Positions 1 to 64,000 of a DNA stretch of 64,000 bases are shown in pieces. This DNA comes from Aquimarina agarivorans. Its GTDB lineage: Bacteria; Bacteroidota; Bacteroidia; Flavobacteriales; Flavobacteriaceae. Numbering within the stretch: the first letter of the stretch is position 1; each line of letters begins with the position of its first letter. The stretch lies in the NCBI RefSeq assembly GCF_000218485.1, contig NZ_AFPB01000167.1, positions 1-64,000 of the forward strand, given 5' to 3'. The notes beneath the pieces are model-generated. The model had not been told where the DNA came from. It searched no databases and saw only the letters and a list, made by a program, of their open reading frames with translations. Both the position numbers and the translations under genes were made by a program.

Positions 1-113
1 TATTAAATTTGGGATGCTTTTTTATAGTTTTGGGATTGAGATGGTTTTGAGTTCTCTGAAATATCGATTTTGAGTTCCTGACTTAACAAACCGATATTTC
101 TTTAAAAAGAACG

Positions 114-121
114 TATATTTG
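114..121 (+). promoter_or_regulatory. Bacteroidota -7 promoter element for the pfkB-like/purF pair
   Basis: TATATTTG matches the TAnnTTTG -7 consensus of Bacteroidota housekeeping promoters and lies 22 bases before the ATG at 144. I see no clear TTTG -33 element at the usual 19-21 base spacing, so only the -7 part is called. Confidence 0.45.
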
Positions 122-143
122 CAAAAAATTACTTCCACTTTAT

Positions 144-1070
144 ATGAGTAAACTACTTATTGTAGGAACGGTGGCTTTTGATGCAATTGAAACCCCGTTT
201 GGAAAGACCGATAAAATTTTAGGTGGCGCAGCTACTTACATTGGTTTATCTGCGTCTAACTTTAATGTTCCAATGGCAATAGTATCCGTTATTGGCGACG
301 ATTTTCCGGAAAATGACATCCAAATGCTTAAGGATCGAAACATTGATGTTTCGTCGCTTGAAGTTGTTAAGGGTGGCAAAACTTTTTTTTGGAGCGGGCG
401 CTATCATAACGACATGAATAGCCGTGATACTTTGGATACACAACTAAATGTTTTAGAAAATTTTAGTCCAGTGGTACCGCAAAACTTCAAAAATGCTGAG
501 GTAGTTATGCTAGGAAATTTACATCCTTTAGTGCAATTATCTGTAATACAGCAAATGGAAGTACGACCAAAATTAATAGTATTGGATACGATGAATTTTT
601 GGATGGATGTCGCTTTAGATGACTTAAAGAAAACCATTGCTGAGGTTGATGTAATTACTATAAATGATGAGGAAGCACGTCAGCTAAGTGGCGAATATTC
701 GTTAGTCAAAGCAGCGCGTATAATTACTAAAATGGGACCTAAATACGTAGTGATTAAAAAAGGGGAACACGGGGCGTTTTTATTTTACGAAGAACAAGTG
801 TTTTTTGCTCCTGCACTTCCGCTGGAGGAAGTTTTTGATCCTACTGGAGCTGGTGATACGTTTGCAGGAGGATTTACAGGTTATTTAGCAAGTACCGATG
901 ATTATTCATTTAAGAATATGAAAAAAGCAATTATCCACGGATCAAATTTAGCTTCGTTTTGTGTGGAAAAATTTGGAACTGAACGTATGCAAGGATTAAC
1001 AAATACTGAAATAAATCAACGTTTGCGTCAATTTAAAGAGCTTACTCAATTTGAAATTGAATTGGCTTAA
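144..1070 (+). CDS. PfkB-family carbohydrate/nucleoside kinase
   Basis: A 308-residue ribokinase-fold (PfkB) kinase that would phosphorylate a sugar or nucleoside with ATP in the cytoplasm. The N-terminus has the glycine-rich LGGAATYIG segment (about residues 26-34), and the C-terminal PfkB signature DPTGAGDTFAGG (232-243) carries the likely catalytic base Asp238 and the anion hole. Length is normal for the family. The ATG is preceded by a good -7 box. The gene ends 42 bases before purF on the same strand, so the two are probably co-transcribed; a nucleoside or ribose-related substrate would fit this context, but the substrate is not readable from sequence. Confidence 0.9.
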   Translation: MSKLLIVGTVAFDAIETPFGKTDKILGGAATYIGLSASNFNVPMAIVSVIGDDFPENDIQMLKDRNIDVSSLEVVKGGKTFFWSGRYHNDMNSRDTLDTQLNVLENFSPVVPQNFKNAEVVMLGNLHPLVQLSVIQQMEVRPKLIVLDTMNFWMDVALDDLKKTIAEVDVITINDEEARQLSGEYSLVKAARIITKMGPKYVVIKKGEHGAFLFYEEQVFFAPALPLEEVFDPTGAGDTFAGGFTGYLASTDDYSFKNMKKAIIHGSNLASFCVEKFGTERMQGLTNTEINQRLRQFKELTQFEIELA

Positions 1071-1112
1071 AAATTGAGAATTACATATTTTAACACCTAA
1101 TGTTACCTACTT

Positions 1113-3011
1113 ATGAGTGATGCTATTAAACACGAATGTGGAATTGCTTTTATTCGATTACTAAAACCGCTAGAGTATTATAAAGAAAAATACGGAACAG
1201 CGTTTTATGGTGTAAATAAAATGTATTTAATGATGGAAAAACAGCATAACCGTGGACAAGATGGTGCTGGTTTTGCTAGTATAAAATTAAATATGGATCC
1301 TGGGCAACGTTACATAAGTAGGGTACGTTCAAGTGAACAATCGCCTATTCAGGATATTTTTAAACAGATTAATGATAGCATCAATAGCAAAGTAAAGGAC
1401 CATACCCAAGCGTCCGATGATATCAAATGGCTTAAGGAAAATGTGCCATACATTGGAGAAGCACTTTTGGGTCATGTGCGTTATGGCACTCACGGTAAAA
1501 ATAGTTTAGAGAGTGTACATCCTTTTTTACGTCAAAATAACTGGATGCACCGTAATTTGATTGTTGCGGGGAACTTTAACATGACAAATAACACTGAGTT
1601 ATTTTCTAACCTATTGCAATTGGGTCAGCACCCTAAAGACAATGTGGATACTATTACTGTAATGGAAAAAATTGGTCATTTCCTTGACGGAGAAGTGTCC
1701 AAATTATATAAAAAATTAAAAAAAGAAGGCTATAGTAAAATAGATGCTTCGCCTGAAATAGCGAAACGCTTAAATATTGCTAAAATTCTTAAAAAATCAT
1801 CCAAACGTTGGGATGGTGGATACGCAATGGCTGGCATGTTAGGTCATGGAGACGCCTTTGTTTTACGTGATCCAGCTGGTATTAGACCTGCTTTTTATTA
1901 CAAAGATGATGAGGTAGTGGTAGTGGCTTCGGAACGGCCAGTAATTCAAACCGTATTTAACGTTGATATTAATGAGGTACATGAGTTAGATCCAGGAAAA
2001 GCCATTATAGTTAAAAAAGATGGCAACACTACTGTAGAACGAATTATTGAACCTTTGGAACGCAAAGCATGTTCTTTTGAGCGTATTTATTTTTCTCGCG
2101 GAAGCGATGCCGATATTTACTTAGAGCGAAAGGAGCTGGGTAAGCTAGTGATGCCGCAGGTGTTAAAGGAAATTGAGCACGATACTACTAACTCTGTTTT
2201 TTCATTTATACCTAATACGGCGGAAACTTCCTTCTACGGAATGGTTGAAGCTGCTCAGGATGAATTGAACAAGCAAAAGGAAGCTTCTATTTTAGCTGAA
2301 AAGCAGGCGCTGACTAATGCGCGTTTGCGCGAAATTTTATCACCAAAAATTAGAACTGAAAAAATTGCAATTAAAGATGCCAAGCTTCGAACATTTATAA
2401 CCGAAGATAGCAGTAGGGACGATTTAGTTGCGCACGTATATGATGTTACTTACGGAGTGGTAAAGTCCACTGATAATTTAGTGATTATTGATGACAGTAT
2501 TGTTCGTGGAACAACACTTAAAAAGAGTATCATTAAAATGATGGACCGCTTGAACCCGAAAAAGATTGTTGTTGTGTCCTCAGCTCCGCAAATTAGGTTT
2601 CCAGATTGTTATGGGATTGATATGGCGCGTATGGAAGGTTTAGTTGCGTTTAAAGCAGCTCTTGAGTTGCTAAAAGACACTGATAATTACGGATTGGTTG
2701 ATGAAGTGTATCAGAAATGTAAAAAACAGGAGGATTTAGATGATAATGATGTAGTTAATTTTGTTAATGAAATCTACGATGGTTTTACCGATGAACAAAT
2801 TAGCGATAAAATTTCTGAATTACTTACTGAAGAGTCTGTAACTGCTGAAGTTAAAATTATATACCAAACTGTTAAAAACCTGCATAAAGCTTGTCCAAAC
2901 AACTTGGGAGACTGGTATTTTACGGGCAATTACCCAACTCCAGGTGGAAATAGAGTGGTCAACAAAGCTTTTATTAATTTTTATGAAGGAAATAATGAAC
3001 GTGCTTACTAG
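1113..3011 (+). CDS. purF: Amidophosphoribosyltransferase, long Bacteroidota form
   Basis: Catalyses the first committed step of purine synthesis: PRPP plus glutamine gives 5-phosphoribosylamine. The N-terminal nucleophile is Cys9 in HECGIAF, so an eight-residue propeptide must be removed, as in Bacillus-type PurF. The Ntn glutaminase domain fills roughly the first half; the phosphoribosyltransferase half carries the PRPP loop VIIDDSIVRGTT. At 632 residues it is longer than classical PurF (about 470-510) because of insertions and an extended tail, a form I know from Bacteroidota. It follows the PfkB kinase and is closed by a terminator at 3164. Confidence 0.92.
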   Translation: MSDAIKHECGIAFIRLLKPLEYYKEKYGTAFYGVNKMYLMMEKQHNRGQDGAGFASIKLNMDPGQRYISRVRSSEQSPIQDIFKQINDSINSKVKDHTQASDDIKWLKENVPYIGEALLGHVRYGTHGKNSLESVHPFLRQNNWMHRNLIVAGNFNMTNNTELFSNLLQLGQHPKDNVDTITVMEKIGHFLDGEVSKLYKKLKKEGYSKIDASPEIAKRLNIAKILKKSSKRWDGGYAMAGMLGHGDAFVLRDPAGIRPAFYYKDDEVVVVASERPVIQTVFNVDINEVHELDPGKAIIVKKDGNTTVERIIEPLERKACSFERIYFSRGSDADIYLERKELGKLVMPQVLKEIEHDTTNSVFSFIPNTAETSFYGMVEAAQDELNKQKEASILAEKQALTNARLREILSPKIRTEKIAIKDAKLRTFITEDSSRDDLVAHVYDVTYGVVKSTDNLVIIDDSIVRGTTLKKSIIKMMDRLNPKKIVVVSSAPQIRFPDCYGIDMARMEGLVAFKAALELLKDTDNYGLVDEVYQKCKKQEDLDDNDVVNFVNEIYDGFTDEQISDKISELLTEESVTAEVKIIYQTVKNLHKACPNNLGDWYFTGNYPTPGGNRVVNKAFINFYEGNNERAY

Positions 3012-3163
3012 GTATAACTTGTTAAAATGCTGTTTTTTAACATGGTACTGCGCTTTAACTAGTTTTTAAGTAGTTCGTCTATTTTATTTTTTTACAACGT
3101 TATATGGTCTTATATTTACTATACCATAACATAAGTAGGTTAAGTTCATGGTAGATTTGGGGC

Positions 3164-3194
3164 AAAAAAGGTGTACTTTACGTATACCTTTTTT
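3164..3194 (+). terminator. Rho-independent terminator after purF
   Basis: A-run, stem GGTGTAC/GTATACC (one G-T pair), five-base loop, then a T-run. It sits between two converging genes and could serve both strands. Confidence 0.75.
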
Positions 3195-3268
3195 ATTTTC
3201 AGGATGTTTTGACTTTGCTATGTTTTGGTCTTATACGATTCTGATTTGTTTTTATAAAATTACGTTAT

Positions 3269-5458
3269 TTAACCTTTTTGCTTTTTTAAATATTGTAATG
3301 GGGTATCTCCAAACTCTGCTTTAAAATTAGTTCGGAATTGCGAACTGCTTTTAAATCCAACCAAGGTACCAAGCTCTCCAATATTAACCGTTTCATTTAA
3401 AAGCAATTCTTTGGCTTTGTGAAGCCGTTTTTTTCGAATGTGCTCCGCAATATTAAGCCCAGTTAAGTCTTTAAATTTCCTATAAAAAGTAGCTCTGCTC
3501 ATATATAATAATGGAGCCAGTTTTTCAGCATTAAAATCGTAGTCCGCGTAATTTTCATCGATAAGTGTATTTACCTTTTTCCAAAAATTTGCATCGCATT
3601 CATTAAGCCATTTTTTTGTTGATTCATTTTGCGAATTGTATGATAATAAATGTTTTTTTAATAAATTCCTGTTGGAAAGCAAAGCATCAATACGAGCCAG
3701 TAGTTCGCTAGGATTAAAAGGTTTTTCAATATAACTATCAATTCCTAAAGTGAAACCTTTAATTTTTGTTTCAATATTAGTTATTGCTGAAAGTAATATA
3801 AATGGAATATGTGATGTTTCTATGTTAGATTTTACAGTGCTACAAAAAGCAACACCATCCATAACGGGCATCATAATATCGGATATAATTAAGTCAGGAT
3901 TGCAGTGTTTTAAAACTTCAATCCCTTCTTTACCGTTGGATGCTGTTTTTAAACAATAAGCATCTTCTAGTAAGGAGACAATATAATTGGTAAGCTCCAC
4001 ATTGTCTTCAACAATTAAAATGGTATACCCAAAATTTGTTTTTGCCGTTTTTTTGGTAGTGTAGTCAATTGTTGATTTGGTTTGGGATGTTTGCAGGGTT
4101 AACATGTCACACTCATTAAAATGATCCTTTCCTTTTTTAAAGGCCACAATAAATGTACTACCTTCGTCTAATTTGCTCTCAGCGTTAATCGAGCCGTGTT
4201 GTACTTCGACAAGTCCTTTTACGTAAGCTAATCCTATGCCGTGTCCTTCAAAATTTTCTTGATTTATCCTGTAAAATCGATCAAATATTAGCGATAGTGA
4301 TTTTTCGGATATTCCTATTCCATTATCCTGTACAATGAGTTTTATGTCATTATTATTTTGTTGGAGTTCAACATGAATAGTTGCATCGTTCGGACTATAT
4401 TTAATAGCGTTGGTGAGCAAATTGAATATAATTTTTTCAACTTTTTCAGAATCTAACCAAATTTTAATTGCTGGGTCGGAAGTAGAAAAATTTAAGGAGA
4501 TGTTTTTATCAATGGCAAGTATTTGGAAGGAGGTAACGATATCTTTTGCAAAGGCAACTATATCAAATTCGGTTACCTTGAGTTGCATCTGTTTTTCGTC
4601 AATTTTACGCACCTCAATTAATTGATTAACCATTTCGAGCAAACGATTGGCGTTTTTTTTGATGATTATTTTAGTGTGTTCAAATTTGTTTTTATTACTT
4701 TCTTCAAGATGCCCTAAAATTAAAGTTAAGGGAGTTCGAAATTCATGAGAAATATTTGTAAACAATTGAAGTTTACTTTGGTCTGCTTCATGCAGCTTTT
4801 CTGAAATTTCTCTAATTTGATTATTTTGTTCTTTAAGAATTTTTGTTTGTTCCTCAACTTTATTTGCCAAGCGTATTTTACTTTTTTTAAGTTGAATTGT
4901 GCGCAGCTGGACAAAAAGATAGCATCCTAAAAACAGGATTGCCATACACAAAATTTTAAACCAACTGGTTTTCCAAAACGGGGGGGCAATTGATATGCGT
5001 AAATTAAAAGGAGGACTCCACGTTTGATCGCTATTTTGTACCGATGTTTTGAATACGTAATTTCCAGGAGGGACAGTTGTATAACTTGCTAAGGGAGTTT
5101 GCTGGTTTTGATATATCCATTTTTTTTGTAATCCTTCTAATTTGTACCTGAATTTGGATGGTTGAAAGTAATTGATTGGATTAGCATCAAATGAAAACGA
5201 AAATGAATTTTGTTTGTAGTTGAGCTTTATTGTTGAATGATCTTTTAATCTTTCGGTAAGCACTACTTTTTCATCAATGGTATCACCCACTTTGATCAAT
5301 TTATTTGATAAGTAAAAGTTTTCGATAACGGCTTTTGTTTTCTGGTGTTTTTTGCGAATATTTTTAGGATTAAAATAAATAATATCCTGATAACCACCAT
5401 AATAAAAAGTTCCGTCTTTTTTGTTAAAATGATAGGCATCATCTAAAAAAAAACTCAT
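3269..5458 (-). CDS. Hybrid two-component regulator, C-terminal part (Y_Y_Y, kinase, receiver, AraC HTH)
   Basis: C-terminal 729 residues of a hybrid two-component system (HTCS), the one-protein sensor-regulators that control glycan-use genes in Bacteroidota. Seen in order: Y_Y_Y domain (about 75-155), one membrane segment (about 166-184), a coiled linker, HisKA with phospho-acceptor His238 (NISHEFRTPL), HATPase with NLLTNAIKYS (347-356), DNGIGIS and GHGIGLAY, a receiver with phospho-acceptor Asp527 (IISDIMMPVMDG) and Lys579, and an AraC HTH (about 635-729). The ATG at 5458 is internal to the ancestral gene: reading continues from the upstream half (5439-7307) if one T is removed from a T9 run at 5445-5453. 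Joined, the protein would be 1345 aa, the usual HTCS size. No SusCD pair is adjacent, so its target is unknown. Confidence 0.88.
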   Translation of the reverse strand: MSFFLDDAYHFNKKDGTFYYGGYQDIIYFNPKNIRKKHQKTKAVIENFYLSNKLIKVGDTIDEKVVLTERLKDHSTIKLNYKQNSFSFSFDANPINYFQPSKFRYKLEGLQKKWIYQNQQTPLASYTTVPPGNYVFKTSVQNSDQTWSPPFNLRISIAPPFWKTSWFKILCMAILFLGCYLFVQLRTIQLKKSKIRLANKVEEQTKILKEQNNQIREISEKLHEADQSKLQLFTNISHEFRTPLTLILGHLEESNKNKFEHTKIIIKKNANRLLEMVNQLIEVRKIDEKQMQLKVTEFDIVAFAKDIVTSFQILAIDKNISLNFSTSDPAIKIWLDSEKVEKIIFNLLTNAIKYSPNDATIHVELQQNNNDIKLIVQDNGIGISEKSLSLIFDRFYRINQENFEGHGIGLAYVKGLVEVQHGSINAESKLDEGSTFIVAFKKGKDHFNECDMLTLQTSQTKSTIDYTTKKTAKTNFGYTILIVEDNVELTNYIVSLLEDAYCLKTASNGKEGIEVLKHCNPDLIISDIMMPVMDGVAFCSTVKSNIETSHIPFILLSAITNIETKIKGFTLGIDSYIEKPFNPSELLARIDALLSNRNLLKKHLLSYNSQNESTKKWLNECDANFWKKVNTLIDENYADYDFNAEKLAPLLYMSRATFYRKFKDLTGLNIAEHIRKKRLHKAKELLLNETVNIGELGTLVGFKSSSQFRTNFKAEFGDTPLQYLKKQKG

Positions 5459-7307
5459 CCAATAAATATGTAGTAATTTTATGGGTTGTTGTATTCAGCT
5501 GGCTGACACCTTTGCTGGTGCTCATCCATAAATTTTTGTCATCGTTAATTTTTACTGAATAAACGATGTTGCTTGACAATCCATCTTCTTCAAAAAAAGT
5601 TTTGATTACTTTATTTTTAGATATGCTAAATAAATTGAGTCCACTATTGGTGGCAACCCAAATGTTATCTCCATCAATTTCTAAAGCGTATATTTTATTA
5701 TCCGAAAATCCGCTTGATGATTTTAATAAACGTTTGTAAGTCGTTCTGTTTTTGTCAATTTTAATTAGGCCAAACTTATTTTGAACTACCCAAAGGTTTT
5801 GACTATCGTCTAGGGCAATATCTCTTATATCTTTTTGTAAAGCTACTTTATCAATTTTAGTAGGCAGTAAGGTTAATTTTCCAGTATTTAAATCAACTTC
5901 TCCAATAGCATTTGCGCCTGTTAAGGTCAACTTTCCTGTGCTAAATTCTTTAATACAATAGCTTTTGTAAGGCCATTCCCAATCGTAAAAACAGTCTAAG
6001 GTTTCTATTTGGTTAGTTACTGCATTAAATTTTCCAATAAAGTGTTCCGTTGCAATCCAAATATGTTGTTTCGAATCTTGAAAAATTTCTCGAACATTTA
6101 TGATAGGTTCTTTTTTGCCTTTTTTATTAAATACATGAGTGTAATTTGTTAAAGTTCCTTTTTTGTCATAAACTTCAATGCCTTTATTTTTTGTACCTAC
6201 CCAAACTTTATTGTCTGTAGACTTTGAAATAGCGCATACTGGGTTAATTTGTCTTATTAATGAAGCATTAAGCGCAGTTTTGTTTCTTGAAATAAAGTTG
6301 AATTGATTTTTCTGTTTGTTATATAAGTAAAAACCAAACGACTGGGTGCCTATCCATAAATTGCCATATGTGTCGTATTTTAAATTAGTAATACTGTGTT
6401 CGCTTAATGATGAGCTGCAATACGCAAAAGTTGATTTAGGCGTTATTTTGTGTATTTGATGTTTTTCTTTTGAAAAAAAGTGAATTCCATTTTTCGCTCC
6501 TATCCATAAATGATTGCTGTTAATAGCTAAGCTATTTATTTGACTAACATTACAATGTTGCTCCAATTCGTTGTATAAAACTAATGTTTCAATTGCAGTG
6601 AATTCTTTGTCAAATAGCACAATACCTTGGTCATTTATAACTATATAATTGTCATTATAATGGTCTAAATAATATATTGGCTTAGTGTATTTAATGGTAG
6701 TTATTAATCTATTTTGATCAAATTTGTAAGCCTTAATACCAAACTTACCACTTGTTAATATTGTAGTATTTGACTTATTTGAACGTATAAAACCATGTGT
6801 AAACTGCGCATCTATTTTTGATTGAAATTGATTTGTTTTTATATTGTAAACCCCAATGCCATTTTTTTTCTTTAACCAAAGTAAAGAGTCATTTTGTACG
6901 AGGATTTTACTGCGTGATTCATCACTAAAATTGATTAATGGCTGATGATTAAAATGAAAAAATCTTTTTTTGTCAATATCAAATTTATTTAACCCTCCGT
7001 TTTTAGTGAGTGCCCAAATGTTTCCATGCGTGTCTTCTTTTATGGCGGTCACGTTATTTCCTACAATAGAACCATTAGTGTTAACATTTGGTTTATATGA
7101 AGTAAATTTTTTGCCGTTAAATTTATTCAATCCATTCAAGGTTCCTAGCCAAATAGTTCCTTTAGTATCAATTTCCATACTAAATATTGAATTTTCCGAA
7201 AGGCCGTCATTGATATAAAAATGATCTAATTGATGTTCCGATTGGCAATATCCAATTTGTAAAACAAGGAAACTTAAAATAACAAATATGTAACTGTTTA
7301 AAAACAT
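5439..7307 (-). CDS. Hybrid two-component regulator, N-terminal periplasmic beta-propeller part
   Basis: 622 residues with a signal peptide (cleavage near GYCQ, residue 21) and repeated propeller blades of the two-component regulator propeller type, recognisable by recurring NLWIGT/NIWVAT/GTIWLGT motifs and SFSVF-like turns; together these form the periplasmic ligand-sensing beta-propellers of an HTCS. The frame ends shortly after ITTYLLDE in FFFR and a stop, whereas the other frame continues as FFLDDAYHF and leads into the kinase half at 3269-5458. The break is exactly at nine T. Alone this half would be a secreted, signalling-dead propeller. Transcription starts in the gene-poor stretch above 7307. 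Confidence 0.85.
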   Translation of the reverse strand: MFLNSYIFVILSFLVLQIGYCQSEHQLDHFYINDGLSENSIFSMEIDTKGTIWLGTLNGLNKFNGKKFTSYKPNVNTNGSIVGNNVTAIKEDTHGNIWALTKNGGLNKFDIDKKRFFHFNHQPLINFSDESRSKILVQNDSLLWLKKKNGIGVYNIKTNQFQSKIDAQFTHGFIRSNKSNTTILTSGKFGIKAYKFDQNRLITTIKYTKPIYYLDHYNDNYIVINDQGIVLFDKEFTAIETLVLYNELEQHCNVSQINSLAINSNHLWIGAKNGIHFFSKEKHQIHKITPKSTFAYCSSSLSEHSITNLKYDTYGNLWIGTQSFGFYLYNKQKNQFNFISRNKTALNASLIRQINPVCAISKSTDNKVWVGTKNKGIEVYDKKGTLTNYTHVFNKKGKKEPIINVREIFQDSKQHIWIATEHFIGKFNAVTNQIETLDCFYDWEWPYKSYCIKEFSTGKLTLTGANAIGEVDLNTGKLTLLPTKIDKVALQKDIRDIALDDSQNLWVVQNKFGLIKIDKNRTTYKRLLKSSSGFSDNKIYALEIDGDNIWVATNSGLNLFSISKNKVIKTFFEEDGLSSNIVYSVKINDDKNLWMSTSKGVSQLNTTTHKITTYLLDEFFFR

Positions 7308-8333
7308 TAACTTTATAAAGGGGAATGGATAGGGTTTATTGTTATTTAAAAGTAATAATTATTCAATTTATTTAATTTCAGTGTATTGAAAAAAAATTTC
7401 TACTTATAATTGAAATTTATTTTGGTCAATTAGTACTGAATTAAATTTTTTTAGAGATGTTTTATAAATACATCCTTGCATTTGCTACTGTAATTTTGTT
7501 TTAATAATATGTTTTTTATTTCCACTGAAAAGTAGGTTTAGTTGATGTTCTTTTTTTGTTACAATGCCAGGTGTTATTACTTCAATTTCTGAACATTAAG
7601 CTTTATCAATAAAAATCAAAAATCTTACCATTTAGGTAATGTTATTGTTCAATTTTTATAACATATGATTAAATCTTGGTCGTTATTTACTTTGATACAA
7701 AACCAAGTTTAATTGAGACAAAATCGCCACTTCTAAAAGCACAACTGTTGTAATTTTACAAACAGTAAAAGGTATTAAACAAGTAATTATAATTTTTAAT
7801 CAGGAATTAATGATTACACTAATGGCAAAAGCTTAATAGCCTAATAAACTATTTCTTTAAAGGAATAACAACAACAATAATGCTCATAAAAAGTTTTGCC
7901 GTTAAATAAGTTTATTGAAATAGTAAAGAAATTGCGGGAGTAAGAATTTGAAAAGTCAAATCTAATTTATGATACCCTGTTGGATTAAGCAATTTAAATA
8001 CTGTAGCGTTTACTTTTAAAGGGCACAGTTATTAAAATTACTTTAGTGAAATCATTTGAAAAATGATCCCAAATAAAATTGATAATTCAAAACAAACATT
8101 TTCGTGTGCCCTATTGAGGATAATTACGAAGTTGTTAAGAATTAAAATTTAATTGTTAATCAGTTTTAATGCAACAATCATAAATACTAATTTTCAAAAA
8201 AATTACTCCTGAAAAAGAAAAGAAAAAATAAAGAAGAATATAATTTAATGGAACTCCACCATCTTACCGTGGGGGTTATTTGTACTTGTGTTATGGCAAG
8301 TTGATGGTGATGTGTTTTTCGATTTTTTTATCG
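7308..8333. other. 1 kb without a recognisable gene
   Basis: Very AT-rich stretch between the HTCS start and the superoxide dismutase terminator. No reading frame with a recognisable domain is seen on either strand. It must contain the HTCS promoter on the minus strand. Near its end (8252-8309) there are nested complementary segments: CACCATC at 8257-8263 pairs with GATGGTG at 8303-8309, and CTTG/CAAG lies inside, so a small structured RNA is possible but unproven. Confidence 0.4.
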
Positions 8334-8366
8334 AAAAAAAGGCGTTTGATTTTTCAAACGCCTTTT
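8334..8366 (-). terminator. Terminator of superoxide dismutase
   Basis: Twelve-base stem AAAGGCGTTTGA/TCAAACGCCTTT with a TTTT loop and a T-run on the minus strand, 48 bases after the stop codon. Confidence 0.85.
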
Positions 8367-8413
8367 ACTTTTATATTCGGTTTTAGTTCAAAAACTAAAA
8401 TGCCAACGATACA

Positions 8414-9022
8414 CTATTTATTTTGAGCAAAAAGTGCTGAAACTTCAGACCAATTGATCACAGAAAAGAAAGCCTCTAAATAATCAGGTCTTCTGTTTTG
8501 GTAATTCAAATAATATGCATGTTCCCAAACATCAACACCTAATATTGGTGTACCTCCACAACCAACGCCTGGCATTAATGGATTATCTTGATTTGGTGTG
8601 GCACAAATTTCAACTTTTCCACCTTCATGAACACATAACCAAGCCCATCCTGACCCAAATTGTGTAGCTGCAGCTTTTTTAAATGATTCTTTAAATGCTT
8701 CAAAGGAGCCAAAGGAAGCATTAATTGCATCAGCTAAATCTCCAGTTGGTTTTCCTCCTCCATCGGCAGACATTACTGTCCAAAATAAACGGTGATTATA
8801 AAAACCACCACCGTTATTACGAACTGCTTTGTTTTCTAGATCAAGATTGGAAAGAATATTTTCAATAGTTTTTCCTTCTAGGTCAGTCCCTTCAATAGCT
8901 CCGTTTAATTTAGTAGTGTATCCGTTATGGTGTTTACTATGGTGAATTTCCATAGTACGAGCGTCAATATGTGGTTCTAACGCATCGTATGCGTATGGTA
9001 ACTTAGGTAATTCGAAAGCCAT
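8414..9022 (-). CDS. sod: Superoxide dismutase, Fe/Mn family
   Basis: Converts superoxide to hydrogen peroxide and oxygen in the cytoplasm. 202 residues, full length. The four metal ligands are visible: His27 ([10 protein letters not shown]), His77 ([11 protein letters not shown]), Asp164 and His168 ([11 protein letters not shown]). The GGG stretch before His77 is more like Mn-type enzymes, but metal choice cannot be settled from sequence. No signal peptide. Monocistronic: own -7 element at 9054-9061 and own terminator at 8334. Confidence 0.95.
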
Positions 9023-9053
9023 AATTGTGTTTTTTATTTATACTTATTACTAC

Positions 9054-9061
9054 CAAAAGTA
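9054..9061 (-). promoter_or_regulatory. -7 promoter element of superoxide dismutase
   Basis: On the minus strand TACTTTTG fits TAnnTTTG exactly, 32 bases before the sod ATG. The -33 position holds only a degenerate CTTTT. Confidence 0.5.
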
Positions 9062-9189
9062 AGAATTATGCATTTTATATAAAAGCAGTAGCGCTTCATT
9101 TAGCATATAATTTATAAACACTATTAATAAATGACTAGTTACAATTAAATTCTATTTCATAAATTAGCTTCTTAAGAAAAATATTGATC

Positions 9190-9237
9190 GCAATCCAAAC
9201 TCTAAATTTAAATTTAACGTTAAATTTAAAAGATTGC
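9190..9237. promoter_or_regulatory. 24-base perfect palindrome between sod and ftsX
   Basis: Positions 9207-9218 and 9219-9230 are perfect reverse complements with no spacer (half site TTTAAATTTAAC). It is flanked by a second inverted pair, GCAATC at 9190-9195 and GATTGC at 9232-9237. It lies in the divergent intergenic region, 37 bases upstream of ftsX, where an operator would be expected. AT-rich palindromes arise by chance more easily than GC-rich ones. Confidence 0.5.
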
Positions 9238-9266
9238 AAAAACAATAAAATTAAAAAATATCACTC

Positions 9267-10145
9267 TTGAGTTCTAAATTTGAAAAATATCAAAAGCGTA
9301 GATTAATTTCCTCCTATTTTTCAGTGATACTAAGTATTGGATTGGTTTTATTTTTACTTGGCTTATTAGGATTATTAGTTTTAAATAGTAAAAAGGTAAC
9401 GGATTATTTTAAAGAACAGATTCCTTTAACCATTTACTTGAAAGATAATGCTAAAGAGGTGGAAACAACTCAGCTCACAAAAAAACTTAAACTATCCGAA
9501 GCTGTAAAGTCAGCTAAATTTGTTTCCAAAAAAGAAGCTGCAGCAACCCACAGCAAGGAAATTGGCGAGGATTTTATAAGTTATTTAGGGACAAACCCGT
9601 TACAAAACTCAATTGATATTAATTTGAATGCTGAATTTGTGAATAATGTAAGTATTGACGACTTTGTGGCTGATATTTTAGCGAAAAAATTTGTTGATGA
9701 AGTAGTATATGACAAGCCACTTATTTCTTTATTAAACGAAAATATCAAGCGTATTAGTTTTTGGGTACTGCTACTTTGTGGAATTTTTACCATTATAGCC
9801 GTGTTGCTGATTAATAATTCAATACGATTAACCGTATACGCAAAGCGATTCACTATAAAAACCATGCAAATGGTAGGGGCAACAAAATCATTTATCAGAA
9901 AACCATTTATTCGGTTAAACTTAACTTTAGGGATACTTGGTGGTCTATTGGCACTATCGGGAATGGGAGCGGTACTATACTACTTGGACAAAACGTTTAT
10001 TGAATTTAATTTTACTTCGGATATTCCAATGTTAGCGGCAGTTTTTTGTGGCGTATTTTTGTTAGGCCTTTTTATAACTTGGTTAAGTACTTTTTTTGCT
10101 GCACAACGTTTTTTAAGTTTGCAAACCGACGAATTGTATTATTAA
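9267..10145 (+). CDS. ftsX: Cell division protein FtsX (permease-like)
   Basis: Membrane partner of the FtsE ATPase; the complex relays cytokinesis to periplasmic peptidoglycan hydrolases. 292 residues, normal length. A membrane segment near residues 16-38, a periplasmic domain of about 120 residues, then three further membrane segments (about 165-185, 215-238, 256-278), the FtsX-type permease topology. The start is TTG at 9267, supported by the usual Flavobacteriia opening KFEKYQKRRLISSYFS right after it. ftsE is not in the window. First gene of a tight plus-strand run through truB. Confidence 0.9.
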   Translation: MSSKFEKYQKRRLISSYFSVILSIGLVLFLLGLLGLLVLNSKKVTDYFKEQIPLTIYLKDNAKEVETTQLTKKLKLSEAVKSAKFVSKKEAAATHSKEIGEDFISYLGTNPLQNSIDINLNAEFVNNVSIDDFVADILAKKFVDEVVYDKPLISLLNENIKRISFWVLLLCGIFTIIAVLLINNSIRLTVYAKRFTIKTMQMVGATKSFIRKPFIRLNLTLGILGGLLALSGMGAVLYYLDKTFIEFNFTSDIPMLAAVFCGVFLLGLFITWLSTFFAAQRFLSLQTDELYY

Positions 10146-10157
10146 ATTTAGTGGCTA

Positions 10158-10559
10158 GTGTTTAAGCGAATATATTTAACCTGTTGTTTCTTAATTTTTT
10201 TAGTAGTAATTAGTTTGGCTTTTATAACGTTCAAACCTGTCAGAAACGTGACCACTTCTGACGTAATTCAAAAAATAGGGGTAGTACAGTATGTATCAGT
10301 TGGAAACGGTGGCGACATTTATATTACCTTGGAAAGCGACACACACAATTACTACATAAACAATGCGTTAAAGCAGGGGTTAAATGCTGATAAATTAAAA
10401 GCTGCTATTTTACAAAAAGAAGTTACCTTGCTGCACATTAAACGGTGGACTCCCTTTAGTACTGATGGGGTTTTTCCACATATTTCGAAATTAAGTTGTA
10501 ACAATAAAGTACTTTTTAACGAAATCATAAACGAAAAAAATGACAAAAGAGACCAATAA
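10158..10559 (+). CDS. Hypothetical membrane-anchored protein
   Basis: 133 residues, not recognised. One hydrophobic N-terminal segment (about 6-25) followed by a polar domain that probably faces the periplasm. The start is GTG, 12 bases after ftsX, and the 3' end overlaps the next gene by 20 bases, so it is translationally embedded in the ftsX-DUF3098-uppP-truB operon. No catalytic motif seen. Confidence 0.65.
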   Translation: MFKRIYLTCCFLIFLVVISLAFITFKPVRNVTTSDVIQKIGVVQYVSVGNGGDIYITLESDTHNYYINNALKQGLNADKLKAAILQKEVTLLHIKRWTPFSTDGVFPHISKLSCNNKVLFNEIINEKNDKRDQ

Positions 10560-10788
10560 TAGACCTTCTGAAAAATTTGTTTTTGAAAAAAAGAATTACG
10601 TATTTATGCTAATAGGTTTAGCTTGTATATCGCTAGGTTATATTCTTATGGCCGGCGGTGGCAGTGATGATCCTAATGTGTTTAACCCTGCAATTTATAA
10701 TTTTCAGCGCATTCGTTTAGCTCCAACACTAATACTTGTCGGTTTCGGAATAGAGGTATATGCCATATTGCTAAATCCAAACAAATAA
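10540..10788 (+). CDS. DUF3098 family small membrane protein
   Basis: 82 residues with two membrane segments (about 21-38 and 60-77) separated by a Gly/Asp-rich loop and the conserved FNFQRI-like stretch typical of DUF3098, a Bacteroidota family found between ftsX and uppP. Function unknown; position suggests an envelope or division role. It overlaps the previous gene by 20 bases and ends 5 bases before uppP. Confidence 0.85.
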   Translation: MTKETNNRPSEKFVFEKKNYVFMLIGLACISLGYILMAGGGSDDPNVFNPAIYNFQRIRLAPTLILVGFGIEVYAILLNPNK

Positions 10789-10793
10789 CGTTT

Positions 10794-11588
10794 ATGGAGG
10801 TTTTTGATGCTATTATCCTTGGTATTATACAAGGATTGACAGAGTTTTTGCCTGTATCATCAAGCGGGCATTTGGAACTAGGGAAAGCTATATTGGGAGA
10901 TACTACCGTAGCTGAAGAATCTTTAATGTTTACCGTAGTGCTTCATTTTGCAACTGCTATCAGTACCTTGATTGTGTTCCGAAAAGATATCGCTGAAATT
11001 ATAGGAGGACTCTTAAAATTTAAATGGAACGCTGAAACGCAATTTGTGGCCAAGATCATGCTTTCGACCATACCAGCCGTAATCATAGGCTTATTTTTTG
11101 AAGATGAACTAGAACAATTATTTGGTGGAAAAGTTACCTTTGTTGGCTTTATGCTACTTATTACGGCAGTACTGTTACGGCTGGCCGATAAGTCAAAAAA
11201 TACGGATAAACCTGTCAGTTACGTTAACAGTATGGTTATAGGTATTTCACAAGCTATTGCTATGCTACCTGGGATTTCGCGTAGCGGAGCAACTATTGCA
11301 ACTTCGGTATTGCTTGGTAACGATAAGTCAAAAGCTGCTCGTTTTTCATTTTTAATGGTGATTCCACTAATTTTTGGAAAAATAGGAAAGGATTTGTTAG
11401 ATGGTGCTATTAGCTCGCAAACAGGCAACAATGTGGCGTTAGGAGCAGGTTTTGTAGCGGCATTAATTAGCGGATATTTTGCATGTACCTGGATGATAGC
11501 CTTAGTTAAAAAAAGCAAACTTTCTTATTTTGCTATATACTGTTTAATAGTAGGTATTATAGCAATAACTGTAGGTTTTTTGCACTAG
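10794..11588 (+). CDS. uppP: Undecaprenyl-diphosphatase
   Basis: Integral membrane phosphatase that recycles the C55 lipid carrier of peptidoglycan and other surface polymers; also gives bacitracin tolerance. 264 residues. Motifs: GLTEFLPVSSSGHLEL (15-30) and PGISRSGATIA (about 160-170), which form the active site. About eight membrane segments. It sits between DUF3098 and truB in the conserved Flavobacteriia order. Confidence 0.95.
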   Translation: MEVFDAIILGIIQGLTEFLPVSSSGHLELGKAILGDTTVAEESLMFTVVLHFATAISTLIVFRKDIAEIIGGLLKFKWNAETQFVAKIMLSTIPAVIIGLFFEDELEQLFGGKVTFVGFMLLITAVLLRLADKSKNTDKPVSYVNSMVIGISQAIAMLPGISRSGATIATSVLLGNDKSKAARFSFLMVIPLIFGKIGKDLLDGAISSQTGNNVALGAGFVAALISGYFACTWMIALVKKSKLSYFAIYCLIVGIIAITVGFLH

Positions 11589-11603
11589 ATATTGCTGTAA
11601 ATT

Positions 11604-12293
11604 ATGGAAGGTCAGGATTATTTAAATGGTCAAACATTATTGATTGATAAACCTTTGGAATGGTCTTCATTTCAGGTGGTTAATAAGTTGCGATGGCTAA
11701 TTCGCAAACAATATGATATAAAAAAAATAAAAGTTGGGCACGCTGGCACGCTGGATCCACTAGCTACGGGGCTTTTACTAATTTGTACAGGAAAATCAAC
11801 CAAAACCATAAACGAGTTACAAGGACAAATAAAGGAATATACAGGTACCATAGTATTAGGAGCTACTACTCCGTCATACGATTTAGAAACCGAAATTAAC
11901 GCTCAATTTCCTACGGATCACCTTACGGAGGAAGGTATACATGCAGCTACCAAGCAATTTGTTGGAAAAATTGAACAGTACCCTCCTGTTTTTTCGGCGC
12001 TAAAAAAAGAGGGCAAACGATTATACGAGTATGCCCGAAATAATGAGGAGGTTGAAATAACACCCAGAGAAATTGAAATAAACAGCTTTGAAATTACAGC
12101 GATTAATGGTGTAAATGTTGATTTCAGAGTGATTTGTAGTAAAGGTACTTACATCCGATCTTTGGCACACGATTTTGGAAAAGCACTACATGCTGGCGGC
12201 CACCTTTCGGCGTTACGACGCACTAAAATTGGTGATTTTAATGTAGCCAATGCCATCACTCTTGAAGTATTTGAAGAGCAGTTTAAAGGGTGA
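11604..12293 (+). CDS. truB: tRNA pseudouridine-55 synthase
   Basis: Makes pseudouridine 55 in the T loop of tRNAs. 229 residues, a short TruB without a large C-terminal PUA domain. The catalytic motif GHAGTLDPLATGLL (45-58) holds the nucleophile Asp51; the second TruB motif around KKEGKRLYEYAR and the KGTYIRSLAHD motif are also present. Last gene of the ftsX-uppP run, 15 bases after uppP. Confidence 0.95.
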   Translation: MEGQDYLNGQTLLIDKPLEWSSFQVVNKLRWLIRKQYDIKKIKVGHAGTLDPLATGLLLICTGKSTKTINELQGQIKEYTGTIVLGATTPSYDLETEINAQFPTDHLTEEGIHAATKQFVGKIEQYPPVFSALKKEGKRLYEYARNNEEVEITPREIEINSFEITAINGVNVDFRVICSKGTYIRSLAHDFGKALHAGGHLSALRRTKIGDFNVANAITLEVFEEQFKG

Positions 12294-12437
12294 TATTGTA
12301 TTATCTATTCAATTTTCTTGATTTAGTTTCTTGATAAAGAGAATAATAGCATATCAGAGCACTTGCAATTTGACTGTAAAAAAGAATAGCGGTAAATCAA
12401 GTATGATGAACGAAATAAAATTCAAGTTGCGTTAAAA

Positions 12438-13010
12438 TCAATCAATTGTTACAAAATCGTCATCACCAGTTCCATTTTCAATAAAAATGGTAACGGGTAC
12501 ACCTGTATCTTTAATGCATTCGTCAGAAAAGAAATTAAATGAAAAGCCCAAATAATTATTGTCTTTATTAAAAAATTCAATATCGCTGTATTTAATTACA
12601 ATTTCGGCATAGTTTGGGCTTTTGTCGAAAAACCACAATTCACCAAACTCACTACTGTTCAAAGACCATCTCCAACCCTGCTCACTGTCAGTGTTGTTGT
12701 TCTCAATAATTTCGCCACTAATTTTTATAGCATTTGTATTTGGAATAACTGTTTTTTTAAGTTGCACAATAACATCACAAATAGAGGTGGGTGCGTCAAA
12801 GATTTCAATTATTGGTGCATTAGTAGTATCTTCTTTTTTGCTGATCTCATCTTTAGTTTTTTCTGACAAAAAAGTTTCTTCTTTATTGGTAGTATTAAAA
12901 ATAGGATTGAAAATAAACTCTTGAGTTTCTTCTTTACTGTCAACATCAGAATTACATGAAGAAATCAACGTCAACGACACTATGAGCAATATAAAAGACT
13001 TTAATTTCAT
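12438..13010 (-). CDS. Hypothetical lipoprotein
   Basis: 190 residues, unrecognised. The N-terminus is a lipoprotein signal with lipobox LISSC (Cys19), followed by an acidic region rich in Lys/Glu (about 24-68) and a C-terminal domain of about 110 residues with beta-strand character. It stands alone on the minus strand between truB and hemW with no partner. Confidence 0.7.
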   Translation of the reverse strand: MKLKSFILLIVSLTLISSCNSDVDSKEETQEFIFNPIFNTTNKEETFLSEKTKDEISKKEDTTNAPIIEIFDAPTSICDVIVQLKKTVIPNTNAIKISGEIIENNNTDSEQGWRWSLNSSEFGELWFFDKSPNYAEIVIKYSDIEFFNKDNNYLGFSFNFFSDECIKDTGVPVTIFIENGTGDDDFVTID

Positions 13011-13653
13011 TATAAATTAATTGTGGAGGAACTACAAAATTAAATAAGTTTGCCTTAATTAGTTGTTAAATTTTTTGTGTAGCAGGTAATTTCTTACGGC
13101 TTTTTTTAATTCATGCTGGTTGTCAGTTAAGATCAAACTACGATTGCTAATTTATTTAGAAATATTTTAGATAAAAAGGAAGAATTTGCAGGTGACTGAA
13201 AAGCTTGAGTGTAAGTATACAGTTCAATTTGGAAGCGGTTTAAGGAGATCGCTTTTGTAATTCCACAACTAAATAATGAAACAAGCTATTTTGTTGCGTT
13301 TGAAAAAGGCGGCTTTCAGGGAGTGCGTTCAAATCGACTCAAAAACCATAATAAAAACGAAGCTGACAATCAGATTGCTATTAAAATACACCTAGTTCCT
13401 GTCTAAACTGCTGGCTTGTATATCCTACAGCTATTTTCTGACAATCAGTTGATAGCTACCAAAAAGTAATTGTAAATTAATTTACAATTACTTTATACTG
13501 GTTCTGATTTTAAATGAGTAATTTAATGTATAAAGGTGTCAATGGATAATCTTAGGTTAGAATAGTGGTATAATATATCATTCAAATACGGATATAAAAA
13601 TCATGCATAAAAACTAAACCACTAATATTCTTTAAAACAATCAAAAGACATGC
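13011..13653. other. Intergenic stretch with a possible gene remnant
   Basis: About 640 bases without an intact gene. Positions 13215-13406 (plus) stay open for 63 codons and end in a stop, with coding-like composition (IAFVIPQLNN ... IAIKIHLVPV), but no usual start codon precedes them, so it may be the 3' end of a lost gene. A copy of a dispersed intergenic motif lies at 13498-13529. The hemW promoter follows. Confidence 0.35.
13498..13529 (+). repeat. Dispersed intergenic element, partial copy
   Basis: Carries GGTTCTGATTTTAAATGA followed closely by AATTTAATGT. The same two blocks, further apart, recur at 21172-21283 and 60060-60120. Confidence 0.4.
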
Positions 13654-13684
13654 TTGGATTAGCAAAAATCATAGTATATTTTTG
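13654..13684 (+). promoter_or_regulatory. Promoter of hemW
   Basis: TATTTTTG at 13677-13684 fits the TAnnTTTG -7 element and TTG at 13654-13656 lies 20 bases upstream, the proper Bacteroidota -33 spacing. Transcription would begin near 13691, leaving a leader of only about 11 bases before the proposed hemW start. Confidence 0.6.
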
Positions 13685-13701
13685 CAGTAAATACTTTAGT
13701 T

Positions 13702-14829
13702 ATTTCAGGCATTTATATCCATATCCCATTTTGCAAAAAAGCATGTCATTACTGTGATTTTCATTTTTCAACCTCTTTTAAAAAAAAGAGTGCTATAATT
13801 AATGCCCTATGCCAAGAAATTATACTAAGGAAAGAAGAATTAAGTGGAGAAAAAATTCAAACCATTTATTTTGGAGGCGGTACACCATCAGTTTGTACAA
13901 TTACTGAAATTAATCAAATTATCAATACTATATATGCTAATTTCTCAGTGTCGGCAGCGCCTGAAATTACACTTGAAGCAAATCCTGATGATTTAAACGA
14001 AGCTAAAATAAGTGATTTGGCTCATACCAAAATTAACAGATTGAGTATTGGTGTACAATCTTTTTGTGAGGCTGATTTACAATTAATGAATCGTGCCCAC
14101 AAAGCCGATGAAGCAATGCAATGCTTGCTGTTAGCAAAAAAATACTTTCAAAATATTTCTATTGATTTAATTTACGGTATTCCTGGAATGACCAATGAAC
14201 GCTGGCAACAAAATTTGACGACAGCATTATTGTTAAAATTGCCACACATTTCAAGTTATGCCCTTACGGTAGAAAAAAACACAGCATTAGAAAAGTTAAT
14301 AAAAAACGGAAAGATCGATGCCGTTAATGATACTTCTGCGGCAGCGCACTACCAAATATTGACAGAAACTTTAGAAAAGGAAGGTTACGTAAATTACGAA
14401 TTTTCTAATTTTGGAAAGCCCCAATTTTTCAGTCAAAATAACACGGCTTACTGGCAAGGAAAAAAATATTTAGGCATTGGTCCATCAGCGCATTCGTTTA
14501 ACGGAATGCAAAGGAGTTGGAATGTTGCCAACAACACACTTTATCTAAATGGAATACAGCACAACAAACCGATGTTTCAAGTTGAAAACTTGAGTACTAC
14601 CGATCGTTTTAACGAATATATTATGACAGGATTGCGCACCATGTGGGGAGTTTCGTTACCCAAAATAGCTGCTGACTTTGGGGGTAACTACCTGAAACAT
14701 CTGGAAAAACACAGTCAAATCCATTTAAATAATGAAGTATTGCTTTTAAGCGATCAGTGTTTGCACCTAACAAAAAAAGGAAAATTTTTGGGCGATGGTA
14801 TTGCAAGTGATTTATTCTTCCTAAATTAG
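13702..14829 (+). CDS. hemW: Radical SAM heme chaperone HemW (apparent ATT start)
   Basis: Heme chaperone related to oxygen-independent coproporphyrinogen oxidase. The first ATG in frame (13948) would remove the whole radical-SAM cluster site. Reading upstream in the same frame gives SGIYIHIPFCKKACHYCDF, with the CxxxCxxC 4Fe-4S motif, and IQTIYFGGGTPS. The frame is open back to a TAG at 13672, and contains no ATG, GTG or TTG before the motif; ATT at 13702 occupies the position where relatives have Met (M-x-GIYIHIP). From 13702 the protein is 375 aa, the normal HemW length. The HemN_C-like end is intact. ATT initiation is inferred; a base error in the assembly is the alternative. The cyclase gene follows 20 bases later. 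Confidence 0.85.
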   Translation: MSGIYIHIPFCKKACHYCDFHFSTSFKKKSAIINALCQEIILRKEELSGEKIQTIYFGGGTPSVCTITEINQIINTIYANFSVSAAPEITLEANPDDLNEAKISDLAHTKINRLSIGVQSFCEADLQLMNRAHKADEAMQCLLLAKKYFQNISIDLIYGIPGMTNERWQQNLTTALLLKLPHISSYALTVEKNTALEKLIKNGKIDAVNDTSAAAHYQILTETLEKEGYVNYEFSNFGKPQFFSQNNTAYWQGKKYLGIGPSAHSFNGMQRSWNVANNTLYLNGIQHNKPMFQVENLSTTDRFNEYIMTGLRTMWGVSLPKIAADFGGNYLKHLEKHSQIHLNNEVLLLSDQCLHLTKKGKFLGDGIASDLFFLN

Positions 14830-14849
14830 TGTCACACAATTGACTTCAT

Positions 14850-15611
14850 ATGAAGATTACACTAAACATTGGAGGAGAAGATTTTTTTGCAAACACTGAT
14901 CTTCCATTAGACATTTCAATTGCATTGCAATCAGGTGTTGAAAACCCTAATGCGTGGTATATTACTCCGCCTGTTATTGAAGCCGAATATAATGAAGAGG
15001 AAGAATGGGTAGGCTCGGTGGCCGAAGGTGGCCCAGTAAATTTTAATCACATTAGCTTTAACCCGCATGCTCACGGAACACATACTGAATGCGTAGGACA
15101 CATTACTCCTGAAAAAAACAACATTCTGGACAGTCTTAAAACCGCACATTTTGTAGCCGAATTGGTAAGTGTAGCCCCTATAAAAGTGGGTAAAGATCGG
15201 CAAATAAATAAAGAGCAGCTTGAAGAATATGCAGAGGAGTTGGAAGGTAGAGATGCCATAATTATAAGAACTGTACCTAATTCGGAGATCAAAAAAACCC
15301 AACAATACAACCATACCAATTGGCCTTATTTAACTGAAGAAGCTGCAGCATATATTGCCAGTTTAAACATCAAACATTTATTAATCGACTTACCTTCCGT
15401 TGATAAAGAAAAGGATAACGGCGCTTTGCTTGCACACAAAGCTTTTTGGCAATATCCTGAAAATACCCGTAAGCAAGCTACAATTACCGAGTTTATATAC
15501 GTACCAGATCATATTATTGATGGTACTTATTTACTCAACTTACAAATTGCTCCTTTTGTAAATGATGCTAGCCCAAGTAGGCCTACGCTGTATGCCCTGA
15601 CTAACAAATAA
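14850..15611 (+). CDS. Cyclase-family protein (KynB-like metal hydrolase fold)
   Basis: 253 residues of the cyclase family that includes kynurenine formamidase. The metal site motif HAHGTHTE (73-80) corresponds to the family HxGTHxD/E signature, and a VGHI stretch supplies the next His. The natural substrate is not clear; many members hydrolyse amide or ester bonds with Zn or Mn. Cytoplasmic, no signal peptide. It follows hemW and precedes DUF4230 in what appears to be one transcription unit. Confidence 0.8.
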   Translation: MKITLNIGGEDFFANTDLPLDISIALQSGVENPNAWYITPPVIEAEYNEEEEWVGSVAEGGPVNFNHISFNPHAHGTHTECVGHITPEKNNILDSLKTAHFVAELVSVAPIKVGKDRQINKEQLEEYAEELEGRDAIIIRTVPNSEIKKTQQYNHTNWPYLTEEAAAYIASLNIKHLLIDLPSVDKEKDNGALLAHKAFWQYPENTRKQATITEFIYVPDHIIDGTYLLNLQIAPFVNDASPSRPTLYALTNK

Positions 15612-15633
15612 GATAGTTTTGTAACTTTACTTT

Positions 15634-16260
15634 ATGGAATTACTTTTTATTGGGCTTATTGCTGGTACCATTTTAGCTTATTTAATTTTTGCGCGTTTTC
15701 AATGGGTTGGAAAAAAAAAGCGCACCGCTACTCAGGCATTAGTATTAAAGGATAAAATAAAGCAGGTATGTAAGTTAATCTCAGTTGAAGGTGATTTTGC
15801 TGAAATTTATCATTACGAAAGTGTTCGTGAAAAGTTTTTTGATATTTTACTAGGAAAAAAGAAAGCCCTGATATTAATTGATGCTAAGGCACACGTAGGC
15901 TTTAATCTTTCTAAAATAAAGATTACATCTAATCCAAAAACTAAAGTACTAAAGCTAACGCATTTTCCGCAACCAGAATTACTTACTATTGAAACCGATT
16001 TCAAGTATTATGATAAAAAAGAAGGCTGGTTAAATCCATTTACATCCAAAGATTTAACGGAAATTAATAAGGAGGCCAAGCAATACATAATAGATAAAAT
16101 ACCACAAAGCGGCTTAATTAATGAAGCCCGTAAAGAAGCTTTAAAAACCATTCTTTTGGCAGAAAGTTTGGCGGAATCCATTGGCTGGAAAATCAACTAC
16201 ACTGCTTTGGAACTGCCTAATAAAAAAACTTCTGAAAAAGACCCTGTACTTATTGAATAA
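15634..16260 (+). CDS. DUF4230 family membrane-anchored protein
   Basis: 208 residues with one N-terminal membrane anchor (about 4-20) and a soluble domain with the LISVEGDFAEIYHYES start and the FDFKYYDKKEGWLNP-type middle region that I associate with DUF4230. Function unknown. 22 bases after the cyclase gene and 14 bases before the YjbR-like gene. Confidence 0.8.
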   Translation: MELLFIGLIAGTILAYLIFARFQWVGKKKRTATQALVLKDKIKQVCKLISVEGDFAEIYHYESVREKFFDILLGKKKALILIDAKAHVGFNLSKIKITSNPKTKVLKLTHFPQPELLTIETDFKYYDKKEGWLNPFTSKDLTEINKEAKQYIIDKIPQSGLINEARKEALKTILLAESLAESIGWKINYTALELPNKKTSEKDPVLIE

Positions 16261-16274
16261 CTAATACTTTATTC

Positions 16275-16631
16275 ATGGATATTGAAACTTACAGAAATTA
16301 TTGTTTGAGCAAAAAAGGAGTTTCTGAATCCTTTCCATTTGATCAAGAAGTATTAGTATTTAAAGTAATGAACAAGATTTTTGCTTTAGGAAATATTAAT
16401 AGCCGTCCTTTAAAAATTAATTTGAAGTGCAATCCAGAAAAAGCGATAGAATACCGGGAACAGTATCCCGAAATTATGCCTGGTTACCACATGAATAAAA
16501 AACACTGGAACACTGTAGATTTTGAAGGTAATTTACCCGATAAAAAGCTTTTTCATTTGATCAATCATTCGTACGAATTGGTAGTTTCTAAACTTTCTAA
16601 AAAAGAAAAAGAGCAGCTAAAGGCATTGTAA
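16275..16631 (+). CDS. MmcQ/YjbR family protein
   Basis: 118 residues, full length for the MmcQ/YjbR fold (double-wing DNA-binding-like domain). Typical features: N-terminal MDIETYRNYCLSKKGVSESFPF, the central FALGN and NLKCNPEKA stretches, and the GYHMNKKHWNTV motif. Biological role uncertain. Last gene of the hemW unit. Confidence 0.85.
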   Translation: MDIETYRNYCLSKKGVSESFPFDQEVLVFKVMNKIFALGNINSRPLKINLKCNPEKAIEYREQYPEIMPGYHMNKKHWNTVDFEGNLPDKKLFHLINHSYELVVSKLSKKEKEQLKAL

Positions 16632-16676
16632 AAATAATAAGTTTAATATTTAATATCTAAAATTAAAAAATATTCT

Positions 16677-16684
16677 TATATTTG
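16677..16684 (+). promoter_or_regulatory. -7 promoter element of tRNA-Leu
   Basis: TATATTTG, an exact TAnnTTTG match, 43 bases before the tRNA. Confidence 0.5.
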
Positions 16685-16727
16685 CACTCGCAAAACAGTA
16701 GTCCTAAGTAAACTGTTAGTAAATTAA

Positions 16728-16809
16728 GCGGGCGTGGTGGAATTGGTAGACACGCTAGACTTAGGATCTAGTGCTTCACGGCGTGGGAGTTCGAGTCTCC
16801 CCGCCCGCA
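16728..16809 (+). tRNA. tRNA-Leu (anticodon UAG)
   Basis: Acceptor stem GCGGGCG/CGCCCGC with discriminator A at 16809; D-arm GTGGAATTGGTAGACAC; anticodon stem CTAGA/TCTAG with loop CTTAGGA, anticodon TAG; a long variable arm (class II), and the T loop GTTCGAGTC. The CCA end is not encoded. It reads CUA-type leucine codons. Confidence 0.97.
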
Positions 16810-16820
16810 CAACATAGGAT

Positions 16821-16848
16821 AAGCCGACTTTAACGAGTCGGCTTTTTT
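16821..16848 (+). terminator. Terminator after tRNA-Leu
   Basis: Nine-base stem AAGCCGACT/AGTCGGCTT, six-base loop, followed by T5, 11 bases after the tRNA. Confidence 0.85.
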
Positions 16849-17090
16849 GTTTGGGGTAGCACATTTTCCTATACAAGGTCAATAAATAGCTGCTAAACAG
16901 AAAGAGGAGACTCTAAAAAAGAATGTTTTTCAAATTAGTTGTTTTTTAATCTTGTCCGAACCCGCCGATAAAATATTTAATTCTTCAAAAAAATAATTTT
17001 GGTTAGGTTTTTCTGTTCAGTTAAAATAGAAAACATGAGCGTAGCCCTAATTACGGAGTTATTTAATTTTTGTTAAATAAGCGAAAAAGA

Positions 17091-17130
17091 GCCATTCTGA
17101 ATGGGGAAATTTAATGCAGGAAACGGTATT
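17091..17130 (+). repeat. Dispersed intergenic element, 3' block
   Basis: CCATTCTGAATGG inverted repeat followed by GGAAATTTAATGCAGGAAACG and GTATT. Near-identical blocks lie at 21243-21283 and 60091-60120. The rest of the 16850-17132 stretch shows no gene. Confidence 0.5.
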
Positions 17131-17132
17131 AA

Positions 17133-17175
17133 ATCAAAACAGGCTTAAAAGGTTACCTTTTAAGCCTGTTTTGAT
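17133..17175. terminator. 21-base inverted repeat ending the beta-helix gene
   Basis: Positions 17133-17153 and 17155-17175 are perfect reverse complements (core ACAGGCTTAAAAGG), 20 bases after the minus-strand stop at 17195. Very likely an intrinsic terminator, although the following T-run is weak. Confidence 0.65.
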
Positions 17176-17194
17176 ATGATAAAAGGGTAAATAT

Positions 17195-19468
17195 TTATTC
17201 TCCTGAAATCATAAATTTATCCACAGCATGCAAGCCATTTCTAGTTTTTATTGCAATAAAATACATGCCATTACTCAGCGGATTAACTGAAATACTTCCA
17301 GTAGCACCATGACTTTTATCAAAATCACCTTTAAGTATTATTTGTCCTAGCATGGATGTAATGGTATAAGATATAGCCTGATCCGTATAGTTTTCAAGAT
17401 TTAAATTCAATGTTTCAATAGCTGGATTGGGAAATAGCTTAATGCCAACATGAGTTAAATCATCCAAAGCTTTGGCTCCATTTACAGGAATAAGTTCAAA
17501 TTGTTGATTCACGTTGGATGTGTTGTGCGCCCATAAATGTACATTTTGATCGTTTCCTCCTCTTTTATCAAGTGCTTTGTTAGCGCAATGTTTTGGACGT
17601 AAAAAAATGTTGCCATTTTTACGTGTTAAAATCCACTTTTGGTGGTCTGAATTGGCATTAGTCCAAGTAGCAATATTGCTACCGTTTTCACACTTCCCGA
17701 AAAGAACTTCTAAATACCTGTTGGAGTCAGTGTTTTTTATTGTATGCACACCGTTACCCAAATGTTTAAATACCCATTTTTGATCGTTAAAAGTACGGGC
17801 ATTGTACATGCGCGTATTATAATCATCCCATTTAGGAGCAATTATATTTTGGTCATTTGATTTGTTTTTAATGTAATAGGTTCCATTCATTTGGATATTT
17901 CCGTCAACAACACCTAGGTTGGTAGGTTTTGGAGTTGTATTTCCAACTTTTAAGCTAAAGGTTAATTCGTTAGTAGCATTTTTGTTATCTGTAGCTACTG
18001 CCTTAATAGTGTAATTCCCTTTTTTTAAGTTTTTTAGTGGAGTATCCTTTTTGTATTCCCATTGGTAAGGCGCCTTATTTTCCTGTCTAATTAGTTTGTT
18101 GTTAAGGTATAGCTTAACGTTGTTAATACTGCTACCTTTTACACTGACCTTAACTTCAACATCAATATTAGCTCCTTCTTTTACGCTTAATTTTCCATTT
18201 TTTATGCCAACAAAGCTTAAGGTGGGTTTGTTAGAATTTACCGGATTAGGCGTAGTTGGTTTTGGAGTAGGAGCAGGTTTAGGCTTAGGGGTTGTAACTA
18301 CGGGAGGTGTATTGTTTCCATTCTCTATTGCAGGGTAAAAAGTCCCGTGTTTAGGTGTTTTTTTTGATTTGTTAAATGGATACTCTGGGATTCTACTTCC
18401 TTCTTCCTTCCTCCTAGGACCTAAATACACTGTATTATTGTCTGAAAAACTTCTTCTGTTATTATTGTTTCTTTCAATGCAAGTGTTTTTATAAATATAA
18501 TTATCCCTATCGGATACTCTGTGGAAACTAGCCCATGGTCCCATAACTGCATGGTATGGTCTTTCAAGACCAGCTTGAATAGTTATATTATTTTGTTCAA
18601 TTAGGTTGTTTCCAGCATCAGCATTATGAAAATTGACATCTTGGGTGATGTTGTTTTTGTAAACTACATTGTAATAAGCACCTTCTCTTTGGATGGCAAA
18701 GTGTCTTAAATTTTTAATAGTACAATTATACACTAATGCATATCCACTTTGTAAAGCGAAATAGCCACTTCCACCGCCTCCTTTATTCCATACTCCATCA
18801 ACATACATGTCTCTAAAGGTTAGGTGGTCTGTTTTCCAAGTATTCACTGGGGAGCCTCCTGTGTTTAAAACAGTTACTTTGTCTACCCAGCAATTTTTAG
18901 CACCACTACCAAAAACAATTCCTTTGATATCATAGTTGGGTTTTGTAAGTGCCAATTTAAAAGGATCGGGTGTTCCTGATTGATTTCCTTTAATAGTCAA
19001 TCTTTCCAAACTAGCTTTTTTTACCCCTCTAAAGTATATTGCCTCGCCTTTTTTACCAGTCATGGTAATGGTCATTACAACGCCATCTCGGCTTTCTCCA
19101 ACAATTCGAACATTATTTTTAGGAAAAATGGTTTTATTAATGGTATAATTTCCATTGCGAAGCCTTAGTTGACCACCTCCATTTCGGGAAACTTCATCAA
19201 TAGCTCGGTTTATGCCATCACTATTTGTAGCACTTATTGTTTTTTTAATTTTACTTTTCGACAATAAAGGGATGCCACCCTCAACACCAGCATTCATCCA
19301 TTCTCGCATTTGCGGGTAGGCTGAATCTAATTTGGAATTGTCAAATTTCATTCCTTCATCTCCTATTCTTTGAGCAAATAAATTGAGTTGAAATAAAGAA
19401 ATAATAAGAATGACCATTGTATTATGCCGATGATTTATCGACTTTATTGAGTAATGATTAGTCTTCAT
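17195..19468 (-). CDS. Secreted beta-helix protein with Ig-like, ricin-type and T9SS sorting domains
   Basis: 757 residues. N-terminal signal sequence (preceded by a basic stretch; cleavage near LFAQ, residue 32), then a right-handed parallel beta-helix (about 70-375) opening with the SDGINRAIDEVSRNGGGQL...NYTIN motif shared by pectate-lyase-like and polygalacturonase-like folds. A Pro/Lys/Thr linker (about 385-410), an Ig-like domain (about 415-515), a ricin-type beta-trefoil carbohydrate-binding domain (about 525-665; repeated QKW motifs) and a C-terminal T9SS sorting domain (about 675-757; LFPNPAIETLNL). It is therefore exported by T9SS and should bind and probably cleave a polysaccharide. 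The catalytic family cannot be named with confidence. It stands alone next to tRNA-Leu. Confidence 0.8.
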   Translation of the reverse strand: MKTNHYSIKSINHRHNTMVILIISLFQLNLFAQRIGDEGMKFDNSKLDSAYPQMREWMNAGVEGGIPLLSKSKIKKTISATNSDGINRAIDEVSRNGGGQLRLRNGNYTINKTIFPKNNVRIVGESRDGVVMTITMTGKKGEAIYFRGVKKASLERLTIKGNQSGTPDPFKLALTKPNYDIKGIVFGSGAKNCWVDKVTVLNTGGSPVNTWKTDHLTFRDMYVDGVWNKGGGGSGYFALQSGYALVYNCTIKNLRHFAIQREGAYYNVVYKNNITQDVNFHNADAGNNLIEQNNITIQAGLERPYHAVMGPWASFHRVSDRDNYIYKNTCIERNNNNRRSFSDNNTVYLGPRRKEEGSRIPEYPFNKSKKTPKHGTFYPAIENGNNTPPVVTTPKPKPAPTPKPTTPNPVNSNKPTLSFVGIKNGKLSVKEGANIDVEVKVSVKGSSINNVKLYLNNKLIRQENKAPYQWEYKKDTPLKNLKKGNYTIKAVATDNKNATNELTFSLKVGNTTPKPTNLGVVDGNIQMNGTYYIKNKSNDQNIIAPKWDDYNTRMYNARTFNDQKWVFKHLGNGVHTIKNTDSNRYLEVLFGKCENGSNIATWTNANSDHQKWILTRKNGNIFLRPKHCANKALDKRGGNDQNVHLWAHNTSNVNQQFELIPVNGAKALDDLTHVGIKLFPNPAIETLNLNLENYTDQAISYTITSMLGQIILKGDFDKSHGATGSISVNPLSNGMYFIAIKTRNGLHAVDKFMISGE

Positions 19469-19717
19469 GTTAGTTTTTTGATTGTTATTGAGTAAATAAC
19501 TTAAAAAACTATAAAAAATATATATTTACTTATTATTTTTAGATGTTATCTTACATGCTTGTTTCAACAAGCAGATAAAGTTCATTTAATATCGATTAAA
19601 AAAAAGATTTACTTATAGAAAGGATCAAAAAATTATGTGCTACTTGTAAAAATGATGCAAAGTGTGTTAATTTGTCAAAAATAATTAGTTGAAAGTCAGG
19701 AGTACTCAAAAATTAAT

Positions 19718-21028
19718 TTACTTTTTTCGGAAATAAATACTGATAGGTACACCGTTAAAATCAAATTCTTTTCTCAATTGGTTTTCAACAAAGCGTTTGT
19801 ACGGATCGCGTACATACTGGGGTAAATTACAAAAAAACACAAATTGAGGTTGCGGCGTAGGCAGTTGCATACAGTATTTTATTTTTACATACTTTCCTTT
19901 ATATGCCGGAGGTGAATTATGTTCAACAATAGGAAGCATAATTTCATTCATTACACTTGTTTTAATTTTTTTGGTACGATTTTTATAAACTTCTACGGCA
20001 GTTTCCATAGCTTTATAAATTCGTTGTTTGGTCAGTGCCGAAATAAAAACAATAGGAACATCAGTAAAAGGAGCAATTTGTTTTCGGATGTGGGCCTCAA
20101 ATTCTTTAGGAGTGTTGCTCTCTTTGTTTTCAATTAAATCCCACTTATTTACTAAAATGACGACCCCTTTGCGGTTACGTTCCGCCAGCCAAAAAATATT
20201 TTGAACTTGGGCATCAAAGCCTCGGGTAGCATCTACAACTACCAAACACACATCAGCATGTTCAATAGCGCGTACGGAACGCATAACGGAATAAAATTCA
20301 AGATCTTCCTTTACCTTTGCTTTTCTGCGAATTCCTGCGGTATCTACCAAATTAAATTCAAAGCCAAAACGATTGTATTTGGTGTCAATAGCATCACGTG
20401 TGGTGCCAGCTATATCAGTCACAATATTTCTTTCTTCTCCGATAAGGGAATTAATAAATGAAGATTTTCCAGCATTGGGCCTACCTACTACGGCAAAACG
20501 TGGCAATTCATCTTCACGATTGTCATCCTCTTTTTCAGGAAGTATTTTAACCAACTCATCTAAAAGCTCACCCGTACCACTTCCATTAATACTAGCAATG
20601 GAAAAATAATCACCCAGTCCAAGATTGTAAAATTCCATAGCGTCATTAACACGCATGGCATTGTCCACTTTATTAACTGCTAAAAGTACAGGCTTTTTTA
20701 CCTTACGGAGAAGTTTAGCCACATCCTCATCCATGCTTGTAATACCAGTTTCAACATCAACCATAAAAATAATGGCATCTGACTCATCAATAGCAAGCTC
20801 TACTTGTTTGTCAATTTCAGTTTCAAAAATATCATCGCTACCAACAACGTATCCTCCAGTGTCAATTAATGAAAATTCACGACCGTTCCATTCTGATTTG
20901 CCGTAGTGTCGATCACGGGTTACGCCACTAACTGAGTCAACTATAGCGTCGCGACGCTGAATTAATCGATTAAAAAAAGTAGATTTTCCAACGTTTGGAC
21001 GACCCACGATAGCTACTATTGTACTCAT
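19718..21028 (-). CDS. der: Ribosome biogenesis GTPase Der
   Basis: 436 residues with two consecutive GTPase domains, the hallmark of Der/EngA, which acts in 50S assembly. First P-loop [10 protein letters not shown] (8-17) with DTGG and NKVD; second P-loop [10 protein letters not shown] (about 182-191) with DTAG and NKWD. A C-terminal KH-like domain follows. Full length. Era lies 272 bases upstream on the same strand. Confidence 0.97.
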
Positions 21029-21171
21029 ACTGAGGATTTCAAAATTTGTGCAAAAATACGTCTTATTTTAGTAGTAAGTACCCCTATATTATATAAAAAG
21101 CAACATGCTGTTGCTGTTTGAGTTGCTGTAAAATATCAGGGCATGAGCAAATGTGTCAAAAAAACTATACC

Positions 21172-21283
21172 GGTTCGGATTTTAAATTACTCAAATAAAA
21201 ATTTGGAATTTTTTGTTTTATGTTAAAGTATCAAGCAAAAAAGAACCAATTTAAATGGGGAATTTAATGTTGAAAACGATATT
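21172..21283 (+). repeat. Dispersed intergenic element, longest copy
   Basis: Has GGTTCGGATTTTAAATTACT at its left end and CCAATTTAAATGG then GGAATTTAATGTTGAAAACG with ATATT at its right end, in the der-era intergenic space. The last 25 or so bases come within 18 bases of the era stop codon. Confidence 0.5.
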
Positions 21284-21300
21284 GATATTAGAGGGCAAAA

Positions 21301-22191
21301 TTATTTTTTTTGCTGATATCCAAAACGTTTCAATTGATTTTGATTACTACGCCAGTTTTTGTTTACTTTACAAAAAAGTTCAATGTGAATTTGCTTACCA
21401 AAAAACTTTTCTAAGTCCTGGCGGGCTTCTTGCCCAACCCGTTTGATGGCACTTCCTTTGTGACCAATGATAATGCCTTTTTGGGTTTCGCGTTCCACCA
21501 TGATTATAGAATTAATACGAATTATTTTTTCATCCTCTTCAAAAGATTCAGTAACAACCTCTACAGCATATGGGATTTCTTTTTTGTAGTGCAAAAGTAT
21601 TTTTTCGCGTATGGCTTCATTAACAAAAAAACGTTCTGGTTTGTCTGTAAGCTGATCCTTGGGGTAAAAGGCAGGCGATACTGGCAATAAATCAACAATT
21701 CGATCAAAAACAGTTTGAATATTAAATTTTTCTAAAGCTGAAATAGGCAAAATTTCAGCATTTGATACTTTATGAGTCCAATAAGCTACTTGTTCCTCTA
21801 AGGTTTCTTGATTGGATTTATCTATTTTATTCAATAACAAAAGTACCGGTATTTTTGAATTGTTGATTTTGTTGAAAAACTGTTCGTCCTTAAGTTCTTT
21901 TTCGCCAATTTCAACCATGTAAATAAGGATATCAGCATCTTCAAAAGCAGATTTCACAAAATCCATCATGGAAGTTTGCAATTCATAGGCAGGCTTAATA
22001 ATCCCAGGAGTATCCGAAAAAATAACTTGAAAATCATCACCGTTAACAATACCTAAAATACGGTGACGCGTAGTTTGTGCTTTGGAGGTAATTATGGAAA
22101 GTTTTTCGCCAATTAACGCATTCATTAAGGTAGATTTCCCAACATTTGGGTTTCCAATAATATTTACAAATCCAGCTTTATGGTTTTCCAT
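21301..22191 (-). CDS. era: GTPase Era
   Basis: 296 residues. GTPase domain with P-loop GNPNVGKSTLMNA (11-23), DTPG switch and NKID; C-terminal KH domain (about 200-290) with the GHKGSAIKRVGQEAR RNA-binding motif that contacts the 3' end of 16S rRNA. Acts in 30S maturation. Full length and intact. Confidence 0.97.
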   Translation of the reverse strand: MENHKAGFVNIIGNPNVGKSTLMNALIGEKLSIITSKAQTTRHRILGIVNGDDFQVIFSDTPGIIKPAYELQTSMMDFVKSAFEDADILIYMVEIGEKELKDEQFFNKINNSKIPVLLLLNKIDKSNQETLEEQVAYWTHKVSNAEILPISALEKFNIQTVFDRIVDLLPVSPAFYPKDQLTDKPERFFVNEAIREKILLHYKKEIPYAVEVVTESFEEDEKIIRINSIIMVERETQKGIIIGHKGSAIKRVGQEARQDLEKFFGKQIHIELFCKVNKNWRSNQNQLKRFGYQQKK

Positions 22192-22618
22192 GGGAACAAA
22201 AGGGCTTAAATTAGGTCACAAAGGTAGGGGTTTTGCATTTATTTATCGGAATTTTAATAAAAGTGAATAAGCTCCATTGAATATAAGATGCACGAAAATT
22301 AAGGCTATTTCTATTTCCGAAATAAAGCAAACTTTAGCGTTGGATTTATTATCACCGCTTTTTATAAAACAATATGGTTACCAAACGGTGTTGTAGTTTG
22401 AAGCTTTAAACCAAATAAAATAAATTGCTGTTTTAACCCTTTATGTTAAGAAATAGAAGGGATGTAGCTAATAGTGCCATAATTTGATGAAGTTGTTTGG
22501 CAAATATTGAAAACCTATTGTCGAAATTGTCAAAATAAATAAAGAAAAAACCTACATATAGCTAAATTTCTAGGTATTTAAAAAAAACCTTTTTCTATTT
22601 TCGAACAAAATATAGATT
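22192..22618. other. Divergent intergenic region, era to beta-helix gene
   Basis: About 430 bases without a recognisable gene. The segment before 22619 holds TATTTTCG at 22596-22603, an acceptable -7 element for the plus-strand gene. Confidence 0.4.
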
Positions 22619-25186
22619 ATGATTCGACACGCTCAATTGAATTTTAAAGGAATAGTAACGGTTGCTTTTTTATGTAACTTCTTTTTTTTAGCAGCCAAAG
22701 ATATCTACGTATCCAAATCAGGGAATGATTCCAACGATGGTTCGCAGGCATCACCTTACTTAACAATTAATAAAGCCGCACAACAAGCAAAAGCAGGGGA
22801 TACGGTAATTATTGAATCAGGAACTTATTTTGAAACGATCCGTCCTGTAAACTCGGGTAATGCGGGCAATCCAATAATTTTTAAGGGTAAAGAAGGAGAC
22901 AAAGTAATTATTTCAGCCATGCAATCCTTGCAAAATTGGGAATTGGATGCGGGCTCAATTTATAAAACAACAGTAGATTGGGATTTAAAGGATTACAACA
23001 TGTTAATGAATAATGGAGTAGTTATGGATTTAGCACGTTGGCCCAATAATACGGACGGGAATCCATTTTCATTAAATTCTGTAAGGAGTGAGGGAGGATC
23101 AGATTCATCCAACTTAAACAACGCTTTTTTATTAAATAAGGAGATACCAAACGTAGATTGGACAGGTGGAAATATTATGTTTTATGGCGATCGAGGGGGC
23201 TCAGGATGGACTACTTGGAGGGAGTACATTACCGGAGGAAGCACAGGAAGAGTAAACTTTACAGTAAATAAATCAGCCGATTGGATTATTGCTGCACACC
23301 CGCCAGCTGATGGTGGTGATTTCTTTTTAGAAGGTGTTAAGGGAGTATTAGATTATCAGAATGAGTGGTGGTTTAATAGTAATTCCAAAACGTTATATGT
23401 TCAAGTGCTTGGAGGCAACAAACCTAATGATGGTCAGATTGCTATGAGACAAAGGCAAATGACGGTTAATTTAAATAAAAGAAATTACATAGAAATACAA
23501 AATTTAGCGGTTTTAGGAGGGAGGATTGAAATTGATGGCACTGGTAACAGAATTTATAAAGTGAGTAGCTTTCATGGAGATTATTACCGAGGTGTAGCAC
23601 AATCATTTATTGCTGATTGTAGAAATGTGATGGTAAAATGGAATGCTAAAAATAACATAATTGAACAGTGCGAAATTGCATATGGAGCAGGTTCAGGAAT
23701 TTACGACCAAGGCAATGGAACAAAAATTATTAATAATTATATTCATGATTTTGATTACCTGGGCGATTATAATGCTCCGGTATTAGCTAGAGGGGCTTCC
23801 AATTGTTTGTTGAGTAAAAATACTATAAAAAACGGTGGGAGAGATGCCATTCAAATCATTACAAAAAATTCAACTGTGGAGTATAATGATGTGTCAAAAA
23901 GTAATTTGATAGCTGATGATTGTGCATTAATTTATACCATAGGCGAAGATTTGAATATGGAAATCCACCACAATTGGTTTCATGATGCTGAATCAAGAGG
24001 TAAATTAAAAAAAGCAGCTGGTATTTATTTGGATAATGATGCAGGTAAGGTAAATGTTTACAGAAATGTAGTTTGGAATACTGAATGGACAAGTGTGCAA
24101 ATTAACTGGAATGGAACTGATATTAATGTGTACAATAATTCATTTGCAAAAAATATTGCTACCATGGGAGCCTGGCATAAAGCGGGTACTATGTTTTCCA
24201 ATGTTAATGTATGGAATAATATTACGGATAAAGAAGGATCAAGTGCAGGAGGGCAAGAGGAGGAAGCTACTTGGGAGCCTCAATCTGATAAACAAAATAA
24301 TTTAGTAGACCAGGAATCATATGTAAATTGGGAGGGCAATAATTTTCAGTTAAAACCAAATGCGAAAGCAGTTGATTTTGGAAGGATTATTCCGGGATAT
24401 ACAGACGGTTTTAAAGGAAGTAATCCTGATGTTGGGGCATACGAATTGGGTGATAATTGGGTGCCTGGTGTGGAATGGGACCTAAAAAAAGGCCCTTCAG
24501 GTAATGGGTGTTACAATATTTTAGGCGAAGAATGTGAAATTGCTTTTCAAACCATTCCTGGGAAAATAGAAGCAGAAGATTTTATCAAGCAAAATGGGAT
24601 GCAAATAGAACCGACTGAAGATGTTGGTGGAGGATTAAATGTAGGGTTTATTGGAGCTAATGATTTTGTTGAATATGCTGTTAGTGTAGCTGAAACTGGA
24701 GCGTATAAATTTAATTTTCGAGTAGCCTCAGATACCAATGGCGGTACAATTGTGATTATGAGTAATAATGTAGTACTAGAAAATTTAAATGTAGGTAATA
24801 CGGGTGGATGGCAAGAGTGGACTACTGTGGACAAAGAAATTACTTTAAATGAAGGTGATCAAAACTTGAAATTTGTTTTTGAAGGGGAATCTCAGTTTTT
24901 ACTTAATTTAAATTATATAGACATCAATTTGTCAAGTACGCTATCTATATCCAATTTTGAAGCTTTGAGTGCGGAAATTTATCCTAATCCAGCAACGAAC
25001 TTTGTAACTATTAATTTGAAAAAAAAGGAGTTGAGTTTATCGGTATATGATTTATCCGGTAAATTAATACTATCTTCTTATTTTGAAAATGAAAACAATG
25101 AGATAAATATATCAAATTTGGATCGTGGAATGTATTTGCTTTGCGATAAAGATTCTGGTGCATCCTTTAAATTAATCAAGCAATAG
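22619..25186 (+). CDS. Secreted beta-helix carbohydrate-active protein with CBM6-like and T9SS domains
   Basis: 855 residues. Signal peptide (cleavage near residue 25, before KDIYVSKSGND). A right-handed parallel beta-helix fills about residues 26-620; the opening (DIYVSKSGND, then GDTVIIESGTYFETI) resembles beta-helix glycosidases such as GH120/GH141 and DUF1565 proteins, and the core has IHHNWFHDAESRG, AGIYLDND and WNTEWTSVQINW. After the GPSGNGCYN hinge comes a CBM6-like beta-sandwich (about 645-770; KIEAEDF start, NFRVAS, GGWQEW), then a T9SS sorting domain (about 780-855; EIYPNPATNFVTI). Paralogue of the protein at 52608-55184, which lacks the CBM6. Probably cleaves an extracellular polysaccharide; hydrolase versus lyase cannot be decided by eye. 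Confidence 0.82.
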   Translation: MIRHAQLNFKGIVTVAFLCNFFFLAAKDIYVSKSGNDSNDGSQASPYLTINKAAQQAKAGDTVIIESGTYFETIRPVNSGNAGNPIIFKGKEGDKVIISAMQSLQNWELDAGSIYKTTVDWDLKDYNMLMNNGVVMDLARWPNNTDGNPFSLNSVRSEGGSDSSNLNNAFLLNKEIPNVDWTGGNIMFYGDRGGSGWTTWREYITGGSTGRVNFTVNKSADWIIAAHPPADGGDFFLEGVKGVLDYQNEWWFNSNSKTLYVQVLGGNKPNDGQIAMRQRQMTVNLNKRNYIEIQNLAVLGGRIEIDGTGNRIYKVSSFHGDYYRGVAQSFIADCRNVMVKWNAKNNIIEQCEIAYGAGSGIYDQGNGTKIINNYIHDFDYLGDYNAPVLARGASNCLLSKNTIKNGGRDAIQIITKNSTVEYNDVSKSNLIADDCALIYTIGEDLNMEIHHNWFHDAESRGKLKKAAGIYLDNDAGKVNVYRNVVWNTEWTSVQINWNGTDINVYNNSFAKNIATMGAWHKAGTMFSNVNVWNNITDKEGSSAGGQEEEATWEPQSDKQNNLVDQESYVNWEGNNFQLKPNAKAVDFGRIIPGYTDGFKGSNPDVGAYELGDNWVPGVEWDLKKGPSGNGCYNILGEECEIAFQTIPGKIEAEDFIKQNGMQIEPTEDVGGGLNVGFIGANDFVEYAVSVAETGAYKFNFRVASDTNGGTIVIMSNNVVLENLNVGNTGGWQEWTTVDKEITLNEGDQNLKFVFEGESQFLLNLNYIDINLSSTLSISNFEALSAEIYPNPATNFVTINLKKKELSLSVYDLSGKLILSSYFENENNEINISNLDRGMYLLCDKDSGASFKLIKQ

Positions 25187-25219
25187 TTTTGATAAATTTC
25201 AACCATCAACTACTGATCA

Positions 25220-25681
25220 CTAACTCCTAGGTTTATTAATACCTCTATCATACATAACTATACTGCCAGCTACGGCAACATTTAAACTTAAAGTAGATTT
25301 AAATTTGATTAAAAAGTGAGATTTTTGAATTGCTTTTTTGGACAAGCCGTGGTCTTCAGCGCCAAGTAAATAAGCACACCTACGTGGGTGTTCAAAAGTT
25401 TCAAGATGATGAGCGGTATCACCTAGCTCAACCCCTACTAAGCGAACACCTTTAGGGAGGTTTTTGAAAAATTCATCAAAAGTATCGTAATGGTAATAGG
25501 GCATCGATTTTACAGCGTTGTGCGTGTCGCAAGCTTGTTTTGCGTACCGATTGCCAATTGTAAAAATGAAACTAGCACCCATATTTTGTGCGCTACGCCA
25601 TAGTACCCCTAAATTTTCAGGTGTTTTTCCGTTTTGTATGCCTATACCAAAAAATTCATTTTCAAGGTTATTCGTGCTCAT
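25220..25681 (-). CDS. TrmH/SpoU-family RNA 2'-O-methyltransferase
   Basis: 153 residues, a minimal SPOUT-class methyltransferase without the extra N-terminal substrate-binding domain of larger TrmH proteins. Family motifs: TPENLGVLWRSAQNMGA (19-35), LLGAEDHGLS (about 110-119) and the C-terminal SLNVAVAGSIVMYD, which form the SAM-binding knot. Target RNA unknown. Divergent from the TetR gene. Confidence 0.9.
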   Translation of the reverse strand: MSTNNLENEFFGIGIQNGKTPENLGVLWRSAQNMGASFIFTIGNRYAKQACDTHNAVKSMPYYHYDTFDEFFKNLPKGVRLVGVELGDTAHHLETFEHPRRCAYLLGAEDHGLSKKAIQKSHFLIKFKSTLSLNVAVAGSIVMYDRGINKPRS

Positions 25682-25768
25682 AAAATATTTTTTGTAAAAA
25701 TACTTTTTTGAGCTAATGTTTTGAAATTAAATAGGTGCAAGCGTATCTCTTTTTTTTATCTTAGTAAA

Positions 25769-26332
25769 ATGAACCCCCAACAAGTAAAGCAACACGTCAT
25801 TGAAGTTTCCTCGGAACTTTTTTATAAAAATGGTTATTCGGGAACAAGCATGAATATGATTATTCAGGCAACAGCCATTCAGGCAAAACAGTTATTTGAA
25901 CTATTTGAGTCAAAGGAAGCCATTTGTATCGCTTTTTTAGCCCAAAAAAACGAAAAATTTCTTGCAGAAATAGATGAATTTGTGTCAAAAAGACCAGTTG
26001 GTTATGAAAGAATTATAAGTGTTTTTGATTTTTTGGAAATTTTATATGATTCAAATGAGTTTAATGGGTGTTGGCGTGTAAAAACAATTTCTGACATCCC
26101 AGAAAATGATCAATTACTTAAAAATTCAATACAAAAGCATAAAGGAGAATTTTTGAATTTTTTAGAGAAATTAATTCAAGAAAATGAGCCAAAATTGACA
26201 GCTGAAGAAACAAAAACCTTATCAAAACAAATTTATGTATTGTATGAAGGTGCTATCACTGAAAGTTTATCACATAATCAAAAATGGCCAATAGCTACTG
26301 CAAAGGCATTATTTAGTCGAATTCTTAATTAA
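25769..26332 (+). CDS. TetR/AcrR-family transcriptional regulator
   Basis: 187 residues from ATG 25769; an upstream in-frame TTG (25721) would add 16 residues of no TetR character. N-terminal HTH: VSSELFYKNGYSGTSMNMII, AKQLFELFESKEAICIAF. The C-terminal domain is an all-helical ligand domain (SKRPVGYERIISVF...). Likely a repressor of some efflux or stress gene; the target is not evident and neither neighbour is a transporter. Confidence 0.85.
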   Translation: MNPQQVKQHVIEVSSELFYKNGYSGTSMNMIIQATAIQAKQLFELFESKEAICIAFLAQKNEKFLAEIDEFVSKRPVGYERIISVFDFLEILYDSNEFNGCWRVKTISDIPENDQLLKNSIQKHKGEFLNFLEKLIQENEPKLTAEETKTLSKQIYVLYEGAITESLSHNQKWPIATAKALFSRILN

Positions 26333-26430
26333 TCACTTTATTTAGTAGTTTATTATGGTGTAATTCGATGGTTTTGGTAGTGAAAGCTTTTTTAGTATAA
26401 GCGAGTAATTGCAATGATTTTAGTGTAATA

Positions 26431-27321
26431 TTAATTTTTTGATTTTCGATTGAGTAGAAAGTCTCGGTGTAAATTAAACCCAAAAAAGAAATTTCCATCA
26501 CTCCAATCGCCACTGGCATTTGAAAGAAATGCATTTTCAAACATTCCTTGTGCGTTGGTAAAATGCAGTTGAAAAACATGTCCTCCGGTTTCTATTTCAA
26601 CTCCTACCGAAAGGGGATCTCTAAAACCTGTATTTTTTGCTCTGTTTAAATGCGCTCCATAATCTACAACCACTCCAAAACGTTTGGTTATTTGATATTT
26701 TCCTCCTAAGCCTACAGCATATTGAGCGTTTTCTTGTTCTGGGCTTCTGACTAAGCCGTCATAAAAAAAAGTAGGTATTACTTCTAGCGAAAGCTTTGAG
26801 TTGAATTTGCGCGATATTATAAGTTGATTGGTGTACCGCAAACGATTTTCAAACTCAAGTTTAGGCAATACGGATAATTCTTTGTCCAATGCAGTATTTA
26901 CGGCTATTAAATTGTATCCAGCCAAATTAAAGGGAAACCCATTGTTTTGCTGATTTACTAGTTTATATTTAGTAGCTAGGTCGTACGTTTTATCAAACTT
27001 GCTTCGCGAAAAGCTAATATTAATAGCCTTAGTTAAGCCATAAATAAATTGTATTCTAGTTGAGGCCTGATCTAGCCCAAACAAATCATCAATTCCATTT
27101 TTTACAGTTCCAAAACGATGAGCAATAACTAAATTTAAGTGATGTTTGGGGACAAGTTTTGTGGTTTCAAAATTTATAAGCTTATAACTTTTAAATGCGG
27201 ATTGTACGGTTTTTTTTGGGGGAGTTGAACTAGGTGTTTTCAATGATTTCAAAAGATCGTTTTGAGCATATATTGAGAAATTAAATAAAAGGGAGCTAAT
27301 AGAAAGTGCAATAAATTTCAT
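26431..27321 (-). CDS. DUF5777 family outer-membrane beta-barrel protein
   Basis: 296 residues with a signal peptide (cleavage after YAQ, residue 20) and amphipathic strands ending in an aromatic terminus, consistent with an outer-membrane barrel. The VPKHHLNLVIAHRFGTVKNG start and GFNLHRDF end are those I associate with DUF5777. It is divergent from a cytochrome c and a YceI gene, an arrangement known in Bacteroidota, which suggests the three work on the same envelope process. Function unknown. Confidence 0.8.
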   Translation of the reverse strand: MKFIALSISSLLFNFSIYAQNDLLKSLKTPSSTPPKKTVQSAFKSYKLINFETTKLVPKHHLNLVIAHRFGTVKNGIDDLFGLDQASTRIQFIYGLTKAINISFSRSKFDKTYDLATKYKLVNQQNNGFPFNLAGYNLIAVNTALDKELSVLPKLEFENRLRYTNQLIISRKFNSKLSLEVIPTFFYDGLVRSPEQENAQYAVGLGGKYQITKRFGVVVDYGAHLNRAKNTGFRDPLSVGVEIETGGHVFQLHFTNAQGMFENAFLSNASGDWSDGNFFFGFNLHRDFLLNRKSKN

Positions 27322-27387
27322 GGTTTCATGTTTGTAAGGATAGGTCGATATTCTGGACTCAAACTTAACATATTAAATTAAATTATT

Positions 27388-27747
27388 ATGAAACTCTTTT
27401 TTTTGCCGTTGATCAGTGCGTTTTTTTTATTTAGTTGTAGTGGAGATAGTGAAGATGATTTAAAGGAAACTCCTTCGACAACAGGTCAGGAAGTTAATTT
27501 AATTTTTGAAAAAGATGTAAAACCATTAATAGCGGATAGGTGTTTAAAATGCCATGGTAGTCCAACAATGTTTGGAGCTCCTGCGAGTGCTGTATATGTA
27601 ACTTTTGACCAAGTGAGCGCAAATGCTAATGCTATGTTGGCTAGGATGAGTAATGGATCTATGCCACCTGCATCCGAAGGTATGTTGTCAGCATCATTTG
27701 TGGAAACTTTTAATAAATGGATCGATGATGGGAAATTGGAGGAGTAA
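27388..27747 (+). CDS. Small c-type cytochrome lipoprotein
   Basis: 119 residues. Lipoprotein signal with lipobox LFSC (Cys17). One heme-binding motif CLKCH (52-56), followed by a Met-rich stretch (AMLARMSNGSMPP) that could supply the distal axial ligand, as in cytochrome c domains of the planctomycete type. Attached to the membrane facing the periplasm. The stop overlaps the start of the YceI gene by 20 bases, so translation is probably coupled. Confidence 0.85.
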   Translation: MKLFFLPLISAFFLFSCSGDSEDDLKETPSTTGQEVNLIFEKDVKPLIADRCLKCHGSPTMFGAPASAVYVTFDQVSANANAMLARMSNGSMPPASEGMLSASFVETFNKWIDDGKLEE

Positions 27748-28297
27748 TTTTCTTTTTCTAGGTCTTTTAATGTTGTTTCAAAGCAGTATTTGTTTGGACT
27801 CGGTTTTTGGACAACAAACCTATAAAACTGCAACAGGGATTATCAGTTTTAATGCTGCAAAAACCGCTATTGAACCTATTCAGGCAAAAAATAGTCAGGT
27901 AAAGGTTGCTTTTAGACCTAGTGATGGGGCTTTAGTTGGTTTGTTGAAGGTGTCAGATTTTGTGTTTCCTAACGCGTTAATGCAAGAACATTTTAATGAA
28001 AATTATATGGAAAGTGAACAGTATCCCACGGCAAGTTTTGAAGCCAAAATTGATGATTTGGATAATTTGCTAGCTAACGAAACTAAGGTTAAAGGTGTGT
28101 TTAATATTCACGGGATAAAAAAGGAATTATTTATTCCAATAACATTGATAAAAAAAGGGGAGGGCTTTGAATTAAAATCAAACTTCAAGTTGCTATTGAA
28201 AGATTTTAAAATAAAAGTACCTTCATTGATGTTTTACAAAATTGCGGAGGTTGTTGATGTGGTTTTAAATGCACGGTTGACAAAAGTGGAGCAATAA
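27728..28297 (+). CDS. YceI-family periplasmic protein
   Basis: 189 residues from ATG 27728 (ATG 27725 is the only near alternative). Signal peptide with cleavage near VFGQ (about residue 27), then a lipocalin-like YceI barrel: TGIISFNAAKTAIEPI, FPNALMQEHFNENYMESEQYPTASF and FNIHGIKKELFIPI are classical YceI stretches. YceI proteins bind isoprenoid or other lipids. The frame is open further upstream inside the cytochrome gene, but without a signal sequence. Confidence 0.88.
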   Translation: MGNWRSNFLFLGLLMLFQSSICLDSVFGQQTYKTATGIISFNAAKTAIEPIQAKNSQVKVAFRPSDGALVGLLKVSDFVFPNALMQEHFNENYMESEQYPTASFEAKIDDLDNLLANETKVKGVFNIHGIKKELFIPITLIKKGEGFELKSNFKLLLKDFKIKVPSLMFYKIAEVVDVVLNARLTKVEQ

Positions 28298-28389
28298 TAC
28301 TACAAAAATGATACGATTATATTGTTTTGGTTCAACACCATTTATTGGAAAAGCCTAATTTTTATTTGAACAATTCAAAACAATTATTG

Positions 28390-28427
28390 AACACAAAAAA
28401 ACCAGCTTTTGCTGGTTTTTTGTGTTC
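28390..28427. terminator. Bidirectional terminator between YceI and symporter genes
   Basis: Near-perfect stem AACACAAAAAAACCAGC/GCTGGTTTTTTGTGTT with a TTTT loop, placed between converging genes. Confidence 0.85.
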
Positions 28428-28467
28428 ACAAGTAATAATGTAAATGAATTAATTTGAACCATTCAAT

Positions 28468-30045
28468 TTATCTAAATACCACGTATGTACTAATGACAAC
28501 AATGCAAATGGCTAACCCTACAGGTTTAACGTATTTCCAAGTAGTTAAATCCACATCTTTAGTGTATTGTTGAATGTAATCAGTTGGTCTTGGTTTTAAT
28601 TTGCCAATAACAAGCATAATAATAACGGTAAGTACAAAGGTGATTGCCTGAATGTGTAAAAAGTGAGGCAATTCTATTTCCATTCCTTTTGAAAGAATAA
28701 TGTAAATTACGTAGAGGCAAAACGAAAAAATTAAACCTGCTTTGGCGGCTAAAGCGGGAACACGTTTTGTTAAAAACCCAATCACAATTACCGTTAAAAT
28801 AGGGATACTGTATGCGCCATTAACTGTTTGGAGGTAGCCAAAAATGCTGCCAGCATAGTGTAAAAACGGGGCAATACACATGGCAAAAAGAGCTAGTGCA
28901 ATTCCAAAAGTTTTTCCTTTATTTACCACCTGCCTTTCAGTTGCTTCGCTATTCATGAATTGCTTGTAGATATCAATTCCAAATAAAGTTACGCAACTAT
29001 TTAATGCGGAGTTAAAGGAACTTAAAATAGCTCCAAACAATACTGCAGCAAAAAATCCTACATAGCTCACGGGGAGTACATCAGCAACAAGTTTGGGGTA
29101 GGCCAAACTGGAACTACTCAAATTTCCTCCATATTTATGAAAGGCAATAATACCAGGAAGTACAACTATAATAGGACCAAGTATTTTGATGAAAGCTGCT
29201 AAAATTAACCCTTTTTGACCTTCAATAAGGTTTTTAGCTCCCAAAGCGCGCTGAATAATTTGTTGATTGGTTCCCCAGTAAAACAGTTGTACTAACATCA
29301 TTCCTGTAAAAATAGTTGAAAAAGGTATGGCGGAATCATTGCTGCCAATGGCATTAAATTTTTCAGGATGTTGATTCATTAATTTGGTGATGCCTGATAA
29401 AATATAGCCATCATCACTAATGGACATTAATCCAAAAATTGGAATTAATAGTCCTCCAATTAATAACCCTATTGCATTTATGGTATCCGAAACAGCAACA
29501 GCCTTTAATCCTCCAAAAATAGCATAAATAGACCCTATAACTCCAATGCCCCATACGGTAATCCAAATAGCTTGAATTTCAGTGACACCTAATAATTTTG
29601 GAAAATCAAACATGGTGCTAATACCTACGGAGCCCGTATACAATACAATGGGTAACAAAACAATTGCGTAGCCGGTTAAAAAAAGCCCGGAAGTTATTGC
29701 TTTTGTGGTAACATCAAATCTTCTTTCTAAATAAGTTGGTATCGTTGAAACACCTCCTTTTAAATATTTAGGCAATAAATAAATGGCAGTAATTACCATG
29801 GCGATGGCAGCTAGTGTTTCCCATGCCATTACTAAAATTCCATTTGAATAGGCATCTCCATTTAAGCCAACTATTTGTTCGGTGGAAAGGTTAGTGAGTA
29901 ATAATGATCCAGCAATAACGCCAGCGGTTAAACTCCGACCACCTAAAAAATAACCATCAGATGAGTTTTCATCTGTATTACGAGTTGACCACCATGCAAT
30001 AAGAGCAACAAGAATTGTAAAACCAATAAAAGAAATTATCCCCAT
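28468..30045 (-). CDS. Sodium/solute symporter, SSS (SGLT-like) family
   Basis: 525 residues, about 14 membrane segments. SSS hallmarks: GYFLGGRSLTAGVIAGSLLLTNLSTE (31-56), AIFGGLKAVAVSDTINAIGLLIGG and NQQIIQRALGAKN. Imports a small solute, in close relatives a sugar or uronate, with Na+. It lies between the two beta-helix genes, next to a SusC/SusD operon, so uptake of a monosaccharide released in the periplasm is a reasonable inference. Strand opposite to the SusC/D genes; own regulation likely. Confidence 0.9.
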   Translation of the reverse strand: MGIISFIGFTILVALIAWWSTRNTDENSSDGYFLGGRSLTAGVIAGSLLLTNLSTEQIVGLNGDAYSNGILVMAWETLAAIAMVITAIYLLPKYLKGGVSTIPTYLERRFDVTTKAITSGLFLTGYAIVLLPIVLYTGSVGISTMFDFPKLLGVTEIQAIWITVWGIGVIGSIYAIFGGLKAVAVSDTINAIGLLIGGLLIPIFGLMSISDDGYILSGITKLMNQHPEKFNAIGSNDSAIPFSTIFTGMMLVQLFYWGTNQQIIQRALGAKNLIEGQKGLILAAFIKILGPIIVVLPGIIAFHKYGGNLSSSSLAYPKLVADVLPVSYVGFFAAVLFGAILSSFNSALNSCVTLFGIDIYKQFMNSEATERQVVNKGKTFGIALALFAMCIAPFLHYAGSIFGYLQTVNGAYSIPILTVIVIGFLTKRVPALAAKAGLIFSFCLYVIYIILSKGMEIELPHFLHIQAITFVLTVIIMLVIGKLKPRPTDYIQQYTKDVDLTTWKYVKPVGLAICIVVISTYVVFR

Positions 30046-30286
30046 AATTTTAATGTGTAAAATTTAAACAAAAGCTAAAATATCATTATTTGTAAGATTA
30101 AAAATCGTTTTAGTTCATAAATTCATCAAAAAAGAGTCAAATTATCAGTTAGTTGTAAATTTGTAATCATTGGTTTTGGTGTTGAGAATATTTTATTGTG
30201 GATTTTTTTTTAAAGTTCAAAAAATGAATGTAATATTGATTGTTTATTAGTGCCATAATTCATTTTAGTTTATTCAACATTTAAAT

Positions 30287-30986
30287 ATGATGTGTCGATT
30301 TATATTTATAGTATTTCTTTTTTTAATTGCTTGTTCACACACCAAAAAAGAAATAAAAGCAGAAAAAATGTTGCTTTTTTCAAGTTTATCATCTTCTCAA
30401 ACTGGAATTGATTTTTCAAATGATATCGCTGAAGATTACAATAATTTTTTTGGTGTTTTTAACTATGCTTATAATGGAGCTGGTGTAGCTGTAGGGGATA
30501 TTAATAATGATGGTTTGGAGGATGTTTATTTTGTTGGAAATCAAAAGGAAGATAAGCTTTATTTAAATAAAGGAAATTTTAAGTTTGAGGATATTACCAT
30601 TAAAGCAGGCATTCGTGCAAAAAAAGCTTGGCATAATGGAGTAGTAATGCAAGATGTGAATACTGATGGTTATGTGGACATATATGTAACCGTATGAGGG
30701 TGGAAAGAACCAAAGAATAGCAGAAAAAATTTGCTATACATTAATCAGGGTGATGGCACTTTTTTAGAACAAGCCGAACAATTTGGGTTAGATGACTCAG
30801 GGTTTTTAAATTAAAAGAGTTTTTAGAGATGCTCATAACAATACTAATACTTTCAGCTATTTATCTACCAACAAAAGTGGCATATTTCTTCCTAATAATG
30901 TCAAAGGATTATGGCCAATAACTGTTCGCAATAAAAAAAGCTATTTGGTTGCTATCAATAATAGCGAAATAAAAATTCTTCAATAA
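30287..30986 (+). pseudogene. Remnant of an FG-GAP/VCBS-repeat lipoprotein gene
   Basis: The first 136 codons give a lipoprotein signal (FLIACS, Cys16) and the usual start of large VCBS proteins (SQTGIDFSNDI, YNGAGVAVGDINNDGLEDVYFVGN, NTDGYVDIYVTV). Then TGA at 30695 interrupts the frame, and the same frame continues past it for about 35 codons (GWKEPKNSRKNLLYINQGDG). After LDDSGF the sequence jumps, in another frame, to what looks like a family C-terminus (NKSGIFLPNNVKGLWPI to KILQ, stop at 30984). Intact relatives are about 1100 aa, so most of the gene is deleted. Such genes commonly sit beside SusC/SusD operons, as here. Confidence 0.8.
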
Positions 30987-31210
30987 TTCTAACGCATATA
31001 TTGCAAGCAGTACTTTTCATAAAAGGCTAATTTTATTTGATAAAAAAAGGTACTTATCAATTGGTAGGAATTTACTTTCTCAATTTTTAACTTTTTTTTA
31101 GAATATTTTCTTTAAAAAATCAAGGTTCTATATCGCTTGTAATCAGCTTATTAAGATATGCTAAAACGTTTTTTTAAACTGTTTTTTAATTCTTTTCGTC
31201 TGATTTAATA

Positions 31211-31256
31211 TTAACATTATGTTAATGATTTAAGGGTAGTTTATCCGTTACTTTCG
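31211..31256 (+). promoter_or_regulatory. Palindrome and -7-like box upstream of the first susC
   Basis: TTAACATTATGTTAA (31211-31225) is a perfect 7+1+7 palindrome. TACTTTCG at 31249-31256 is one base off TAnnTTTG and lies 25 bases before the susC ATG. The palindrome would fall in the -40 to -50 zone, a common activator position. Confidence 0.4.
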
Positions 31257-31280
31257 TCGCCATAACTAAAATTAAATTAA

Positions 31281-34200
31281 ATGATGAAAAACAACTTTCG
31301 ATTAGTCGATCGGCTTAAATCGATGCTTTTCGTGTCAGTTTTATTACTCGGTTTTGGCTTTATGAATGCACAAACTAAAACGATTACGGGTACAGTAACA
31401 GGGGAGGGTTATCCGCTCCCAGCAGTTAGTGTATTAATCAAGGGAAGTTCATCAGGAACGGTAAGTGACTTCGATGGAATATTTATTCTTGAAGCAGAAG
31501 AGGGTGATGTATTGGTATTTGATTATGTAGGATTTAAGTCTCAGGAGGTAGTTGTAGGTAAAGAAAATACAATTAATGTGAGCATGAAGGAAGATGTATC
31601 CGTGCTAGAAGAGGTGGTTGTAGTGGGATATCAAAAACAGAAGAAAATTGAGGTAACTGGAGCAATTTCTTCTGTAAAAGGCGATGAGTTGACAAAACAA
31701 GCTGTTGGTGACCCTGCTGAAGCGCTTCAAGGTAAGCTAGCAGGTGTAAATATTCAAGCTTCAAGCGGTTCACCTGGTGCTCGTGCAAATGTGCAAATTA
31801 GGGGAGCAAACTCTTTAAATGGATCAGATAGTGATTTCAATAATCCGAATGCAGCCTTACAAAATCCTTTAGCCGATGGATTATCGCCACTTTGGGTAGT
31901 TGATGGTTTACCAGTTACTGGTGATCCTAATTTAAGTCCTAGTGAAATTGAATCTATTGAAGTTTTGAAAGATGGGGCTTCTGCATCGATATATGGTATT
32001 AGAGCAGCTGCAGGGGTAATTCTTGTAACCACCAAACGTGGTGTAAAAGGAAAACTTAAAGTTGATTTTAACACATATTCATCGGTAAACAGATTAACAA
32101 GAAGGGTTTCTGTGTTAAATTCAAGTCAGGCATTGGCAAATGACCGAAACATTATTGAAAATACAGGAGGACAAGTGCAAACCGAAGGTATTTTGACAAG
32201 AAATCCAAACGCATTTAATTTCGATACAGATTGGCAGGATGAAATATTAAATCAATATGCATATTCAAACAATGCAAATTTGAGATTTTCAGGAGGAGTT
32301 GATTTTCTGAACTATAGTTTAAATATTGATTACTTAAATCAAGAAGGTAATATTGTAAATTCAAATTTTGAGCGTACTAATATTAAATTAAATACGGGCT
32401 TTAATAATGGAGGTAAATTTAATGCGTTTACAAGTTTTTCAATTTCTAATTCAAATGCAAGAGTTGAACCATGGAGAATTTTGTACGATGCGCTTACTGC
32501 TCCTTCATACATACAAGGGCCTGGTGATTTAGCAAATGCAAATACTATTTCTTTAGATGAAAACTCAGCAAACACAATAGCGGCAAATAATGTAATTGAT
32601 AAATTAAGGCAAGAAAACAGAAGGGAGACATTAAGTGGAAGTTTATACGGAACGTTTAATTATAATTGGTTTGAAGGGTTTAATACTAAATTGAATTTAA
32701 GTTTCAGTAGATTCGATTTAAAGGATCGGTTTTTTGATCCTGCATTTTTCTTCCTTGGACTGGATGGCGGTGTAAATGAGGGGCAAATAGCACAAACAAT
32801 TGCCACGTTGCAAGAACGTAGAGGGTTAGGAAAAACGAGCTTGGTCGAGTTTTTTACAGAGTATGAAAAAGATTTTTCAGGACATAAGCTTTCAGGTCTT
32901 GTAGGGGTTACTAGCGAGAATAGAAGCTGGGCTCAATCAGGAGTATCTGTTAGGGATTTTGATACTGCAGGTTTTCCGAATATTAATGCTGCTAAAGACA
33001 AGTCGGCAGTGCAGGCTTCTGGAAATTTAACGGTAAACAAACTTAGGAGTTTGGTTGGAAATATGGGGTATGGTTTCAAGGAAAAGTATTTGTTAAGAGC
33101 TAATGTACGTAGAGACCAAACCTCAAACTTTACAGCTGAAAATAGGGCAGAAACATTTGGAGGTATCTCTCTAGGTTGGGTGCCAAGTAAAGAATCGTTT
33201 ATTGAAAACTCTGATTTTTTATCCTTTATTGAATCATTAAAGTTTAGAGCAAGTATTGGGTGGGTTGGTAATCAAAATGTTGAAGCATTTATAGCTAATC
33301 CAGGGATCAGTTCAGGAACCAATATTATTTTAGGAACAAGAAATGTAGAGGTTGTAGGAATATCCAGAACGCAAATAGGGAATTTGGATTTGACTTGGGA
33401 AACTAGTGTTTCTGAAAATTTGGGAGTTGATTTATTATTGTTTGGAGGTGCTTTTAATTTTACAGGAGAGCTTTACCGGGTAGAAAAAGATAATTTATTG
33501 TTTTTGGCTAATACAGCACTTTCTTCAGGGTTTAATCCAACGTTTCCAAGTCCAACAGCTACAGTGTTTTCCAATGTGGGTGCATTGGTAAATGAAGGGG
33601 TGGAATTAACAGCAGGGTACAGAGATATTAAAGGTAAATTTCAATGGAATTTGTCGGGTACGTTTACATCAAATAGTAATGAAATTACAGCATTGGCTGG
33701 TACCACTTCTCAAATTAATGGAGGACAACCAGCTCCGGGAACAAATCAGCTTCAGAATTTTCCAGTAAATTTTGGTCGCGAAGGTTTTCCAGTTGGTTCA
33801 TTCTTTTTATTGGATTCTGATGGACTAATTAGAAATCAAACTGAACTTGATGAATATCAATTATTAGGCGGTGCTATACCAAGTAACGCTAAAATTGGTG
33901 ACTTACGATTCAAAGACGTTGATGGGGATGGTTCAATAAACGTTCAAAATGACAGAACTTTTAAAGGAAGCTCTCTTCCTGATTTTGAAATAGGACTTAA
34001 TTACGGGATGAATTATCAAAATTTTGACTTCTCCATGCAATGGTTCGCATCTTTTGGAGCTAAAATTTATAACGGCCCTAAAGCATTGGCTTATAATGCT
34101 CAAAATCATACGGACTTATTATTCGCTTACAGAGCGGATAATCAGGCTTCGGAAATTCCAATTAACCGACAAAGAGCAAGACCAACAAACTTTTTGTCAA

Positions 34201-34463
34201 TTACAGATCAGTTTATTGAAGATGGTGATTACATACGTTTACGTAACATCCAAATAGGGTATAATTTCCCAAAGGAAACCCTTAAAAAAGCAAATTTGTC
34301 TAAGTTAAGAATATACCTAGCAGCATCAAATGTACTTACAATAACTGATTATACAGGTTTTGATCCTGAAGTTGGAGGAAACGGACTTTTTTCTAGGGGT
34401 ATTGATCGTGGATATACTCCAGTTACAGGTTCAGGTAGATTAGGGTTGGAATTAAGTTTTTAA
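31281..34463 (+). CDS. SusC/RagA-like TonB-linked outer-membrane transporter (system A)
   Basis: 1060 residues. Signal peptide (cleavage after MNAQ, about 31), CarboxypepD_reg-like domain (about 34-105; TITGTVTGEGYPLPAVSVLI), TonB-box region EEVVVVGY, plug domain (about 115-240; SIEVLKDGASASIYG) and a 22-strand TonB-dependent barrel to the C-terminal Phe. It imports oligosaccharides across the outer membrane with its SusD lid, encoded 5 bases downstream. First gene of a four-gene operon. The first 45 codons are strikingly similar to those of the second susC at 39229. Confidence 0.95.
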   Translation: MMKNNFRLVDRLKSMLFVSVLLLGFGFMNAQTKTITGTVTGEGYPLPAVSVLIKGSSSGTVSDFDGIFILEAEEGDVLVFDYVGFKSQEVVVGKENTINVSMKEDVSVLEEVVVVGYQKQKKIEVTGAISSVKGDELTKQAVGDPAEALQGKLAGVNIQASSGSPGARANVQIRGANSLNGSDSDFNNPNAALQNPLADGLSPLWVVDGLPVTGDPNLSPSEIESIEVLKDGASASIYGIRAAAGVILVTTKRGVKGKLKVDFNTYSSVNRLTRRVSVLNSSQALANDRNIIENTGGQVQTEGILTRNPNAFNFDTDWQDEILNQYAYSNNANLRFSGGVDFLNYSLNIDYLNQEGNIVNSNFERTNIKLNTGFNNGGKFNAFTSFSISNSNARVEPWRILYDALTAPSYIQGPGDLANANTISLDENSANTIAANNVIDKLRQENRRETLSGSLYGTFNYNWFEGFNTKLNLSFSRFDLKDRFFDPAFFFLGLDGGVNEGQIAQTIATLQERRGLGKTSLVEFFTEYEKDFSGHKLSGLVGVTSENRSWAQSGVSVRDFDTAGFPNINAAKDKSAVQASGNLTVNKLRSLVGNMGYGFKEKYLLRANVRRDQTSNFTAENRAETFGGISLGWVPSKESFIENSDFLSFIESLKFRASIGWVGNQNVEAFIANPGISSGTNIILGTRNVEVVGISRTQIGNLDLTWETSVSENLGVDLLLFGGAFNFTGELYRVEKDNLLFLANTALSSGFNPTFPSPTATVFSNVGALVNEGVELTAGYRDIKGKFQWNLSGTFTSNSNEITALAGTTSQINGGQPAPGTNQLQNFPVNFGREGFPVGSFFLLDSDGLIRNQTELDEYQLLGGAIPSNAKIGDLRFKDVDGDGSINVQNDRTFKGSSLPDFEIGLNYGMNYQNFDFSMQWFASFGAKIYNGPKALAYNAQNHTDLLFAYRADNQASEIPINRQRARPTNFLSITDQFIEDGDYIRLRNIQIGYNFPKETLKKANLSKLRIYLAASNVLTITDYTGFDPEVGGNGLFSRGIDRGYTPVTGSGRLGLELSF

Positions 34464-34468
34464 AACAA

Positions 34469-36547
34469 ATGAAAATGAAAAATAAAAATTTATACAAATC
34501 ATTTCTTTTTGTCATTGCAATTTTTCTTTTTAGTTGTGATGATGATTTGGATGTTCAAAATAATAATTCATCAGACCCTGATGTATTTCAGAGTCCGGTT
34601 GAAAGAGCGGAACAATTGGTTTTTGGAGCCTATAGCGCTTTGCAATTTCCAGGAGCTACGGGGGGTCAGGCAGCCATTGCCTCCGCTTGGTTTTCTGAGG
34701 TATCGGTAAATCCGAATAATGTTACTATACCATTTTCAACTGCAATTGGAGTAACTGATGGTGTTTATGATGAAACAGATGATATAGCGCAACAAATGTA
34801 TTCTGATTTGTATCGCGTAGTTAATAGAGCTAATAATACTATAGCAACGGTTGATAAATTGCTGAGGTCCGAAATCCGAAATGCGATAGCTGCAAATAAA
34901 GCAACGCCATTAAATAATGATTTTGTGGCAGTAAATATATCAGATTTTGATAAAGAAAATTTTTCAGAAGATGAACGTAAAACTTTATTAGAAATTCCAA
35001 GTATCGTTGGGTTATCAAACGTAAGAGGTGAAGCGTTATTTTTAAGATCGTTAGCTTTATTTTGGTTGTCAAATTCATTTAATGGGGGTAATGTAGTGAT
35101 GCCTTTAAAAATAGCTGCTGATGTGGAGGGAACGCGCTTACCATTATCTTCAAGAGCAACTGTTTATGAGCAAATAATAAAGGATTTAACGTTGGCAAAA
35201 AATGTGTATTTATCTAACGTTTTTGGTTGGTCGACCAGAAATCAAGATGGTAGAGCAACATTCGGAGCGGTAGCTTCTTTATTGGGGAAAGTATTGTTGT
35301 ACGATGAAAAATTTGACGCTTCAGCGGATGTTTTTCAGGAAGTAGTTAATTGTGCGAGTTGCAATTACGCGCTAGTTGATGATTACGAGTCTAATTTTAA
35401 AGAAGAAGGTGAATTTAATTCAGAATCTGTTTTTGAAGTACAATACTCTGACAATTTGCCATTTGTACCTAATTTTGGTGATGGTGAAGGAACTACAACT
35501 AATGAATCTACCATTAGAGCAGCTTATTTTAGTGATGAGCAAGGTGGGTTTGGTTGGTTTAAGCCATCTCATTTTATTGTAACGTTATTTAAAAATGAAG
35601 TTAGAACAGCAGCTGATTTATCGGAAGAGGAAGCTTTTTATGAATTTGGTGAAAATGAATTGACCCCTAGATTATTTGCAAATCCAAGGCCAAGGTTACT
35701 CTCTAAACGGGCAAAAGCATCAATGGCATTTGCCGATGATGGTTCTTTATACTACGGTAGATCCACCGATAGCCAAGGTTTTTCAAACGGAACTTTTCCA
35801 ACATTGCCAAGGAGAGCCGTAGTACGTAAATTTCATAATGATGAATTGACGGCCGAGTTACAGGCTTCTCCACTAAATGAAAAAATTATTAGATACAGTG
35901 ATGTATTATTAATGTATGCGGAAGCATTACTAAGGGGCGCTGACGCAGAAGCTAATAAGCAACAAGCCATTGAATTGATTAATGAGGTTAGGGCTAAAAG
36001 AGGTTTGGTGAGTTTGGAAACATTGTTTCAAGGTGTGGAAACGCCTCCGATTGTGGATCTAACACTTAATGATCGCTTAAATAAGTTTCCGCCAAGCGAA
36101 GAAAATTTAAAAAATAATTTACCAAGCACTTTACAAATCAATGAGCAGGAATTAACTCCTGAAAATATTGTCTTCCATTTATTTGATAAAGAAAGACCTG
36201 CTGAATTTGCATTTGAAGGAAGGGGTATTTTATGGAATGATTTAAGGCGAAGGCCTTTGAGAAATAGCGGATCATCTTTAAGTCCTGCCTTAGAAAGACT
36301 GCAAGAACTAGCGGCAATTGATTACGAGTTAGTTGTACCAAATGCCTTAGATACCTCACCAGGTTTAATTGCTTTTATTAGAGTTAATGACAATGCAAGA
36401 AGTCGATTTTTAAAAGATTTTCAAAGACGAACGCAAAATATTCAATCAAGTTTTTTAAGGAGTAATTTATATTTTCCAATACCATTTGTGGCTTTAAATG
36501 AAAATCCAAAATTGTTTGACAACCCTAGTTTATTAATAACTGATTAA
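34469..36547 (+). CDS. SusD/RagB-like surface lipoprotein (system A)
   Basis: 692 residues, on the long side for SusD. Lipobox LFSC (Cys23) followed by acidic residues (DDDLD), the usual surface-export signal in Bacteroidota. The TPR-rich SusD fold is recognised by VRGEALFLRSLALFWLSN, the RYSDVLLMYAEALLR motif and the C-terminal DKERPAEFAFEGRGILWNDLR. It forms the substrate-binding lid over the SusC barrel encoded just upstream. Ligand unknown. Confidence 0.95.
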   Translation: MKMKNKNLYKSFLFVIAIFLFSCDDDLDVQNNNSSDPDVFQSPVERAEQLVFGAYSALQFPGATGGQAAIASAWFSEVSVNPNNVTIPFSTAIGVTDGVYDETDDIAQQMYSDLYRVVNRANNTIATVDKLLRSEIRNAIAANKATPLNNDFVAVNISDFDKENFSEDERKTLLEIPSIVGLSNVRGEALFLRSLALFWLSNSFNGGNVVMPLKIAADVEGTRLPLSSRATVYEQIIKDLTLAKNVYLSNVFGWSTRNQDGRATFGAVASLLGKVLLYDEKFDASADVFQEVVNCASCNYALVDDYESNFKEEGEFNSESVFEVQYSDNLPFVPNFGDGEGTTTNESTIRAAYFSDEQGGFGWFKPSHFIVTLFKNEVRTAADLSEEEAFYEFGENELTPRLFANPRPRLLSKRAKASMAFADDGSLYYGRSTDSQGFSNGTFPTLPRRAVVRKFHNDELTAELQASPLNEKIIRYSDVLLMYAEALLRGADAEANKQQAIELINEVRAKRGLVSLETLFQGVETPPIVDLTLNDRLNKFPPSEENLKNNLPSTLQINEQELTPENIVFHLFDKERPAEFAFEGRGILWNDLRRRPLRNSGSSLSPALERLQELAAIDYELVVPNALDTSPGLIAFIRVNDNARSRFLKDFQRRTQNIQSSFLRSNLYFPIPFVALNENPKLFDNPSLLITD

Positions 36548-36557
36548 TAAGATTGAA

Positions 36558-38063
36558 ATGAAAAAAATTAAATATATAATAAGTCAAGCAATGGTGCTAA
36601 TAGCAATAAGTGCTTGTACTACAGTTGATGATGATCAGCAGTTAAATAATACCTCAGGAAGGGTTTTTGGTTTGGCTAGTCCTGATGTTGAGGGTTTTGC
36701 CTTGACCGATGGAGGTGTTTTGACTAGAGTTTTTACGGATACTTTAAATTTTCGCGATTTATCAACCCTTTCCAAAGGGAGAACTTGGACATTTCCAGAA
36801 GGAGTAGCAGATATCATTGGAAGTGCCGAAGATGAGACTTCAAATGAAGAAAATTTTAAGGCTGTCTTTAAGGAACCTGGTACGCATACGGTCAACTTAC
36901 GTGCAGATTTAGGGGAAGTGTTGTCAAATAATTCATTAGATTTTAAATTTAATGTGTTAGATAAAATAAGTATCATTTCTGCGAAAGCTAACGAATTGGA
37001 TGTAGAAACGGATGAATTAGTTTTTGAGGCAGGAGCGGATGTTAACTTTTCCAGTACAACAGCTGGTAGTCCAAGAATTGTAAAGTGGTCTTTTTTTAAG
37101 GATGGAGTGTTAAAGTCTACCAATGATCAACAAAGTCCTGAAAAGTTTCAAGAAGTTGGTGTTTTTGAATACATCCTTGAAGCTTCCACAGTAAGGCCTT
37201 TTGGTATTGATATAAAAGAAGGTGTAATAAGAATTACTCCTCCTAGCCTTCCGTTTAAGTTTGAAAAGGTTTTTGAGCAAGAAGATGGTACCATTTTACT
37301 TGTTGCCAATAGAAATTTTCAAACACTGCCGGCTGATATAATTACTGAATTTGATTTGAAAGTTGATGGAGCATCTATAGTTATTGATGCTATTGAAATT
37401 GATGAAAATCAAAAAAATGCATTAGTAATAGTTCCTTCAGTAAATATTACAACAAATAGTACTACTCAGCTTAGTTATGAATCGAACAATATAAAGGATG
37501 TTTTTGGCGTTGAGGCGGAGGTATTTAATCAAGAAGTTTTACCATTCCAAATCAACTTTTTTAAAGATAAAATTTACGACTTAGATACCAATATCCTTCC
37601 GTTAAATGAAGAAGCTAACATCTTTTTTTCTCCAGCGCTACCACCAGGGAGTAGTACAATGGCAACAAATACAGATTTGCCAACAGGAGCGTCGGTTTCC
37701 GAAAGAAATCTTGTTATAAATGTAGCTGAGCCAGGGAATTTAAATTATACTATGTTTCCTAGACCAGCGGGTAATCCTCAAGCAGTGGCATTAAGCCCAG
37801 GGAAGTATGAGTTAACTTTTTATGCCAAATCTACATCTTCCGATTTAAGAGTGCTCTTCTTTGGCAATGGTAATGGTTCAACATTTGCTGTTTTAGGGGC
37901 TCCTTTTGATATTACTAATACCGAATGGAGACAATATAGTCAGGAAATTACTGTAACGGAAGATTATACCACGGTTGAAATAGGTTTTGATAACAGAGAA
38001 GCATCAAATGCAGATGCCTATGAAGTTAAATTGAATGGGATTCAACTATTAGGCTTGGACTAA
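36558..38063 (+). CDS. Surface glycan-binding-type lipoprotein (system A)
   Basis: 501 residues, SusE/F-like by position. Lipobox SAC (Cys20) with DDDQQ after it. A PKD/Ig-like beta region (about 60-230) and a C-terminal beta-sandwich (about 350-500; LTFYAKSTSSDLRVLFFGNGN, EWRQYSQEITV) of the carbohydrate-binding-module type. It would capture polysaccharide on the cell surface for the neighbouring SusCD complex. 10 bases after susD. The exact CBM family is not assigned. Confidence 0.8.
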   Translation: MKKIKYIISQAMVLIAISACTTVDDDQQLNNTSGRVFGLASPDVEGFALTDGGVLTRVFTDTLNFRDLSTLSKGRTWTFPEGVADIIGSAEDETSNEENFKAVFKEPGTHTVNLRADLGEVLSNNSLDFKFNVLDKISIISAKANELDVETDELVFEAGADVNFSSTTAGSPRIVKWSFFKDGVLKSTNDQQSPEKFQEVGVFEYILEASTVRPFGIDIKEGVIRITPPSLPFKFEKVFEQEDGTILLVANRNFQTLPADIITEFDLKVDGASIVIDAIEIDENQKNALVIVPSVNITTNSTTQLSYESNNIKDVFGVEAEVFNQEVLPFQINFFKDKIYDLDTNILPLNEEANIFFSPALPPGSSTMATNTDLPTGASVSERNLVINVAEPGNLNYTMFPRPAGNPQAVALSPGKYELTFYAKSTSSDLRVLFFGNGNGSTFAVLGAPFDITNTEWRQYSQEITVTEDYTTVEIGFDNREASNADAYEVKLNGIQLLGLD

Positions 38064-38089
38064 TAAGGGTAAATTTTAAAGATAAGAAT

Positions 38090-38920
38090 ATGAAATTAGC
38101 GAATATAAAAAGTTTTATAGCAATTGCCATAACGGTACTTTTATCGTCATGTGATAACGACCCTAGTTTTGAGGAGATCATTACGCCAGTAACAGAAGAT
38201 TATATTAAAGGCAACTGGTTTTTAGATAATTTGGTGATTAGCGGGGGAAGTGTCAATGCAATGATAAATGATGGAAGTAATCCAACATTTGAAGGTATGG
38301 TAAATTATGTAATAAATGATAATGACCCCTTGAACTACAACCTCACTTTTGACATTAATACAAATACAAATGTATTAATGGAAAATGATACATATAAGTT
38401 GAGGTATGAATTTAATAAATTTACGCTATTTACTTATGAAGGTGAGCGAATAACGCCTAAGCGTTTACCTAATCCAAATGTTGCTGGTACAACAGAAGTA
38501 GATGGAGTAGAATTGACTAATTTGGAGAATACCCAAGACATCGTAAGAAGGTTTGAGTCAGAAGAAGGTAATTTGAATGAAGAATTTTCGTCATTATTTG
38601 CAAAAGAAGGTGCAACTGTAAATTGGTCAATTTTATCTGACAACCAAGTGCAACTATCAATTGAAAATGAAGGTGAAAGTAAAACGTTAGTTGTTGATGT
38701 TTTAATTATTAATAATTTAAGGATGATTTTAAGTTATACTTCAACAGAATTTACGCCTAATTTTGGCGGGAAAGTTACCAGTCAAAAGCTAGAAAAAGGT
38801 CAAGAAACGGCGAATCAGTTTGTGGCACCCTTTTTTGTGCCCGAATTAGAATTTACAACAACAAATAATAATTTTGGTGCAAAGGTGACTTTAACATTTA
38901 ACAGAGGAACCGTTAACTAA
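38090..38920 (+). CDS. Hypothetical lipoprotein, last gene of system A
   Basis: 276 residues; lipobox LLSSC (Cys21), DNDPSFEE after it. The body is beta-rich with no motif I recognise; the pattern DYIKGNWFLDNLVI near the start recalls lipocalin-like lipoproteins of Bacteroidota, but the match is weak. 26 bases after the previous gene and followed by a terminator, so it belongs to the SusCD operon and is probably a surface accessory protein. Confidence 0.7.
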   Translation: MKLANIKSFIAIAITVLLSSCDNDPSFEEIITPVTEDYIKGNWFLDNLVISGGSVNAMINDGSNPTFEGMVNYVINDNDPLNYNLTFDINTNTNVLMENDTYKLRYEFNKFTLFTYEGERITPKRLPNPNVAGTTEVDGVELTNLENTQDIVRRFESEEGNLNEEFSSLFAKEGATVNWSILSDNQVQLSIENEGESKTLVVDVLIINNLRMILSYTSTEFTPNFGGKVTSQKLEKGQETANQFVAPFFVPELEFTTTNNNFGAKVTLTFNRGTVN

Positions 38921-39006
38921 GCTAGCTTTAAAATGACGTTTTTTATCCTCAAACGTATTTTTGCAAAATAGATTATTTTTTAGGAATAGTTCTAAAACAC
39001 TGAAAC

Positions 39007-39046
39007 AAAAAGGTTAAATGAAGAATTTCATCATTTAACCTTTTTT
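39007..39046 (+). terminator. Terminator of SusCD operon A
   Basis: 15-base stem AAAAAGGTTAAATGA/TCATTTAACCTTTTT, nine-base loop and T-run, 86 bases after the last stop. It separates the two SusCD operons. Confidence 0.85.
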
Positions 39047-39140
39047 GTATTTAATCGATATTTATTTGTTTTTTTAAGGAGTTAAAGATTTGTAAAATAT
39101 TTGAATTTATTGATTTTACATTTTGTACATCTTTTTTTTA

Positions 39141-39182
39141 TATATTTGGCTGTAGGATTAGTTTTCATTTCTTAAAATGAAA
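39141..39182 (+). promoter_or_regulatory. Promoter -7 box and leader hairpin of the second susC operon
   Basis: TATATTTG (39141-39148) matches the -7 consensus. Just after the expected start point, TTTCATTT (39163-39170) and AAATGAAA (39175-39182) form an inverted repeat with a CTTA spacer, a possible operator or leader hairpin. The susC ATG follows at 39229, giving a leader of about 75 bases. Confidence 0.5.
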
Positions 39183-39228
39183 GTATCTAATGTTAACTTT
39201 TATTTTTTATAACCAAATTTAATATTAA

Positions 39229-42200
39229 ATGATGAATAACAACTTTCGATTAGTTGATCATCTCAAATCGATGCTATTGGTATCAATTTTGTTGATGAGT
39301 TTTGGTTTTGCATCCGCGCAAACTAAAACGATTTCGGGAACAGTTACCACTGATGGTATACCGCTGCCTGGAGTAAGCATAACGCTTAAAGGAAAATCCG
39401 TTGGAGCGGTAACAGATTTTGATGGTCTTTACAGTATAGAGGCTAACGAAAACGATGTATTACAATTTGTTTACGTTGGGTATGTGACGCAAGAAATCAC
39501 AGTTGGTGATAAAACTACTGTGGATGTGGTTTTGGCCGAAGATATTAATAATTTATCCGAAGTGGTTGTAGTGGGGTATGGTACTTTGGAGAAAAAAGAG
39601 TTAACAGGTTCTCAGGTCTCATTGAAATCCGAAGATATTAATAAAGTGCAAGCAGTTTCTTTTGAAGAAGCTATTCAGGGTAAAGCCGCAGGGGTTCAAA
39701 TTACACCATCTCAAGGTGGACCAGGAGATGCTGCTACCATTCAAATTAGGGGTGCGACTTCAATAAATGCAAGCAGCGCACCACTTTATGTGATCGATGG
39801 TGTGGAAATTGACGGAGACCCTATTGGTGTTGGTGGTAGTCAAGCAACAGGTTCATCTCAATCTAGCCCTTTATCGTTAATTGATCCATCAAATATTCAG
39901 TCGATTGAAATTTTAAAGGATGCAAACGCGACTTCTATCTACGGATCTCGTGGGGCTAATGGTGTTGTTATCATTAAGACAAAAAGTGGAGAGGGAACAG
40001 GGAATAAATTAATATTTGATTTGGAAGCTAGCACAGGTATTCAGACAATTTCGAATCACATTGATTTGTTAGGAGCACAAGATTTTGTTAATTATTTTAG
40101 AGAGGCTTTTCCATATAATCCAGCTATTCCAGGTTCTAGATTTCAGCAACTGGCATTTAGAGATAATAATGGTAATGATTTGCCTATTGATCAATTAAAG
40201 GAAGATGGTACTCGTAGATTTGGAATTAGAGATTTCAGAAATGAAGTATTTAGAGAAGCTGTTATAAATAAGTACAGTTTAAGTGCAAGAACAGGTAGTA
40301 GTACATCATGGTTTAGCGGAAATTTAAGTTATACGGATCAAGAAGGTATTGTGAAAAATACGGATTATAAAAGAATTCAAGCGTCTGTAAATGTAGGGGG
40401 TAATGTTAATAGTCGTCTTCAAGTAGGTGTTCAAGCAAATGGAGGTAGAGCAGATCGTTCAGGTATAGTTTCGGCTTCTCCTGATGCGGGAGGGACTGGT
40501 GGAGCCTTTGGTGTTATAACAAATTTAGCTTTAGCACCGCCTGTTCAAGGTCGCTTCGATAGAGGTAGAAATGGTAATGGTGCTGATGGAATAGTTACAG
40601 ATGATTCTGGATTTGTTACAAACGCTAATGGAAGATTGATTATTAATCCTGTAACTCAAGTTGAAGAAACCGTAAATACTAGTTTTGAGCTTTTCGGTTC
40701 AATATCAGCGTACATGGAATACAAAATATTCGATGATTTAAAATTTAGATCTTCTTTATCTTTTAATACTTATGAAAATCAAGGTAGAGTATATTTTCCA
40801 AGATCATTCGGATGGGGTGAAATAAATGGAGGATTAGCGTCAATAACGTTATGGAATCAAGCTAGATGGCAGAACAATAATACTTTAACTTATGATAAAC
40901 TTTTTAATGATAAACATAAATTTAATACAGTATTGGGAACCAGTATTCTAAGAAACGAAATTAGGATTTTAAATACTGGGGCTACTGATTTCCAAAGTGA
41001 TTCGGTAAACTTAGATGATTTGGGTGCTGCGACCAATGTTTCTGTTGATACTGATAGACAAGAAAATGGACTTTTAGGTATTTTCGGACGTATTAATTAT
41101 TCCTACGATGGTCGTTATGTCCTAAATGTTACAGCGAGGGGGGATAAATCTTCAAGATTTTTTCCAGGGTCTACTCAATGGGGCTTTTTTCCATCAGTTG
41201 GTGTAACATGGAATGCATCTGAGGAAGCATTTTTAGAAAACATAGGATTTTTAAGTAATTTGAGGTTTAAAGGAAGTGTTGGACAAACAGGAAATGACAA
41301 AATAGGTGTATTTAGATCTCAATTAGCATTTAATAGTACAAGATTTGCTGCTTTTAGAGGTGGTGGAAATAATATCAATGCAGGTGCGGTTAGAGGAGGA
41401 AGTAGATCAAATGCTTTTTTCTTAGCTCAAGCGTCTAATCCTGATTTAACTTGGGAAACAACAACTCAGTACGATATAGGTGGTGAGCTAGGATTGTTTA
41501 ATAATAGGCTAAATATTGGCGTAGATTGGTTTAGAAAAGATACGGAAGATTTATTGTTAGAAAGGCCCACGGCTAGTCAGGCAGGTTTCCCTTTTGTGTT
41601 AGAAAACACAGGTTCGGTTCAGAATGAAGGATATGAGTTCTCGTTTAGTAGTGTTAATATTGATTCTGGTGATTTTAAATGGTCTACAAACTTCAATATA
41701 AGTTTTATCGAAAATAGAGTACTTTCATTAGGGGACGCACAGAACTTTTTCACTATTACATCTTCAGTTGCTACGAGCGTATCTAACGAATTTATAGTTT
41801 CAGAAGGGGCTCCAATAGGTGCCATGTATGGATTTGTTAGTGATGGTGTGTATCAATATTCAGATTTTGAAAATTTTGATGGTTTGACAGAAGAAGAGTC
41901 ATTGAATTTGTATAGAACAGGAACTCGAGACGGTAGTGGAGCAGCGTTTGTTTTTGATGGTGATACAGCTTCAGGAGGAGTAAGAACAGATACAGGTATT
42001 AGTCCATTTACATTGAAAGAAGGAGTTGCTCAAAATGGAACGGCACCCAATAGGCCAGGTCAGCAAAAGCTAGTTGATCAGGATGGTAACGGTGTAATTG
42101 ACGAAGGCGATTTGACGATAATAGGAGACCCTAATCCAAAACATTTTGGTGGTATGACCAATACTTTTCAATATAAATCATGGGACCTTTCGGTAGCTAT

Positions 42201-42642
42201 GAATTGGAAGTATGGTAACGATGTTTACAATAAAAATTTATTTACAGGGTTTAATTTGAATCAATTTTCTAACAAATATGGCATTGCAAGAGAGCGATGG
42301 ACTCCTAACAATCAGGATACTAGAGTGCATAGTTTAAGAGGTAGAGTAAGACAAGAAGGGTTTGCGACAGTCTCTGATTATATAGAAGACGGATCTTTTT
42401 TAAGATTGCAGAATATAACATTAGGGTATAATTTGCCTAAGAGTGCTATTGAACAACTAGGATTGTCCCAGTTGCGTATTTATGGTGCAGCTGACAACTT
42501 ACATGTTTGGACGAATTATTCAGGATACGATCCTGATGTAAGCGTATCTTCAGGAACTAATGCAGGATTAACAAATGGAGTTGATTTTGATGCTTATCCT
42601 CAAGCAAGAACTTTTAGGTTAGGAATTAAAGCTACTTTTTAA
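39229..42642 (+). CDS. SusC/RagA-like TonB-linked outer-membrane transporter (system B)
   Basis: 1137 residues. Signal peptide (cleavage after ASAQ, about 31), CarboxypepD_reg-like domain (TISGTVTTDGIPLPGVSITL), SEVVVVGYG before the plug, plug with SIEILKDANATSIYGSRGANGVVII, then the barrel ending in Phe. Full length. Together with the SusD 20 bases downstream it forms an outer-membrane oligosaccharide importer. It shares an almost identical leader with the first susC but diverges strongly later, so the two probably take different ligands or ligand sizes. Confidence 0.95.
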   Translation: MMNNNFRLVDHLKSMLLVSILLMSFGFASAQTKTISGTVTTDGIPLPGVSITLKGKSVGAVTDFDGLYSIEANENDVLQFVYVGYVTQEITVGDKTTVDVVLAEDINNLSEVVVVGYGTLEKKELTGSQVSLKSEDINKVQAVSFEEAIQGKAAGVQITPSQGGPGDAATIQIRGATSINASSAPLYVIDGVEIDGDPIGVGGSQATGSSQSSPLSLIDPSNIQSIEILKDANATSIYGSRGANGVVIIKTKSGEGTGNKLIFDLEASTGIQTISNHIDLLGAQDFVNYFREAFPYNPAIPGSRFQQLAFRDNNGNDLPIDQLKEDGTRRFGIRDFRNEVFREAVINKYSLSARTGSSTSWFSGNLSYTDQEGIVKNTDYKRIQASVNVGGNVNSRLQVGVQANGGRADRSGIVSASPDAGGTGGAFGVITNLALAPPVQGRFDRGRNGNGADGIVTDDSGFVTNANGRLIINPVTQVEETVNTSFELFGSISAYMEYKIFDDLKFRSSLSFNTYENQGRVYFPRSFGWGEINGGLASITLWNQARWQNNNTLTYDKLFNDKHKFNTVLGTSILRNEIRILNTGATDFQSDSVNLDDLGAATNVSVDTDRQENGLLGIFGRINYSYDGRYVLNVTARGDKSSRFFPGSTQWGFFPSVGVTWNASEEAFLENIGFLSNLRFKGSVGQTGNDKIGVFRSQLAFNSTRFAAFRGGGNNINAGAVRGGSRSNAFFLAQASNPDLTWETTTQYDIGGELGLFNNRLNIGVDWFRKDTEDLLLERPTASQAGFPFVLENTGSVQNEGYEFSFSSVNIDSGDFKWSTNFNISFIENRVLSLGDAQNFFTITSSVATSVSNEFIVSEGAPIGAMYGFVSDGVYQYSDFENFDGLTEEESLNLYRTGTRDGSGAAFVFDGDTASGGVRTDTGISPFTLKEGVAQNGTAPNRPGQQKLVDQDGNGVIDEGDLTIIGDPNPKHFGGMTNTFQYKSWDLSVAMNWKYGNDVYNKNLFTGFNLNQFSNKYGIARERWTPNNQDTRVHSLRGRVRQEGFATVSDYIEDGSFLRLQNITLGYNLPKSAIEQLGLSQLRIYGAADNLHVWTNYSGYDPDVSVSSGTNAGLTNGVDFDAYPQARTFRLGIKATF

Positions 42643-42662
42643 ACAAGATAAATAAGATAAAA

Positions 42663-44558
42663 ATGAAAAAAATTAATAATAAAGTTTTATTGTGTTTAGG
42701 AAGTCTTATTTTAGGATTTTCTACTAACAGTTGTGAAGATATCACATCAGAAAATAACACCACGACAGCCTCTTTCGCAACATTTGAGGAATTAGTACAA
42801 GGAAGATTACCAAGTATTTACGCATCGCTAAGATCAAATGCATTATATAGACAGGGTGGATTATTGGGAACATGGTCTGATGTCGGTGTTGATACGCATA
42901 CGGGAACTCTTTTTCCAGAAGAATACTTGCCTCTTTATCTATATAATTATGCACCAGGAACTTTGTTAATTGGTCAAACTTGGACTGAATTTTATACAGC
43001 AATCAAGCAAATCAATACTTTTTTAGGTCAGATTAGTACTTTTTCAGTTTCTGAGGATGAAAAAAATCCAGTAATAGCTGAAGCTCGGTTTTTAAGAGCA
43101 TTACTTTATTTTGACATGGTTAAAATATGGGGCGATATTCCTTTGGTAATCAGTGAGGATATAACTTTAGCTCAAATACGTGAAGATTCAAGTTTAACAA
43201 ATACAACTGCTGAGGAGGTGTATGTTCAAATCATCAAGGATCTTGAATTTGCTAAAGAGAATGGAAATACTAGAGTTGGTTCAACCGCTGATATAGCTTC
43301 AAAAGAAGCTGCACAAGTTCTTTTGGGTAAAGTTTTTTTACAAATGACAACTACTAAAGAGTATGGCGGAGTAGAAGGTGGAACTAATGAAAATGGAGAC
43401 CCTATGAGTAGACAAGATAGATTTGTTCAGGCGAATGCAGAATTAAAAGAAGTAATGGAGTCTCAAGCATTTCAACTTGAACGCAATTACGCTGATGTTT
43501 TTATTAATGAAAATAATAATGAAGTTATTTTTTCAGTAGGTTATGACGGGCCTAACAGTGATGTTGGTGGTGATTTTGGTGACTTCTTAGGTCAAGGAAA
43601 CTTAAGAGATGGAGGGAGTTTTGGAGCCTACAGAGCTGGTGCTGACTTTGCATTAAGTTATTTGAATGGAGATGTGCTTATTACAGATCAAGCAGGTTCA
43701 GATGTGCCGGAAACAAACATGTTGCCAAAATTAAATAGAGAATTTTTTGATTTTCCAAATAGTAATTTTAGACCAGAAGTATTATTACTTGGAGTAGATA
43801 ATTTTGTATCCGATACTCGTTTTTCTCACAATATCTGGAGAATAGCTCCTACTAATGTAGGGAGAAGACTTAGGGGAGAAGGTTCTTTTACTCTTCAAGA
43901 TGCTTTTAATCAAGAAAATTTAGGGTGGGGAAACTGGTCACCTCTAAAATATATTAAACCTTTACCTAACTCAAGTGCGCCTGGGGATGGTGCTATTGAC
44001 TTTCCTTTTTTACGTTATGCCGATGTATTACTAATGAGAGCAGAAGCTTTAATAGCTTTGAATGATTTGGGGCAAGCTAGGGAGCTTATAAATACAGTCA
44101 TCATGAGGTCTTTAAAAGATAAAGTGTTAAAAACTATTCCTGAAGGTGTGGTTTACATCACTCCTGTTGACAATGAACCAGGAACGCCACAAGCAGATTT
44201 GAATACAGCTATCGAAGAGAATTTGGAGGATGTAGATCCTACAGCGTTTTTGGTGCCAGAAGGTTTGGATGCAGAGGAGTTAATTGACAGATTAGTTATT
44301 GAAAATGCAAAAGAATTAGCATTTGAAGGGAAAAGAAAAGACGATTTAATTAGAATGGGTAGATTGGATAGAATAGTTAATAGTTTTCACGTAGATTCAC
44401 ATCCGGATAGAACCGCACAAAACTTTTTAGGTGTAAAGGCAGGTTTCGATTTAGAATTACATACCCATTGGCCAATACCTCAAGATCAACTTATTTTAAA
44501 TCCAAATCTAAAACAAAATTGTCTTTACGGTACAAATGGTATTGACGGTTGTTTTTAA
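42663..44558 (+). CDS. SusD/RagB-like surface lipoprotein (system B)
   Basis: 631 residues. Lipobox TNSC (Cys24) with EDITSE behind it. SusD-fold features: ARFLRALLYFDMVKIWGDIPLV (about 140-161), FLRYADVLLMRAEALIAL and ENAKELAFEGKRKDDLIRMGRL, with the C-terminal HTHWPIPQDQLILNPNLKQN. Partner of the SusC at 39229. Only modest similarity to the system A SusD. Confidence 0.95.
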   Translation: MKKINNKVLLCLGSLILGFSTNSCEDITSENNTTTASFATFEELVQGRLPSIYASLRSNALYRQGGLLGTWSDVGVDTHTGTLFPEEYLPLYLYNYAPGTLLIGQTWTEFYTAIKQINTFLGQISTFSVSEDEKNPVIAEARFLRALLYFDMVKIWGDIPLVISEDITLAQIREDSSLTNTTAEEVYVQIIKDLEFAKENGNTRVGSTADIASKEAAQVLLGKVFLQMTTTKEYGGVEGGTNENGDPMSRQDRFVQANAELKEVMESQAFQLERNYADVFINENNNEVIFSVGYDGPNSDVGGDFGDFLGQGNLRDGGSFGAYRAGADFALSYLNGDVLITDQAGSDVPETNMLPKLNREFFDFPNSNFRPEVLLLGVDNFVSDTRFSHNIWRIAPTNVGRRLRGEGSFTLQDAFNQENLGWGNWSPLKYIKPLPNSSAPGDGAIDFPFLRYADVLLMRAEALIALNDLGQARELINTVIMRSLKDKVLKTIPEGVVYITPVDNEPGTPQADLNTAIEENLEDVDPTAFLVPEGLDAEELIDRLVIENAKELAFEGKRKDDLIRMGRLDRIVNSFHVDSHPDRTAQNFLGVKAGFDLELHTHWPIPQDQLILNPNLKQNCLYGTNGIDGCF

Positions 44559-44568
44559 AACAAAAAAT

Positions 44569-46266
44569 ATGAAAAAAAATATAAATTATTTGATAGGTTT
44601 TTTAAGCATTATTTTTATGCTTATTACAAGCTGTGAAGAGGCTCCTCTAGATAGAGATACAACTCCTAAAGAGCAAATCTCAAGTATTGTTGTAAAATTG
44701 GTTGATGAACAAAAGGGGGATTCTCAGGATGACTCAGGATTGGCGCCAACTTTTACTACGTTAATTGGAAATAATGTTGAATTATCCTCAACTAGGTCCG
44801 AAGGTGTTGTAAAAAGACTATGGATGTTACCAGATGCGGTAATTTTAAATGGTGGAGTTGAATCTGTTAATTCTGAAACAGAAGGAATTATTTTAGTAGA
44901 AACATTGGAGTTACTGTCATTGTCTTTTAGTAGACAAAATATGCCAAACCTAAACACAGAGTCAAGAGGTTTTTTAGTTACTTTGACTGAAACATTAGCA
45001 GACGGGAGTGTTGAAATATCTTCAACTTCAATTCAGGTTAGGGATAGTGTAAAAGCAGTAATAAATTCATTTTCACAGGCAACTGTAAATGCTCCTATTA
45101 CATTTAGACCAGGTACTATTGAAGAATTAGGTTTGTCTACGGCAGACTTGAATGGAGAAAATCAAACAGTTTTTTCTTGGGACTTTGGAAGTGGTAGAGT
45201 AGTAGATTCTGAAGGGAATTTAACAGACATAACTACTTTTGCAATCACGAACAACCCTAATCAAACTGTAGATGTAATATACTCGGACGTAACGCCTGAG
45301 GGTGAAGAAGGGGAATTAGTCACCTTGACAGTGACGAGAAATTTTCCGTTAGAAAGCATTGCTGAAACTACAAAAAGAATTGTCGTGATTGCAGGCCTAG
45401 TGCCTAGTAGAGGCGACGGGAAAGATCCAATTAAGTTGAATGCAAGTGGTTCAGAAATAGTAGTAGGATATCCTGACGATATAGCTAACATTATGGATAT
45501 AGATGCGTCTGACTTTGAATTATCAATAAATACAAGCGAAATTGTTGATGATGTTCTAAGAGATGATATTGATAATATTACAGTAACAAGCGTTGCGCTT
45601 AATGATGATAATTCAAAAGAAATGATATTGTCTTTATCTTCTGATATTCCAGCTATTTTGATGGATAATGTCACGCTCTCTTTTACATCTGAAGATTTAA
45701 AAGGTGAATCAAATGCATTATTAAGTAATTTTGAAAATTCTGTTGTAGCCCAAACTGCTGAAAATATTTTAGGAAATATAAGTCTTGTAAGCTTCGAAGA
45801 TAGCGCAAGATGGGCAGCTTCAGATCCTGCTTTTGGTTTTTCCCCTCCACCTCCTACTGAGGAATTAATGTTTTCTTCTGATTTGAGTTTAATTGGAGCT
45901 AATAGTTTTCGATTCAATACGAATTCAGCTCCAAGAGGTTTAGGTGCTACTTTATTAGACGGAGAAGGTCTAATGTTGGAAAATTCTTTAGACTATGAAG
46001 TTTCATTTTGGGTTTATGTTGTTAGCGCGGAGCCCGGTTCGAGTGTAGACTTTTTTCTAATCAATGATTTCGATCAATCTGCTGGATTGGGGATAGGTGA
46101 AGTTGAAAGAAATAAATGGATTAAAGTGAGTAATACATTTACAATTCCTACTGATTTTGTAAGACCAATGGTTAGAGTTGTTGGTGATGGAAGTACGCCA
46201 AATTCTGGTAATGCAGAAGTATTTGTGGATGCTTTAGACATCAGATTAGTAGACGACGGAAGGTAA
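44569..46266 (+). CDS. Surface glycan-binding-type lipoprotein (system B)
   Basis: 565 residues from ATG 44569; the frame opens 11 codons earlier inside susD but only the later Met has a lipoprotein signal (LITSC, Cys22). A PKD-like stretch (about 150-300; FSWDFGSGRVVDSEGN) and a C-terminal jelly-roll domain (about 395-565; YEVSFWVYVVSAEPGSSVDF, NKWIKVSNTF, VFVDALDI) that looks like a carbohydrate-binding module. Same position and plan as the 501-residue lipoprotein of system A. Last gene of operon B, 10 bases after susD. Confidence 0.8.
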   Translation: MKKNINYLIGFLSIIFMLITSCEEAPLDRDTTPKEQISSIVVKLVDEQKGDSQDDSGLAPTFTTLIGNNVELSSTRSEGVVKRLWMLPDAVILNGGVESVNSETEGIILVETLELLSLSFSRQNMPNLNTESRGFLVTLTETLADGSVEISSTSIQVRDSVKAVINSFSQATVNAPITFRPGTIEELGLSTADLNGENQTVFSWDFGSGRVVDSEGNLTDITTFAITNNPNQTVDVIYSDVTPEGEEGELVTLTVTRNFPLESIAETTKRIVVIAGLVPSRGDGKDPIKLNASGSEIVVGYPDDIANIMDIDASDFELSINTSEIVDDVLRDDIDNITVTSVALNDDNSKEMILSLSSDIPAILMDNVTLSFTSEDLKGESNALLSNFENSVVAQTAENILGNISLVSFEDSARWAASDPAFGFSPPPPTEELMFSSDLSLIGANSFRFNTNSAPRGLGATLLDGEGLMLENSLDYEVSFWVYVVSAEPGSSVDFFLINDFDQSAGLGIGEVERNKWIKVSNTFTIPTDFVRPMVRVVGDGSTPNSGNAEVFVDALDIRLVDDGR

Positions 46267-46290
46267 AAAAAACTAGTACCTACATACATC

Positions 46291-46326
46291 AAAAAAGCGC
46301 AAAACCTCAGGTTTTGTGCTTTTTTG
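46291..46326 (+). terminator. Terminator of SusCD operon B
   Basis: Stem AAAAAAGCGCAAAACC/GGTTTTGTGCTTTTTT (one G-T pair) with a three-base loop and T-run, 25 bases after the stop. Confidence 0.88.
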
Positions 46327-46347
46327 TTATAAAGCATTTTCATACTA

Positions 46348-46375
46348 TTTGCAATTTAGTATCTTTACTTGCAAA
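46348..46375 (+). promoter_or_regulatory. Inverted repeat flanking the -7 box of the LacI-type gene
   Basis: TTTGCAA (46348-46354) and TTGCAAA (46369-46375) are inverted copies 14 bases apart; between them TATCTTTA (46360-46367) resembles a -7 element. An operator overlapping the promoter of a LacI-family gene suggests autoregulation. Confidence 0.45.
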
Positions 46376-46393
46376 TCAAAAGTGATCCCCGCA

Positions 46394-47401
46394 ATGCGAA
46401 AAAAAGTTACGCTAAAACAGTTAGCACAGGAATTAGGTTTGTCTATCTCTACAATTTCAAAATCTTTGAAGAATGATCCTGAAATTAGTCAAGCCACAAT
46501 TGACCGCGTTAAAAAGTTAGCGAAGGAACATAATTACAAGCCTAATGCATTGGCAGTTAGCTTAAAAAGCAGTAAAACCAGAAATATAGGTGTTGTAATT
46601 CCTGATATAATTAATAACTTTTTTGCCAAAGTATTACTTGGTATTGAAAACGAAGCTTCCAAAAATAATTACAAGATTATAACAGTAATTACTAACGAAT
46701 CTTATGAAAAAGAGGTAGAGTATTTAGACATGCTGTCATACAATGGTGTCGACGGTTTTATATTAGCAGTGGCTCAGGAAACGCAGTCAAAAGGTTTGGT
46801 AGAACATTTTAACGAAATTTTAAAGGATGACATTCCCATTGTGATGTTTGATAGGGTGTCTGATGAAGTGTATTGCGACAAAGTTGTTGTTGATGACAAT
46901 AAAGCAGCAGGAAATGCAGTAAATGTATTATTGGATCAAGGTTGTAAAAATATTGGAGTGGTATCTACTATTCATAAATTGAGTGTTGGTAAAGAGCGTA
47001 TGCAAGGCGTAAAGGAAGCACTTGAAGAAAAAGGAATGGAATTGAGCTATCTTAAACTTAGGCAAAATGCTGATTATGATGAGGAAATAGCCAAATTTTT
47101 AAAGTCCAACCAACTTGACGGCGTTATTGGCGCGGATGAAATAGCAGCGGTATGCACCTTAAATGCCGCTAATAAATCAGGCTTAAAAATTCCAGATGAA
47201 GTTTCAGTAATTGGCTTTACTAATGGAATGTTAGCAAAATATTCGTACCCTGGGTTAACAACTGTTTCGCAGCATGCAAAGCGTATGGGTAAAACGGCAG
47301 CAAAAATTTTAATAGATAAGCTTGAATTACGTGCGGATAGGTATTTGCCAGATACAAAATACATTAATACAAGTATTGTAAAAAGAGGGTCAACTAAATA
47401 G
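46394..47401 (+). CDS. LacI-family transcriptional regulator
   Basis: 335 residues from ATG 46394; the frame is open 26 codons earlier but that part overlaps the terminator. N-terminal LacI HTH with hinge (TLKQLAQELGLSISTISKSL, ISQATIDRVKKLAKEHNYKPN) and a periplasmic-binding-protein-like sensor domain (IGVVIPDIINNFF to VIGFTNGMLAKYSYPGLTTV). Likely responds to a sugar from the neighbouring SusCD systems. SulP follows 38 bases later, perhaps in the same transcript. Confidence 0.92.
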   Translation: MRKKVTLKQLAQELGLSISTISKSLKNDPEISQATIDRVKKLAKEHNYKPNALAVSLKSSKTRNIGVVIPDIINNFFAKVLLGIENEASKNNYKIITVITNESYEKEVEYLDMLSYNGVDGFILAVAQETQSKGLVEHFNEILKDDIPIVMFDRVSDEVYCDKVVVDDNKAAGNAVNVLLDQGCKNIGVVSTIHKLSVGKERMQGVKEALEEKGMELSYLKLRQNADYDEEIAKFLKSNQLDGVIGADEIAAVCTLNAANKSGLKIPDEVSVIGFTNGMLAKYSYPGLTTVSQHAKRMGKTAAKILIDKLELRADRYLPDTKYINTSIVKRGSTK

Positions 47402-47439
47402 CGTTTTAATTTATAAAAAAGTCCACTTACATAATTCCA

Positions 47440-49179
47440 TTGCTGGAAACGCTAAAAAACTATTCCAAAGATTTAGCAAAGAATGATGCGGTGGCGGGTT
47501 TTACCGTAGGTGTTATTTTAATACCTCAAGCTATAGCTTATGCGTTTTTGGCTGGCATACCACCTATATATGGACTGTATTCTTCATTAATTCCACTTTT
47601 GATTTATGCTTTTTTAGGTACTTCCAGGCATTTAAGTATTGGACCAGTTGCAGTAACATCAATTTTGTTAATGACTGGTATAAGCAGTTTAGCAGCTCCT
47701 TTTACGAATCATTTTGTAGCATTGGTGTTGTTAACAGGGTTGTTGGTTGGAATACTTCAAATATTAATGGGAGCCTTACGCATGGGGTTTTTAGTCAGTG
47801 TTATTGCGCAACCAGTAATTTCAGGCTTTATTTCTGCGGCAGCGTTTATAATCATTGCATCGCAATTAAATGCAGTATTAGGAATGCAAATTCCAAGTGG
47901 AATGTCCACATTTTCAGCAGTGATTTATGTACTGAAAAATAATTCAAACGCGCACCTTCCAACACTTCTGATTTCTGCAATTTCATTGTTTTTTCTAATT
48001 GTAATGCGTCAAATAAAAAAAAGCTTTCCGACAGCAATAGTGTTGTTGGTACTTTTTGTGGCTATTAGTTATTATCAAAATTTTTCGGCTAAGGGTATTG
48101 AAATTATAGGAAAAATTCCAGATGGTTTGCCGTCATTTTATTGGCCAAAAATGGATTGGATAACTTTAAAGCAATTAATGCCAACCGTTTTTATTTTAAC
48201 GGTTATTGGATATATCGGGAGTATTGGTATTGCGAAATCCTTTCAAATGAAGCACAGGAACTACACCGTAAATCCCAATCAGGAATTAATTGCACTAGGT
48301 TTTTCAAAAGTTATTGGTACTTTTTTTCAAGGGAATTTAGCTTCAGGCAGTTACAGTAGGTCCGCAATAAATGAAGATGCAGGTGCTAAAACACAAGTTT
48401 CAACAATAATAACAGCCTTTATTATATTAATGGCGTTACTTTTTTTAACGCCCTTGTTATTTTACTTGCCTAAAGCTGTATTGGCATCTATTATATTGGT
48501 TTCAGTATTTAGTTTAATTAAGGTAAAAGAAGCAAAACGTTATTTTAAGGTGCGTTTTGACGATTTTGTAATCATGCTAGTCACATTTATTGTAACTTTA
48601 GGATATTCTATTGAAGTAGGTATTTTAGTTGGTGTTTTGCTGTCATTTATTTTTTTACAATACCGAAGTGCTAAACCTCACATAGCAGAGTTGGTTAAAA
48701 TTCCTGAGACGAACTATTACAGAAATTTGAACCGTTTTCCTAATGGAATCAGCAATCCCAATTATTTAATTATTCGTTTTGATGATCAGTTGTATTTCGG
48801 AAACGCGGATTACTTTAAAGAATCTATTTACCGATTGATGGAAAAGCGCAGTGTCACACCAAAATACATTATACTACACGCAACAAATATTCATGCTATT
48901 GACAGTTCGGGTTTACATACATTGGAAGATTTATACCGAGAGTTGACCGAAAAGAATATTGAAGTATTATTTAGTGGAATGATTGGCCCTGTCCGCGATA
49001 TTTTAACACGTTCTGGCTTTATTGAAACACTTGGAGCGGCAAGGCAATTCATGAACATCAATGATACTATTCAATATATTGATGAAAGTAATGATACTGT
49101 AACCAACGACAAAGCATTGACTATGCAATTTAATGAACGTAAATTTAGCCTGCTTAACTGGCTAAAAAAGAAGTTTTAG
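47440..49179 (+). CDS. SulP-family inorganic anion transporter with STAS domain
   Basis: 579 residues. About 12 membrane segments from residue 17 on; the SulP signature region AGIPPIYGLYSSLIP (about 38-52) and GNLASGSYSRSAINEDAGAKTQ are clear. The cytoplasmic C-terminal STAS domain (about 430-545) has IIRFDDQLYFGNADYF and ATNIHAIDSSGLHTLEDL. Transports sulfate, bicarbonate or another anion; if the local glycan is sulfated, sulfate handling would make sense, but no sulfatase is in the window. Start is TTG at 47440; no ATG lies nearby in frame. Confidence 0.9.
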   Translation: MLETLKNYSKDLAKNDAVAGFTVGVILIPQAIAYAFLAGIPPIYGLYSSLIPLLIYAFLGTSRHLSIGPVAVTSILLMTGISSLAAPFTNHFVALVLLTGLLVGILQILMGALRMGFLVSVIAQPVISGFISAAAFIIIASQLNAVLGMQIPSGMSTFSAVIYVLKNNSNAHLPTLLISAISLFFLIVMRQIKKSFPTAIVLLVLFVAISYYQNFSAKGIEIIGKIPDGLPSFYWPKMDWITLKQLMPTVFILTVIGYIGSIGIAKSFQMKHRNYTVNPNQELIALGFSKVIGTFFQGNLASGSYSRSAINEDAGAKTQVSTIITAFIILMALLFLTPLLFYLPKAVLASIILVSVFSLIKVKEAKRYFKVRFDDFVIMLVTFIVTLGYSIEVGILVGVLLSFIFLQYRSAKPHIAELVKIPETNYYRNLNRFPNGISNPNYLIIRFDDQLYFGNADYFKESIYRLMEKRSVTPKYIILHATNIHAIDSSGLHTLEDLYRELTEKNIEVLFSGMIGPVRDILTRSGFIETLGAARQFMNINDTIQYIDESNDTVTNDKALTMQFNERKFSLLNWLKKKF

Positions 49180-49767
49180 TTCAGAATCACACAACTACTG
49201 GTTTTTTTAGAATTGTATTCCAGTAGGTTAATTATTTCATTATAATATAGTGCTCGTTTGCTTTTTTGTTGAACCTAGCGTAAAATCTTTCAATGTTTCG
49301 AGTAGTATACTAAAGATGGTATAATAAAAATTCAGAACTGGTAAGGTGTTCAAGCCAACTTCACATCATATTCAAACTTCGTAGCTTAAATGCAATAATT
49401 TTTGTCGGAAAAGTTGTAGCTTTTGTATTCTTCACAAAATTAATGTTGGAAATATCTCTGGATTAGGCGGTTTCATGATATAATTCAACTATCATGTATG
49501 ACTAATTTTGACTTGTTTTAAAAACTGATTGTCAGCTATTTGTTGTGCTTTAGTTTGTTTAGTTTTTCATCATGCTCAACAATAGCTATATCAGTTTCTT
49601 CCCATCATAAAAAACAGAAAAAATTCAGGATTACATTAATCTCCCCCGATTAGGTAGTTGAATTGAAGGTAAAGCTACAAGGATATTTTTGGTATTCACG
49701 GATAGCTTGTTCACGGATTTTTTCTGAAAAGAAATTAAAACAAATTTTTAATTTAAATATAGTAACC
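49180..49767. other. Intergenic stretch with degenerate coding fragments
   Basis: About 590 bases without an intact gene. Short minus-strand frames with coding-like composition (for example TKAQQIADNQFLKQVKISHT before a stop) alternate with stops, which suggests decayed sequence. A weak stem CTACTGG/CCAGTAG (49195-49226) follows SulP. The promoter of the next gene must be near the end. Confidence 0.35.
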
Positions 49768-52136
49768 ATGGAAATTCACACATTGGAGTTAGAGCCGATA
49801 TCCGCTGACTTGGGGGTGTCAAACAGTAATCAGGAGCCTGTAACTGATCTTTTAAACAATTTTAAATTATCAGATTTATTTGACGATTTTAATAGTAGTA
49901 ATATAGATGATTTCATTTTTGATGATGTTAGCATATCAAAATCGTCGGTAAATGGAGTAAATAGCCTGCTTTTTTTAGGAAGCTTACGCATGGATGGTGC
50001 ATTGGCTATTTTTGAGGACTATTTAGGTAGTGAGTCTTCAATAGTAGTGGCAGCTACCATAAATAGCGGAGGTGCATCACTTTCCGAAAAGGTAAAACCA
50101 ACGAACGCTATTTTTACGTCTGTAGTTGCGTTTCATAAAGAAATTTTTAAAGGAGTAACACTGGTTGAAACGTCATTAGAATTGGATATTTCAAAAAATG
50201 AAGGGGGTTGGTCAATTGTACCTAGACTTACAGGAGTTTTTGATGTGAATCTTCTTACAGATAATGATGAAGGTTACATGAGGTTTAAACTCACGGAAAA
50301 GAATAATGCACTTATGATTACTGCAAATGCTAAAAATTTAAATGGTGCATTTGGTATAGATAAACTTACGTTGGATAGCGTAACTGTTCAAGGGCAAGTA
50401 GGTGCGGTAAATTCGTTGAATCTTTCTTCTGAATTCATTATAGGTGAAACCGCCCTTAACTTTAACGGTATATTAACCCCTGATAATATGAGTATTGTTG
50501 CCAGTGCCACTAGTTTTGGGCTAAATGACCTTGCTAACCTTTTTAATGAAATATCAGGAACAGGGCTGATGCTTTTGCTTCACATGATATGATGATTGGG
50601 GATATTGAAGTGGTATCAGGATTATCATTAATGACAGCAGTAACAGCTCATGATCATACCATGCAAGCAATAGCTCATATTTCAGATCAGGGTGTTGTTT
50701 TTGATAGCGATTTAGGTAATTTTAAGGCAGGCCCCATTGAGGTAAAAAATACAGATCTTGATTTTCAAATTTTTAATAAAACAATTCAAAAACCTGCAAA
50801 ATTTGAAATTTCGGGAAAGACTAAAATAAAGGAGCTAGTGTAGGGGTATTAAGTGACTCAAAATCGCTAGATTTTCACCTTTCGGGAGAAATGCAGAATG
50901 ACATTACTGCCTACCTAAAAAATGAAGTGGCAGCTAAAATAAACGTTGCTCTTAAAGTTACCGAAGAAGAAATTGAAGCTGCACAAGCTAAGGTAGACGA
51001 TGCACAAAAGGCATTTGAAGCAAAATTTGAACCTGCACAAAAAGCGTTGACTAAAGCACAGAAAAATGCGGATAAGCATTTGGAAAAACTGACTGAAGAT
51101 TTAAATAAAGTACAGGCAGATTACCGTAAAGAATTTGCTAAAGCAGAAAAGGCTGTTGAAAAAGCGAAGGGGGCTTATGATAACGTATTTACTGAAGCGA
51201 AAGAAGCATTAGACCAGGCTGAAAAAGTATATAATTCAGGGGTTAAAGCTGCTCAAAAACAGTTGGATAAAACAGAAAAAATATATAAGCAGGGTGTTAA
51301 AAAAAGCGCAAAAAAAGGTAGACGATGCTGAAAAGAAATACAAAAACGGTATAAGTGGTGCTCAAAATGCGGTTAAAAATGCTAGTAAAAAGGTAAACGT
51401 TTTAAACCGTAAAATAAGCAACGTAAAAAAGAGAATAAAAAAGCTAAAACGGTACGAAAAGCCTTTAGCAGGTTTGTATACTGCTTTAGGAACTGCAAAA
51501 GGAGTATTGGAAGCTGCCAATATTGTTTTGGAAGGAATTAAATTTGGCGTAGAATATACGGCTTTTGAAGCAGCACAAGCAGTGTTGCATGTAGCAAAAA
51601 CAGGCACCAATTTTATAGCTTTTGATGGAGCTAGAAGAGCACTGGAAGCGGTTCGTTTTGGAAGTGAATATACCGTTTGGCAAGGTGCCGAAAAAGCATT
51701 AAGCTTAGTAAGAATTACAGGAGAAAAAGCAATAGCAATTGCTAGGGCGGCTATTGATAATATTGGTCAGTCAGCAGCATACATTGCATTGCAAGTAGCT
51801 AAAGAAGCATTAAGGGCTATTGAAAATGGAACTGAGGCGATTGCCTTTGAAACTGCAAAAGCCGTTTTAGAAGCAGCCAAATTTGGAGCTCAAGGAGTAT
51901 TAAAATTAGGCGCACTTATAGCTACGCATGCGGGGAATCTTATTGATATTAGGAGCTTTAAGTTTTCTGCAAGTTTGAGTGAAATTAAAAAAGGGAACCT
52001 TTTTGATGCTGAACTGGATATTTCTTTATTAGGTGAAGACCATCATTTCATTATTGACTTTGACGTAACGCATGTTGCAGACTTTGTAGAAGCGCTGTTC
52101 AAAAAATCTTTTAATGAACTAAAAGCGATGGTTTAA
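49768..52136 (+). pseudogene. Gene for an alanine-rich amphipathic-repeat protein, broken by three single-base frameshifts
   Basis: Four consecutive reading frames join into one protein of about 789 aa if one base is restored near 50563 (GGG), one near 50829 (AAA) and one A removed from the A7 run near 51300. Start chosen: ATG 49768 (MEIHTLELEPIS); no signal peptide. Parts in order: N-terminal beta-rich region (about 1-275), a second beta-rich stretch (to about 370), a long highly charged helix of Lys/Glu/Ala heptads (about 375-525; EAAQAKVDDAQKAFEAKFEP), an Ala-rich tract of about seven units of roughly 19 residues (about 565-710; VEYTAFEAAQAVLHVAKTG, TNFIAFDGARRALEAVRFG, TEAIAFETAKAVLEAAKFG), and a short beta C-terminus. 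I do not recognise the family. The amphipathic repeats recall lipid-binding apolipoprotein-like helices, which is only an analogy. Confidence 0.75.
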
Positions 52137-52210
52137 TACTGACTCTTTTAAAAATATTAAATAATAGAGCTTTATTTTAAAAGATGATTCAATCTTAGGA
52201 ACAAGTGCCA

Positions 52211-52249
52211 AAACCTTCATACAATCAAAAATTGTATGAAGGTTTTTTA
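52211..52249 (+). terminator. Terminator after the amphipathic-repeat gene
   Basis: 16-base perfect stem AAAACCTTCATACAAT/ATTGTATGAAGGTTTT, CAAAA loop, T-run. The following 350 bases to the next gene hold no gene I can recognise. Confidence 0.88.
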
Positions 52250-52607
52250 TGTATACTGAATTATTATATCAATTCTGATTTTAAACTTTAACTATGTAAT
52301 ATATCCGAATTGTGCATGATTAGATTTAAAGTAATTTACCATGGGGGAAGCTGTATTTGTTTGTTATTGGTATCTTTTAAAAAACGTAGAAAAAATGAGT
52401 ATTTTAAGAATTTTCATACAAAAAAATATTAGATAACTGCTTAAGGCTAATTTGATGCTTTTTTAGCTATTTAATTGATTTATTCAACTAGCTGTATTTG
52501 GGTGAGTAAGGTGTTTTAGTGGGTATTTAGTAGGTTTCGATTTAGTGAGGCACAATAATTTTTTTTGTTGGTGTTATGCCATAGAATAAACGTATACCTC
52601 TATTAAT

Positions 52608-55184
52608 ATGCACAAAATTAAATTAACAGCATTTGGACTACTTTGCTGTTTACAAGCCGTAGTAGCAAAAGATATTTATGTTTCAAAATCGGGAAATGAT
52701 AATAATCCGGGTACCGAAGCACAACCTTATAAAACCATTACTAAAGCTGCCAATATTGCAGTTGCGGGTGATGTTGTTATAATTTCTGAAGGAACTTACG
52801 AAGAATTGCTGAGCCCTGCCAGATCAGGGACGGCAGGTAATCCAATAGTTTTTAGAGGAAAGCCGGGTGACAAAGTAATTATTACTGCTATGCAGGCGGT
52901 AAATAATTGGACGAAGGATCAAGGAAATATTTATAAAGCTACCGTGGACTGGGATTTGGGTCAGGATAATATGGCATTACACAACGACAAGTTGATGGAT
53001 TTGGCCAGGTGGCCTAACAACGTCCCACAAAATGTATTTGAAAGAGATTATTTACCAGCATGTAACCGAGGTAAAGATGGAGGAGGAAATACATGGATGA
53101 ATTACGATGGAAGTCAAAGTAACGGTCATGCTAAAAGCATTCCGCATGCAGGTAAATGGGAAAATGGAGGTTCGTTACATTTTTATGGAGGTGCAGGATT
53201 CCTTGCTTGGACTGATTTTGTTACTAAATCATCGTCAAACAAAATTGAATTTAAGTTAGAAAGAGGTCAAAACTGGATCCGTTTAAGGCATAACCCTGGT
53301 TATACAGGGCATGGAATAAAAAAAGGTGAATTTTTTCTTCAGGGAATTAAAGAAGCTTTAGATTATCAAAACGAATGGTTTTTTGACAAAAGCAATAATA
53401 CCTTATTTGTACAAATTGAAGGTGGAGGTGCACCTGCACAAAACAGTGTGCGTTTTAGAAGAAGAACGCAAGCAATTCGTTTAAATAAAAATTTCATCCA
53501 CGTTGAAAATTTAGCAGTATTTGGTGGATCTATTGACATTAGCGGGAATGATAATAAGCTGTATCAAGTTTCCAGCTTTTATGGAAATCATACCTTAGGA
53601 GTTATTAGAGGATTTGATTCAGGAAGACAAAGTGTTTTAATGAACGGAAAACGTAATGTTGTTGAAAAGTGCGAAATTGCTTGGGGTGGTGGAAATGGAG
53701 TTTATGACAGGGGTGATGATAACCAACTATTAAATTCATACGTGCATGATTTTAATTACCTTGGGAATTATGATTGTGTATTAAACACACGTGGTGCCAA
53801 AAGAGGTAAGTACCGTAATAATACATTGACAAGAGCAGGAAAAGATGTAATTCAAGCTTATGTTGATGGGGGTGAGTACGCCTATAATGATATTAGTTTT
53901 AATAATTTTGTAGCCGATGATGGCGGGCTTTTATATACTACAAATGTAAGAAACCAAAAATCATCAATACACCATAATACCTTTCATGATTCACAGTCAA
54001 GAAAAGGCAGATTCAAAGGAGCAGGTATCTATTTAGATAATGATTCCAAAAACTGGGATGTTCATCACAATATTGTTTGGAATACGAAATGGACTAATAT
54101 CCAGATTAATTGGGATGGTATTAACCTAAATATCTTTAATAATACCTTTGCTAAAGGTTCAGCAACAATGGGAGCTTGGCATAAAGCGGGTACCATGTTC
54201 AGTAATGTAAAAGTTTGGAATAATATTACAGATAAGTTTTCCAGTGATCAAGGTGGAAATCAAGAAAGTGAAGGCACATGGGAGCCGCAGTCTGATAAAC
54301 AAAATAATTTGGTAGATAGGTCTTCCTTTGTGGACTGGGAAAATAATAACTACCAATTAAAGGCAGGAGCTGATGCGGTTGATCACGGAAGGGTGATTGA
54401 TGGATTTACGGATGGGTTTCAAGGCGCTAGCCCTGATGCAGGAGCCTATGAATTTGGTGTTGCTCCATTTAAAACAGGGATAGATTGGGATAAAGATTTA
54501 GGTCCATCTGGTAACGGATGTTATAATTTGCCTGGTGAATCTTGTAACGGAACTACACCTCCGCCAACAACACCAGTAGCACCAGCTGAACCTACAGTTG
54601 ATGATACTATTTCATTTAAAGAACAAGCTGATGAATTGACTCAACAAACAACGTATAGTTTTACTTTTAAATACACTGCAAATGAGGAAAGAGATATTAA
54701 TTTAATTTTAAAAAATCCATCGGATCAGGAGGTAACTTCAGTAACGCAAACAGTGCGGGCATCCGAGGATGGCTTTGTAGACTTAACTTTAAATCTTACC
54801 GAATTGCCAGCAATTGGTGATAGGTATAAAATAGTGTTAAGTATTCGACCAGTAGGTAAGGATTACAAAGAAAATATTCAGAAGGAACTGTACTTTTTTA
54901 ATATTGTTGAAAACACATTGTCAACTAATGATTTTTTAACAAATAATAGTGACCAAAATATAATTATATATCCTAATCCAACTACGGGTAGTGTGCATTT
55001 TGAACTTGAAGATGATTTAGAGCAGGTAATTATTTATGATATGAATGGTAAACTTGTACGTCGTTTGACGTCAAATGAACTGGAAATTGAAAAAGTAGAT
55101 CTTAAATTATTGGAAAGAGGTCCCTATTTTATAAAAATAAAAACTAAAAATAGACTACTAATTAAAAAAATTATTAAGCAATAA
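52608..55184 (+). CDS. Secreted beta-helix carbohydrate-active protein with Ig-like and T9SS domains
   Basis: 858 residues. Signal peptide (cleavage near QAVVA, residue 20), beta-helix (about 21-620) opening with KDIYVSKSGND, then a linker rich in Pro/Thr (about 645-660), an Ig-like domain (about 661-770) and a T9SS sorting domain (about 783-858; IIIYPNPTTGSVHF). Paralogue of the 855-residue protein at 22619: shared blocks include MGAWHKAGTMFSNV, WEPQSDKQNNLVD and GPSGNGCYN, while the CBM6 of the first is replaced here by the Ig-like domain. Presumably an extracellular polysaccharide-cleaving enzyme; catalytic family not assigned. Confidence 0.82.
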   Translation: MHKIKLTAFGLLCCLQAVVAKDIYVSKSGNDNNPGTEAQPYKTITKAANIAVAGDVVIISEGTYEELLSPARSGTAGNPIVFRGKPGDKVIITAMQAVNNWTKDQGNIYKATVDWDLGQDNMALHNDKLMDLARWPNNVPQNVFERDYLPACNRGKDGGGNTWMNYDGSQSNGHAKSIPHAGKWENGGSLHFYGGAGFLAWTDFVTKSSSNKIEFKLERGQNWIRLRHNPGYTGHGIKKGEFFLQGIKEALDYQNEWFFDKSNNTLFVQIEGGGAPAQNSVRFRRRTQAIRLNKNFIHVENLAVFGGSIDISGNDNKLYQVSSFYGNHTLGVIRGFDSGRQSVLMNGKRNVVEKCEIAWGGGNGVYDRGDDNQLLNSYVHDFNYLGNYDCVLNTRGAKRGKYRNNTLTRAGKDVIQAYVDGGEYAYNDISFNNFVADDGGLLYTTNVRNQKSSIHHNTFHDSQSRKGRFKGAGIYLDNDSKNWDVHHNIVWNTKWTNIQINWDGINLNIFNNTFAKGSATMGAWHKAGTMFSNVKVWNNITDKFSSDQGGNQESEGTWEPQSDKQNNLVDRSSFVDWENNNYQLKAGADAVDHGRVIDGFTDGFQGASPDAGAYEFGVAPFKTGIDWDKDLGPSGNGCYNLPGESCNGTTPPPTTPVAPAEPTVDDTISFKEQADELTQQTTYSFTFKYTANEERDINLILKNPSDQEVTSVTQTVRASEDGFVDLTLNLTELPAIGDRYKIVLSIRPVGKDYKENIQKELYFFNIVENTLSTNDFLTNNSDQNIIIYPNPTTGSVHFELEDDLEQVIIYDMNGKLVRRLTSNELEIEKVDLKLLERGPYFIKIKTKNRLLIKKIIKQ

Positions 55185-55205
55185 ATGTTTTTAACTAGTA
55201 AGTTT

Positions 55206-55246
55206 AAAAAGCCAAGCTTCAGTAAAATGAAACTTGGCTTTTTTTT
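55206..55246 (+). terminator. Terminator after the second beta-helix gene
   Basis: Stem AAAAAGCCAAGCTTCA/TGAAACTTGGCTTTTT (one C-A mismatch) with T8, 22 bases after the stop. The remaining 280 bases to 55528 show no gene. Confidence 0.88.
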
Positions 55247-55527
55247 GTAAAAAATATTCTGTTTTAATATTTTTATAACGTAACTACATGTATATTAAAT
55301 ATATAAATTTTAGATGTGCTTTTAAATAATAGTTTCATAACTATAACAATTAAACCAATGACTACTGATTTTATTTATTGAGAAAGAAATATAGGAGCGG
55401 AATACAAAAATGCGATAAGTTTTATCAATTACTTATTTAATAAATTCATGTTTAAGGTGATGGTTGGTTGTCTTATTTAGTATAAATATGTTAAAATTAT
55501 ATTATATTAGGATATAAATATCCTCTA

Positions 55528-57581
55528 ATGTATAAACAGTTCTTTCGGTTACTTACGTTGCTTGTATTATTAAATTCTTGTGCCAAGGATTCAATATTGA
55601 CTGATCAGGAAAAAAATGGCTAAAAGAGCATTCTGGTATTACTACTTCAGTTTTTGGATATTATCCACCATATCAATTTTTAAATGATTTTGGAGAGGTG
55701 GAAGGCCTATTTATTGATTATTTAGAGCTTATCGAGAAAAAAATCGATTATAAATTTAAAAAGCATAAATATACGTACTGGAATAATGTAATTGAAGATA
55801 TCAAAGTTGGTAGGATTGATATGATTTTAGAAATCCAAGAAACTAAAGAAAGAGCTCCTTACCTCAATTTTTATGCGCAGTTATTTGAATCACAGCACGT
55901 CATTGTTACTAAGGAAGATTCAGATATTTATACTATAGCAGATTTAACCAATAAAACAATTGTAACTCCTAAAGGTTATGCCATTAGAGAAACGCTTGAA
56001 GAAGAATTCCCTGGCATTAAAATAGAAATTGAAGAAAATGAAGTGGAATGCCTTAGGGCACTTAGCGCCGGTAAATACGATGCTTATGTAGGAGCAAAAG
56101 CGGCTATTAATTACTTTATACAAGCAAAAAACTTTAAAGACTTGGTCATTATTACCGAAACTCCGTATTATTATTCTCCTGGCCTAGGTGTTCGGAAGGA
56201 TAATGAAATGTTGAATAACATTATCGAAAAGGCAACCGAAAGCATCAGTTTTAGCGAGCAAAACGAACTTTTTGACCGTTGGTTGCTAAAAAAGGTAAAA
56301 CCATTTTATTTAAAATTTAGTTTTTGGTTATTTATTTTGACAATCATGTTCATCATGTTGTTTGTCAATATGTTTTTAAATAGATATTTAAAATACAAAA
56401 TTAAAGAACGTACGCACGCGTTGCAATTAGCAAAAGAGGCTGCAGGGCAAAGTAGTTTACTTAAAACAAGTTTTATTCATAATATTTCCCACGAAATAAG
56501 AACGCCATTAAATAGTATTTTAGGATTTTCCGAATTAATAAAAAAAGAAGGTAATTTATCGGCAGATCAGCAAAATCATATGGAAAAAGTGATCCACAGT
56601 GGGAAACAGTTGATTTATATAGTTGACGATGTTTTGGAAATTTCAAGCCTTCAAACTAAAGAAGTAACTACTCATGCGGAGGAAGTTAATTTGATTGATA
56701 TTTTTAAAAAAATAGTCTATTATTTTAAACCCAAAGCAGATGATAAAAAAATTAAACTAAGTTTTTATAAACAAGCTAATCTAAAAGAAGACTTAGTAAA
56801 AGTAGATAAACAACGTTTGATTATTATAGTGAATAAACTTACTGATAATGCAATAAAATTTACTGCTCAAGGGGAAGTGTCTATTACTTATGAAAAAGAC
56901 CCTCAATATATTATTGTCACTATCGCAGATACTGGAATTGGTATTAAAAGCGATCAAAAAGAACTCATATTTGACAGTTTTTTGCAGCTCGAAAACGATA
57001 TTTCCAGAACGTTTAGTGGCTTAGGTTTGGGGCTTTCAATAGCAAAAGAAAACACTTTGGTTTTAGGAGGAAAAATTAGTTTTGAATCTAAAGAAAATAT
57101 AGGGCCAACTTTTACGGTAAAATTGCCCTATCAAGCCGTTTCGTCACAAGCACAAGTAGATATTTGGTTTGAAGCTGATAGTAACACTTTAAATTATACG
57201 GTGTTGGTTGCCGAAGATGTTAAAATTAATTTTTTATTGGTAAACTCAATTCTTAAAAAGTTTATACCATTTAATTTTACGGTTTTGCATGCTGTCAATG
57301 GTAAAGAGGCGGTAGATTTTGCTCAAAGAAATCCCAACATTGATCTAGTTATTATGGATATTCGAATGCCTGTAATGGACGGTTACGAAGCAACACGTAT
57401 TATCAAGAAAATGCGTCCTGAACTTACAATATTAGCACATACTGCCTATTCTTCCGATAAGGATATTGAAGCCGCCTTAAATGCAGGTTGTGCTGAAGTT
57501 ATTTCTAAACCAATTGAAATAGATTTTTTTAAAACTACAGTTAAAAAATATTTATTACCCGAAAGTGTTAACCTCCAGTAG
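55528..57581 (+). CDS. Solute-binding-domain hybrid histidine kinase, frameshifted near the N-terminus
   Basis: The main frame (55698-57581, 627 codons from the first ATG) has a periplasmic SBP_bac_3-type binding domain (to about 200), one membrane segment (about 204-228), HisKA with His265 (NISHEIRTPL), HATPase (NKLTDNAIKFT, DTGIGI, GLGLGLSIAK) and a C-terminal receiver with Asp554 (LVIMDIRMPVMDGYEA). No signal peptide is in that frame. Upstream, ATG 55528 starts a lipoprotein-like leader (FRLLTLLVLLNSCAKDS) that stops at 55621; adding one A to the A7 run at 55610-55616 joins it to the main frame through WLKEHSGITTSVFGYYPPYQF, giving 684 aa. Alone, the main frame would lack export of its sensor. 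No output DNA-binding domain; partner regulator unknown. Confidence 0.82.
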
Positions 57582-57688
57582 CATAAATTGTTTTTGCAGA
57601 ATGAAATGTATGTATCATTGAAAATTTAGTTCGATAATTTTTTTAAAAAAGTTAATTTGAAGCTGTTAAAAATTATTTTCAAAAAAAC

Positions 57689-58228
57689 CTATGCAATTAA
57701 AAGCTGTTGTTGGTGAGTCACATTGCGCTCTAACATCGTTAAGCTGGATCTCATTTCATCGATATGATTAACTAACCTGTGATATACCGCGCCTTCTGGA
57801 TTTAATTCACTAATAATCTTTAAATAAAATCCAATAAAATCCTGTTCCGTCGCAATCAGTCGTAATAAATAGGCGTCAATATTTTTTGAATTTATTATAG
57901 GAACTACAAAGTTGAATTTAAAATCATTTGTTGCCAAAATGGCGGTGTTGGGATGTTCATTTTTTAAACGATCAACTTCGTAAATAGCAGCGTTCAAAAA
58001 CCGTTTTTTTTGATTCTTTAAAAATAATAATGAAGGTGCAAGCTCTTTTAATTCATTATTTTGTGATAGCTTATTATAGTGAGCTATCATATTAGCGTTA
58101 ATTTCCTTTACTTGAGATAGCCTTACTAAACAATTTTGTAGCACAGTCATACCGTTATTTTTGTTTAAATATAAGGTTAAAAAGATAAACAAAACAATTG
58201 TTGTAAAAAATTGATATAATATTAACAT
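57689..58228 (-). CDS. Hypothetical helical protein
   Basis: 179 residues, not recognised. An N-terminal hydrophobic segment (about 5-21) may be a membrane anchor, or translation may start at Met27 (58150) and give a soluble 153-residue protein. The rest is predicted helical, with a composition like a four-helix bundle (LSQVKEINANMIAHYNKLSQ, VYHRLVNHIDEMRSSLTMLE). It lies between the hybrid kinase and an AraC regulator, convergent with the former. Confidence 0.6.
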   Translation of the reverse strand: MLILYQFFTTIVLFIFLTLYLNKNNGMTVLQNCLVRLSQVKEINANMIAHYNKLSQNNELKELAPSLLFLKNQKKRFLNAAIYEVDRLKNEHPNTAILATNDFKFNFVVPIINSKNIDAYLLRLIATEQDFIGFYLKIISELNPEGAVYHRLVNHIDEMRSSLTMLERNVTHQQQLLIA

Positions 58229-58396
58229 TGAAAATTTTATGCGATTTATAGGTTTTTTGTTGATCTGTCAATTATGTTAAGGCGATGCTTATTTGTAATC
58301 AGAATTTACTATAAATTAGCTAACTTTATATTGATATCATTAATAAATAGCATATTTGCTGAGTAGCAACTATTTGCAAAAATTTAAAGCAACAGA

Positions 58397-59248
58397 ATGA
58401 AATTTCTAGGGAACATGCAAGAATATTTACAATTGGAAACTATCAATTCAGATACTTGCTATGTGTTAAAAGAAAAAGTTGAAAGTAGTTTAACTGTACT
58501 TTGGTTTATTGAGGATACAAATGAATTGATTGTTGACGGGAAACAACATATTTTTAACAAAAATCAAATTGTTTTTTTAACTGAATTTCACAGAGTTTCC
58601 GCCGTAAAAATAGATAAAATAAGGTTGTTACGTTTTAATAGGCCTTTTTATTGCGTACTAGACCATGATACTGAGGTAGGGTGCAAAGGGATATTGTTTT
58701 TTGGCGCTTCGCAATTACCAATTATTAATATACCCCCTAGTGAATTAGAAAAGTTTGAAATTTTATGGAATATGTTTTCTATAGAAATGAAATCTGACGA
58801 TAGTTTACAAATTGAGATGCTGCAAATGATGTTAAAGCGTTACTTGATATTATGTGCCCGTGTGTATAAAACGCAAGCAAATTATTCAGATGTAATAGAA
58901 AACTCCGATATCGTTAGGGAATTTAATTTTTTAGTTGAAAAACACTTTAGATCAAAACATACTGTAAAAGAATACGCTGAATTACTTTTCAAATCTCCTA
59001 AAACACTTTCTAATTTATTTTTGAAAATGGGTTCAAAAACGCCTTTGCAATACATACAAGAAAGAAAAATGTTAGAAGCCAAAAGACTACTCTGTTATTC
59101 TGCTCTGCATATTAAAGAAATTGCTTTTGAAATTGGATTTGATGATATTCAATCATTTAGTAGGTTTTTTAAAAAGTATGAAGGTGTTTCTCCTTCGGAA
59201 TTTAAAGAAGATAAGCTTCGGGAAAAATCGTTAACACAAAAGGAATAG
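58397..59248 (+). CDS. AraC-family transcriptional regulator
   Basis: 283 residues. N-terminal cupin-like domain (about 1-150) and C-terminal double HTH (about 170-270): VKEYAELLFKSPKTLSNLF, GSKTPLQYIQERKMLEAKRLL, IKEIAFEIGFDDIQSFSRFFKK with the SPSEFK end. This is the usual stand-alone Bacteroidota AraC layout. Immediately upstream of a secreted cysteine hydrolase, which may be its target. Confidence 0.9.
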   Translation: MKFLGNMQEYLQLETINSDTCYVLKEKVESSLTVLWFIEDTNELIVDGKQHIFNKNQIVFLTEFHRVSAVKIDKIRLLRFNRPFYCVLDHDTEVGCKGILFFGASQLPIINIPPSELEKFEILWNMFSIEMKSDDSLQIEMLQMMLKRYLILCARVYKTQANYSDVIENSDIVREFNFLVEKHFRSKHTVKEYAELLFKSPKTLSNLFLKMGSKTPLQYIQERKMLEAKRLLCYSALHIKEIAFEIGFDDIQSFSRFFKKYEGVSPSEFKEDKLREKSLTQKE

Positions 59249-59322
59249 CCAATATTAAGCTTACGTTACCTTAAGCGACCACTATATTATAAAACAAATC
59301 AAAGTTTAATTTAAATAATTTA

Positions 59323-60051
59323 GTGATGAAAAGAATAATAACAGGTTTAATAGCCATTGTGACTAGTGCGAACGTTTTTGCACAATTACCCGATCCTGGT
59401 TTTACAGTTGATTCGCGCACTGCAATAGTCATTACCGATCCACAAAATGATTTTTTAAGTCCACAGGGCGTAGCGTGGGGAGTAGTTGGGGAGAGTGTAA
59501 CAAAAAATAATACAGTTGCCAATTTGGAGTCGCTTTTTAAAATAGCAAAACAAAAAGGGATGACTGTAATGGTATCTCCACATTATTACTATAAACACGA
59601 CCATAATTGGAAAATTGAAGGAGCATTAGAGGCGTTGATGCATAAAATAAATATGTTTGATAGGTCTCACACATTAAAAACAGATGGTTTTGAAAATTCA
59701 GGAGCTGATTGGTTAGATCAATACAAAAAATACATTGAAGCCGATAATGTAATTGTTACAAATGCGCATAAAGTATACGGACCCGAGTCTAATGACTTGG
59801 CGTTACAATTGCGCAAACATGGTTACGATAATGTAATTTTGGCAGGTATGTCGGCAAACTTATGCACTGAATCGCACATGCGCGATTTGATAGAGTCAGG
59901 TTTTAAAGTGGCTGTAGTTTCCGATGCAACTGCAGGTGCAATTTTACCGAATATGAATGCGTATGAAGCAGCAGTTGTAAACTTCAAAATGATTGCAAGT
60001 CATGTATTTACAACTGATGAAATAGTAAAAGAAATTAAAACATCAAAATAA
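59323..60051 (+). CDS. Secreted cysteine hydrolase, isochorismatase family
   Basis: 242 residues. Signal peptide (cleavage after VFAQ, residue 21), then an isochorismatase-like fold with the complete catalytic triad Asp39 (VITDPQNDF), Lys150 (TNAHKVYGP) and Cys181 (MSANLCTESHM). Members hydrolyse amides such as nicotinamide or ureido acids; the periplasmic location sets this one apart, and the substrate is unknown. It follows the AraC gene by 74 bases on the same strand. Confidence 0.88.
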   Translation: MMKRIITGLIAIVTSANVFAQLPDPGFTVDSRTAIVITDPQNDFLSPQGVAWGVVGESVTKNNTVANLESLFKIAKQKGMTVMVSPHYYYKHDHNWKIEGALEALMHKINMFDRSHTLKTDGFENSGADWLDQYKKYIEADNVIVTNAHKVYGPESNDLALQLRKHGYDNVILAGMSANLCTESHMRDLIESGFKVAVVSDATAGAILPNMNAYEAAVVNFKMIASHVFTTDEIVKEIKTSK

Positions 60052-60059
60052 AAAAATTA

Positions 60060-60120
60060 GTTCTGATTTTAAATGACTTAAATGAAAAAACCATTTTAAT
60101 GGAAATTTAATGTCGGAAAT
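60060..60120 (+). repeat. Dispersed intergenic element
   Basis: GTTCTGATTTTAAATGACTT, then CCATTTTAATGG and AAATTTAATGTCGGAAA. Same block order as at 21172-21283, with a shorter middle. It lies directly upstream of the thioredoxin gene. Confidence 0.5.
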
Positions 60121-60146
60121 TGCAAAACCTTATCACTTAAATAATT

Positions 60147-60461
60147 ATGAAAGTAATAGAAAACAATAAAGATTTTTCAGAAGTAATGAACCAAGACAAA
60201 CCTGTAGTATTGGATTTTTATGCAGACTGGTGTGGTCCTTGTCAAACATTATTACCCGTAGTTGAAAAATTATCTGACGAATACGAAGGTAAAGTAGAAA
60301 TCAGAAAAATTAATGTAGATCAAAACAGAGAACTTTCAGCACAATTTAAAATAAGAAGTATTCCAGCGCTATTTTTTATTAAAGATGCTAAAGTTGTAGA
60401 TCAATTAACAGGGCTAGCACCCGAAGCACAATTAAGGGCTAAAATAGATGCCTTAGTATAA
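60147..60461 (+). CDS. trxA: Thioredoxin
   Basis: 104 residues, a classic cytoplasmic thioredoxin with active site WCGPC (28-32; Cys29 and Cys32) and the cis-Pro loop RSIPALFF (about 72-79). Reduces disulfides in target proteins with thioredoxin reductase. No signal peptide. Gene symbol by family; paralogues elsewhere in the genome are likely. Confidence 0.93.
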   Translation: MKVIENNKDFSEVMNQDKPVVLDFYADWCGPCQTLLPVVEKLSDEYEGKVEIRKINVDQNRELSAQFKIRSIPALFFIKDAKVVDQLTGLAPEAQLRAKIDALV

Positions 60462-60487
60462 CAAACTCTGAAAAAATTCGAACAGTA

Positions 60488-60526
60488 AAAAAGTCAATTG
60501 AAAATTAAATGTTCAATTGACTTTTT
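60488..60526 (+). terminator. Terminator after thioredoxin
   Basis: 14-base stem AAAAAGTCAATTGA/TCAATTGACTTTTT with an 11-base loop; the right arm also encodes the last codons of the opposite carboxypeptidase gene. Confidence 0.75.
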
Positions 60527-61553
60527 CTATGGTTTCAATTCCAGCGACAACGAGTTGCCACTGCAATCGCATTTGATCCTTCCAAGGCATTGCATTTACA
60601 TTCATTTTTTTTGCTTGTTTGTTACACTGTTCGGCAGTTAATTCTTTAGCACGTATTTGTTGTTTCCATAATGTGAACTGCGTATTCCATTTTTGTAAAA
60701 AAGGATCGGGCCATGTGAGTTGGCGGGATTCTTCAGGGAATATAAACAAGGGCATTTCTGAAACCAAGGTTAAACAATCAGTACTTATACTGCGTATGGA
60801 TTCCATAGAACTTGGGTGAAATTTTTCGGCTGTTTTTTTATCGTTCAATGCTAAAAAATGGTTTCTCATTTCAGTGCTATCAGGGCGGGTACAAAACCCT
60901 TTGCTAATGCGTTCAAAACCTTTTTCGCCAAAGCGATTCAGATCAAAAAGCTGATATCCTAAAGCTTTTGTTTTAAGGGTGCATTTATCCCTAAGTGCCT
61001 GGGTGCGATTGATCCATTTCTTATCAATTAAAAACCATGGTCCGTAAGTAGCGCTCATACCATGGAGTGAGACATGTAAATCAAATGAGGTATTGGCTTT
61101 TTTCCAAAAGTTGTAAATCGCTTCATTTTCGGGGCGTAATGCTTTTGCTTTATTTTCAATTGGGAAGCCAAATTCAATATCTTGACCAGGTAACTCCCTG
61201 GTCACATGAGTTAAATAATTGGCCAAATCTGCTTCAGTGTCCTGATAGGTATACCATTTTAAATTGCGTTTTTCACCATCGGGATTGGTATGCGGAATGA
61301 TGTACCAAGTGTATTTTAACAATAATTCATGTTGCTCATTCAATAAACTTAAAAAATTAACTAGCTTTTTAAGTAATAACGGACCAATAGGTTCATCGGC
61401 ATGGTTACCAGCAATCAGACTAATTTTTTTGGGGCCATTTCCAAAAATGAAGGCATCAATCTCAATAGCCTCCAAGGAAACTCCAATTGTTTTGCCCCCA
61501 AAATTCTCAAAAGGAGCTTCTAAAATGGTGGATATATAATTATAGAGTTTCAT
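60513..61553 (-). CDS. M14-family zinc carboxypeptidase-like protein
   Basis: 346 residues. Zinc ligands of the M14 fold: GNHADEP (49-55; His51 and Glu54) and His160 in SFDLHVSLHG. A Glu near the SEMPLF stretch late in the protein is the plausible catalytic base. No signal peptide, so probably cytoplasmic; relatives include peptide and amide hydrolases of the succinylglutamate desuccinylase type. The ATG comes directly after the stop of the upstream 110-codon gene, so the two are translationally linked. Confidence 0.85.
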   Translation of the reverse strand: MKLYNYISTILEAPFENFGGKTIGVSLEAIEIDAFIFGNGPKKISLIAGNHADEPIGPLLLKKLVNFLSLLNEQHELLLKYTWYIIPHTNPDGEKRNLKWYTYQDTEADLANYLTHVTRELPGQDIEFGFPIENKAKALRPENEAIYNFWKKANTSFDLHVSLHGMSATYGPWFLIDKKWINRTQALRDKCTLKTKALGYQLFDLNRFGEKGFERISKGFCTRPDSTEMRNHFLALNDKKTAEKFHPSSMESIRSISTDCLTLVSEMPLFIFPEESRQLTWPDPFLQKWNTQFTLWKQQIRAKELTAEQCNKQAKKMNVNAMPWKDQMRLQWQLVVAGIETIEKVN

Positions 61554-61886
61554 TCACACTACTTCAATAAGGGTAATTTCTCCTTTGGAAACAACATCGG
61601 TATTTACGGACTCATATTTTTCAAACAATTGAATACGACCATCTTTAAGCACGGTGGGTATGGATACGCATTTGCCTAATTTGAACTCTAATTTAGCATT
61701 CAAATGGTGGTAGTGCATGTGTAAAGTGCCTTCCGTATCAACAGTAGCTATTAAATTTCCTTTGGTTACTCCTCCACCTTCATATTTACCCCAAACGATG
61801 TTGTCTTTTTGGGAATATTTAAAATGAGTAACATCGTTACCGTTTCCAGCAACTTTAAATGTTTTGTTATTGTAATTTGTTTTCAT
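61554..61886 (-). CDS. Small conserved protein of unknown function
   Basis: 110 residues. Beta-rich (KDNIVWGKYEGGGVTKGNLIATV, TLHMHYHHLNAKLEF, KDGRIQLFEKYES), a single-domain fold. Similar proteins are sometimes labelled N-acetylglutamate synthase in databases, for which I see no catalytic support. It is immediately followed by the carboxypeptidase gene (TGA directly before ATG). Confidence 0.75.
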   Translation of the reverse strand: MKTNYNNKTFKVAGNGNDVTHFKYSQKDNIVWGKYEGGGVTKGNLIATVDTEGTLHMHYHHLNAKLEFKLGKCVSIPTVLKDGRIQLFEKYESVNTDVVSKGEITLIEVV

Positions 61887-62013
61887 GATTGCTGTATTTG
61901 TTTTAAAGTAAGCCTACCCAATGAATTAGGCAAACTTACTTTTTGAATGGAACTAGTAATTTTATGTAGAGTTAAATTAGGTTGCCAATCAATTTTTTTA
62001 ATTTCATTAGCAT

Positions 62014-62541
62014 TTACATCCAGTACTTTTCATACTCCTTTTGAAATGTCAGTGTTTCCATGGAATTCATTTTATCAATAAATAAAGTACCATCCAAATG
62101 ATCCATTTCATGCTGAGCAACAATTGCAGCAAAACCAGTCATTTTTTTTTCAAAAGGAACGCCTTTACGATCTAGTCCTTTAAGTAAAATGTTTTTATGT
62201 CTTTTGAGTCTGCCTCGTAATGTTGGAATGGATAAACAACCTTCCCAGCTATCCACTAATTCGTTGTCTAAATATTCAATTTCAGGATTAATAACAACAT
62301 TTAAAAGGAAGGATTCTTTATTTGGATAACGCGGATTGTTTTGCATTTCCATGATAAATATCCTTTTTAAACAAGCTACTTGCGGGGCAGCAATACCAGC
62401 ACCATTCTGACTTCTCATAGTATGTATCAGGTCATCAATAAAATCCTGAAATTCAAAAGAATTGATTTCATTTTTGCTAATGATACCCGATTTTGATCGT
62501 AAGGTTGGGTGACCTAGTTTGATAACTTTAAGAATTGCCAT
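62014..62541 (-). CDS. def: Peptide deformylase
   Basis: 175 residues. Removes the formyl group from nascent proteins. The three deformylase motifs are intact: GAGIAAPQ (47-54), EGCLS (100-104, metal ligand Cys102) and HEMDH (144-148, His144 and His148 ligands with catalytic Glu145). An atypical duplicate is possible since many Flavobacteriia have more than one; its neighbours here are not translation genes. Confidence 0.92.
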   Translation of the reverse strand: MAILKVIKLGHPTLRSKSGIISKNEINSFEFQDFIDDLIHTMRSQNGAGIAAPQVACLKRIFIMEMQNNPRYPNKESFLLNVVINPEIEYLDNELVDSWEGCLSIPTLRGRLKRHKNILLKGLDRKGVPFEKKMTGFAAIVAQHEMDHLDGTLFIDKMNSMETLTFQKEYEKYWM

Positions 62542-62581
62542 TTGAATACAAGTATTAAGTGTTTAAAGGATTACTTCGCTA

Positions 62582-63085
62582 TTAAGCAAATAAGTTTTCA
62601 TCAGCTGAAGAAACATAACTTGCCGGAACACTAATATTATTCAATCGTAAATAAACGCCCATTTGTGCCCTGTGGTGAATGGTATGATTTATTATTAATT
62701 TTCGTAAAACAGCATATTTAGGGAGTGTAAAAAATGTGAAATCTTCTTTTTTCATTGTCCAATCCTTATGTAAATCCTCTTCGGTACTATTTTTAAAAGC
62801 TTGTAGCGCTACAGCTACATTGTTTTTATAGGTAGCCACTAAATCTTTAGCAGTTGTAATTTTTGCAGGTGGGGTATATTGCATCCAATCCAATTCTGAG
62901 CCACCAAAAATTCCAGCAACCCAACTAGGAATTTCACTCATATGATTTGCTAGTTGACGTACTGTTTTGGATTTTTCATGCGGCTTAAAATCAAAAATTT
63001 CGTCGGTTACTGCTTCAAATATCCGAATGGTGGTATCCATTTCATCCTTAAACTCCTGTAATATTATACTTTTTAATGTGGTCAT
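62582..63085 (-). CDS. DinB-family protein
   Basis: 167 residues, four-helix bundle of the DinB/YfiT fold. Conserved histidines for a metal site: LANHMSE (about 46-52) and the NHTIHHRAQMGVYLR helix (about 133-147). Family members are metal-dependent thiol-transfer or stress proteins; function here unknown. 7 bases before the DUF2911 gene on the same strand, suggesting co-transcription. Confidence 0.85.
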   Translation of the reverse strand: MTTLKSIILQEFKDEMDTTIRIFEAVTDEIFDFKPHEKSKTVRQLANHMSEIPSWVAGIFGGSELDWMQYTPPAKITTAKDLVATYKNNVAVALQAFKNSTEEDLHKDWTMKKEDFTFFTLPKYAVLRKLIINHTIHHRAQMGVYLRLNNISVPASYVSSADENLFA

Positions 63086-63092
63086 TATTTTA

Positions 63093-63668
63093 TTATTTAA
63101 TTGTTATTGGAAATTCGGCAAAAGTATCATCCCAACCAATTTTTAAGTGTACGGTATTTTCAGCAGCTTTGTACAAAGCCATGGATAAGTATTCGATTAT
63201 TGTTTTGCTTTTTTGAGTAGTAGCAGTAATGCTGGCAATATTTAATGAAGGGTCGTATCCGTAATTTCCCCAACCATCTAATAAGGTATTTATATGTAGT
63301 GTCCATTGATTTTGCTCAGGTATGGCAATCAATGAATAGCGACCCGCCTCAATAGTTGTGCCCCCAAAAACAACATCAGTCATAAAAATGACCTCAGTGG
63401 ATTCATTGGCACCAATCCTCCAAGGTTCCTTAAATTTAAGGAGTTCACCAAAAATAGTCCTTCCTTTTTTTGAAGGTCTGGAGTAGGTCACCCTAATTTT
63501 AGGTTCAGCAGCTTTTTTCTTTTCATCCGTTTTTTCAAAGTTACGAATTGCGGCATTGGCAGGATAATAAGCTCTGTCCATAGGGCTTTTGTCAAGTTTA
63601 GCAAATTTTTGAGCGTTACCTTGGAAAAAGATCAATCCAATTGCTATAATCCATAGTGTTTTTTTCAT
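63093..63668 (-). CDS. DUF2911 family secreted protein
   Basis: 191 residues. Signal peptide (cleavage after GNAQ, residue 19). The body has the DUF2911 core: VTYSRPSKKGRTIFGEL, WRIGANESTEVIFMTDVVFGG and AGRYSLIAIPE. Function unknown; exported, probably periplasmic. Upstream gene of DinB and 3 bases downstream of the partial gene at the window end. Confidence 0.88.
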   Translation of the reverse strand: MKKTLWIIAIGLIFFQGNAQKFAKLDKSPMDRAYYPANAAIRNFEKTDEKKKAAEPKIRVTYSRPSKKGRTIFGELLKFKEPWRIGANESTEVIFMTDVVFGGTTIEAGRYSLIAIPEQNQWTLHINTLLDGWGNYGYDPSLNIASITATTQKSKTIIEYLSMALYKAAENTVHLKIGWDDTFAEFPITIK

Positions 63669-63671
63669 AAA

Positions 63672-64000
63672 TTAATTTTTTAAATGAGTTATATTTTCAG
63701 TTTCAATACGAGATAATTCTTTAAGTTTATTTTGTTCAAATAATGTGGGCAATTTTTGTAACGGAGTTCCAACAGGAGCCTTCCAATTGATATAATCCTG
63801 AAAAGTAATACCATCCACAACACTTCGATTATAAAAACTTCTGAATCGAACGCCACCTTTATTTACTTGATAATTGTAGGCTAAATAATCAATTTTATGT
63901 GTTTTTTTATTGATCCAGTAATAAAATTCATCATCATGATCTTTACCACCACCTTCTTTATTAAAAGTAACTTCAATAACGTCGTAATTTTCATTTTTAA
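63672..64000 (-). CDS. DUF6503-like protein, 3' end only (cut by window edge)
   Basis: The last 109 codons of a minus-strand gene. The visible sequence, VTFNKEGGGKDHDDEFYYWI, KTHKIDYLAYNYQVNKGGVRF and VVDGITFQDYINWKAPVGTP, fits the DUF6503 family of Bacteroidota (sometimes misnamed after DeoC). The stop is at 63672-63674, 3 bases from the DUF2911 start, so it is the first seen gene of that operon. Confidence 0.75.
   Translation of the reverse strand, partial: KNENYDVIEVTFNKEGGGKDHDDEFYYWINKKTHKIDYLAYNYQVNKGGVRFRSFYNRSVVDGITFQDYINWKAPVGTPLQKLPTLFEQNKLKELSRIETENITHLKN

What the first reader, a model, noticed from the sequence alone, without database searches (positions are those of the whole stretch)
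49768..52136. Unrecognised protein with about 19-residue alanine-rich amphipathic repeats behind a long charged helix
After joining the frames, the product has no signal peptide, a beta-rich front, a 150-residue Lys/Glu/Ala helix, and six to eight repeats of about 16-20 residues with the pattern xEYxAFxxAxxALxxAKxG. Each unit would be one helix with a hydrophobic face and a Gly/aromatic turn. I know no standard bacterial domain with this build; the shape would suit membrane or lipid-droplet binding, a helical pore, or a scaffold. It sits beside the glycan region but shares no feature with it. The observation is direct; all function statements are guesses.
Basis: partly seen in the sequence, partly recalled or inferred. 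Interest (0 to 1): 0.65.

Follow-up and report, generated by a model that had tools for sequence, protein, structure and literature searches.

The report
Broken copy of undescribed protein
The stretch is most likely a recently broken gene, with shifted frames and about a third of its coding length gone, from a rare, undescribed family of large bacterial proteins found in distant phyla, so this copy probably makes no working product but its intact relatives deserve study.

Summary
The window matches model positions 10-256, 259-357, 758-921 and 870-1197 of the Aquimarina profile; positions 358-757, including the part most shared with remote relatives, were not found in its genome. Frame changes plus an out-of-frame gap make it a likely pseudogene. 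It keeps 129 of 156 columns invariant in five intact copies, so decay looks recent. The 19-residue repeat is genuine (0 of 5000 shuffles reach it), but the units tested are not clearly amphipathic; the intact model suggests a coiled-coil stalk. No Pfam, NCBIfam or PADLOC model covers the body. Relatives are patchy: 2 of 65 in the Aquimarina genus set, 3 of 157 in the Bacilli family, only the window's own in 395 of its phylum. Stepwise searches reach plasmids of Mycetohabitans, Priestia, Herpetosiphon and Paenibacillus, some beside enzymes. Best guess for intact members, inferred only: a stalked carrier for changeable enzymatic partners.

The parts
49768..50592 (+). Piece 1 of the broken gene: beta-rich front (from the ATG at 49768); 49846-50574 matches model positions 10-256 of the Aquimarina profile
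   Evidence: E 1.4e-86; 53% identity to L016 protein residues 6-256
50541..50837 (+). Piece 2, another frame: matches model positions 259-357
   Evidence: E 1.6e-28; the stretch as reported has 2 stops; 53% identity, residues 262-357
50828..50843 (+). Junction of an out-of-frame internal gap: model positions 358-757 (about 400 residues) are absent here and were not found elsewhere in the genome
50828..51319 (+). Piece 3, third frame: GEMQND motif and coiled-coil helix, model positions 758-921
   Evidence: E 2.9e-52; 52% identity, residues 759-916
51294..52136 (+). Piece 4: end of the coiled coil, Ala-rich 19-residue repeats, C-terminal part; model positions 870-1197 (the profile match starts at 51219 in this frame)
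   Evidence: E 2.0e-82; 47% identity to L016 residues 850-1198
51471..51923 (+). Tract of 19-residue Ala-rich units; one whole tandem unit fewer than in the five intact full-length copies (3 then 2, against 4 then 2, by the consensus scan)
51924..52133 (+). C-terminal segment, by eye a beta hairpin plus a last helix, alignable in all five intact full-length copies

Best explanation
49768-52136 is a decayed copy (pseudogene) of an undescribed, scattered protein family; decay looks recent. Shown: collinearity with intact single genes, frame breaks, and a missing block of about 400 residues. In intact members a beta-rich part of about 780 residues is followed by a long helix and a run of helices broken at 18-residue steps, which may fold back on the long helix as a stalk (model only), and a short C-terminal segment. 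How intact members work is inferred (about 0.3): body and stalk act as a soluble carrier or scaffold for an enzymatic partner that changes between lineages (a nuclease-like domain fused at the N-terminus in two Bacilli copies; genes for an Exo_endo_phos protein, an S8 peptidase or a DUF3238 protein beside others), as in a conflict protein. The confidence below is for the pseudogene and family statement.
For: All four frames match, in order, single intact genes in 3 Aquimarina and 2 Bacilli genomes. Model positions 358-757 gave no match in the window's genome. Intact copies show constraint (crude counts: dN 0.146 against dS 1.69, dN 0.309 against dS 2.00). Within the kept pieces the window has 129 of 156 columns that are invariant in all five intact copies. 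Helices of the L016 model: 784-952, then seven helices between 957 and 1134; block pLDDT from 801 to 1110 mostly 68-84 with dips to 51-61. Structural look-alikes of that part include coiled-coil hairpins and stalks (PrgA Z 16.1 at rmsd 16.4, a chemoreceptor, the MukB elbow). Partners.
Against: No reads were available, so single frame changes could be sequencing slips. The beta part could not be modelled (pLDDT mostly under 40). Look-alikes of long helices are common and the PrgA rmsd is large. The Aquimarina copies, closest to the window, have no fused enzyme, and their neighbours were not scanned for families. The nuclease-like reading rests on Endonuclea_NS_2 at E 0.033 in 1 of 2 proteins, below cut-off, and on recall; no PDB sequence match. 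PADLOC gave only weak matches in coiled-coil stretches of 5 of 6 proteins, best E 3.2e-5, and none over the beta part. No immunity gene was looked for, and no secretion signal was seen.
Confidence: 0.9

Rival explanations
1. Lipid carrier: the beta part is a hydrophobic groove of the AsmA/VPS13 or TULIP sort and the helices cap or hold lipid, so intact members move or store lipid.
For: Low-confidence models show antiparallel strands of about 8-10 residues with short turns; weak sub-cut-off hits of helical parts to Phasin (E 0.00075) and, in the Paenibacillus plasmid protein, Apolipoprotein (E 0.0054).
Against: No AsmA, TamB, Chorein or TULIP model among the rows shown; the 19-residue units are not clearly amphipathic; no membrane span by simple hydropathy; such helical hits are usual for coiled coils.
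Confidence: 0.15
2. Tc-like pore-former: the helical part is a long pore-forming hairpin as in Tc toxin A subunits.
For: Among the 50 VIA-align rows shown, five are Tc toxin A chains or a holotoxin chain, model ranges within 802-1122, Z 9.2-10.8.
Against: By the tool's own note Z under about 13 for long helices may mean only a common arrangement; several unrelated coiled coils score higher; no Tc model among the Pfam and NCBIfam rows shown.
Confidence: 0.07
3. The gene is intact in the cell and the frame changes and gap are assembly faults.
For: Lesions are few and kept residues look constrained; no reads were available to exclude it.
Against: About 1.2 kb is missing and gave no match on any of the 182 contigs of a genome rated 99.66% complete.
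Confidence: 0.06
4. A shortened but working variant: the remaining pieces are made as separate small proteins.
For: The pieces are long open frames with possible start codons and well conserved.
Against: The gap is out of frame and takes out most of the block shared with remote relatives; none of the relatives that I read is split this way.
Confidence: 0.05

Closest known systems
   Same: Same order of parts; the window pieces are 41-53% identical to the Aquimarina copies; Aquimarina and Bacilli copies share 37-41%
   Different: Intact single frames, about 400 residues more in the middle, one more tandem 19-residue unit; the Bacilli ones carry about 500 extra N-terminal residues
Hypothetical proteins on plasmids of Mycetohabitans rhizoxinica, Priestia megaterium, Herpetosiphon aurantiacus (Haur_5003) and Paenibacillus amylolyticus
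   Same: The Mycetohabitans protein matches L016 residues 476-752 at 23% (tblastn E 1e-3; hhalign 91.9%); the other three were reached through it and share with it a beta block and a helical C-terminal half
   Different: Direct similarity to Aquimarina is weak for Herpetosiphon and Paenibacillus and near none for Priestia; the helical half differs in sequence
Polymorphic toxin systems
   Same: A common body with partners that change between lineages
   Different: No immunity gene or trafficking domain identified; the enzyme-like domain is N-terminal or in a neighbouring gene
PrgA of Enterococcus (6z9l)
   Same: Best-scoring structural match of the helical part (Z 16.1, rmsd 16.4)
   Different: No PDB-sequence match to it was seen, and the beta part was not comparable

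Membership tests
Undescribed family of the Aquimarina 1200-aa proteins | Collinear match along the length | tested here: met
   four pieces in order, apart from the missing positions 358-757
Undescribed family of the Aquimarina 1200-aa proteins | Central beta block shared with remote relatives | tested here: not met
   no match to positions 358-757 in the window genome; read as a loss, since the flanks on both sides are kept
Any Pfam or NCBIfam family | Score above the curated cut-off over a beta part or the repeat tract | tested here: not met
   Window pieces; intact relatives: Pfam, NCBIfam (L051 and L052 not scanned with NCBIfam); some tables show the best 25 rows only
Polymorphic toxin system | Variable enzymatic domain or partner on a common body | tested here: inconclusive
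   different partners beside three plasmid copies and a weak nuclease-like fusion in two Bacilli copies; Aquimarina neighbours not scanned
Polymorphic toxin system | Cognate immunity gene next to the toxin | not tested
   No neighbour was tested as an immunity protein
AsmA-like / repeating beta-groove or TULIP lipid carriers | Beta-groove or tubular fold | tested here: inconclusive
   beta part not modelled with confidence
Phasin, perilipin or apolipoprotein type lipid-surface helices | Amphipathic helices with one hydrophobic face | tested here: not met
   in 0 of 7 window units is the moment reached by fewer than 5% of shuffles (lowest 87 of 1000); one scale and one angle only
Tc toxin A subunit | Pore-forming helical hairpin fold | tested here: inconclusive
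   Z 9.2-10.8 rows, in the range the tool calls common for long helices

The most novel reading that the evidence does not exclude
The intact relatives are an unrecognised class of modular conflict proteins: a beta-rich body with a helical stalk that carries exchangeable enzymes (nuclease-like, protease, others) and has moved between Bacteroidota, Bacillota, Chloroflexota and Burkholderiaceae, partly on plasmids; the window shows a lineage that has just lost it.
Probability: 0.22. Interest if true: 0.75.

Novelty: new variant of a known kind. Interest (0 to 1): 0.42.

Why it matters
The window itself looks like a lost gene. It points, however, to a protein of about 1200 residues for which the family libraries searched here hold no model, that is under constraint in intact copies, shared at 37-41% identity between Aquimarina and a Bacilli family, and rare in both. 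Such a pattern would fit mobile conflict genes, and intact copies are now in hand for structure work. The novelty grade is a compromise: the family is undescribed in these libraries, but whether its way of working is new cannot be told before its beta part is solved.

Tried and rejected
Searches that gave nothing or that I cut down. Scans by exact short words: 99 stretches in genome contigs and 22 in viral contigs, none a relative. Window pieces: own copy plus one match at query 3-52 only, dropped as coiled coil, in 397 genomes of the family; own copy alone in 395 of the phylum. Profile A1 in 395 of the phylum: 4 genomes, own plus 3 within model positions 827-941, dropped. Class Bacilli: 6 of 299, 4 dropped because they cover only positions from 747 on. 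Family of G999: 3 of 197 with the G999 protein. Family of G1224: 6 of 157, 3 dropped as positions 834-979 only. These two family sets were chosen because they hold a positive genome and they overlap, so they are no unbiased rates. Genus of G1224: 1 of 51, the known copy. Six genomes reached through chance loci: 0. Plasmids: none with window pieces, 1 record with L016, 4 with the Mycetohabitans protein, itself included, 1 with the G999 protein, none with L051. Phage records: none with window piece 1, L016 or L051. Viral contigs: 71 stretches, no relative; 4 stretches, judged unrelated by eye; none. The pattern gave 17 stretches, 14 dropped by eye.

Structure: the whole L016 protein with 3 sequences gave a poor beta part (mean pLDDT 37.6), a 171-residue cut also (36.7). 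In the 50 Foldseek rows shown of each library (of 737 and 561) TM-scores are at most 0.36 and 0.38. AsmA or TULIP folds are not in the rows shown; that is no proof of absence. Same-genus genomes: in 14 kb around the sulfate permease match in each of two, none of the other nine window proteins or pieces tried matched, so no empty site was shown. A second suspected frame break at 27388-28297 was not borne out by reading the two frames. Ten other window frames were scanned with Pfam, 7 with a match; I did not test the other genes of the window for breaks. PADLOC: weak coiled-coil rows only. Papers: four searches; I saw listings and beginnings of abstracts, no full text; none of those listed was seen to describe this family; the search for four identifiers of the Herpetosiphon and Mycetohabitans genes found 0 papers.

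It is one family inside the class of a Kroppenstedtia genome (Bacilli).

Full report
What is there. The + strand holds four frames at 49768-50592, 50589-50843, 50891-51331 and 51294-52136. No piece reaches a curated cut-off in Pfam or NCBIfam; the weak rows are mostly coiled-coil models (PHROGs, which has no cut-offs), and the repeat piece has no PDB sequence match better than E 0.095. The 19-residue period in 51471-51923 is genuine: lag-19 score 0.74, reached by 0 of 5000 shuffles, also when hydrophobic, Gly/Pro and other positions are kept (tract ends chosen by eye).

Finding intact relatives. Ordinary searches with window pieces found no relative outside the genome (one coiled-coil match dropped). 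A degenerate DNA pattern for the motif at 50885-50926 (1 match in the window, none in 100 shuffles) gave 17 stretches in genome contigs, of which 3, all Aquimarina, continue the similarity (14 dropped by eye). Two show complete genes of 1199 and 1202 aa, the third one of 1198 aa once extended. They are 60-78% identical to each other.

The window copy is broken. A profile of the three Aquimarina proteins gives four matches in the window genome: 49846-50574 (model positions 10-256), 50541-50837 (259-357), 50828-51319 (758-921) and 51219-52133 (870-1197). tblastn with each Aquimarina protein shows the same layout, in all three + frames. About 400 residues are absent, and no match to them was found on the 182 contigs of a genome rated 99.66% complete. 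One tandem 19-residue unit is also missing. Decay looks recent: of 156 columns in the kept pieces that are invariant in all five intact copies the window has 129 (83%). The leave-one-out figures for the intact copies, over columns invariant in the other four, are 156 of 165, 156 of 165, 156 of 186, 156 of 180 and 156 of 203 (95, 95, 84, 87 and 77%). The window is thus within the range of intact members, though below the two closest sisters.

Intact members are constrained and scattered. Crude dN/dS pairs among Aquimarina are 0.146/1.69, 0.309/2.00 and 0.313/3.37 (dS near saturation). A third genome of that set, G999, has an 887-aa relative without the 19-residue units. Frequency: 2 of 65 genomes of the Aquimarina genus set (the genome of L016 was not held), only the window's own in 395 of its phylum after dropping 3 coiled-coil rows, 2 of 299 Bacilli after dropping 4 helical-only rows, 3 of 157 in the family set after dropping 3 (a set chosen around a positive genome). 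Remote relatives lie on plasmids: Mycetohabitans directly, and Priestia, Herpetosiphon and Paenibacillus through it. What they share with Aquimarina is chiefly within residues 435-784, most of which the window lost; for Priestia no direct similarity of note was seen.

Shape. The model of the intact L016 protein from three sequences is useless for the beta part but fair for the helices: one of residues 784-952, then seven up to 1134, of 18 residues (four of them) or 26 to 37. VIA-align puts this part on coiled-coil hairpins and stalks, best PrgA with Z 16.1 but rmsd 16.4, and on many other long helices; the fold-back is therefore a suggestion. The seven window units tested have no helical moment clearly above shuffles. 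There is no clear membrane span or signal peptide by simple hydropathy in the window pieces or six of the relatives. Together this speaks against lipid-droplet or membrane-surface binding, without excluding it.

Partners. The N-terminal part of the two long Bacilli proteins has a conserved WLH..SFG..NNLVLGT pattern that resembles His-Me finger nucleases; this resemblance is recalled and weakly backed (Endonuclea_NS_2 E 0.033 in 1 of 2, below cut-off; no convincing PDB match). In Herpetosiphon the gene follows, by 29 bases, one with an Exo_endo_phos domain (E 2e-8, above cut-off). In Paenibacillus amylolyticus it heads a run with a 482-aa protein and an S8 peptidase. In Mycetohabitans it follows a DUF3238 gene and a gene with an AAA match. 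In Priestia the next gene is annotated with a TaqI-like specificity domain, a restriction type. Peptidoglycan-type domains lie within some kilobases of three plasmid copies (GH108, YkuD, PG_binding_1), not in the same run of genes. The Aquimarina copies, the closest, have no fused enzyme, and I scanned no Aquimarina neighbour. This is why the carrier reading gets only about 0.3. PADLOC gave weak rows in coiled-coil stretches only, best E 3.2e-5 to a LeoBC model, and does not file it as a defence protein.

Literature. Four searches; I saw listings and abstract beginnings only. PMC6791001 (bacterial lipid-transfer homologues) and PMC3482391 (polymorphic toxin systems) served as leads for rivals, not as tests.

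Noticed in passing
window 47440-49179: Sulfate permease (SulP with STAS domain) upstream, 52-54% identical to copies in two same-genus genomes, where none of the other window proteins tried lies beside it.
   Followed up: partly
window 42663-47401: Glycan-use region: SusD-type protein at 42663-44558 and a LacI-type regulator at 46316-47401.
   Followed up: no
window 52608-57581: Protein with a Por sorting tail and weak beta-helix matches, followed by a hybrid histidine kinase with a solute-binding domain.
   Followed up: no
L030 8126-9574: 482-aa protein beside the Paenibacillus amylolyticus relative, with helical ends and an inner part that looks like a YWTD-type propeller (recalled; no Pfam match above cut-off).
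   Followed up: partly
L039 4978-5721: 247-aa protein overlapping the end of a relative in genome G1014; looks TULIP-like by eye (recalled), no Pfam match.
   Followed up: partly
L038 10868-11476: 202-aa protein next to the G999 relative with a motif like L,D-transpeptidases by eye (recalled); no Pfam match.
   Followed up: partly
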